Of a stretch of DNA of 38,806 nucleotides, positions 1 through 38,806 are shown piece by piece. Each line of letters begins with the position of its first letter. Position 1 is the first letter of the stretch. The stretch lies in contig JAVCDD010000232.1 in NCBI GenBank assembly GCA_030765125.1, positions 1 through 38,806 on the forward strand. The letters run 5' to 3'. A program made the position numbers and the translations under genes. Source of the stretch: Candidatus Hatepunaea meridiana (GTDB lineage: Bacteria > Electryoneota > AABM5-125-24 > Hatepunaeales > Hatepunaeaceae). The notes under the pieces were generated by a model, which was given only the letters and a program-made list of their open reading frames with translations, made no database searches and was not told the DNA's origin.

Positions 1-58
1 CCGCGAAGGCGGGAATCCAGATAACTTATTGTTTCTCCTGGATTCCCGCCTTCGCGGG
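1..58. repeat. Inverted repeat hairpin with CCCGCCTTCGCGG-type arms
   Basis: Two 20-bp arms (1-20 and 39-58) are exact reverse complements, separated by an 18-nt AT-rich loop. The arm CTGGATTCCCGCCTTCGCGG, followed by GAATGAC, resembles a dispersed intergenic repeat found in many unrelated environmental bacterial genomes. The window begins inside it, so the left side may continue. It has no T-run directly after the stem, so a simple Rho-independent terminator is unlikely. Confidence 0.8.
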
Positions 59-133
59 AATGACAAAAAGGGGTTAATATCCAGTAAAATGATGGTTTTC
101 GGTCAGACACTACTTAACAAAGTAATGATCGGT

Positions 134-153
134 GGTGGACAGGAATGTCCACC
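134..153. repeat. Perfect 8-bp palindrome with GGAA loop
   Basis: GGTGGACA and TGTCCACC are perfect reverse complements around a 4-nt loop, about 35 bp upstream of the M16C peptidase start. The design (8-bp stem ending in ACA/TGT, purine 4-nt loop) matches the ATGCGACA-AGAG-TGTCGCAT palindromes at 26527-26701, so they may belong to one class of small palindromic elements. Confidence 0.6.
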
Positions 154-187
154 CTCCCCTGGAATCATTATTAAAAGGACTATATAA

Positions 188-3142
188 ATGTTACAAATCG
201 GTAAAACACTACACGGTTTCCGTTTAATAGAACAGAAAGAAATCGTCGAAATAAATTCTATCGCAAGATTATTTGAGCATATCCAAAGCGGCGCGCGCCT
301 GCTTCATCTTGAGAATGATGATGATAACAAGGTATTTTCCATTGCTTTCAAGACTCCTCCCCACGACAGCACAGGAATTCCGCATATTCTGGAACATTCC
401 GTTCTGTGTGGATCGCGAAAATTTCCTACAAAAGAACCTTTTATAGAGCTAATGAAAGGTTCGATGAACAGTTTTTTAAATGCCTTCACGTCGTCTGATA
501 AAACCATTTATCCTGTTGCCAGTAAAAATGACAAGGATTTCGTCAATCTGATGAATGTTTATCTGGACGCAGTTCTATTTCCCAAGATATACGACATACC
601 TGAAATCTTTATGCAGGAGGGATGGCATTATGAACTTGATGATAGAGACGGTGAATTAACTTATAAGGGTGTGGTCTATAATGAAATGAAAGGCGCCTTT
701 TCCTCCCCTGAATCTGTCCTGGGACGAAAGATACAGGAGACGCTCTTTCCTGACACTTCTTATGGTTTCGAATCCGGTGGTGACCCGGATGTAATTCCAG
801 ATCTTAGGTATCAGCAGTTCACAGCATTCCATAAGAAATACTACCATCCAGCCAACAGTTATATCTTTCTATACGGCAACGGCAAGCTTGAAGAGCATCT
901 GAAATTTATAAACAGTGAATATCTTCGGCATTTCGACAGGATAGAGATAGACTCAAGTATACGGGAACAGAAACCGTTCGCTGCCCCACGAGAGGTTGTT
1001 GTAGAATACCCTATTTCACCTAACGAAGTTGAAAATGACAAGACCTATTTAGCCCTGAATTTCGTAGTTGGGCATTCTTCGGATCCCCTAATTCATTTAG
1101 CATTTGGTATATTAAAGCATTTATTACTAGATACACCTGCTGCTCCACTGAAAAAAGCCATGATTGACGCTGGTATTGGAAAGGATGTTTACGGAAAATT
1201 TGATAACATAATGCAGCCAACCTTCAGCATTATCGTGAAGAAATCCTCTTTAGAGTTGAAGGAAAAATTCAAGGATGTCGTATTTGAGTGCTTGCAGGAT
1301 ATTGTCAAAAATGGTATTAATGAAAAACAATTGGAAGCCTCGATAAACATCCATGAATTTCTGCTCAGAGAAGCGGATTTCGGTGATTGGCCAAAGGGCG
1401 TTTTATACAGCTTCAATTCCTTAGTTAACTGGCTGCACGGTGGCGACCCAACATTGCTTCTTCAATATGAGCGAACGTTAAAGGAAATCAAATCGAAAAC
1501 GGCATCATCGCGTCAGGTGAAAACACCTGACGCAACAGTAGGGTTTTTCGAGGGATTAATTGAGAAGCAACTATTGAATAATAACCATCGCAGCCTGCTG
1601 ATCTTAAAACCTCAAAAGGGCTTAGTTGAGGAAAAAGAGAAGGAAACAAAGAAGAAACTTGCAGATTACAAGGCAAGTTTATCGGAAAGGGAATTGGATG
1701 AGATTATTAAACAAACACAAACACTGAAGTTACGACAGCAGACGCCTGACACTCCTGAAATCCTGGAAACCATCCCGATGCTGTCATTGAAGGACATCAA
1801 TCCTCAAGCTGAAAAGCTCCCATTAGTTGAAAAGGAAATTGACGGCGTCAAAGTATTAACACACCCAATGTTCACAAACAATATTGGTTATCTTAATCTA
1901 TATTTTAACACAACTTGCGTACCGCAGAAACTAATACAATACATTCCATTATTGGCTCGCGTGTTAGGAAAGGTAGATACAACCAATTATAGTTACGGTG
2001 AGCTTTCCAATGAGATAAATATCCATACCGGTGGGATTGGTTGCTCAACGGGAATCTTTCCAGAGAAGGATACAGACGAAAAGTATCATCCTATGTTCAA
2101 AGTAGAATCAAAGGTTCTAATGAACAAGCTTCCCGTTCTTCTTGAGTTGATAAAAGAAACGCTCGTCAATAGCAAGTTGAACAATCGAAAACGTATCAAA
2201 GAGATAATTCAGGAAACCAAATCCCGACTGGAAATGGGTCTTTCCTTTCACGGTCACCTGTTTGCAATCAAACGCGCATTTTCCTATTTCTCACAGTCCG
2301 GAAAATATACTGACTTAATAAACGGATTATCTTTCTATAAATTCATTGCAGGTTTGGAGAATAACTTTTCAATGAAAGAAAGCGAGATCATCGCAAACCT
2401 TAGTAAAATTGCAGAATTCATCTTTAACAGAAACAACTTATTGGTAAGCTTCACATCAGCAGAAGATGGTTATAGTAAGTTGAAGAATGACTTCGGAATA
2501 TTGCTTGATGATCTAAACGTAAGTAAACTTGAAAAGATTGATTATAATTTTGATCTTTCACGAGATAATGAAGGATTAATGACCCCAGGCAAAGTTCAAT
2601 ATGTTGCAAAAGCATATAATTACAGACGTTCAGGAAAACAATACAACGGTGTAATGCAGATATTAAGGAAAGTCATCCAAAGGGATTACCTATGGAATCG
2701 CATACGCGTACAGGGTGGCGCCTATGGCGCTTTTATGGGATTTGCCAGAGACGGTAGTCTGTATATGGGATCATTTCGCGATCCGAATTTAGTGGAAACG
2801 CTGGAAACATTCGATCAAGCAGAAGAATATATTCGTAATTTTGAGACTTCTTCACGAGAGATGACTAAATATATCATCGGAACTATAAGCGACTTTGATA
2901 AACCATTAACGCCGTCTATGAAGGGTGAATTTGCAACCGCGAATTATATCTCGCATATTTCTCAAAATGATATTCAGAAGGAACGAGATGACGTATTAAA
3001 TGCAACCCCAGAGGAAATTCAACAATTTGCGGATGTTGTAGGTGAAGCGATGAAACATAATTATTTCTCAGTACTTGGGAATGAGGGAAAGATAACTGAC
3101 AATAAGAATGTTTTCGGGAAATTGGTAAATGTGTTTGAGTAG
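188..3142 (+). CDS. M16C (presequence protease/PreP-like) zinc metallopeptidase
   Basis: A 984-residue peptidase of the M16C subfamily, which degrades peptides inside a closed two-half chamber. The inverted zinc motif HxxEH is present as HILEH (H66, E69, H70), and the distal zinc ligand E166 lies in the sequence GVVYNEMKGAF, at the spacing expected for M16. The length fits the fused two-half M16C form (PreP, Cym1, HypA) rather than the 400-residue bacterial M16B enzymes. A lysine- and glutamate-rich linker (about residues 465-545) separates the halves. An AGGA Shine-Dalgarno element precedes the ATG. No signal peptide is visible, so it is probably cytoplasmic and recycles peptides. A perfect 24-nt palindrome lies inside the gene (1510-1533). 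The family call is firm; the exact substrate is unknown. Confidence 0.95.
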   Translation: MLQIGKTLHGFRLIEQKEIVEINSIARLFEHIQSGARLLHLENDDDNKVFSIAFKTPPHDSTGIPHILEHSVLCGSRKFPTKEPFIELMKGSMNSFLNAFTSSDKTIYPVASKNDKDFVNLMNVYLDAVLFPKIYDIPEIFMQEGWHYELDDRDGELTYKGVVYNEMKGAFSSPESVLGRKIQETLFPDTSYGFESGGDPDVIPDLRYQQFTAFHKKYYHPANSYIFLYGNGKLEEHLKFINSEYLRHFDRIEIDSSIREQKPFAAPREVVVEYPISPNEVENDKTYLALNFVVGHSSDPLIHLAFGILKHLLLDTPAAPLKKAMIDAGIGKDVYGKFDNIMQPTFSIIVKKSSLELKEKFKDVVFECLQDIVKNGINEKQLEASINIHEFLLREADFGDWPKGVLYSFNSLVNWLHGGDPTLLLQYERTLKEIKSKTASSRQVKTPDATVGFFEGLIEKQLLNNNHRSLLILKPQKGLVEEKEKETKKKLADYKASLSERELDEIIKQTQTLKLRQQTPDTPEILETIPMLSLKDINPQAEKLPLVEKEIDGVKVLTHPMFTNNIGYLNLYFNTTCVPQKLIQYIPLLARVLGKVDTTNYSYGELSNEINIHTGGIGCSTGIFPEKDTDEKYHPMFKVESKVLMNKLPVLLELIKETLVNSKLNNRKRIKEIIQETKSRLEMGLSFHGHLFAIKRAFSYFSQSGKYTDLINGLSFYKFIAGLENNFSMKESEIIANLSKIAEFIFNRNNLLVSFTSAEDGYSKLKNDFGILLDDLNVSKLEKIDYNFDLSRDNEGLMTPGKVQYVAKAYNYRRSGKQYNGVMQILRKVIQRDYLWNRIRVQGGAYGAFMGFARDGSLYMGSFRDPNLVETLETFDQAEEYIRNFETSSREMTKYIIGTISDFDKPLTPSMKGEFATANYISHISQNDIQKERDDVLNATPEEIQQFADVVGEAMKHNYFSVLGNEGKITDNKNVFGKLVNVFE
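1510..1533. repeat. Perfect palindrome inside the M16C coding sequence
   Basis: GCGTCAGGTG and CACCTGACGC form a perfect 10-bp stem around an AAAA loop. The element is read in frame as roughly SSRQVKTPDAT, just before the linker between the two halves of the peptidase. It looks like an intergenic-type palindrome carried within a gene, comparable in principle to in-frame palindromic elements known from Rickettsia (RPEs), though with no sequence relation implied. Confidence 0.7.
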
Positions 3143-3154
3143 GATTAAGAAAAT

Positions 3155-3365
3155 AAGCAAGTAAGAAAGTAACAAAGTGAGAAAGTAACAAAGTGTGAAA
3201 GTGTGAAAGTGCGAAAGTGCAGTCAGGGACGGTGCCCCGACAGCAGGATGTCTGGTGATGCTGTCACCTCAGCGGTTTGTCAGCCAGAGTTTAATTAACA
3301 ACCAGAATGACTTTCTCACTTTTATACTTTCGCACTTGCACACTTGTAAACTCGTAAACTTGCTA
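3155..3365. repeat. Inverted pair of 8-bp degenerate tandem arrays around a structured spacer
   Basis: The left array (3155-3220) contains eight consecutive 8-bp units such as AAGAAAGT, GAGAAAGT, GTGAAAGT and GCGAAAGT, keeping AAAGT (CAAGT in the first unit) while the first three bases vary. The right array (3310-3365) contains seven 8-bp units in the opposite orientation, such as ACTTTCTC, ACTTTCGC and ACTTGTAA. Between them lies an 89-nt spacer with a 7-bp stem (GACAGCA at 3239, TGCTGTC at 3259) and a GGGAC/GCCCC-rich segment. The right array ends 10 bp before the TTG start of the next gene, which has no clear Shine-Dalgarno sequence. I do not recognise this as a named element. Confidence 0.85.
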
Positions 3366-3375
3366 ACAAATTAAA

Positions 3376-5421
3376 TTGACATTTCTTCATACAATATTCC
3401 TCGCTGTCCTGATTGCTTCAGCGATTCCTATTCTATTGCATATATTTAGTCGGCAGCGATTGCCACTGATTAAGTTTAGTAGTTTGGAATTTCTGAAGAA
3501 ACTCCAGAAGCGGAAAACCCGGCGCGTTAAACTGAGACAGCTTATCCTGCTTGCCATCCGAACGCTGGCGATAGCGGCACTGGTGATGGTCTTTGCACGT
3601 CCGGCGCTTCATAGTGGGGAGGCATCCGGCTCGGCAGCCTCTGTAGAGATGGTTATCATCCTCGATAATGGAATTCATTCATCAACCGAATCCAGAGATG
3701 GGCAATTGTTGAAATTATCGGTTGAGGTTTGCCGTCAGCTTGTTGAGCTTGCCGGACGAGGTGATAGAATTACGCTGATTCCTTCTGCGTTACCACGTCG
3801 TACATTTACCGTTCCCGCTGGACAACGCGAACTGATTGTCGACAGACTGGCGGGGATAGAACCCCAATTCACAGCGCCTGACTATGATCGGTCTATTGCA
3901 ATCGCTGATTCCATATTCAGTACATCTGACCTTTTCAACCGTGAATTATATCTTATAAGCGGATTCTATGGTTCTAATTGGGATTCCCTCGATATTAATC
4001 CTTCCACCGATAAAGTCCGTCGTTTTATCTTTCCGGTCGGACAGAAAGTTCTGGATAATCTATCGGTTTCACAAATCAGGTTGAAGAACAGTATCATACA
4101 GCGCGGCGATCCCGTTGAGTTTGAGGTTGTATTCAATAATTATTCCAAACGGAGTGTTGATGACGTTTTGGTCAGCCTGTATCTCGATGATGAACGGGTT
4201 GCTCAAGCGTCTTTGAGCATACCGACGGATGGTGTCGTCACTAAAATATTCTCTGTTGTACCAGAGCATTCCGGTTTGATTGCCGGCAAAGTAAAGATTG
4301 AGGACATAGATCCGTTGCCTGTTGACTCACGTCGGTTCTTCACTTTGAATATCCCTGATAGTTCGCGTGTACTTTGTGTTGCTCCGGCAACTGTGGACAG
4401 CATTGTTCTATCAGCAGCGTTATCGGGCGGTAATACGGATTTCATACGACTATACTGGGGAGATCGAACCGGCTGGGAGACGGGTTCATTGGCGGGTTAT
4501 GATGTCTTGTTGCTTGCCGGGGTAAATTCCGTTTCAGCCGGCGCTGCTGAGCGGGTTGGTGAGTTTGTCAAGCAGGGTGGGGGAGTAGTCATCTTCCAGG
4601 GAAAGGATTCGGATCTGGCGGAACTCAGTCGTTCATTATGGCAGCGACTCGGCTTTGCAGGCGCCAGAGGAACGATACAGGATGGCAGTATAGGTTGGGG
4701 AAAGTTCGACCTGCAGCACCCGCTCTTTCGCGGAATGTTTGATAAAACCGGATCCCCTAGATCCCCCTCGATCACGTTTGCGGTTGATCTGGCTATCGGA
4801 AAAAACGATCAGGTGATAATTCCCTTATCGAACGGACGACCATTTCTGCTTGAACGTCAGGTTGGCAGGGGCAGAGCGTTGATGTTTTCAATACCAATTA
4901 GCGCTGAAGGTGGAAGTTTTATCTATTCAGGTATGGCTGCACCTCTTATTTTCAGGGCTGTCGGATATGTAAATTCCGTTAGTGAGGAGGGTATTAGTGA
5001 TTGGACAACTGGAAGTAATGAGCGTATTCTGCTGTCATCTCCGCAAGCCGTAACGGCGCGGTTAGAGTTCCCTGATGGTGATTTTACGGATTTGCCTCCA
5101 AGATCAGTGGTAGGCGGTGTTGAATATCAAGTATCCCGTATAAACCTGCCTGGAGTTTATAATCTGAAATTGAACAAGCAGATTACCGCTCGCTATGCTG
5201 CAAATATTCCTTTAGGTTGGTCGGATTTGCAAAAAATTGATTTGGACAAGTTCTCAAAAAGGTTTAATTGTATTATATTAAAGAGCGATACTGGCGATCT
5301 CAACGAAGCTGTCTACACCGCTCGTTTCGGACGTGAGCTATGGCACCCGATTGCAGTGATATTTCTATTGTTGCTCGTGGCTGAGTCGTTGATTGGAAGA
5401 GCGTGGAGAAAGAAAAGATAG
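3376..5421 (+). CDS. BatA-type membrane protein with degenerate VWA and glutamine-amidotransferase-like regions
   Basis: A 681-residue protein beginning with the typical BatA N-terminal domain: a first membrane helix (about 1-22), a basic stretch with KLQKRKTRRVKLRQ, and a second helix (about 54-76). A von Willebrand A-like region follows, but its metal site is degraded: the expected DxSxS reads DNGIHSS (about residue 95). Around 375-420 there is a class I glutamine-amidotransferase-like segment (DVLLLAGV ... GGGVVIFQG), a combination known in BatA-like proteins. A final membrane helix near 658-675 ends in a basic tail. The topology suggests a large periplasmic part. It starts at TTG; no earlier in-frame start gives a better N-terminus. 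No MoxR or other Bat genes are adjacent, so its partner is unknown. Confidence 0.85.
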   Translation: MTFLHTIFLAVLIASAIPILLHIFSRQRLPLIKFSSLEFLKKLQKRKTRRVKLRQLILLAIRTLAIAALVMVFARPALHSGEASGSAASVEMVIILDNGIHSSTESRDGQLLKLSVEVCRQLVELAGRGDRITLIPSALPRRTFTVPAGQRELIVDRLAGIEPQFTAPDYDRSIAIADSIFSTSDLFNRELYLISGFYGSNWDSLDINPSTDKVRRFIFPVGQKVLDNLSVSQIRLKNSIIQRGDPVEFEVVFNNYSKRSVDDVLVSLYLDDERVAQASLSIPTDGVVTKIFSVVPEHSGLIAGKVKIEDIDPLPVDSRRFFTLNIPDSSRVLCVAPATVDSIVLSAALSGGNTDFIRLYWGDRTGWETGSLAGYDVLLLAGVNSVSAGAAERVGEFVKQGGGVVIFQGKDSDLAELSRSLWQRLGFAGARGTIQDGSIGWGKFDLQHPLFRGMFDKTGSPRSPSITFAVDLAIGKNDQVIIPLSNGRPFLLERQVGRGRALMFSIPISAEGGSFIYSGMAAPLIFRAVGYVNSVSEEGISDWTTGSNERILLSSPQAVTARLEFPDGDFTDLPPRSVVGGVEYQVSRINLPGVYNLKLNKQITARYAANIPLGWSDLQKIDLDKFSKRFNCIILKSDTGDLNEAVYTARFGRELWHPIAVIFLLLLVAESLIGRAWRKKR

Positions 5422-5436
5422 TAGCTGAATTTTCCT

Positions 5437-5496
5437 ACCGCAGAGATCGCAGAGACCACAAAGTGTTAACTCTGTGTTCTCTGTGATCTCTGCGGT
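5437..5496. repeat. Inverted pair of 9-bp tandem arrays (CGCAGAG type)
   Basis: Three 9-bp units (ACCGCAGAG, ATCGCAGAG, ACCACAAAG; 5437-5463) face three inverted units (CTCTGTGTT, CTCTGTGAT, CTCTGCGGT; 5470-5496) across a 6-nt loop. Together they can form a nearly continuous 27-bp stem. CGCAGAG-containing 9-mers resemble repeats I have seen in intergenic DNA of several environmental bacteria. It lies between the BatA-like gene and the LVIVD gene and could act as a processing or transcription-attenuation hairpin, but there is no T-run. Confidence 0.8.
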
Positions 5497-5527
5497 GAAG
5501 TTTTAGACTTGCAAACCGGAGGATAAT

Positions 5528-7672
5528 ATAAACTGCCTAATCACCTTTATAGTAACTCTAACAATGTTTTTATTATCAAGCAACATCTATGCGCAGGAAC
5601 ATGAAAACGTTGAACAGACAGGAAGAATTTTTAATTTTTGGGATGATGCAGAAGACGTTGTCATTCAAGGTGATTATGTATACATAGCTGCCGGAGTTTC
5701 CGGGCTTCAGGTTGTTGATATTTCGGATCCAGGACATCCGGAAGTTGCAGGTTATTGGGATGATAATCCCGGATACGCTGTAGGTGTTGCTGTAAACGGT
5801 GATTTTGCTTATCTCGCTGACAGTGAAAGTGGTTTACGAATAATAGACGTCTCCGATCCTCATAATCCCGACGAGGTTGGATATTATGATAATCGGGAGG
5901 ACGGGTGGTTTGAAAAAGTAGCAATTGACGGTGACTTTGTATATGTAGCTGACTGGAGAAACGGTTTACGAATAATTAATGTTTCCGATCCGCAGCATCC
6001 GGAAGAGATCGGATTCTTTGAGGCACAGGGTTGGCTGACAGACGTTGTTGTCAATGATAACTTTGCTTATGTGACGGATATTGAAAACGGTTTATTTATA
6101 ATTGACATCTCCAATCCGCAGCATCCAGCGGAGGTCGGACGATATGATATAGGAGGGGCTGCGAGTGGTATCGCTGTCAATGGTGATTTTGCTTATGTAG
6201 CTGGCGAAAACGGCTTAAGTATAATTAATGTCTCCGACCCGCAGCATCCAGAGGAGGTTGGATATTATGATAGTCAGGAAGAGCAGTGGTTTGAAGACGT
6301 TTTTGTAAACGGTAACTTTGCATACATAGCTGACTTTATAACCGGCATACGAATAATAGATGTCTCCGATCCACGACATCCTGATCAGGTTGGATATTGC
6401 AATACACCAGATTGGGCTACCGGCATTGCTGTCAACGGTGATTTTGCTTATGTGGCTGACAGTGAAAGCGGCTTGCGTATAATAGACATCTCTAATCCTC
6501 AGTGCGCTGAGGAGGTGGGATATTATAGTTCACCGGAGTCTGTTTGTGGCATTGCGGTCAATGGTGACTTTGCTTATGTGGCTCTTGGTGGCGACGGTTT
6601 ACGGGTAATAAACGTTTCTGATCCTCAGTATCCGGAGGAGGTCGGATATTTCGATAGTCAAGAGGAAGTGTTTATTGAAGATGTTGCCGTAAACGGTGAA
6701 TTTGCTTATCTCGCTGACGGCGAAAGCGGCTTACTCATAATTGATGTATCCGATCCTCAGCATCCCGATAAGGTTGGACAGTATCTTACAGCGGGGTATG
6801 CTCAGGATATTGCTGTCAATAGTGACTTTGCTTATATAGCTGATGGTGGCAACGGCTTACGTGTAATAGATATTTCCGATCCACGCCATCCCGACGAGGC
6901 AGGATACTTTTATACACCAGGGTCTGCCCTTGGCGTTGCTGTTAATGAGAACTTTGCTTATATTGCTGACGGTGGCTTACGGATAATAGACCTTTCCAAT
7001 CTGAATCATCATTATGAGACCGGGTACTATGGCACGCCTGGGAGAGCTTTGGGCGTTGCCGTCAATGGTAACTTTGCTTACATAGCTGATGGTGAAAGCG
7101 GTGTATGTATAATAGACGTTTCCGATCCGCAGCATCCTGAAGCTTTAGGGCAGTATGATACACCGGGACAGGCTGAGGATGTTGCAGTCAATGGAAACTT
7201 TGTCTATGTGGCTGATTATGAAGGCGGCTTACGCATAATAGACGTATCCGATCCGTATCATCCCAAAGAGGCTGGGTATTATTATACGCCGGGGAAGGCT
7301 TATAGTGTTGCATTTAGCGACGGTTTAACCTATATTGCGGACGAGACAAATCTTGGTATATACTGTTTCCGGTACGATGAAGCTACTGAAATGGAAACCA
7401 TGATCCCCAGCGGATTCTATTTATCTCAAGCTTATCCCAATCCTTTTAATGCCGTTACCTGCATAACTTATGGTTTACAGAAGGCTTCGAGGGTGACGTT
7501 ATGTATCTATAGTATTAACGGACGCTTAGTGACGACCTTGAAGGATGATTACCAAAAAGCCGGTCATTATACAGCTATCTGGTTTGCTGAGACTGCGCCA
7601 ACCGGACTATATTATATTAGAATGGAAGCAAAAGACTTTTGTTATGTCAGGAAGATTGTTTTAGTGAAGTGA
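5528..7672 (+). CDS. Secreted LVIVD-repeat (beta-propeller-like) protein with T9SS sorting domain
   Basis: About 13 LVIVD repeats of 40-45 residues, each with the pattern GDFAYVAD..GLRIIDVSDPQHPEEVGYYD, fill the protein up to about residue 610. A type IX secretion C-terminal sorting domain follows, with AYPNPFN, an IYSINGRLV-like core and a terminal KIVLVK. It is therefore probably exported through the outer membrane and surface-bound or released. The first ATG (5564) would leave only MFLLSSNIYAQ as signal peptide. Reading the same frame upstream gives a complete hydrophobic signal starting INCLITFIVTLTMFLLSSNI, and a GGAGGA Shine-Dalgarno lies at 5518-5523, 4 nt before an ATA codon at 5528. 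I therefore place the start at 5528 (ATA), with 5564 as the conventional alternative. The ligand or surface partner is unknown. Confidence 0.85.
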   Translation: MNCLITFIVTLTMFLLSSNIYAQEHENVEQTGRIFNFWDDAEDVVIQGDYVYIAAGVSGLQVVDISDPGHPEVAGYWDDNPGYAVGVAVNGDFAYLADSESGLRIIDVSDPHNPDEVGYYDNREDGWFEKVAIDGDFVYVADWRNGLRIINVSDPQHPEEIGFFEAQGWLTDVVVNDNFAYVTDIENGLFIIDISNPQHPAEVGRYDIGGAASGIAVNGDFAYVAGENGLSIINVSDPQHPEEVGYYDSQEEQWFEDVFVNGNFAYIADFITGIRIIDVSDPRHPDQVGYCNTPDWATGIAVNGDFAYVADSESGLRIIDISNPQCAEEVGYYSSPESVCGIAVNGDFAYVALGGDGLRVINVSDPQYPEEVGYFDSQEEVFIEDVAVNGEFAYLADGESGLLIIDVSDPQHPDKVGQYLTAGYAQDIAVNSDFAYIADGGNGLRVIDISDPRHPDEAGYFYTPGSALGVAVNENFAYIADGGLRIIDLSNLNHHYETGYYGTPGRALGVAVNGNFAYIADGESGVCIIDVSDPQHPEALGQYDTPGQAEDVAVNGNFVYVADYEGGLRIIDVSDPYHPKEAGYYYTPGKAYSVAFSDGLTYIADETNLGIYCFRYDEATEMETMIPSGFYLSQAYPNPFNAVTCITYGLQKASRVTLCIYSINGRLVTTLKDDYQKAGHYTAIWFAETAPTGLYYIRMEAKDFCYVRKIVLVK

Positions 7673-7704
7673 TGCTTGATGTAGTAATGTTGTGATGTTG
7701 TGAT
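7673..7704. repeat. 8-bp degenerate tandem array (GTTGTGAT type)
   Basis: Directly after the LVIVD stop codon are four 8-bp units: TGCTTGAT, GTAGTAAT, GTTGTGAT, GTTGTGAT. Same period and same position (3' end of a gene) as the arrays at 3155, 22231 and 23001, but a different core. Confidence 0.6.
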
Positions 7705-7758
7705 TAAAAAATCCTTGAAGGTAGTGACGCCCGTGATACTTGTTGATAAGTATACATC

Positions 7759-7800
7759 CAAAGACCAAAGACTAAAGACCTAAGACAAAAGACCAAAAGG
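7759..7800. repeat. 7-bp degenerate tandem array (AAGAC core) reaching the ribosome-binding site
   Basis: Six units in a row with a 7-bp period: CAAAGAC twice, then TAAAGAC, CTAAGAC, AAAAGAC and a last CAAAAGG. The final unit overlaps the AGGAGA Shine-Dalgarno sequence (7798-7803) of the AICAR formyltransferase gene, so changes in copy number or sequence could affect its translation. Confidence 0.7.
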
Positions 7801-7808
7801 AGACCCCC

Positions 7809-8984
7809 TTGTGCGCTAAAGAACTTCAACTTAAATACGGTTGTAACCCTCATCAAAAACCGGCGCGAATCTATGATAGAGAAGGATCACTTCCCGTGGA
7901 AGTGCTCAATGGCGAGCCTGGTTATATAAACATGTTAGACGCCCTTAATTCGTGGCAGCTTGTTAATGAGCTTAGTTCAGTTCTGAAATTGCCTGCTGCG
8001 GCTTCTTTCAAGCACGTCAGTCCGGCAGGGGCTGCTGTTTATGTGCCTCTTTCCGATAGGCTCCGTGAAGCTTACTTCGTTGATGGTATGGAACTTTCTG
8101 AGTTGGCGATAGCTTATGCCCGCGCTCGCGGTGCTGACAGGATGTCTTCCTTCGGGGATTGGGTGGCGCTTAGCGATGAGGTGGACGTCAGCGTCGCTAA
8201 GCTGCTGCGCCGTGAGGTTTCAGATGGAGTGATAGCCCCGGCGTTTGAACCGGAAGCTCTCGAAATTCTGCGTAAGAAGAAGGGGGGAAAATATCCTGTA
8301 GTCCGGATCAACACCAATTATGAACCACCTTATCAGGAGACTCGTCAAGTGTTCGGGGTTTCATTCGAGCAGAGAAGAAATAACCTCGTTATGAGCTATG
8401 AACATTTGAATGATATCGTTACTATTAATAGGGAGCTTCCTGAAACGGCACAGCGTGATTTAATCGTAGGGTTGGTAACGCTAAAATATAGTCAATCCAA
8501 TTCGGTCTGCCTTACTTATGACGGTCAGGTTATCGGCAACGGCGCCGGGCAGCAATCACGAATTCACTGTACACGATTAGCATCGGAAAAGGCTGTGAAC
8601 TGGTTCCTTCGGCAACATCCGGCAGCGTTGGATTTACCCTTTAGAAAAAAGGTAAAACGTCCTGATAAAAACAATGGTGTCGATCAATTTTTGCGCGATG
8701 ATTTAACTCCTGCAGAAGAAAGAGTGTGGCGGGAATTGTTTGATTTTGTACCACAACGGTTGAGCGGGGATGAGAAACGTAAATGGTTGCAAGGACTTGA
8801 CGGAGTGTCACTGACATCAGATGGTTTTTTCCCGTTCAGGGATAATATTGACAGGGCTTCGCGTTGTGGTGTGAAGTATGTCGCACAACCGGGTGGTTCT
8901 ATAGCTGATGAAGGAATAATAGAGGCTTGTAATGATTATGGGATGGCGATGGCGATAACGGGGGTAAGGTTGTTTCATCATTAG
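7809..8984 (+). CDS. Stand-alone AICAR transformylase (PurH-like C-terminal domain only)
   Basis: A 391-residue phosphoribosylaminoimidazolecarboxamide formyltransferase (EC 2.1.2.3), which transfers a formyl group from 10-formyl-THF to AICAR in the ninth step of purine synthesis. Visible family motifs are KYGCNPHQKPA near the start, SFKHVSPAGAA (the KH catalytic region, residues about 67-77) and IGNGAGQQSR. The enzyme lacks the N-terminal MGS-like IMP cyclohydrolase domain of bifunctional PurH (about 520 residues). It corresponds to the shorter stand-alone family seen in some bacteria, so the IMP cyclohydrolase must be encoded elsewhere. The start is TTG at 7809, five bases after AGGAGA. No other purine gene is adjacent. 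Confidence 0.93.
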   Translation: MCAKELQLKYGCNPHQKPARIYDREGSLPVEVLNGEPGYINMLDALNSWQLVNELSSVLKLPAAASFKHVSPAGAAVYVPLSDRLREAYFVDGMELSELAIAYARARGADRMSSFGDWVALSDEVDVSVAKLLRREVSDGVIAPAFEPEALEILRKKKGGKYPVVRINTNYEPPYQETRQVFGVSFEQRRNNLVMSYEHLNDIVTINRELPETAQRDLIVGLVTLKYSQSNSVCLTYDGQVIGNGAGQQSRIHCTRLASEKAVNWFLRQHPAALDLPFRKKVKRPDKNNGVDQFLRDDLTPAEERVWRELFDFVPQRLSGDEKRKWLQGLDGVSLTSDGFFPFRDNIDRASRCGVKYVAQPGGSIADEGIIEACNDYGMAMAITGVRLFHH

Positions 8985-8992
8985 TGCAGATT

Positions 8993-9080
8993 CATTGTCT
9001 CATTGTTAAATTGTCTCATTGTTACTATATAACAACCAAGCAATCTAACAATCTAACAATGAAGCAATGGAACAATGAAA
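8993..9080. repeat. Inverted pair of 8-bp arrays with CAATG core
   Basis: Four units in one orientation (CATTGTCT, CATTGTTA, AATTGTCT, CATTGTTA; 8993-9024) are followed, after a 16-bp AT-rich spacer that keeps the 8-bp phase, by five units in the other orientation (CAATCTAA twice, CAATGAAG, CAATGGAA, CAATGAAA; 9041-9080). The core is CAAT plus variable bases. The whole array fills almost the entire gap between the AICARFT and hflX genes. The unit CAATGAAA is exactly repeated at 22231-22254. Confidence 0.85.
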
Positions 9081-9120
9081 CCTGTTTTTATGGGGATCTG
9101 AAAACTATTAATATTCTATC

Positions 9121-10350
9121 GTGCCAGAAGAACACTTAGAAAAATCAATTATAATCGGCGTTCAGCGTAAAGGTGTGCCGTCCTGGGAGGTTAGTGATAA
9201 TCTGGATGAGCTTGAACAGTTAGTATATACTGCCGGAGGCATTGTGTTTCATCGCCTTGTTCAGAACAGACCATATCCGGATCCAGCTACTTTCGTTGGC
9301 ACTGGTAAAGTAAAATGGTTAGCCGGACAGGTTACAGCTAATGATATTGATCTGTTGGTTTTTGATGATGATCTGACCCCTGCGCAGGTTAGAAACCTCG
9401 AAAAACAGGTTTCCTGCAAGGTGATTGACCGCTCTGGATTGATTCTGGATATATTCGCTAAACGCGCTAAAACAAGAGAAGCCCGCATTCAGGTTGAGGT
9501 TGCCCAATTACTATACCTCAAGCCACGCTTGACCGGGCGTTGGCAGCATCTATCTAGGCAGGTGGGAGGCATTGGCTTTAGAGGTCCTGGTGAAACTCAG
9601 CTCGAGGTTGACAAGCGGGTTATCGGCAAACGAATCGGGCAGCTTCGTAAGGAGTTGAAACGGATAGAGAATGCTCGTTCAACACGTCGTAAACGAAGGC
9701 ATCACCTTTTCAAAGTAGCTCTGGTTGGATATACCAATGCCGGTAAATCAACTTTATTGAATGCTCTAACCCACGCAGATGCTTTTGTCGAGGATCGACT
9801 TTTCGCTACACTTGATCCAACCGTTCGCTCATTACGATTGGACAGCGGTAAGAAAATACTCCTAATTGATACGGTAGGATTTATCCGCAAACTGCCTGTA
9901 GACCTTGTCGCATCCTTCCGGAGTACGCTGGAGGAATCACATCAAGCGGATTTATTCCTCAATATTGTTGACCTTGCACATCCGCACTGGGAGGAGCAAT
10001 TCGCACGAACTGAAGAGGTGTTAAAAGAGCTTGAACTGGATAGTACACCCCAGATTCTTATATTCAACAAGGTTGATATAGTTAATGATCCGGTTTTGCT
10101 TGAAGGTTTGAGAAATCAATATCCGGAAGCATTGTTTATCAGTGCATTAAGAGGTATTAGGCTTTATGAAATCTCTAAAAGCATAGCGAGATTCGCTGAA
10201 CAGAAATGGGAGCGGGGCAGTAGGACTTTTCGACCTGATGAAGCAGAGGAAATTAAGGATTTTGAAAAAAAAGTCAGAATTATTGGTCGAAGTTTTAAAG
10301 ATGGGTTGATTTATATAGATTATCTTTTTAAGATAAAACCATGTCAGTAG
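9121..10350 (+). CDS. hflX: GTPase HflX
   Basis: A 409-residue HflX-family GTPase, which binds the 50S ribosomal subunit and splits stalled or hibernating ribosomes after stress. The N-terminal HflX domain (about 1-180) contains the family signature GPGETQLEVDKR (155-166), followed by the G domain with Walker A GYTNAGKST (203-211), the G3 motif DTVGF (250-254) and the G4 motif FNKVD (about 314-318). The length is typical, and a short C-terminal extension follows the G domain. The start is GTG at 9121. The gene stands alone between repeat-filled gaps. Confidence 0.97.
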   Translation: MPEEHLEKSIIIGVQRKGVPSWEVSDNLDELEQLVYTAGGIVFHRLVQNRPYPDPATFVGTGKVKWLAGQVTANDIDLLVFDDDLTPAQVRNLEKQVSCKVIDRSGLILDIFAKRAKTREARIQVEVAQLLYLKPRLTGRWQHLSRQVGGIGFRGPGETQLEVDKRVIGKRIGQLRKELKRIENARSTRRKRRHHLFKVALVGYTNAGKSTLLNALTHADAFVEDRLFATLDPTVRSLRLDSGKKILLIDTVGFIRKLPVDLVASFRSTLEESHQADLFLNIVDLAHPHWEEQFARTEEVLKELELDSTPQILIFNKVDIVNDPVLLEGLRNQYPEALFISALRGIRLYEISKSIARFAEQKWERGSRTFRPDEAEEIKDFEKKVRIIGRSFKDGLIYIDYLFKIKPCQ

Positions 10351-10401
10351 CGACTCAACCAAGAATGAAAGATAAACATTATACTGCGATCACACCGGAG
10401 T

Positions 10402-10419
10402 GCTCAAGCTTGCTTGAGC
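10402..10419. repeat. Perfect palindrome GCTCAAGC-TT-GCTTGAGC
   Basis: Two perfect 8-bp arms around a 2-nt centre in the 216-bp gap between hflX and the nucleotidyltransferase operon. No T-run follows, so a classic intrinsic terminator is not supported. It could be a protein-binding palindrome or a dispersed element. Confidence 0.5.
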
Positions 10420-10566
10420 GGATTACACTATATATTATTCCCGGATTGCGCTATTTCAAGATAAATTTAAAACAAAATGATTACTGTAATTAAGTGTATT
10501 GACTTGTTAAAGCAAAGCAGATATATTTTGCTATTACAATTTAGATAACAAAACGGAGTATATACT

Positions 10567-11283
10567 ATGAAGGGAATAATCCTTGCTGGTGGAACCGGCA
10601 GTCGTCTGTTTCCACTGACTAAAGTCACAAATAAGCATCTTTTGCCTATAGGCAACAAGCCAATGATCTATTATCCGATCAGTAAACTGATAGAAGCGGG
10701 GATTACTGAAATCCTCATCGTTACCGGAGTCGAACATCTGGATCATGTTGTAAGGTTACTTGGCAGCGGTAAAGAATTTGACTGTCGTTTCACTTATAAA
10801 GTTCAGGATGAAGCCGGAGGGATAGCCCAAGCGTTATCTTTAGGTGAAAACTTTGCCCATGGTGATAATATCACTGTTATCCTCGGTGATAACATATTTG
10901 AGGATTCAATTGTTGATTTCACCAAAGATTTCTCAGTCCAAGGTGAAGGCGCAAAGATAATACTTAGCAATGTACCGGATCCACATCGCTTTGGTGTTGC
11001 GGAATTAGATGGCGATCAGGTCATTGGAATTGAAGAAAAGCCAAAGAAGCCTAAGTCAGATTGGGCGGTTACCGGAGTGTATTTCTACGATAAGGAAGTA
11101 TTCAACGTCATTAAGACTTTAAAACCGTCCGGACGAGGTGAATATGAAATTACCGATGTTAACAACCATTATATTCAAAGTGGTAAAATGACTTATGGCT
11201 TCTTTGAAGGTTGGTGGACGGATGCAGGAACATTTGAGACATTGCGTCATGCTGATAGCCTGATGGTTGGAACAGGAGAGTAA
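10567..11283 (+). CDS. RmlA-type sugar-1-phosphate nucleotidyltransferase (short form)
   Basis: A 238-residue nucleotidyltransferase that joins a sugar-1-phosphate to a nucleoside triphosphate, most likely glucose-1-phosphate thymidylyltransferase. The N-terminal signature GGTGSRLFPLT (about 8-18), the KHLLPIGNKPMIYYPI segment, the DNIFED metal-binding region and the sugar-binding EEKPKKPKS segment are all of RmlA type rather than GalU type. It is about 50 residues shorter than E. coli RmlA, lacking the C-terminal helical part, as in the short bacterial and archaeal forms. It is followed 2 bp later by UDP-glucose dehydrogenase. With Ugd and UXS next to it, a UTP-using role is possible but is not shown by sequence. 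Confidence 0.9.
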   Translation: MKGIILAGGTGSRLFPLTKVTNKHLLPIGNKPMIYYPISKLIEAGITEILIVTGVEHLDHVVRLLGSGKEFDCRFTYKVQDEAGGIAQALSLGENFAHGDNITVILGDNIFEDSIVDFTKDFSVQGEGAKIILSNVPDPHRFGVAELDGDQVIGIEEKPKKPKSDWAVTGVYFYDKEVFNVIKTLKPSGRGEYEITDVNNHYIQSGKMTYGFFEGWWTDAGTFETLRHADSLMVGTGE

Positions 11284-11285
11284 TA

Positions 11286-12587
11286 ATGAAAATTGCAGTT
11301 ATTGGAACCGGTTATGTGGGTCTCGTTGCAGGCGCCTGCCTGGCTGAAACAGGCAATGAGGTTATTTGCGTTGATATTGATATCGAACGTATTAAACAGC
11401 TTAAACAGGGCGTTGTACCGATATACGAGCCTGGCTTGGATGAACTAGTAAAACGCAATATTGCCAAAGACAGGCTTACTTTTTCTACTGATACTATAGA
11501 AGCAGTTTCACTAAGTAAGGTTATTTTTATGGCAGTGCAAACACCTATGGACGAAGACGGCTCGGCAGATCTTCATCATTTGCTAACTGCCGCTGCAACA
11601 GTAGCCAAAGGTATTAATGATTATAAGATTATCGTTGATAAATCAACTGTACCTGTAGGTACGGCTGCTAAGGTGAAACAAGTTATTTCCGAATTGACCG
11701 ATTATGATTTTGACGTTGTATCAAATCCGGAATTTCTTAAAGAGGGCGCTGCCGTTGATGATTTTATGAAACCTGACCGTGTAGTTATTGGCTGTGATAG
11801 CAAACGCGCTGAGGCTGTAATTACCGACCTTTACGCCCCGTTTGTTCGTACCGGACACCCGATGATAACGATGAAGGTTGAATCAGCGGAATTGACCAAA
11901 TATACAGCTAATGCTTTTCTGGCTACCAAGATATCCTTCATCAATGAAATCGCACGGTTATGCGAATTGGTTGGCGCCGATATCGGTGATGTCAGGCGCG
12001 GTATCGGAACGGATACGCGTATCGGGTCAGCTTTTCTGCATCCCGGAATTGGGTTTGGAGGTTCTTGCTTTCCAAAGGATTTGCGAGCCTTGCTTTATAC
12101 AGCGAAGGAGAACAACCTGGAATTACAGGTTGTTAGCGCGGCTGTTGCTACTAATGAGATTCAAAAACAATTTATGCCTGCAAAGATTCGCAATCATTTT
12201 AATAACAATCTGCGCGGTCTTCGCTTTGCTCTATGGGGATTATCATTTAAGGCAAATACAGATGATATGCGCGAATCCCCCGCTTTGGAAATAATAGAGT
12301 TCCTTCTTCAAGCTGGCGCTGAGATTGTCACTTATGATCCTGAGGCAATTGAGAATGCACGTCGTTTATTCGGTGATAAGATTATTTATGTTTCCAACAG
12401 CTTTGCTGCATTGAAAGAAGCTGATGCATTAGTAGTGGCGACTGAATGGAATGAGTTTCGACGCCCAAACTTTGAAAAAATGCTTGAACTAATGCGCAAC
12501 CCTGTCATCTTTGATGGTCGCAATCTCTTCAAACCTGAACGAATGCAGGAGCTTGGGTTTGTCTATTATGGAGTGGGACAGGTTTGA
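11286..12587 (+). CDS. ugd: UDP-glucose 6-dehydrogenase
   Basis: A 433-residue enzyme that oxidises UDP-glucose to UDP-glucuronate with 2 NAD+. It begins with the Rossmann motif [20 protein letters not shown]. The family's catalytic cysteine lies in FGGSCFPKD (about residues 257-265), and the conserved KPDRVVIG and NPEFLKEG segments are present. The length is typical of the Ugd/TuaD family. The stop codon overlaps the TTG start of the next gene (TTGA), indicating translational coupling with the decarboxylase that consumes its product. Confidence 0.96.
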
Positions 12588-13528
12588 AAAGAATACTTAT
12601 TACCGGTGGAGCCGGTTTCTTAGGCAGTCATTTGTGTGACAGGTTATTGAAAGATGGAGATGATGTAATCTGTCTGGACAATTTCTTCACCGGCTCCAAG
12701 GATAACATCAAACATTTACTATCAAATCCGAACTTTGAAATGCTTAGGCATGACATAGTGCAACCAATCTACCTTGAAGTTGACCAAATCTACAACCTTG
12801 CCTGCCCTGCCTCGCCTGTTCACTATCAATATAATGCTGTGAAGACAATTAAGACGTCAGTAATGGGAGTAATAAATATGCTTGGGCTTGCCAAGCGTGT
12901 GAAAGCTCGTATATTGCAGGCGTCTACATCAGAAGTGTACGGGGATCCGAAAGTTCATCCTCAAGTTGAAGATTATTGGGGTAATGTTAATCCTATTGGT
13001 TTAAGAAGTTGCTACGATGAAGGAAAAAGAGCTGCAGAAACGCTGTGTATGGATTATAAACGACAAAATAACGTTGATGTACGTATTGCCAGGATATTCA
13101 ATACTTATGGACCGCGAATGGCAATTAGTGATGGACGGGTTGTATCGAATCTTATTATCCAGGCATTATGCGATGAACAGATGTCAATATATGGTGATGG
13201 AACGCAGACTCGCTCTTTTTGTTATGTTGACGATATGATCGATGGGTTGGTTGGTCTAATGAACTGTGATTATAGTGAAGGTCCTGTCAATCTGGGAAAT
13301 CCTCATGAGGTCACCGTTCTGGAATTGCTATATGTTATTAAGGAAATTACAAGATCAAATTGTTCTGTAACCTATAAACCTCTGCCTAAGGATGACCCGA
13401 TAAGGCGATGTCCGGATATAAATTTAGTGAAGCAAATATTGGATTGGGAGCCGAAGATTCAATTAGAAGATGGAATACAAAGGACGATAGATTACTTTAA
13501 AGGTAAAATATCAATGGAGCATCAGTAG
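12584..13528 (+). CDS. UDP-glucuronate decarboxylase (UDP-xylose synthase)
   Basis: A 314-residue extended short-chain dehydrogenase of the UXS family, converting UDP-glucuronate to UDP-xylose with bound NAD+. Visible elements are the glycine-rich [11 protein letters not shown] near the N-terminus, [12 protein letters not shown], the catalytic serine region [11 protein letters not shown], and the YxxxK pair in [12 protein letters not shown]; together these are diagnostic for UXS rather than for epimerases. It starts at a TTG overlapping the ugd stop. With the two upstream genes it forms a pathway for nucleotide-sugar precursors of envelope polysaccharide; no glycosyltransferase is nearby. Confidence 0.94.
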
Positions 13529-13577
13529 TATAAACATTTATGTCTGTTAATATTAAAACAGTTGAATTACTGCAAAT

Positions 13578-13639
13578 ACCACGAAGGGGTTGAATAAACG
13601 GGAATTACAAAGCCATATATTATTCGACTCCTTCGTGGT
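13578..13639. repeat. Inverted repeat with ACCACGAAGG arms
   Basis: Arms 13578-13595 and 13622-13639 match in 16 of 18 positions as reverse complements, with a 26-nt loop, about 50 bp after the UDP-glucuronate decarboxylase gene. It may mark the end of the sugar-nucleotide operon, but no T-run follows the stem. Confidence 0.65.
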
Positions 13640-13663
13640 CGTTAATGGTTTGCAATTTAATCC

Positions 13664-13680
13664 GGTGGGTTTCACCCACC
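13664..13680. repeat. Small palindrome GGTGGGT-TTC-ACCCACC
   Basis: A perfect 7-bp stem with a 3-nt loop. A second small inverted repeat, CATTCC and GGAATG (about 13692-13708), follows. Same class of compact palindromes as 134-153. Both lie just upstream of the rlmB-like gene. Confidence 0.5.
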
Positions 13681-13751
13681 ACTATTCACATTCATTCCTT
13701 TCGGGAATGCTTAATAATATATATATTAAACAAAAGATTGAGTAGATAATA

Positions 13752-14516
13752 TTGCCCAAGCAGATAGCTTTTGGACGTAGAGCGGTAGCTGAATTATTAG
13801 AGACCGGTTTTGACGTGACCGAGATTTTCTTTCTTGCCAGCGGCAGCGGTGAGATTTTCATAAAATTGAAATCAACTGCTGAAACCAAAGGTATTCGGAT
13901 GATTTCTTCAAGCCGGACGGAACTTGATCGGATAACCGACAGTGGAAATCATCAGGGTATAGCAGCATACTATCTTCAACCTCGAATGTTGGATATTGTT
14001 GAACTGCTCGATCAGATATCCCAAGATTTTCCTCGTCCTGTAATAATTATTGACGGTGTGGAAGATCCTCGAAACCTTGGTGCAATCATCCGATCTGCTG
14101 AGGTTTTGGGCGCTGGTGGAATAGTACTGCGGAAGGACAGATCTGCTGGAATTACGCCATTGACAGTTAAAGCATCTGCGGGTGCTGCAATGTGGCTGCC
14201 AACAGCGCTGGCAACAAATTTGAGCAGAACAATAGACATAATGAAGAAAAATGGCTATTGGATTTACGGACTTGACTCAACAGGAAAGGATGTTATTTGG
14301 GATATTGACTTAATTGGGAAAATTGGTATAGTTGTTGGTAATGAAGAAAAAGGTATTTCGCGACTGGTAAAGCAGCGTTGTGATCATCTGGTACGAATAC
14401 CGCAGTTGGGTAAAGTAGCATCATTAAATGTTTCAGTTAGCGCTTCATTAGCTTTAAGTGAATGGTTGCGTAAGAATGTGAAAAAATTGAGCAAAGGGTT
14501 GATTTATGGTTTATAA
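13752..14516 (+). CDS. rlmB: TrmH/RlmB-type rRNA 2'-O-methyltransferase
   Basis: A 254-residue SPOUT-class methyltransferase of the TrmH family, most like RlmB, which methylates the 2'-O of G2251 in 23S rRNA. The N-terminal substrate-binding domain (about 1-80) starts PKQIAFGRRAVAELL. The catalytic domain has DGVEDPRNLGAIIRSAE (motif 1), VVGNEEKGISRLV (motif 2) and IPQLGKVASLNVSVSASLAL (motif 3), which together form the SAM-binding knot. The start is TTG. The next gene follows after 56 bp. The exact methylated position is inferred from the family. Confidence 0.92.
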   Translation: MPKQIAFGRRAVAELLETGFDVTEIFFLASGSGEIFIKLKSTAETKGIRMISSSRTELDRITDSGNHQGIAAYYLQPRMLDIVELLDQISQDFPRPVIIIDGVEDPRNLGAIIRSAEVLGAGGIVLRKDRSAGITPLTVKASAGAAMWLPTALATNLSRTIDIMKKNGYWIYGLDSTGKDVIWDIDLIGKIGIVVGNEEKGISRLVKQRCDHLVRIPQLGKVASLNVSVSASLALSEWLRKNVKKLSKGLIYGL

Positions 14517-14572
14517 AGTGATAAATTTCAGATTCTATTTGTCTGTCAGGAAAAGGGTGTCGGGAAATATGT

Positions 14573-15403
14573 ATGAGTAGTCGTCTGAATATTATAATAG
14601 TACCTGACAAAGGTGGCGACACAAAACGCTATAGGTTATCAGTATTCTGGCTTAAGTTTTTTGCTGTTATAGCAGGTATAATTATACTGGCTTTAATAGC
14701 CGGCGTATTAAGTTATTCAAGGATTGCCCAACGTGCATTGGATTACGATCGTCTTAATGCTAAGAATGAGCAACTTGAGATCGAAAATCAACGAATAATT
14801 CGGGTTGCAAGAGAGGTTGAACAAAGCCGTCAGATATTAGCTCAAATTATCAGGTCGCTTGGTGGGCATCTTGATGTAGGACGATTATCTTACTCGGATA
14901 CATTACTGAATGCGCAGGCAACGTTAAGAGATGGTGATTTTGCTAAGGATGCAGATTTCCTGCTCGGTGGTGATTCTTATGCCGTTGAACGTATTATGGC
15001 GTATAGTATGCCGACCTGTATGCCTGCCGAAGGGTTCATTTCCCAAGGATTTCATCAGGATTATCTCTTTCCTGAACGTAGTCACCTGGGGATTGATATT
15101 GCAGGAAAAACAGGTGAACCTATCGTGGCTGCCGCTGCAGGCAGGATAACTTTTTCCGGTTGGACACCATACTTCGGCAAGTGCATCATCATAGCGCATA
15201 GAAACGGTTATTTAACATTTTACGGACATAATCTTTTAAACCTAAAGTCAGTTCAGAATGAAGTTCGCCGTGGTGAGCCAATAGCATTACTTGGCACAAC
15301 CGGACAATCCAGTGCCCCGCATTTACATTTTGAAATATGGAAAGATGGTGTTCCGGTTGATCCGATGGAATTTGTGCAGGATAATAATAACGATGATTCA
15401 TAG
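14573..15403 (+). CDS. Membrane-anchored M23 (LytM) peptidoglycan endopeptidase
   Basis: A 276-residue protein with an N-terminal cytoplasmic basic segment, one membrane helix (about 25-48), a coiled coil (about 55-95) and a C-terminal LytM/M23 domain. The zinc site is complete: H171 and D175 in HLGID, and H252 in HLHFE, with catalytic histidines H219 (YGHN) and H250. It should therefore be an active D,D- or L,D-endopeptidase cutting peptidoglycan cross-links on the periplasmic side. It lies upstream of a small membrane protein and a bactofilin, a frequent neighbourhood (M23 plus bactofilin) linked to cell shape. Confidence 0.94.
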   Translation: MSSRLNIIIVPDKGGDTKRYRLSVFWLKFFAVIAGIIILALIAGVLSYSRIAQRALDYDRLNAKNEQLEIENQRIIRVAREVEQSRQILAQIIRSLGGHLDVGRLSYSDTLLNAQATLRDGDFAKDADFLLGGDSYAVERIMAYSMPTCMPAEGFISQGFHQDYLFPERSHLGIDIAGKTGEPIVAAAAGRITFSGWTPYFGKCIIIAHRNGYLTFYGHNLLNLKSVQNEVRRGEPIALLGTTGQSSAPHLHFEIWKDGVPVDPMEFVQDNNNDDS

Positions 15404-15406
15404 ATT

Positions 15407-15667
15407 ATGTTTTTAGGAATTTTCACAGCTTTTCTCGGTGGTTATCTTCTGCTTACAGGTTCACTACCAATCCGAAGCTTTAGAACACATAGATTTTCTT
15501 CAATAGGTAAAATCTGGGCAAGGTTAGCTGGATTGATGTTGCTGATAGCATTTTTTCAAGGGTTTCTCCCATTTGAGATACCTTATGCAAGGATAATCTT
15601 TTTGGGATTGGGGCTTTTGTTGTTATTAATCTCAATTATCGTAGATCTTTCTGGTTCAATAAAATAG
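15407..15667 (+). CDS. Small membrane protein between M23 peptidase and bactofilin
   Basis: An 86-residue protein with three probable membrane helices (about 2-18, 39-52 and 60-80) and a short basic loop, FRTHRFSSIGK, between the first two. No family recognised. It starts 3 bp after the M23 stop and ends 17 bp before the bactofilin start, so it belongs to the same transcript. Its position suggests a link to the M23/bactofilin shape module, but this is inference. Confidence 0.75.
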   Translation: MFLGIFTAFLGGYLLLTGSLPIRSFRTHRFSSIGKIWARLAGLMLLIAFFQGFLPFEIPYARIIFLGLGLLLLLISIIVDLSGSIK

Positions 15668-15684
15668 AATATAGAGAATAAACT

Positions 15685-16089
15685 TTGGCTAAATCAGGTA
15701 TGAACAGGTCGGGACCTACTGAACTTTCAACGATAATCGGTCCCGATGCCGATTTCGAAGGCAGGCTAACTGTCAAGCAGTCCATGCGGATTGACGGTAA
15801 AGTAAGAGGTGAGTTAGAGTCTTCGGAGACCATAACTATCGGAAACAGCGGTACTGTAGAAGGGAATATCTCGGCAAAGGACATTATCGTTGGTGGCAAG
15901 ATTACAGGCAAGATCATCGCTTCCGGAAGGACGGTATTGGAACGTACGTCAGTTCTTCAGGGTGATCTTAAAACCATCAAACTTGTTGTTGAAGAGGGCG
16001 CTGTGTTTAATGGTTTGAGTGATATGGGCGAAGGTGGACAGACCTCTGCGAACCATCCACCTCGTAAGATTACTTTAAGTGACGAATAA
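15685..16089 (+). CDS. Bactofilin
   Basis: A 134-residue bactofilin, a cytoskeletal protein that polymerises without nucleotide. The central right-handed beta-helix is made of short repeating turns such as GPDADFEGRLTVKQSMRIDGKVRGELE, GNSGTVEGNISAKDIIVGG and TSVLQGDLKTIKLVVEEGAVFNG (each quoted in part). Flexible ends surround it; the tail is basic. The start is TTG at 15685. Bactofilins next to M23 peptidases organise local peptidoglycan remodelling. Confidence 0.93.
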   Translation: MAKSGMNRSGPTELSTIIGPDADFEGRLTVKQSMRIDGKVRGELESSETITIGNSGTVEGNISAKDIIVGGKITGKIIASGRTVLERTSVLQGDLKTIKLVVEEGAVFNGLSDMGEGGQTSANHPPRKITLSDE

Positions 16090-16133
16090 ATGTTATTTTT
16101 CACAATAAGTGAATCAAATATTTTGGAGGGGTT

Positions 16134-16793
16134 ATGTCTAAAGTTGAATTAACACCAGAGCAAGAAAAGCTCAGAGATGACATTAAAACAGATATCGATA
16201 AAGCACTTGATATGATTGATAGACGCGAAACTAGAGGTATTACAAATCTAGTCAATGAAATGGCAAAGAAAGCACATCAGCTTCATATTGAACTTAAGGA
16301 TGCCGGTAACGAGCCTGTGCATAATAAATATATATTAAAAAACAGAGGTGTTGATCCAACCGATCTAGAGTTTTACAACCATATTCATCCAGTTGAAGAT
16401 TTGTTAGCTTTTCTTGAGGATGTTAATGCTAATGTTGAACCTGTGGATGTAACAATTGGGGAAGAATTTGAGTTTAAAGTGTATTCAGATCGTTTGGGTT
16501 ATAAGGATGTTTATCGTTTGAAACGCACCGATATAGGCTGGTATATAAATTATTTCGGTATTGAAGGTCAATGTGACAGGTCAGGATTTCCTATTTTATA
16601 CAGGAATCTTCAACACGATTCAATTCAATACCCCCAACAGTTGGAAGATTGGATAGAGCAAATTTGGTTTAAAGCAAAAGACGAAGGTTTAACTAAAGAA
16701 CAAGTGCAGAAGGCTCTAGATGATATTGCTGAGTGGATAAGTAAAATTGAAAAGTTAGCACCTCGAAAAGGAGTATTGGAAGGGATAGCTTAA
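16134..16793 (+). CDS. Unknown 219-residue protein coupled to a cyclase-like gene
   Basis: I do not recognise this family. The N-terminal part (about 1-85) looks helical and charged (EQEKLRDDIKTDIDKALDMI); the middle (about 100-165) looks beta-rich with aromatic residues (VYRLKRTDIGWYINYFGIEG); the C-terminal part (about 166-205) is helical (QLEDWIEQIWFKAKDEGL). No membrane helix, signal peptide or known catalytic motif is visible, so it is probably cytoplasmic. GGAGGGG precedes the ATG. Its stop codon shares one base with the start of the next gene (TAATG), showing translational coupling. By position it could be an effector, regulator or substrate-binding partner of the cyclase-like protein. 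Confidence 0.75.
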   Translation: MSKVELTPEQEKLRDDIKTDIDKALDMIDRRETRGITNLVNEMAKKAHQLHIELKDAGNEPVHNKYILKNRGVDPTDLEFYNHIHPVEDLLAFLEDVNANVEPVDVTIGEEFEFKVYSDRLGYKDVYRLKRTDIGWYINYFGIEGQCDRSGFPILYRNLQHDSIQYPQQLEDWIEQIWFKAKDEGLTKEQVQKALDDIAEWISKIEKLAPRKGVLEGIA

Positions 16794-17512
16794 TGAGGAT
16801 TACCAAAAGAACCAAAAGAACCATAAAAACGGGCGCAGTAACATTTCTAGATGTTTTGGGATGGAAAGGTATTTTACACAGGGAAAAAGATCCAATTCAG
16901 ATGCTTGGGCAACTTAATGAGGATCTTCAGACAAAAGCAGATAAATTAGATAAAGGGCTTAGACGAATAACAGATGAACATACTGCTCTTAATACACAAG
17001 TTATTGGTATTTCGGATTCAATCGCAATATTTACTGAATCAGGAATTTCTGAAAAACAAACAGCGTTAGAGCTTCACGGTGAACTCTGTGCATATATCAT
17101 TCCTCTATCTATACAACGTGGAATTCCAATGAGGGGCGCTGTCGTATTTGGCGATTATATAATAGATGAAGGTAGAAATATATTTGTTGGTAATGCTGTT
17201 GATGAAGCAGCGAACTGGTATGAATGGGCGGATTGGATCGGTGTTTTTATGAGCCCATCGGCAGCTTTTGGCTTTGATGTTACCGAATCAAAAGTATGGA
17301 TTAATTACAGACCTCCATTCAAAGATAATCTTAAATGGGAGACTCCTTGTGTGGATTGGTTCGCTAATAGTGAGTTCAAATCTTCTGAAGATGGTAAATT
17401 AAGAGAAGCTTTCGGCGCTATGAGACCAATATTCCCTGAAAACATTGAAAAGCTTAACAATACGTTGGAATTTGTTAATAAAGAATTGATTCAAAAGAAT
17501 ATGACCTTCTAA
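16793..17512 (+). CDS. Divergent class III nucleotide-cyclase-like protein
   Basis: A 239-residue soluble protein resembling a single class III cyclase catalytic domain. Both expected metal-binding aspartates can be placed: D20 in VTFLDVLGWK and D75 in VIGISDSIAIF. The downstream part IPMRGAVVFGDY ... FVGNAVDEAANWYEWA matches the RxGxxxGxV ... GxaVNxAaRLe region. However, the usual transition-state Asn/Arg pair (N-x3-R) is D137 and N141, and no adenine-specifying Lys is obvious, so the substrate and even activity are uncertain. Single-domain proteins of this kind include the Pycsar anti-phage pyrimidine cyclases (PycC). Membership is an inference. No PycTM or PycTIR effector is adjacent; the coupled partner is the unknown gene upstream. 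Confidence 0.65.
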   Translation: MRITKRTKRTIKTGAVTFLDVLGWKGILHREKDPIQMLGQLNEDLQTKADKLDKGLRRITDEHTALNTQVIGISDSIAIFTESGISEKQTALELHGELCAYIIPLSIQRGIPMRGAVVFGDYIIDEGRNIFVGNAVDEAANWYEWADWIGVFMSPSAAFGFDVTESKVWINYRPPFKDNLKWETPCVDWFANSEFKSSEDGKLREAFGAMRPIFPENIEKLNNTLEFVNKELIQKNMTF

Positions 17513-17567
17513 GAGTAGAATTATTACAAAGCAGGGATTTATTTGCAGGATTTAAGAAGTAATCAAA

Positions 17568-17816
17568 ATGCCACAAGATAGAATCTGGAACGTTGCCGCC
17601 GGTTATACTCATTTAGGAATGACACTAGCAGTATCAATATTGGCAGGTTTTTTCTTAGGTTACTGGTTGGATGGTAAAATTGGGACTATGCCGTTGCTTA
17701 CATTAGCTGGAGCCTTTACAGGAGCGACAGGGGGATTTATTTATCTGGTACAAACGCTCAACAAATTGCAGAAGAAGAGTGAAGAAGAGGATGAAGAAGG
17801 GCAAGTAAATGGGTAA
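17568..17816 (+). CDS. atpZ: AtpZ/AtpI-family small membrane protein
   Basis: An 82-residue protein with two membrane helices (about 10-32 and 41-62) of the AtpZ (F0F1-ATPase gene 1) family, found at the start of many ATP synthase operons and thought to help c-ring assembly or Mg2+ handling. The LAGFFLGYWLDGKIGTMPLL segment is typical. The acidic tail (SEEEDEEG) is followed by the next gene with an 8-bp overlap. Confidence 0.85.
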   Translation: MPQDRIWNVAAGYTHLGMTLAVSILAGFFLGYWLDGKIGTMPLLTLAGAFTGATGGFIYLVQTLNKLQKKSEEEDEEGQVNG

Positions 17817-18174
17817 ATCATCGAAATATATGGCGGCAGTTTTGATTGGGGCTGCGATCATCACATTTTTTGTTGGTGACTTAGGAATTAATTTGGTAAA
17901 ACTTGCTGGTATAGTTCTTGCTTCGCTTGCTGTATTGCCGGTATTTTTCTTGTTAGTGCTAGCAATGCGTTCCGGTGAAATGAAAAGAATAATGATAACC
18001 TTCGTTGGAGGGTTCTTCTTCAAATTAGGCGTTCTTTTATTCGGTGTCTGGTGGGCGTTGACAAAATCCGGTTGGGAATTAATTAGCTTTACGGTCAGTT
18101 GTCTGGTATTTGTATTTGCATTTCAAGTATGTGAATCATTATATTTCTGGGCGAATAAGGAAAACACTAAATAA
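17809..18174 (+). CDS. atpI: AtpI-like four-helix membrane protein
   Basis: A 121-residue protein with about four membrane helices and a short basic loop in the middle (RSGEMKR). Its position directly before atpB and after an AtpZ-like gene, and its topology, fit the AtpI (subunit I) family, an assembly factor for the c-ring. Sequence similarity to canonical AtpI is weak by eye, so the name rests mainly on position and topology. Confidence 0.7.
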   Translation: MGKSSKYMAAVLIGAAIITFFVGDLGINLVKLAGIVLASLAVLPVFFLLVLAMRSGEMKRIMITFVGGFFFKLGVLLFGVWWALTKSGWELISFTVSCLVFVFAFQVCESLYFWANKENTK

Positions 18175-18187
18175 ATCATAATCTCGT

Positions 18188-19141
18188 ATGATAAAACAGA
18201 TTTCTTCAACAGTACATTCAGTTGTATGCCAAAATAAACAAATCAAGCCGTTAGTCACAATGTTAATAGCGGGATTGATACTATTCTTTCCGCTTGTAAC
18301 AATTGCTTCGAGCGATGCTGAGCACGGCGAAGGTCATGGTGATGATAAGGATTTTATAATTCATCACCTTACTGAAATGGATAAGATAGAGATCCCCGTT
18401 CCAACTAAACACGGGTGGATGAAATTTTCGCTCGATGCCTTGCAGTTTGAGTTGTTTGGGATTGACATGTCTATTACAAAGCCTGTGATCTTTATGTGGT
18501 TAGCGGGTTTAGTGTTGTTTCTCTGCTTTACGATTTCCTTTCGCGGTGGGAGATTGTTTGGAAGCAAATTTGCCCAATTGCTTGAGGTGTATATTTTATT
18601 TGTCCGTGATGAGATTGTCTATCCAAATATGGGCGAGAAGGATGGCAGACCGCTATTGCCGTTCTTCCTTACAGTATTCTTCTTTATTTTAGCCTGTAAT
18701 TTATTAGGGCAAATACCCTCAGGGCATACTGCAACCGGTAATATCAACGTTACAGCGGGACTTGCGATTATCGCCTTTATAATGATTCAAGGAATGGGCA
18801 TCATCAAGAACGGTCCTATCAAGCATTTCAAAGCTATGATTCCCTCGGGTATACCCGCCTTTGTTATACCGATTATGATTCCGGTTGAGATTATCAGTAT
18901 GTTTACCAAGCCGTTTGCACTGTGCATCCGTTTATATGCCAACATGGTAGCAGGACATGCTGTTATACTTGCCTTCTTTGGATTGATCTTTATGGCGAAG
19001 AGTTACATTATCGCCCCTTTGCCGATTGGTGGTGTGCTGTTCGTTTCTATACTTGAGGTTTTTATTGCCCACTTACAGGCGTTTATCTTTACAATTTTGA
19101 CAGTGCTGTTTACTTCAATGACTATGCATCCGAGTCATTAA
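18188..19141 (+). CDS. atpB: ATP synthase subunit a
   Basis: The 317-residue a subunit of the Fo motor, which forms the two proton half-channels. The essential arginine is in FALCIRLYANMVAGHAVI (about residue 245). An additional N-terminal hydrophobic segment (about 20-40) and a His/Asp/Glu-rich stretch (SDAEHGEGHGDDKD) precede the conserved helices, as in Bacteroidota-type a subunits, where the N-terminus may be cleaved or periplasmic. The usual next gene, atpE, is displaced by a 0.8-kb two-gene insertion. Confidence 0.96.
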   Translation: MIKQISSTVHSVVCQNKQIKPLVTMLIAGLILFFPLVTIASSDAEHGEGHGDDKDFIIHHLTEMDKIEIPVPTKHGWMKFSLDALQFELFGIDMSITKPVIFMWLAGLVLFLCFTISFRGGRLFGSKFAQLLEVYILFVRDEIVYPNMGEKDGRPLLPFFLTVFFFILACNLLGQIPSGHTATGNINVTAGLAIIAFIMIQGMGIIKNGPIKHFKAMIPSGIPAFVIPIMIPVEIISMFTKPFALCIRLYANMVAGHAVILAFFGLIFMAKSYIIAPLPIGGVLFVSILEVFIAHLQAFIFTILTVLFTSMTMHPSH

Positions 19142-19178
19142 TTGCATCTGATTATTACAAAACACTGAGGGAGGTTAT

Positions 19179-19484
19179 ATGAGATACTGGCTATCGTATG
19201 ATCTTGGACTAAGGGGTCATTATAATGAGTTATATGAGTGGTTGGATAATGTTAATGCAAAAGAATGTGGTGAATCAGTTGCAACATTTTTAAGCGATAT
19301 GTCACCTCAGGAAATAGAGGATGAATTAGAGGAAATCCTAAATACCGGGGCACGAATCTATCTGGTTTGGAAACCAGAAATAGGCAGTATAAAAGGAAAA
19401 TTCATATTGGGGAAAAGGAAGAAAAAACCTCCATGGTTTGGGTATGCTGAGGTGGAAGAGGATGTTGAGGATCTGATGGAATGA
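19179..19484 (+). CDS. Putative partner (antitoxin-like) of PIN toxin; possibly Cas2/VapD-like fold
   Basis: A 101-residue protein directly upstream of a PIN-domain gene, overlapping it by 4 bp (ATGA). The start MRYWLSYDLGL, then a helix (HYNELYEWLDN) and a strand-rich second half (ARIYLVWK ... GKFILGKRKK ... WFGYAE) suggest a small ferredoxin-like fold such as in Cas2/VapD/SinR-like proteins, but this is only pattern similarity. A GGGAGG Shine-Dalgarno sits before the ATG. Its position matches an antitoxin in a VapBC-like pair, but it is not a recognisable AbrB, MetJ/Arc or HTH antitoxin. Confidence 0.7.
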   Translation: MRYWLSYDLGLRGHYNELYEWLDNVNAKECGESVATFLSDMSPQEIEDELEEILNTGARIYLVWKPEIGSIKGKFILGKRKKKPPWFGYAEVEEDVEDLME

Positions 19485-19930
19485 ATATATGTGTTGATAG
19501 TGGTTTTCTCTACTCATTATATGAACCAAGAGAAACAAAAAGACATCAAATTGCTGTTGACACCTTTTATAAATATATTGACCCAAAACAGGCGTCGAAT
19601 AAACTTATTATTATTTGGCCAATTCTCTACGAAGTGATTAATACAAGATTTATTAAACGTTACATTATTGAATTTGACCAATTATTATTACATTTGGAAA
19701 GAAGGGAATTATTAGAATTTGCAGATGATAAATACTATCGAGATAATTGCTTATTTGCTACTCGTTCATGTTCCAATAGCGATTGGGATTTGAGCTTAGT
19801 TGATCGCGTCATCAGAGAAGCGCTTAAAGACACACAGCTTAAGATTGATGCTTTATTGACTTTTAATCCAGGTGATTTTAGTGATATTTGTATTAAAAGG
19901 AAATTACGTCAACTCTGTCAGGAAAATTAA
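19481..19930 (+). CDS. PIN-domain ribonuclease toxin
   Basis: A 149-residue PIN-domain protein, a Mg2+-dependent single-strand ribonuclease family that supplies VapC-type toxins. The four acidic positions can be placed: D6 (NICVDSGFLY), E51 (LYEVIN), D108 (SLVDRVIREAL) and D132 (LLTFNPGDF), with the characteristic NPGDF ending. It overlaps the upstream small gene by 4 bp, as toxin-antitoxin pairs often do. The pair sits between atpB and atpE on the same strand, so it is probably transcribed with the ATP synthase genes. Only the family is certain; the RNA target is unknown. Confidence 0.85.
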   Translation: MNICVDSGFLYSLYEPRETKRHQIAVDTFYKYIDPKQASNKLIIIWPILYEVINTRFIKRYIIEFDQLLLHLERRELLEFADDKYYRDNCLFATRSCSNSDWDLSLVDRVIREALKDTQLKIDALLTFNPGDFSDICIKRKLRQLCQEN

Positions 19931-19975
19931 TATATAAAATAAATCTAAAACCGTTACATCGGAGGAAATAAACCA

Positions 19976-20224
19976 ATGCTTTTATTCTTAGCTAAACTCG
20001 GCGACGTCGGACTTGCATATCTATCCGCCGGTATCGGCGCCGGATTGACCACTATTGGCGCCGGGCTCGGTATCGGACGCATAGCAGCCAGCGCTATGGA
20101 CGGCATCGCCCGTCAACCGGAAGCTGCAGCCAAGATTCAAACCGCTATGATTATCGCAGCGGCTTTGATCGAGGGTATCGCACTGCTCTGTTCTGTGATA
20201 TGCTTGCTGCTTAATTTGAAGTAG
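19976..20224 (+). CDS. atpE: ATP synthase subunit c
   Basis: The 82-residue c subunit that forms the rotor ring. Two glycine/alanine-rich helices are connected by the polar loop ARQPEAAAK. The essential carboxylate is Glu in helix 2 (ALIEGIALL). The residue after it is Gly rather than Ser/Thr, and helix 1 lacks the Gln of Na+-binding c subunits, so proton coupling is more likely than sodium. A strong GGAGG Shine-Dalgarno precedes the ATG, as expected for the most highly translated gene of the operon. Confidence 0.97.
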   Translation: MLLFLAKLGDVGLAYLSAGIGAGLTTIGAGLGIGRIAASAMDGIARQPEAAAKIQTAMIIAAALIEGIALLCSVICLLLNLK

Positions 20225-20237
20225 GCTGAGTTTGTCT

Positions 20238-20275
20238 ATGTGCTGTCATTCTGAAAATTTGGGATGGCAGCATAT
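20238..20275 (+). promoter_or_regulatory. Intercistronic hairpin after atpE
   Basis: Arms 20238-20251 and 20262-20275 pair over 14 positions (Watson-Crick plus three G-U pairs) around a 10-nt loop, starting 13 bp after the atpE stop in the 157-bp atpE-atpF gap. It could protect the atpE message from 3' decay or reduce read-through, which would help produce the excess of c subunit over b subunit that the complex requires. The role is inferred. Confidence 0.6.
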
Positions 20276-20381
20276 AGTGCGAATATTTAATAATAGTTAA
20301 TACGAAAATTTCCATTAGTAGTTAGCAATTTATAATACTAAACTACAATAGAATTATTAACCCAAGCACGGATATAAAACT

Positions 20382-20864
20382 ATGCTGGATCTACATCCAG
20401 GCTTGATGATCTGGACGATCATCTCGTTTGTAATATTGCTGTATATTCTTAATAAAGCTGCCTGGAAACCCATTCTGAAGGCTCTCGATGAACGGGAAAA
20501 GGGTATCAAGGATGATATTAATACAGCAAAAACAGCCCGCGAAAAAGCGGAAAGCTCTCTTGAAGAGTATCGCAAACAATTAGCAGAAGCCCAGTCAGAA
20601 GCCCAGAAGATAGTAGCCAAATCCCGCGAGGATGCTGAGCGTATCGGTGAGGAGCTTAAGGCTAAATATCAGGCTGATGCAGAAGCGCTGCTTGAAAAAG
20701 CGCGGAAACAGATTGACCTTGAAAGCCAAGCTGCTATTAATGAAATCCGCAACGAAGTAGCAGGTTTGGCGATTGTTACGGCAGAGAAGATAATCGGTAA
20801 AGCCCTTGATTCAGAGGATCATCGCCGTCTTGTTAGTGAGAGCCTTATGGAGAGCCCAAATTGA
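20382..20864 (+). CDS. atpF: ATP synthase subunit b
   Basis: The 160-residue peripheral-stalk b subunit: an N-terminal membrane helix (about 7-25), then a long charged helix (about 35-140) with many Lys/Glu/Ala that forms the stator coiled coil. The LNKAAWKPILKALDEREKGI segment after the membrane helix is typical. Its stop overlaps the TTG start of atpH by 4 bp. Confidence 0.95.
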   Translation: MLDLHPGLMIWTIISFVILLYILNKAAWKPILKALDEREKGIKDDINTAKTAREKAESSLEEYRKQLAEAQSEAQKIVAKSREDAERIGEELKAKYQADAEALLEKARKQIDLESQAAINEIRNEVAGLAIVTAEKIIGKALDSEDHRRLVSESLMESPN

Positions 20865-21394
20865 GTGGCGGCAGCCTTGCTAGGCGATATGTCCAGCCTC
20901 TATTTGAGGTAGCTCAGGAAAACAACCAGATAGATCGTATTAATAACGATCTTGAGTTGCTTGACCGGACATTATCAGAATCTGAGGAACTACGAGGCTT
21001 CCTGGTGGATCCGTCTATCATCCGGCAATTAAAAAAGGGCTTAATTGAGAAACTATTCACGGAATTCTCACATTATTCGATGAATTTTGTCAAAGTAGTA
21101 ATAGATAAAAACCGTCCGGAAGTATTAAAATCCGCGTATAGTCTCTTCATGGAACTTCTGAATATTCATCGTGGGATTACACCGGGTATTGTTGAGTCTG
21201 CCGTTCCGCTTGAAGATGCGGATTTTGAGAAGGTAAAAACCACACTTGAGTTGCGATTAGGCAGCAAGTTAGTATTAGAACGGAGGGTTGATCCTTCCTT
21301 GCTCGGTGGAGTCCGCGCTCAAGTCGGTAATACTGTCATTGACGGCAGTCTGCGTGGGCGGCTGAACAAGTTAAAGGCAACACTGATTAACTAA
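20861..21394 (+). CDS. atpH: ATP synthase subunit delta
   Basis: The 177-residue delta subunit (OSCP family), which links the top of F1 to the b stalk. The N-terminus SLARRYVQPLFEVAQEN is the conserved N-terminal helical domain signature, and the C-terminus VDPSLLGGVRAQVGNTVIDGSLRGRLNKLK is a highly conserved delta ending (quoted in part: GGVRAQVGNTVIDGS). The start is TTG at 20861, overlapping atpF. The DNA methyltransferase ATG follows with no intergenic base. Confidence 0.95.
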   Translation: MSGGSLARRYVQPLFEVAQENNQIDRINNDLELLDRTLSESEELRGFLVDPSIIRQLKKGLIEKLFTEFSHYSMNFVKVVIDKNRPEVLKSAYSLFMELLNIHRGITPGIVESAVPLEDADFEKVKTTLELRLGSKLVLERRVDPSLLGGVRAQVGNTVIDGSLRGRLNKLKATLIN

Positions 21395-22252
21395 ATGAAA
21401 TCCGAGAAGAATAAACTCTTCTGTGGTGATAACTTAGATTTTCTGGTTGAGATGGAGAGGGAGAGTGTGGATCTGATTTACGTGGATCCACCGTTTTTCA
21501 GCAATCGGAATTATGAAATAACTTGGGGTGATGAAGCTGAGATAACCAGTTTTAAAGACAAGTGGGAAGGTGGAGTAAACGTCTATGTTGACTGGATGAA
21601 GCAACGAGTGATGGAACTTCATCGTGTGCTGAAACCTACCGGTTCTTTTTATCTGCATTGCGATTGGCATGCTGGGCATTATCTGAAAGTTATGTGCGAC
21701 GAGGTATTCGGGCAGAGCAATTTTCAAAATGAGAATATCTGGTGCTACCGAACCGGTGGAGCTTCAAAGAAGAGGTGGAGCAGAAAACACGATAGTATCT
21801 ATTTCTATACAAAATCAGGCAATTACAGTTTTAAACCGATTAAAGAAAGGATATATTATAAGAAACCTTTCTTTACCGACAAAAAGGATGACCAGGGAAG
21901 ATATTATGCAGACGTATTGCCGGTTGACTGGTGGGAAATAAAGGCTGTAATAAATGTATCAAAAGAGCGAATTAACTACCCCACCCAGAAACCGGAAGCA
22001 TTGCTGGAAAGGATTATCAAAGCATCATCAAATGAAGGCGACCTTATATTAGATGCCTTCTGCGGATGTGGAACTTCGTTGGCTGTCGCACAGAAACTTA
22101 GAAGGCGCTGGATAGGGATTGATGTTTTGCCATCAGCAATTGCTTTTACAATAAAACGACTTGCCGATATTAATGTAAGTCAAAAGGATATTGAATTTAT
22201 CCGAGTGCCTCAAAACGTGAATGATTTTAACAATGAAACAATGAAACAATGA
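21395..22252 (+). CDS. Orphan DNA methyltransferase, beta class (N6-A or N4-C)
   Basis: A 285-residue SAM-dependent DNA methyltransferase. Motif IV is DPPF (31-34), near the N-terminus, while SAM-binding motif I is DAFCGCGTS (220-228), near the C-terminus, an order typical of the beta class. NYPTQKP (about 194-200) is also characteristic. The target-recognition part should be about residues 105-190. DPPF rather than DPPY or SPPY leaves adenine and cytosine-N4 targets open. There is no restriction enzyme next to it, so it is an orphan or regulatory enzyme. It starts exactly one base after the atpH stop, and its last residues (ETMKQ) are encoded by a CAATGAAA tandem repeat. Confidence 0.92.
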   Translation: MKSEKNKLFCGDNLDFLVEMERESVDLIYVDPPFFSNRNYEITWGDEAEITSFKDKWEGGVNVYVDWMKQRVMELHRVLKPTGSFYLHCDWHAGHYLKVMCDEVFGQSNFQNENIWCYRTGGASKKRWSRKHDSIYFYTKSGNYSFKPIKERIYYKKPFFTDKKDDQGRYYADVLPVDWWEIKAVINVSKERINYPTQKPEALLERIIKASSNEGDLILDAFCGCGTSLAVAQKLRRRWIGIDVLPSAIAFTIKRLADINVSQKDIEFIRVPQNVNDFNNETMKQ

Positions 22253-22260
22253 AACAATTC
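22231..22260. repeat. 8-bp tandem array CAATGAAA at the methyltransferase 3' end
   Basis: Three identical units CAATGAAA and a partial fourth (CAATTC). The stop codon of the methyltransferase (22250-22252) lies in the third unit. The same unit occurs at 9073-9080. Confidence 0.8.
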
Positions 22261-22317
22261 ATTTTATGTATATTTATTGTATATTAAAGCAGATAGTTAA
22301 AGGGCATAAAGTAACCA

Positions 22318-22707
22318 ATGACCAATAGCACACAGCATTGGATCGAAAAGGCACAGTATGATCTTGGTACAGCCAACGCAATGCTTGACACAGGTCGCTA
22401 TCTATATGTACTGTTCTGTTGCCAACAAGCCATCGAGAAGGCGCTCAAGGCTATTATTTCAGAGCGCACTAACGAAATGCCGCCGCGTAGTCACAATCTT
22501 GCACGACTGGCGGAATTGGCATTTGTCGATATGTCGAAGGATCAGATGGAATTTGTTAATGATTTAACTACTCTTTACTTAAAAACGCGTTATCCTGAAC
22601 GAATGGAAAAGGCTGCTTATGAGGTGAATGCTCAAATGGCAGATGAAGCTTTCAATAAAATGAAGGAGATGTTTGAATGGCTGTCAGACTTACTTTATCA
22701 GAAGTAG
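22318..22707 (+). CDS. HEPN-domain protein (HEPN/MNT toxin-antitoxin, toxin side)
   Basis: A 129-residue HEPN-domain protein of the PF05168-like type: helical throughout, with FCCQQAIEKALKAII (about 34-48), a conserved His in PPRSHNLARL (about 57-66) and LYLKTRYPERM (about 88-98). In HEPN/MNT modules the HEPN protein is usually an RNase toxin or RNA-binding partner and is AMPylated by the MNT protein. The classic RX4-6H RNase motif is not obvious here, as the nearest Arg residues are at other spacings, so RNase activity is uncertain. It overlaps the MNT gene by 31 bp. Confidence 0.85.
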   Translation: MTNSTQHWIEKAQYDLGTANAMLDTGRYLYVLFCCQQAIEKALKAIISERTNEMPPRSHNLARLAELAFVDMSKDQMEFVNDLTTLYLKTRYPERMEKAAYEVNAQMADEAFNKMKEMFEWLSDLLYQK

Positions 22708-23030
22708 AAAAACGCGCCCAAAGGGCAGTATCTACTCTTTCTGAATATGCTTCGGTAGTTAGGGCATTTTTGTTTGGGTCTTATTTAGATGGACGAGCAG
22801 ATGAGTGGAGCGATATTGATATCGGAGTCTTCATCGAGGGATTGGAAAAATGGGATATTAAAAAGGAATTAAGGACAAGTTCCGATATTCGAATGAAAGA
22901 AGGATACGACATCGAATTGCATTTCTTCCCCGCACAGGCGCTGACTGACGCTGAGCCTGCGAGCTTTGCGGCTTATGTTATTAAGCATGGACGATCTGTT
23001 AAGTTGACAAGTGAGCAAGTGAGAAAGTGA
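22677..23030 (+). CDS. MNT-domain minimal nucleotidyltransferase (antitoxin side)
   Basis: A 117-residue protein of the minimal nucleotidyltransferase family. The signature GSx10DxD is complete: GS at 34-35, D46 and D48 (FGSYLDGRADEWSDIDIGVF). The third carboxylate is probably in YDIELHF. In characterised HEPN/MNT pairs the MNT enzyme adds AMP to the HEPN toxin and neutralises it. A strong GAAGGAG element precedes the ATG inside the upstream HEPN gene. The last codons (SEQVRK and the stop) lie inside an 8-bp tandem array. Confidence 0.9.
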   Translation: MAVRLTLSEVEKRAQRAVSTLSEYASVVRAFLFGSYLDGRADEWSDIDIGVFIEGLEKWDIKKELRTSSDIRMKEGYDIELHFFPAQALTDAEPASFAAYVIKHGRSVKLTSEQVRK

Positions 23031-23040
23031 GCAAGTTGAT
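23001..23040. repeat. 8-bp tandem array (AAGTGAG type) at the MNT 3' end
   Basis: Five exact-period units: AAGTTGAC, AAGTGAGC, AAGTGAGA, AAGTGAGC, AAGTTGAT. The stop codon of the MNT gene lies inside (23028-23030). The core is the same as in the left array at 3155-3220 (AAAGTGAG). Confidence 0.8.
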
Positions 23041-23145
23041 GCGCATTATAATTATTGCGTTGTAACTTACAGCTTTTATTCAGCTTAAGTCGTCAAATTT
23101 TAACAATATCAGTAAAGTTACATTATTAAAATAACAGAGCAAGAT

Positions 23146-23367
23146 ATGCAAGAGAATATGCTATTAGAAGTCAATTTATATCGGTCTAAGAAAACAGTAT
23201 GGATTAATCCATCACATATAGTTTGGATTGACCCGGATCCAAAAAGTCGTTATATGACAATATATATGCATGTATTAGCAGCAATTTTGGGCGGCGCCAT
23301 AAAAATAAGTTTTGAAAGCGGGCAAATGCTGCTTGATAAAGTGAACAGATCTGAAAGAGCGATATAA
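23146..23367 (+). CDS. Small unknown protein upstream of atpA
   Basis: A 73-residue protein of no recognised family. The pattern of a short strand, KTVWINPSHIVWIDPDP, then YMTIYMH and a later IKISFESGQMLLDKV is distantly like small beta-rich FlbD-type proteins, but this is weak. A purine-rich AGAGCAAG precedes the ATG. It is in the same direction as the operon; it may be the last gene of the atpH-atpA insertion. Confidence 0.5.
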   Translation: MQENMLLEVNLYRSKKTVWINPSHIVWIDPDPKSRYMTIYMHVLAAILGGAIKISFESGQMLLDKVNRSERAI

Positions 23368-23397
23368 TTCATCTCGAAGCTTCGGGATTGAAACTTG

Positions 23398-23429
23398 GCA
23401 GCAACGCAATACAGCAATACAACAATTAA
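23398..23429. repeat. 8-bp tandem array (CAATACA type) just upstream of atpA
   Basis: Four 8-bp units: GCAGCAAC, GCAATACA twice, and ACAATTAA. It ends 25 bp before the atpA start and closes the accessory block between atpH and atpA. Confidence 0.65.
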
Positions 23430-23453
23430 AAAGCGCATTAAAGCAGGAAAGAT

Positions 23454-24977
23454 ATGCAGATAAGACCTGAAGAAATAACCAGATTAATTAAACAACAGAT
23501 TGAAGGTTACGAAGTTAGTTCCGATATGGCTGAAGTAGGTGAAGTCATCATGGTCGGTGACGGTATCGCCCGTATTTACGGCATTGAGAACTGTCTGTCC
23601 AGCGAGCTGATCGAATTTCCCAACAATGTCTTCGGAATGGCGATGAACCTTGAAGAGGACAACGTTGGCGTAGTGTTGTTTGGGGAAGATAAGCTCATTA
23701 AAGAGGGTGACCAGGTTAAACGCACCGGACGCGTCGTTCAAATCCCTGTCGGGGAAGAGATGTTAGGACGTGTAATAAACCCGCTCGGTTTTCCCCTTGA
23801 CGGCAAAGGTCCGATTGAAGCCAAACAATTCAATTTGGTTGAGAAGAAAGCTCCTGGTGTAATATTACGCCAGCCGGTTAAAGAACCGCTGATGACAGGT
23901 ATCAAGGCAATCGACTCAATGATCCCAATTGGTCGCGGACAGCGTGAGTTAATCCTCGGTGACCGTCAAACCGGTAAAACCGCGGTTGGTGTCGATGCAA
24001 TCATCAACCAAAAGGGTCAGGACGTAGTATGTATTTATGTTGCTATTGGTCAGAAAGGCTCAACTATTGCCAGAGTTATCAAAACCCTTGAAGATCATGG
24101 CGCTATGGATCACACTATTGTGATATCATCGACTGCGGATGAACCGGCGCCGATTCAGTTCCTGGCGCCCTATTCCGGCGCTGCAATCGGTGAATATTTC
24201 CGTGATTCTGGACGACATGCTTTGATTGTCTATGATGACCTGACCAAGCATGCCTGGGCATATCGCCAACTTTCATTACTGTTGCGCAGACCACCCGGAC
24301 GTGAGGCTTATCCAGGAGACATCTTCAATGTTCACTCCAGACTTTTGGAACGTGCAGCCAAGATGTCGGAAGATAAAGGTGGTGGTTCGCTTACTGCTTT
24401 GCCGATTATCGAAACCCAGATGGGTGATGTGTCAGCGTATATCCCGACTAATGTCATCTCAATCACAGACGGACAGATTTATCTTGAACCGGAACTCTTC
24501 TACTCAGGAGTTCGTCCGGCAATCAACGTTGGTATCTCCGTATCACGAGTAGGTGGTAATGCACAATATAAGGCAATGCGACAGGTTGCAGGATCATTGC
24601 GACTTGATCTGTCTCAGTTCCGTGAACTTCAGGCGTTCGCTCAGTTCGGATCTGACCTCGATAAAGCCACACAAGCGCAGTTGATACGTGGTGAAAGGTT
24701 GACCGAAGTTCTCAAGCAAGGACAATATGTTCCTTATCCGTTTGAAGAGCAGGTTGCTGTGTTATTCTTAGCGAGCAAAGGATTTATTGATTCAATAGTT
24801 CTTTCGGATGTCAAGCGTTGTGAAGATGAATTCCTGCGGAGGATGCGCGACGTTCATTCCGATATACTGAAGGATATTGACGACCACAAGAAGTTGGATA
24901 AGAACCTTGAAGAAAGGCTCAGTAAAGCATGCGAGCAATTTATGCAGGGATTCACAAGCAATATCAACGCAGCGTAA
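23454..24977 (+). CDS. atpA: ATP synthase subunit alpha
   Basis: The 507-residue alpha subunit of F1. Walker A is GDRQTGKT (169-176), the VGDGIAR signature is at about 34-40, and the catalytic arginine finger lies in [10 protein letters not shown] (about residue 363). Length and motifs are typical. It is followed 5 bp after its stop by atpG. The accessory block lies directly upstream, so its expression may depend on read-through from atpH or on an internal promoter in 23031-23453 that I cannot identify with confidence. Confidence 0.98.
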
Positions 24978-24982
24978 GATAA

Positions 24983-25843
24983 ATGCCATCACTGAAACAG
25001 ATAAGCCGACGTATAGTCGGTGTCAAGAACACAGCGCAGATTACGCGCGCTATGAAAATGGTAGCAGCAGCGAGATTGAGACGAGCACAGGAGAATATGG
25101 AGAATGCTCGTCCCTACGCTTGGAAACTACGCGATGTTATAGCCTCTCTTGCTGCCAGAACAAGCGCTGAAAAATATCCCTTATTGGAAGTTCGGGATCC
25201 ACAGCGTATCGGTATTGTTACTGTAACGTCAGATCGAGGGCTTTGTGGCAGCTTCAACCTGAATATATGTCGGAAGACCCAGCAGGTGCTATCTGAATTT
25301 CCGGAAAGTGACGTTCAACTTTTTACACTTGGTAAAAAGGGTTATGATTTCCTCAGAAAACGAGAGGTGAAAATATATCATAATTATCCTGGTGTGTTTC
25401 AAGAACTTGAGTTCTCACAAGCAGCAGCAATCGGCGGTGAGATAGTATCGCACTACCATTTCGGTGATTTCGACAGGATTTATCTTGTTTATAACGAATT
25501 CAAGAACGTAGCCCAGCAGAACATTATTTCAGAGCAGCTTCTTCCGATTATACCTCATTCTGAAATGACTGCTTCCTTGCAGAACGTTGACTACATTTAT
25601 GAACCGGATGAAAAGGGTGTTCTCGATAAGATGCTGCCGATGCACATTAATATCCAGATTTGGCGGGTAATGCTTGAATCTTATGCTGCCGAACAGGCGG
25701 CGCGGATGACGGCGATGGAGAATGCAACTAATAATGCTAAAGAGATGGTTGATGATTTAACGTTGCTGTTTAACAAAGCACGACAATCTGCCATCACAAA
25801 GGAATTGCTTGAAATAGTCAGCGGTGCTGAGTGCTTGAAGTAG
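24983..25843 (+). CDS. atpG: ATP synthase subunit gamma
   Basis: The 286-residue gamma subunit, the central rotor shaft. The conserved N-terminal helix (ISRRIVGVKNTAQITRAMKMVAAARLRRAQ, quoted only in part: KNTAQITRAMKMVAA) and C-terminal helix (ENATNNAKEMVDDLTLLFNKARQ, in part: MENATNNAKEMVDDL) are clear. SDRGLCGSFN is the conserved middle motif. Starts 5 bp after atpA. Confidence 0.97.
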   Translation: MPSLKQISRRIVGVKNTAQITRAMKMVAAARLRRAQENMENARPYAWKLRDVIASLAARTSAEKYPLLEVRDPQRIGIVTVTSDRGLCGSFNLNICRKTQQVLSEFPESDVQLFTLGKKGYDFLRKREVKIYHNYPGVFQELEFSQAAAIGGEIVSHYHFGDFDRIYLVYNEFKNVAQQNIISEQLLPIIPHSEMTASLQNVDYIYEPDEKGVLDKMLPMHINIQIWRVMLESYAAEQAARMTAMENATNNAKEMVDDLTLLFNKARQSAITKELLEIVSGAECLK

Positions 25844-25966
25844 GTTTTCTCAGGTATTTTATAACAATAGATACACCTCCGTGCGTATGTGAGTTCGAAT
25901 GCGGGGAACTTACGGTACTGGGAAGTCCTTTGGAGTAGAAATATTTAAATCAATAGGGAGATCGTA

Positions 25967-26491
25967 ATGCGATCAATCTTGTTCAGACAATTTACTGTTT
26001 TTCTTTTAACAGGAAGCTTCTTACTCTTAGCTGGTTGCGGTGGTTGGGGTGATTATGAGCATAAGAGTGATCGCTTCAAATTTAAGGTTACGTTTCCCGA
26101 AAAATGGGAAGTATGGGATCGATCGGATGATCACAGTGATCACTTAGTAGCCACTCTACCGGATATATTACCGGAAGGTAAAATTGCCGTAAGAGTAACT
26201 CCGTTAGCTCCTGATGCCACCATAAATGAAATACTTCCATCATTCCGAGGTAATCTACCGACTGAAATGGAAGAGTTTGAAATAATGGATGAGGGTACAA
26301 TATCCAGCAAGAAAGGTGAAGGTCGTTCTATTACTTTCACTTACTTAACTGAAAAACATCGTATGGAAGGTATCCGAGTGCTCTTCATTGGTCACAGATT
26401 CCAGGTTCGGGTCGAGATGGAGATGCCTAAAGAGAATTTTGCAACTTATGAACCTGAATTCCGTAAGATGATTAGCTTGATGGAATTGTAA
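25967..26491 (+). CDS. Lipoprotein with PsbP/Mog1-like domain
   Basis: A 174-residue predicted lipoprotein. The N-terminus has a basic start, a hydrophobic core and a lipobox LLLAGC (Cys about 24). After it, SDRFKFKVTFPEKWEVWD and ... FLIG-type strands with FRKMISLMEL at the end resemble the PsbP/Mog1-type alpha-beta fold found in many small bacterial lipoproteins (often annotated DUF1795-like). It should be anchored in the inner or outer membrane. It lies between atpG and atpD, which is unusual for an ATP synthase operon. Function unknown. Confidence 0.75.
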   Translation: MRSILFRQFTVFLLTGSFLLLAGCGGWGDYEHKSDRFKFKVTFPEKWEVWDRSDDHSDHLVATLPDILPEGKIAVRVTPLAPDATINEILPSFRGNLPTEMEEFEIMDEGTISSKKGEGRSITFTYLTEKHRMEGIRVLFIGHRFQVRVEMEMPKENFATYEPEFRKMISLMEL

Positions 26492-26518
26492 AGAAACATC
26501 ATATTGTGATGCGATTAC

Positions 26519-26734
26519 TTTAGTAGATGCGACACTCTTGTCGCATATTCGCAGTGAAATGTAATTCTGATGTTCATGCGACAAGAGTGTCGCATCTACT
26601 AAATACAACAACAATTAATCTTTTGTTCATGCGACAAGAGTGTCGCATCTGCTAAATACAACAACAATTAATCTTTTGTTTATGCGACAAGAGTGTCGCA
26701 TCTACCAAATATAAAAAGAATAAATCTTAAATAA
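26519..26734. repeat. Palindromic 53-bp tandem repeat array with inverted leading copy
   Basis: The palindrome ATGCGACA-AGAG-TGTCGCAT occurs at 26576-26595, 26629-26648 and 26682-26701, exactly 53 bp apart, each followed by CTACTAAATACAACAAC-type sequence (the third copy diverges). A fourth copy at 26527-26546 is in the opposite orientation and forms with the next copy a perfect 28-bp inverted repeat (26519-26546 and 26576-26603, 29-nt spacer). The array fills the gap between the lipoprotein gene and atpD, and could form several hairpins in the transcript. Confidence 0.9.
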
Positions 26735-26746
26735 ACTGTAACTTAA

Positions 26747-28637
<1,891 letters not shown>

Positions 28638-29113
28638 TTTTTTGAATTATTTAGTTGCTTTGGACCTAATTTTTCATTAAAAAGAACGTATACTTTGGTA
28701 ATAGTATTATCATGTACATTGACAAAAGTGAATTATCCAAATAGCAGACTGATTATTGTCCTAATACCTATAAGTATAAATATAACATACTTTACTCCTG
28801 ATTGAAAAGTCCAATTATAATAGTATCCTAAATGAAATGGTGAATCTAATGATAATCAAGCACTTTTACTGAAAAGCGATTCTTTACTTCGATCAGAATG
28901 ACGGAGTAGTGCTTTTTGATCAGATACGACACAGCAGATATTGTTATCTGCCTGTATGATTTTATGGTTTTTCTACATTCTGAAGCTGATATTTGCCGTT
29001 TTTGATATGATTCATGATTTTATCAGCGGTAATTTATTAATTTTGCTATTTTAACCTCTAATTCAGTCGTAACTTATAAGGTAAAAGAAAAGGCTGTTTT
29101 ATCAGCATTAATT
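28638..29113. other. Non-coding gap between atpC and the TPR genes
   Basis: 476 bp, AT-rich, with no credible gene on either strand. It contains a small perfect hairpin (GCAGATA-TTGT-TATCTGC, 28934-28951) and a TTGACA hexamer at 28719-28724 without a good partner. It is the likely site of the terminator for the atp operon and the promoter of the next operon, but I cannot locate either. Confidence 0.6.
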
Positions 29114-32101
29114 ATGGTTATAGAATTGAATATTGTCAACATAATGAACCTATACAAGAGGTCAATTCTTCGCTTATTGCTTTGTATAATTGCGATGGCG
29201 ATGATTTTCTCCTTTTATTCCACTCAACTGCTCGCTCAGACTACGCCTAAAAGCAAAATACTACCTGCCTCTGAATATCAAATCCAGACGAGTGCTTACC
29301 TATTTAAAAGGAGCATGGAATTTGAATCACTTGTACTACATCAGGAAAGTTTTTTAGTATGGCTTTATCAGGGAATAAGCGTAGAAACTAACCTGCGTCG
29401 AAAAGAGGACTGGAATAATACTCTTGATGCCTTAGAACCATTCGATCCGTCAAAATCTGAAGACACACTCTATATACTCCCAGCAGACCTTGATGAGGCG
29501 CCGTTGCGTATAAAATATGCAACGTGGGAAAAACTCCAAAAAGAAAAGTACAACCATTTATACATTCAAGCCAGAAGCATTAAAGATAATTTAATACGGA
29601 CCGGCACAATAGCCCAGCGAAATCGTATGTTCAATCGCGATCTTGAAACAGCGATTCTGTCTTATCGTGATGAATATTACAAGCAAGCAATACTCCGCTT
29701 CAATGAACTAATCAATCGTTATGGTTATTTTGATCTGGCTGATGTTGTTTTTTACCGCGGTGAATGCTTCTTTAGTTTAGCAATGTATAGTAACGCTTAT
29801 TATGATTACATTTACGTGTATAAGAACTCTAATGAATCCCATACTCGACAGCTGACTTTGAAAAGACTTATTGCAATTTCAGGCGAAGAGGACGATGACC
29901 AGAAAGTACTAACATACTGGTCGAACTATGAAGATGAGATTGACGAGAATAAGGATGATGAATATTGGGCAACGACTGAGTTAACTGCTCGTTATTTAAT
30001 GTCGATGCAGAAATGGGAGAAAGCTAAGGAATTGTTAGATGAGATCTCACCCAAATATGAGAATTTTGTCGTTTCAAAATTACTTGTTGCTGATTGTGCG
30101 TTAGCTTTGCTCAATTTAAGTGATGCAGATTCACTTTACAGCTTAATTTCCAAAGGAAAAACTAAAGGTAAAGGTTCAACTAAGAAAACGAAAAAAGAAG
30201 CTTCATTGAAGTTAGGATATATTGATTACTTAAGAGGAGATTATTACGAAGCAAATAAGAAACTAAGCAAAATTGAAGGTATTGATGAATACTCAGAAAA
30301 GGCTGCTATTATTTCAGCTTGGTCGCTTTATCACATCAACGATTTTGGTGGAGTTATCGGCATCTGTAATAAATTTCTAAAGACATTCAAGGAATCACAG
30401 TTCTTTTATGAGGTTTTTTGTATATTAGGGTATTGTGAGGATTTACTTGGTAGAGATGAGGAAGCAGTCAAGGAATATGAGGAAGTAATACATGCAATGA
30501 ATGATCAACGAGACTTTCAGCATATAAATTTTGAAAAGAAGAATGTTGCTATTGCAATAGGTGAGTTACAAAGGCTTGAACCGGATTTGTTTCTTGAAGG
30601 CAGGCGTGAGCTGTTTAATCAATATCAAGAACTGCGTAGCGAACTAAAATTACTGTTTGATCGTCTTAAACTCACTGAAGGTATGAAATCATCACCACTA
30701 ATACGTGAAATGCTTGATGAACAAAAACAAATGTCTAAAATTTTTACTGAATTAGAGGAGATCGAGAAAGAACTTTTTGATGTTGAGGATGTCCGATTAT
30801 CCCGAAAACATGATCTGATGTATACGAAAATGATTGACTTAGCCAGCCAACTGCAATCAGGAATCCGCTACGGTATGCAACAAAAGTCACTTATTCATCG
30901 TGAACAGGAGCAACTTTTTAAAGTCAGATATAGTGATTCACTTAAAGTACGCCTCGATAAGGAATGGCAATCCACTGAAGAATCATTAGTAACGGTTCGA
31001 GAATTATTAGCCAGCGCAAATGTTTCCGGTGATAATGATCTACAACTTGAGCTTAGTGAGATCGAGCTAGGATTTATGAATGTACAGAATAAACTCTTGT
31101 CTGTAAGTAAGAATTTAGGTAAGGTTGGTCCGGTCGAAACAAACAGCAACCTGGATCATTGGATGTGGTTTGCTTTTCAACGTCATTCAACTGCGGGGCT
31201 TTCATTTGATTATTTATATATGCGCAAGGATAGAATCACTGAAATCGATCAATATATACAACGTTTGAATAAGATACTTGCTGATCGTCAACATGTGGAA
31301 GAAAAGCTTGCTGAGTTACCTGAAAATATTATTCCCGCCGGTGAACCTGGATCTGAACCGTATTACGCCCCTAAGGTGCCATTGTGGATTTCTTTCGAAG
31401 AAAGAGAAGCTCTCGCTGATACAATGGTGATTGATGAGGCATTTGAAGATTCGCTTGAGCAAATTGAAGGAGTTACCCCAACATCTGGTGAGGAAACCGA
31501 GGCTGAACCTGAAAAATTGGAAGAACCTCCCAAAGATCATATTATTGAGGAAGAACCAGTGGAGGAAGAAGAGTCTGAAATCCCGGAACAGAATACAGAA
31601 TCCACTGAAGAAGGCAGAACTGATGATGAAATTGAAACTGATAACGTCGAATCTGTCACAGGTGAAGACCAAACGACTGAAGATGAATCAGAAGTAACTC
31701 CTGAAACACCTGATAATAATCAGGAAACTTCAGATGATGAAAAATCAATTGATCAGGAATTAAATGAGGAAGGAGTTATTGAGGAAGGTGAAACGGGTAT
31801 CCCTGATTCAACGGAAAAACAACAGCAAATAAAGGATGATTCTCAATCGGTTACTGAGTATCCCGAGGATCAGCAGAATAATGAATCTGTTATTGAGTCG
31901 GAAAGTGAGGTTCAACTTCCCGATTCGTTGAATCGAAAAACCGTCAAACCTGACGAAATAAAAGTAGATGATGCTCCTAATAACACAATTGAACAGGAAA
32001 TGGAAAACACCCAGCAAGATGCACCTGAAGAGCAACCGTTACCGGAAAATTCGGGTACTTCTGAGCAAGGTAATGAAAATAACAGTTCAGATGGTCAGTG
32101 A
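29114..32101 (+). CDS. Large TPR protein with coiled coil and long acidic tail
   Basis: A 995-residue envelope protein. A hydrophobic signal segment spans about residues 15-41 (MNLYKRSILRLLLCIIAMA begins at the internal ATG 29144, which gives a better signal peptide than 29114). Tetratricopeptide-like helices fill about 160-500 (YYKQAILRFNELINRYG, LGYCEDLLGRDEEAVKEYEEVI, in part), followed by coiled-coil stretches (about 510-680). From about residue 765 to the end there is a disordered tail very rich in Glu, Asp, Ser and Thr. I do not recognise a family; TPR proteins of this build occur near gliding, adhesion or outer-membrane assembly genes. It is followed 4 bp later by a second giant TPR protein. 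Confidence 0.85.
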   Translation: MVIELNIVNIMNLYKRSILRLLLCIIAMAMIFSFYSTQLLAQTTPKSKILPASEYQIQTSAYLFKRSMEFESLVLHQESFLVWLYQGISVETNLRRKEDWNNTLDALEPFDPSKSEDTLYILPADLDEAPLRIKYATWEKLQKEKYNHLYIQARSIKDNLIRTGTIAQRNRMFNRDLETAILSYRDEYYKQAILRFNELINRYGYFDLADVVFYRGECFFSLAMYSNAYYDYIYVYKNSNESHTRQLTLKRLIAISGEEDDDQKVLTYWSNYEDEIDENKDDEYWATTELTARYLMSMQKWEKAKELLDEISPKYENFVVSKLLVADCALALLNLSDADSLYSLISKGKTKGKGSTKKTKKEASLKLGYIDYLRGDYYEANKKLSKIEGIDEYSEKAAIISAWSLYHINDFGGVIGICNKFLKTFKESQFFYEVFCILGYCEDLLGRDEEAVKEYEEVIHAMNDQRDFQHINFEKKNVAIAIGELQRLEPDLFLEGRRELFNQYQELRSELKLLFDRLKLTEGMKSSPLIREMLDEQKQMSKIFTELEEIEKELFDVEDVRLSRKHDLMYTKMIDLASQLQSGIRYGMQQKSLIHREQEQLFKVRYSDSLKVRLDKEWQSTEESLVTVRELLASANVSGDNDLQLELSEIELGFMNVQNKLLSVSKNLGKVGPVETNSNLDHWMWFAFQRHSTAGLSFDYLYMRKDRITEIDQYIQRLNKILADRQHVEEKLAELPENIIPAGEPGSEPYYAPKVPLWISFEEREALADTMVIDEAFEDSLEQIEGVTPTSGEETEAEPEKLEEPPKDHIIEEEPVEEEESEIPEQNTESTEEGRTDDEIETDNVESVTGEDQTTEDESEVTPETPDNNQETSDDEKSIDQELNEEGVIEEGETGIPDSTEKQQQIKDDSQSVTEYPEDQQNNESVIESESEVQLPDSLNRKTVKPDEIKVDDAPNNTIEQEMENTQQDAPEEQPLPENSGTSEQGNENNSSDGQ

Positions 32102-32105
32102 TAAA

Positions 32106-35100
32106 ATGTTACTAATTACAGAAAACAAACCGAATTCCCCTGTAAGTATTTGTATCCAACCACGAATACTGCGGATAAAAAAGCCTTTTCAGCGAAAAAA
32201 GCAAGTTAAAGTGAATCACTTGGCTTTACTGTGGTTGCTACTCACAATTACTTTACAACCAGTAACACAGGTTTCTTATGCGTTTAAATTATTCGGTTCA
32301 AACGAGAAAGCAAGCCGTGCTCTGGAACTGCTTCCTGACGATTTACAGAACCGTTGGATAAAATTAAACGATCAAGCTGATTCGGTTGGAATTGATGAAC
32401 ATATTATTGATGGTGAAAGAATAATTGCGCAATTAGGAAAACTTGTAGATATTGTTGGCGGACAGATACCGCAAAAAGGTGATGTTAATTATCCCGTTTA
32501 TATACGTACAATCAATGAATTAACGGAATTGCTTGATCAAATTGAGATGGCTGCAATTATTATTAATGCTGACGATGCAAAGCTACTCGAGCTTCGTAGT
32601 GAATACGAGTCTGAAAAAAATAATTTGAAGGAAAGTATCAGGAAGGATAGGCAGGAACTTATAAAGCTCGGTAATAAAAGGCTTAAAGAACAACTTAATG
32701 ATCCTGATTATCGTAATGATCATGTCAGACGATCAATAATAGCTGACCTTTATTTTAGATTGGCTGAACTGATGTACCAGGAAGCTGAAGAAGAATTTGG
32801 TGATGAACTTGATATATATATGGATAAACTTAATGAATTGATAGAAACGAATCAAGCGGAAGCTGGAAATCTCAATCTCAAACAACCCGTAAAGGATTTT
32901 AGTAAAGTGCTTTATATGTATCAGTGCATTATCGATCAATTTCCCGATACACAATATGGTGTTGATGCACTGTATAATATAGCTCTCTTACTATCCGAAA
33001 TGGATGATCCAAACGATAAAGAAACATCCAAAGATTATCTCGAAACCTTAGTTACGCTTTATCCAGGCAATAAATATACGCTAAACGCATTACGCAGGAT
33101 TGCAGATTATTACTTCACTAGATCAGATAAAATTGAACGTTCAATTGAAGTTTACAAAAGAATTGAAGAGGAATATTCTGATACACCAGATTATGTTGAA
33201 ACGCTTTATAAACTTGGATGGGGATATTACCGAATAAGTGATCTGTCCAACGCTGCCGAATATTTTGCCAAGACGCTTGATATGGATTATGAAGAGGATG
33301 GCACAAAGAAACCTAAGAGCACGATAAAGGACTTCTCACCGGACGCTTTACGTTATCTTGGAATATGTTTTTCCGTTGATCCACGTGAATGGGATCAGGT
33401 TGGTGTCAACGGTTTGGTCACTTGGCTTGAGGAGCGTCCGATCCGCTCTAAGAATTATGGTAGGGAAGTTTTCATTACGCTTGGTAATATCTTTGCAGAC
33501 GATCGCGGTCAATATGTCGAAGGTGTCCAGGCTTATGAAAAATTCATTGAGCTATTTCCACTTGATCATCGTGCGCCATATTATCATCAAAAGATTGTAG
33601 ATGTATTCATGGAAGGGAATATATACGATCCGGCACGCGCAGTGGTAGAGACGGAGAATTTTTATAAAGCATACAATCCCGACAGTGAGTGGTGGGCAAT
33701 GAATACTGATCCGAAAATCAGGAACGCAATCATCCCGGTTCTCGAAAAATATCTTAATATGATAGTTAATGAGATGCTGAATGTCGGATACGATAACAAA
33801 GATAGTGAGATACTCGGACAGTTTGAGAATTATGCGCGTCAATATCTTCGTTTCTGGCCTGCTGGTCCTAACGCTTATACAATTCATTATAACTTGGGTT
33901 ATATCCTCTTTAGGAACTTGAACCGTCCCACTGAAGCGATGCGTGAATACTGGCAGGTTGCAACTGCCTATGAAGATACTACGGAAATGGAAACAGCTTG
34001 TGAAACAGTGGTTCGTATTTCTATGGATTTTGCTGTTCAAGAACGAGCCGGTAAAATATACGTTAATGATGAAGGTGATATATTAGATGTTTCCGAAAAA
34101 CCGATAGTACAAGAAATCCCTGAATTAGAAACTGAAATTCCCGAAATAGTTAAAACGGAAGTCATAGATACTTCTTCAATTAGCGAGGAAGCAATTACTG
34201 ATACTACTATTTCGATTAGCGAGGAATTAGCTCTTGCCGACACTACCGAAGTTTCTGAAGAAGAGGTTGTATCTGCCGAGGTTGAAAAAGAAAAGAAAAA
34301 GGAAGAGTCAAAAATTAACCGAACACCGCTTCTTAATTCTGAGAGAATTGAATTATCAGCATTTGACTTGTACTTAAAGCATTTTCCTAATGGTAAAGTA
34401 ATCGAAAATATGATGTACGAAGCGGGAAGTTTTTTGCACGAACATGATTGGATACCTGAATCTCGACCATATTTAGAGCGGTATATTGCTGAGTTCTCTA
34501 CAGGCAAGTTTATAGTCGATGCATATTCACGCTTATTAGATGGATATTTCCGTAGCGATGACTTAGCAGGTGTTGAAGAAATTACCGCACGAATCCAGGC
34601 AGCCGATGTAACGCAGGAGCTTAAGGACGCTGCATATGAGCGTAAAGCCGTAACTATCTTTAACAATGCCAAGAGATTAGTTGAAAGTGAGGATCACATT
34701 GCTGCTGCTGACGAGTTCTTACGTAATGCCTTAGCAACACCGGGTTGGGATAAAGCGGATTACACACTGTTTCTTGCTGCACAGGAGTACGCCAAAGGTG
34801 GAGCTTTTGAAAAATCAAATGATGCATACTTAATGCTGGTAGAGAAATATCCTAATTCTGAGCGTGCCGATAAAGCGCTTATGAACACAGCTTACAATTA
34901 CCAGAATGAACTGAAACAGTTGGACAAAGCGGCTGAAACTTTTGAAAGACTTACAAGGGAATATCCAAACTCGAGTCTGGTACAGGATGCCTTGGCAAAT
35001 GCCAGTTATAATTATGACAAGGTAGAAGATCATCTTAGCGTCATAAGATTAAACGAGAGATTCTTAAGTTTATATCCAGACGACCCGGAAGCAAATATTT

Positions 35101-38100
35101 ATCTATTTGAAATGGCAGGACATTGGTTAGCCCTTGATAATTTCGAAAACGCTAATAGTATTTACCTCAGATTTGCACAACGTTATCCTAATGATCCTCG
35201 CACAGTTCGGGCTTATTACGAACGTGCCGATTACTATCTCGGCAAGTTTAATTTATCGCAAGCTTCACAGGAATTCAGAGCTACTATAGAGGCACACGAC
35301 AAGCAAGTAGAGATGGGTAATCCAGGTGAATCAAGATACGCTTCCAGATCCTTGGCAAAGCTATTGGAATGGGAACATGAGGAATATAACAAGCTCCGTT
35401 TCAGACTTCCTATAAGCAATCTTAAAGCCACTATAGACAGAAAGAAGCAATGGCGGGACTCGTTAATAGAGAGGTATCGTAAGCTGATCAGCTACAGTCA
35501 GAAAGAAGCCTGGCAGGCATATTATGCTATGGGACGTCTGGTTGAAGACCAAACTGTTGCTGTCTATGAACAGGAAATCCCCCATATACCCATACAGGAT
35601 AGTATGTTCGTATATATTGATGCAGTCGTTGATGAATCGATAATCCTTAATCAAGCTACTATTGCTATGTTCAAGGATGGTTATACTTGGTTAGATACGA
35701 TAAAAATACAATTAACTGATTTTCAGAGGAAAACACAGGAAGAAATTAGTAAATTAAAGGATTTCATTGCACAAACCCAACAAGAAATGGCTTCCGTCGA
35801 ACTTGATACTATAATTAGCGATACTTTAAGAATAGCGCTATCAGACTCATTAGCAGGTGTTGTGGCTGATTCATCCGGTAAGTTTAAAAGGATGGAGGAA
35901 AGTCTTAAAGAATTGGATGTGTCGATTTCCGAAGCGGATAAATGGTATAAAGCCTGTCGTGAGCGTATACCGGAGATTGTTGTAAGAAATGGTGACTATT
36001 TAACACGTGCTTTTGAAAAGAAATTCGAATACTATAATACCGAGCAAATTGAAGAAAACAGATTGCTTTTCCAGGAAGAGGTATTAAAGAAGGTTTTGAC
36101 TCCTGCTGCACCGGAAGTCTGTGGTTTATATCTGCAGGCAATTGATGTTATTGAAGAAACCAACGTTAATGTTGATATCTGGATCGGATATATAGAACAA
36201 CGTTGTACACAAATAATTGATACATTGTTGATTCAGTGGGATAGCCAGTTTGAAGTATCGCAAAGGAGAATCGAGCAGTATAAACGTGAATATGATGAGA
36301 TGCTGCCTGAAGGTGAGTATGCAGAATCAAGCGAAGGATATTATATCGATATGATGGGCGGTTTTATCCTTAACTGGACAGATTACCTGACCGTTCATAA
36401 TATGGATAAATTAAACGCCTTTACAGCGATACTTGACACTATAGTTCAATATGATCTACCAGTTGGTTTTGGTGAAGAAGTCTTGGAAAAACCTTTGCTG
36501 GACGTGCTTGAATACTTTAAAATATTTAATAATTATTCAGAAGATGCTAAACTTAGACAAGAAAAATATGCTCGCGAGTACGAACAGAACGGTTTCTATT
36601 GGGATGAAGAAATTGAGGAAGAAGTTGAAGCCTATTGGTGGGATGATGCTTCGGTAGCTTATGAAGATGCTGCAGTCAGCTTCTCAGATTATGGATTTAG
36701 TCTTCTTGAAGAAGGTCATAGAATTCATGTTGATTATAACCTCACAGGCATGGCGGGTATTAACATATTGCGTTTGATGGTTGAGCTTAAACCGGATGTT
36801 TATGCTAACAAGGTCGGTATTGAACCACAACATTTCACTCTGGTAAGTTCATCCGATTGGAAGATCTGGCCTATTTATGAAAATGAATTCCAACTAATAG
36901 ATTTCGATGACTCAGAATGGCAACCTGTTCATATTACATCTTTTCCTGCAGGTTCTGATTTCGGGATACTTGACAGCCTTGGTGCAACTCCTATATGGTA
37001 TACAATGTCTGCACCTGCAGTTCCCCCGAAATGGCTGGAATATGAGGACTCTTACACAGGATTTGAAGGTAATTTATTTGAGTTTACTCTTAGTGGTGAT
37101 GCACCAGAACGATCAACTCCGAAAGAGAAGAAAGTAATTGAAAGTGAAGAACCCGATACGGTTGAGACGGTCGAGACGATTGAGACGGTTGTACCTTCTG
37201 CTCAATTAAGGATAGAGTATTACTCTGATGATCTTCCGGGAGAAGTAGAATTCACTGATTTAGGAAACGGTAAAGGAAGCTTTATCTGGACACCTTCATT
37301 TGATGATGCAGGTGAATATAATGCAAGATTCATACTTTATAATTATCAGATTCCATTACCCTTAAGCGTTTCAATTAGTATTGAGAACGTTGACCGCAGC
37401 TTTACTTGGTCAGACATCCCTTTCTCCATTAACACTGAAGAAGGAATGGTTGTGAAGTTCCTTGTCGTAGGTTTAGATCCAGATGGTGATCCTTTAACGA
37501 TTTCCTATGATCCTATGAATCTTCCTGATGCTGCTGAATTTATTATTGATGAGGATGGTTCTGGACTTTTCACATGGGAAACGACTTACGATGACTCCGG
37601 CTCGTATACTGCTCTTTTCACGCTATCCGATGGAGAAAACGAAATAGAGCGAAACGTTCCAATCCAGATAGAAAATTCTGTACGTGCTCCCAAATTTTTT
37701 GATTACCCTGATAGTATTTCTGTAAATGAAGGAACAATCATAGAATTTACTGTCGCAGGATCATCTCCCGATGAAGTACCGCTTTCATTATCGGATATGT
37801 CGTTTGATATACCTGATGCTGCTGAATTCACCGACCAGAGCGATGGCAGTGGAATATTTCGGTGGGAAACAACTTATGATGATGCCGGTTCATATACACT
37901 AATACTCGATATGTCAAGTGAAGATACCACAGTAACATTAGAAGTTCCGATTATTATTGCAAATACGATGCGTGCTCCGGTTTTGATTGATTTCCCACAG
38001 GAGCCGATAAACGTTGAAGAAGGTGGGTTGGTTGAGTTTTCAATTGCTGGTGAACACCCTGATGGGCTTCTATTTACGATTGATTATTTCTCTACGGATA

Positions 38101-38806
38101 TTCTTGAAACGGCAGTGGTTTTCAATGATTATGATGATGGTACGGCAAGTTTCAAATGGCAAACCGCAATTGGTAATGAGGGTGTATATACAGCATCTTT
38201 TGCGCTTTCTGACCAGGATTCCACTACTATCGGTGACGTTCAAATCATAATTGGTGGAGCTGCTCTACCACCGGGATGGAGTGATATACCAATTGAGGTA
38301 TCTGATGATGCCGGATCGTTAATAGAATTTACTATTATTGGTTCGGATCCCAAGGATCAATCTCTAACAATTGAATATTCCAGTGAAGATTTACCTGAGG
38401 TTATTCAATTCACCGATAACAACGATGGCACAGGCTCATTTATATGGCAAACTACTTCAGATGACGCAGGCTCCTATACTGCTCGTTTCATCCTGTCAAA
38501 TGGTGAACTCACAACATCAGGCGAGGTGAGGATAATCGTTATCGGATCTGTCCTTCCACCTGAATGGTTGGATTTCCAAACAGAGGTAACAATTGATGCC
38601 GGTGATTTGATAGAGCTTCCATTGTCCGGAACGGATCCGGGTGGCTTGGAACTAATCATATCGTATCATAGCGACAATATTTCTGAGGCAGCTCAATTCA
38701 CCGATAACACCGATGGAACTGGTTTATTTACCTGGCAGACTACTTCAGATGACGCAGGCAGTTATACAGCAAGCTTTGATCTTTCAAACGGTGAGCTTTC
38801 TACATC
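32106..38806 (+). CDS. Giant TPR and Ig-like-repeat envelope protein, truncated by window end
   Basis: An open frame of at least 2233 codons from ATG 32106, with no stop before the window ends. A hydrophobic segment (HLALLWLLLTITLQP, about residues 38-52) is preceded by a long basic stretch; GTG 32211 is an alternative start with a tighter signal. TPR repeats of tol-pal/YbgF type run from about 200 to 1130 (AYEKFIELFPLDHRAP, AAETFERLTREYPNSS), broken by an acidic SEEEVVSAEVEKEKKKEE linker (about 660-735). A helical region follows, then a galactose-binding-like segment (FDDSEWQPV, about residue 1600), then Ig-like repeats of 96 residues from about 1639 to the end. It is probably exported and exposed on the surface. 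Function unknown. Confidence 0.9.
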   Translation, partial: MLLITENKPNSPVSICIQPRILRIKKPFQRKKQVKVNHLALLWLLLTITLQPVTQVSYAFKLFGSNEKASRALELLPDDLQNRWIKLNDQADSVGIDEHIIDGERIIAQLGKLVDIVGGQIPQKGDVNYPVYIRTINELTELLDQIEMAAIIINADDAKLLELRSEYESEKNNLKESIRKDRQELIKLGNKRLKEQLNDPDYRNDHVRRSIIADLYFRLAELMYQEAEEEFGDELDIYMDKLNELIETNQAEAGNLNLKQPVKDFSKVLYMYQCIIDQFPDTQYGVDALYNIALLLSEMDDPNDKETSKDYLETLVTLYPGNKYTLNALRRIADYYFTRSDKIERSIEVYKRIEEEYSDTPDYVETLYKLGWGYYRISDLSNAAEYFAKTLDMDYEEDGTKKPKSTIKDFSPDALRYLGICFSVDPREWDQVGVNGLVTWLEERPIRSKNYGREVFITLGNIFADDRGQYVEGVQAYEKFIELFPLDHRAPYYHQKIVDVFMEGNIYDPARAVVETENFYKAYNPDSEWWAMNTDPKIRNAIIPVLEKYLNMIVNEMLNVGYDNKDSEILGQFENYARQYLRFWPAGPNAYTIHYNLGYILFRNLNRPTEAMREYWQVATAYEDTTEMETACETVVRISMDFAVQERAGKIYVNDEGDILDVSEKPIVQEIPELETEIPEIVKTEVIDTSSISEEAITDTTISISEELALADTTEVSEEEVVSAEVEKEKKKEESKINRTPLLNSERIELSAFDLYLKHFPNGKVIENMMYEAGSFLHEHDWIPESRPYLERYIAEFSTGKFIVDAYSRLLDGYFRSDDLAGVEEITARIQAADVTQELKDAAYERKAVTIFNNAKRLVESEDHIAAADEFLRNALATPGWDKADYTLFLAAQEYAKGGAFEKSNDAYLMLVEKYPNSERADKALMNTAYNYQNELKQLDKAAETFERLTREYPNSSLVQDALANASYNYDKVEDHLSVIRLNERFLSLYPDDPEANIYLFEMAGHWLALDNFENANSIYLRFAQRYPNDPRTVRAYYERADYYLGKFNLSQASQEFRATIEAHDKQVEMGNPGESRYASRSLAKLLEWEHEEYNKLRFRLPISNLKATIDRKKQWRDSLIERYRKLISYSQKEAWQAYYAMGRLVEDQTVAVYEQEIPHIPIQDSMFVYIDAVVDESIILNQATIAMFKDGYTWLDTIKIQLTDFQRKTQEEISKLKDFIAQTQQEMASVELDTIISDTLRIALSDSLAGVVADSSGKFKRMEESLKELDVSISEADKWYKACRERIPEIVVRNGDYLTRAFEKKFEYYNTEQIEENRLLFQEEVLKKVLTPAAPEVCGLYLQAIDVIEETNVNVDIWIGYIEQRCTQIIDTLLIQWDSQFEVSQRRIEQYKREYDEMLPEGEYAESSEGYYIDMMGGFILNWTDYLTVHNMDKLNAFTAILDTIVQYDLPVGFGEEVLEKPLLDVLEYFKIFNNYSEDAKLRQEKYAREYEQNGFYWDEEIEEEVEAYWWDDASVAYEDAAVSFSDYGFSLLEEGHRIHVDYNLTGMAGINILRLMVELKPDVYANKVGIEPQHFTLVSSSDWKIWPIYENEFQLIDFDDSEWQPVHITSFPAGSDFGILDSLGATPIWYTMSAPAVPPKWLEYEDSYTGFEGNLFEFTLSGDAPERSTPKEKKVIESEEPDTVETVETIETVVPSAQLRIEYYSDDLPGEVEFTDLGNGKGSFIWTPSFDDAGEYNARFILYNYQIPLPLSVSISIENVDRSFTWSDIPFSINTEEGMVVKFLVVGLDPDGDPLTISYDPMNLPDAAEFIIDEDGSGLFTWETTYDDSGSYTALFTLSDGENEIERNVPIQIENSVRAPKFFDYPDSISVNEGTIIEFTVAGSSPDEVPLSLSDMSFDIPDAAEFTDQSDGSGIFRWETTYDDAGSYTLILDMSSEDTTVTLEVPIIIANTMRAPVLIDFPQEPINVEEGGLVEFSIAGEHPDGLLFTIDYFSTDILETAVVFNDYDDGTASFKWQTAIGNEGVYTASFALSDQDSTTIGDVQIIIGGAALPPGWSDIPIEVSDDAGSLIEFTIIGSDPKDQSLTIEYSSEDLPEVIQFTDNNDGTGSFIWQTTSDDAGSYTARFILSNGELTTSGEVRIIVIGSVLPPEWLDFQTEVTIDAGDLIELPLSGTDPGGLELIISYHSDNISEAAQFTDNTDGTGLFTWQTTSDDAGSYTASFDLSNGELST
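37020..38806 (+). repeat. Ig-like repeats of exactly 288 bp within the giant protein
   Basis: Repeat starts at 37020, 37395, 37683, 37971, 38265 and 38553; the spacing is 288 bp (96 codons) or nearly so, except for the first copy, which is 87 bp longer. Each repeat has EGxxxEFTxxGxDPDGxxL, a central FTDxxDGTGxFxW and a closing DDAGSYTAxFxLSNGE motif, the pattern of putative Ig-like (PKD/cadherin-like) domains. The extra 29 residues of the first copy include an ETVETVETIETV run encoded by 9-bp repeats (37158-37190). The last copy is cut by the window end. Confidence 0.85.

Follow-up and report, generated by a model that had tools for sequence, protein, structure and literature searches.

Short tandemly repeated repetitive sequences (STRRs) of cyanobacteria consist of tandem units of usually 7 bp, are intergenic and hairpin-forming, and their function is unknown (PMC2670836); STRRs inside RNase P RNA genes are indicated by the title of a further reference (Vioque 1997, cited in PMC4046671). 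Intervening sequences (IVS) of 23S rRNA with an S23 gene are described as selfish, horizontally acquired and excised by RNase III (PMC4990558). Gene-less 7-bp hairpins and S23-bearing IVS are thus known already. Many short intergenic arrays are also formed by the TAACTGA direct repeats of Beggiatoaceae and cyanobacteria, for which horizontal spread is suspected (PMC4679880). The S23 family (PF05635, 23S rRNA intervening-sequence protein) is a four helix bundle related to the solved structures 2gsc and 2rld. REPINs and MITEs are non-autonomous inverted-arm elements of fixed polarity which are more numerous than their putative mobilising gene. PF05635 is similar to Avd, which partners the reverse transcriptase of diversity-generating retroelements (DGRs; PMC10053308). 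In a literature search that covered few subscription journals and no bioRxiv preprints, no paper was found that links S23 genes with inverted arrays of short repeats; this is not proof of novelty.

The stretch of DNA analysed here (the window; 38,806 nucleotides) belongs to a metagenome-assembled genome of 5.3 Mb, in which it forms contig C84. In this window, the intergenic gap between an M16C peptidase gene and a BatA-like gene is filled by two mutually inverted arrays of 8-bp units with a spacer of about 90 nt (Table 1). The left arm contains eight clear units at 3155–3218, which read AAGCAAGT AAGAAAGT AACAAAGT GAGAAAGT AACAAAGT GTGAAAGT GTGAAAGT GCGAAAGT, and degenerate units extend back to 3144. 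A preliminary description of the sequence had reported eight units and seven inverted ones around a structured spacer of 89 nt, and the pair was confirmed at the stated place. The spacer holds a diverged dimer of REP-like palindromes. The constant AAAGT core given in the preliminary description had to be shortened to AAGT, as the preceding base is A or C and most right-arm units have CAAGT. Folded as RNA, the pair reaches −73.3 kcal/mol compared to −50.5 ± 4.2 kcal/mol in shuffles (z −5.4), and no Rfam family matches it. The 90-nt loop contains no ORF and no S23 gene, and it holds the REP-like palindromes rather than a remnant of S23. A CRISPR-like array was rejected, in agreement with the preliminary description, because the 8-bp units follow each other without spacers, whereas CRISPR repeats have about 20–50 bp and unique spacers.

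Table 1. Positions of the inverted pair, its neighbouring genes and the further arrays in the window.
Feature	Position	Strand	Remarks
M16C / PreP peptidase gene	188..3142	+	upstream gene; left arm directly after its TAG
Left arm	3144..3219	+	8-bp units (A/C)AAGTNNN, family AAGT; starts 1 nt past upstream stop codon
REP-like palindrome	3220..3243	.	in loop; diverged copy of 24-nt palindrome (CTGTCAGGGACGGCGCCCTGACAG family)
Second REP-like palindrome	3261..3283	.	in loop; diverged; 41 bp from the first, forming a dimer
Right arm	3310..3367	-	seven inverted 8-bp units, same AAGT family as left arm
BatA-like protein gene	3376..5421	+	downstream gene; TTG start 9 nt past right arm
Period-7 array (CCAAAGA)	7758..7797	+	before purH-like ORF
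Second gene-less inverted pair	8991..9082	.	AACAAT family, polarity TTGTT ... AACAA; flanked by a purH-like and an hflX-like gene
Single AACAAT-family array	22222..22263	+	before HEPN/nucleotidyltransferase gene pair
Single AAGT-family array	22997..23040	+	overlaps end of nucleotidyltransferase gene
Single AACAAT-family array	23397..23432	+	before ATP-synthase alpha/beta-family gene

Some of the further arrays in the window lie at gene junctions of their own. The genes for BatA and hflX are adjacent in four relatives with gaps of 45–100 bp, while in the window (3376–10350) they are separated by an LVIVD-repeat gene and the purH-like gene, with arrays of 7- or 8-bp units at two of the new junctions. 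The toxin-antitoxin-like HEPN/nucleotidyltransferase pair (22222–23040) has an AACAAT array on one side and an AAGT array on the other. A search for an empty counterpart of the window copy gave none, the M16-BatA pair not being syntenic in the relatives examined, and the BatA neighbourhoods of relatives showed no clear arrays. As 112 kb around BatA from S23-rich relatives contained no arrays, array abundance is not general.

To describe the arrays genome-wide, 1.18 Mb from about 100 contigs of the host were scanned; part of this sample had been chosen for prior array matches, so that densities are somewhat inflated. The scan yielded 123 period-8 and 30 period-7 arrays, while a Markov/shuffled control gave none, and the other periods were nearly absent (one array of period 5, none of periods 10 and 11). 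Further copies, the lack of which the preliminary description had regarded as counting against its reading, are thus present, and random drift, its other counter-condition, does not account for the arrays. With looser settings, 173 arrays were classified into four unit families (AAGT 92, AACAAT 65, CAACAT 9, CGACAC 7) compared to one array in the shuffled control. The preliminary description had also raised the question whether the arrays always form inverted, intergenic pairs. This proved to be partly the case: 128 arrays were intergenic, 25 partially so and 20 called inside genes, most of the latter in ORFs that we judge overlong or doubtful, and 85 of the 173 arrays had no same-family neighbour within 700 bp at the detection threshold used.

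Where inverted arrays lie less than 200 bp apart, their order is fixed. All 21 AAGT pairs have AAGT first and ACTT second, and all 15 AACAAT pairs have ATTGTT first and AACAAT second; seven other close neighbour arrays have the same orientation. In other genomes, inverted close pairs show one polarity by 6:0, and the polarity in the host and in these genomes is that of S23-bearing elements. An equal stem would result from the opposite arm order, so that the fixed order suggests shared ancestry or specific recognition. In a permutation test, AAGT arms matched the partner at their own locus more closely than partners elsewhere (p 0.0006), while the result was not significant for AACAAT arms (p 0.17). 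A wobble test for selection at the RNA level gave no signal, with 70 wobble-compatible versus 83 opposite arm differences, so that the similarity of the arms may be maintained at the DNA level, e.g., by template switching.

PF05635 genes were detected in 31 of 39 genomes of the host phylum and in none of 14 control genomes. They are flanked by mutually inverted arrays of 7 or 8 bp, the unit of which differs by locus (e.g., GCTATAG...CATAGCC, TCGGTAG...CTACCGA, and AGTCAGAGG...TCTGACA). For quantification, 102 distinct S23 loci from the host phylum, other phyla, and plasmids were compared with 705 control genes, all from the host genome, using the 99th percentile of mismatched loci as cut-off. 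Upstream and downstream flanks matched in inverted orientation above this cut-off at 75 S23 loci but only 10 control genes, and the inverted flank was absent at 27 of the 102 loci. Both flanks were periodic with the same period, almost throughout 7 or 8, at 56 S23 loci versus 12 controls. The upstream arm was purine-rich at 64 of the 75 loci with inverted flanks, and when S23-bearing elements are folded, the stem encloses the gene.

In the host genome, three of the four unit families bracket S23 genes: AACAAT on contig C198, and CGACAC and CAACAT on contig C381. On the latter (3395–4825), two consecutive S23 genes with CGACAC and CAACAT arrays are found, the second of which is interrupted (two pieces). 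An AAGT-armed S23 gene was not found in the host genome, which is 92% complete. In the relatives G003, G008, and G012 (loci L253, L263, L267), AAGT arms flank S23 genes with the purine arm first, i.e., with the polarity of the window copy. The AAGT pattern was present in 8 of the 39 phylum genomes, all of them S23-bearing (8/31 versus 0/8), which is weak evidence. In S23-lacking genomes of the phylum, 387 kb contained no arrays of period 7 or 8.

Filled and empty sites were found on cyanobacterial plasmids. In Calothrix NIES-22, an S23 insert is located between an integrase gene and the next gene, and Nostoc carneum, Tolypothrix, and Aulosira have no insert there. Similarly, Picosynechococcus PCC 7003 has an S23 insert between cas10 and cmr3 which PCC 7002 lacks. 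A further site, which follows a TraM-like gene, is occupied in N. edaphicum and Nostoc C052 by an S23-bearing element whose arms are of the GGGAACA type. In Nostoc ATCC 53789 this site holds a gene-less hairpin (folded computationally), the left junction of which is nearly identical, and in Nostoc C057 there is no insert, so that full and gene-less forms share one site. The junctions of the plasmid inserts show no clean target duplication, and some bases are replaced. The direction of change, gain or loss, is judged from the many empty relatives. Taken together, the S23 association and the filled and empty sites support mobility of the class. This was one of the readings offered in the preliminary description, and it is strengthened for the class, no empty counterpart having been found for the window copy itself.

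S23 genes were also observed inside CRISPR operons, between cas10 and cmr3 as well as between cas6 and cas4 (L358 783–1139; L360, L352). They look like inserts, which may explain the place of the family in lists of CRISPR-linked genes (PMC10910872). For annotation this means that an S23 gene between cas10 and cmr3 should be taken as an insert and not as part of the CRISPR system.

Across phyla, a strict AAAGTGYG pattern matched 81 stretches, most of them from one Gemmatimonadetes genome; the taxa comprise Gemmatimonadetes, Planctomycetota, Verrucomicrobia, Elusimicrobia, Cloacimonadota, Lentisphaerae, Calditrichaeota, Enterovibrio, and others. PF05635 genes were present in 17 of 19 genomes with AAAGTGYG arrays and in 0 of 14 control genomes, yet two genomes (Enterovibrio, Halieaceae) have such arrays without an S23 match. 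In the Gemmatimonadetes genome, the arms of S23 genes (AGTGCGTG) match its gene-less arrays. The arrays of Gemmatimonadetes 0707_bin15 (loci L161–L240) grade from AGTGCGAA to AGTGCGTG units, and many contigs of this bin end inside AAAGTGCG arrays, which seem to break assemblies. Conservation of the DNA around the arrays across phyla was rejected, as long DNA matches between genomes are the arrays themselves and not their flanks. A virus-borne element was rejected as well, since the AAAGTGYG array had no match in 2.9 million viral contigs.

The window pair is probably a gene-less and non-autonomous derivative of a hairpin element of the S23 type, its loop containing a dimer of REP-like palindromes. 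By the definition used here, a full element would consist of a 7- or 8-bp array, an S23 gene and an inverted array of the same unit, with a stem closing over the gene, and copies without the gene would retain a short loop between arms of constant polarity. The window copy has the inverted arrays of 7/8-bp units as well as the family and polarity of S23-bearing elements; for its lack of the gene, the hairpin of Nostoc ATCC 53789 is a precedent. It would derive from an AAGT-armed S23 element, the gene having been lost or never present, and would depend on S23 supplied in trans. The weakest step is a tentative one, namely that S23 might bind the folded stem in trans and help to copy the hairpin into intergenic gaps, possibly at replication forks or with the aid of a reverse transcriptase. 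Such copying is proposed because of the resemblance of PF05635 to Avd; as the host genome also has reverse transcriptase genes, copying through RNA would be conceivable. Replication slippage would then alter the arm length, and template switching across the hairpin would keep the arms matched.

In an alternative without any element, replication slippage would have expanded an 8-bp microsatellite, and template switching at a stalled fork would have produced the inverted arm. This would accommodate the arm lengths and unit mixtures that vary between loci and the exact mirror arms, including the variable bases, at some loci (L068 14988–15065, L122 12468–12536). We consider it improbable, because the same few unit families recur at more than 100 unrelated sites, the polarity is fixed, S23 genes are bracketed by arrays, and sites are found filled and empty. 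Slippage, which the preliminary description named as a possible origin, is plausible as a secondary process altering arm length but leaves the fixed polarity, the inversion and the S23 bracket unexplained.

A functional RNA hairpin of the host, acting as terminator, transcript stabiliser or translational coupler as suggested for cyanobacterial STRRs (PMC2670836), is unlikely, even though the stems are strong and tightly placed between co-directional genes. Divergent gaps hold arrays about as often as gaps of the genome in general (16 of 68 versus 99 of 528), many arrays are unpaired, and wobble pairs in the S23 sense are not in excess. The structured RNA considered in the preliminary description is possible in view of the strong stem but not favoured by the arm differences, which show no excess of G-U-compatible ones with respect to the S23 sense strand. 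A hairpin role could have been acquired after insertion.

That the pair is a REPIN or MITE moved by a REP-associated tyrosine transposase, with the arms as by-product, is hardly to be expected despite the REP-like palindromes in its loop and the RAYT-like Y1 transposase genes of the host genome, because 48 of the 58 CTGTCA REPs are over 150 bp away from any classified array, REPs are present in the loops of few array pairs, none are located next to the four Y1 genes inspected, one of which has another REP family, and the arms go with S23 genes instead. The 58 stricter copies of this 24-nt palindrome (CTGTCA...TGACAG) in the 1.18 Mb, often dimers about 41 bp apart, with 10 copies within 150 bp of classified arrays, appear as a second, separate repeat family, being mostly far from arrays. 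Another palindrome, GCGACA....TGTCGC, is present in four copies at 26529–26699 of the window, three of them in 53-bp tandem. Elsewhere it forms 48-bp-spaced dimers, and five copies beside a Y1 (RAYT-like) transposase gene (L371) suggest a RAYT-REP pair.

Returning to the S23-type hairpin element, there is an even chance that a single widespread class of mobile hairpin elements has the S23 genes of bacteria as its coding part, and STRRs, rRNA IVS, and arrays like those in the window would be gene-less or specialised forms of it. One origin is thereby proposed for STRRs, the S23 genes scattered in genomes and rRNA, and the inverted octamer arrays of uncultured phyla. If a single class exists, its ends would be inverted 7/8-bp arrays with a locus-specific unit and no conserved sequence, so that structure and period, not sequence, would serve for their recognition. 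S23 proteins would then act in the mobility or maintenance of a minimal hairpin element, and cultured cyanobacteria would offer a testable system.

Compared with the known systems, REPINs (named in PMC3116915) and MITEs resemble the window pair as gene-less inverted-arm elements of fixed polarity but differ in that the arms here are arrays with an element-specific unit, for which no transposase was found. In contrast to Avd in DGRs, the S23 genes described here stand alone, with neither TR/VR repeats nor an adjacent reverse transcriptase in evidence. The TAACTGA repeats are likewise short intergenic tandem arrays common to several phyla, but they consist of a single fixed heptamer, are almost never inverted and have no reported S23 link. 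The preliminary description knew of no named element of this form; the 7-bp STRR hairpins of cyanobacteria, however, are a named relative (PMC2670836). Like STRRs, the window pair consists of short tandem units, is intergenic and forms a hairpin, and the GGGAACA arms of the Nostoc plasmids have STRR form. Differences to STRRs are the unit of 8 bp instead of the usual 7, the hundreds of arrays in the host, the lack of an S23 link for STRRs in the papers searched, and the host itself, which is not a cyanobacterium but belongs to a phylum that includes Ca. Tariuqbacter arcticus (NCBI: Ca. Electryoneota), the S23 matches of relative G012 having the same positions as those in the genome of Tariuqbacter record L166. 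In contrast to the IVS, which are located in rRNA and have, in Coxiella, a stem of a 28-bp inverted repeat, the elements described here lie between protein genes and have 7/8-bp arrays as arms; the window pair, too, is not in 23S rRNA but sits between two protein genes. The IVS and the S23-bearing elements agree in having a stem of inverted repeats that encloses an S23 gene.
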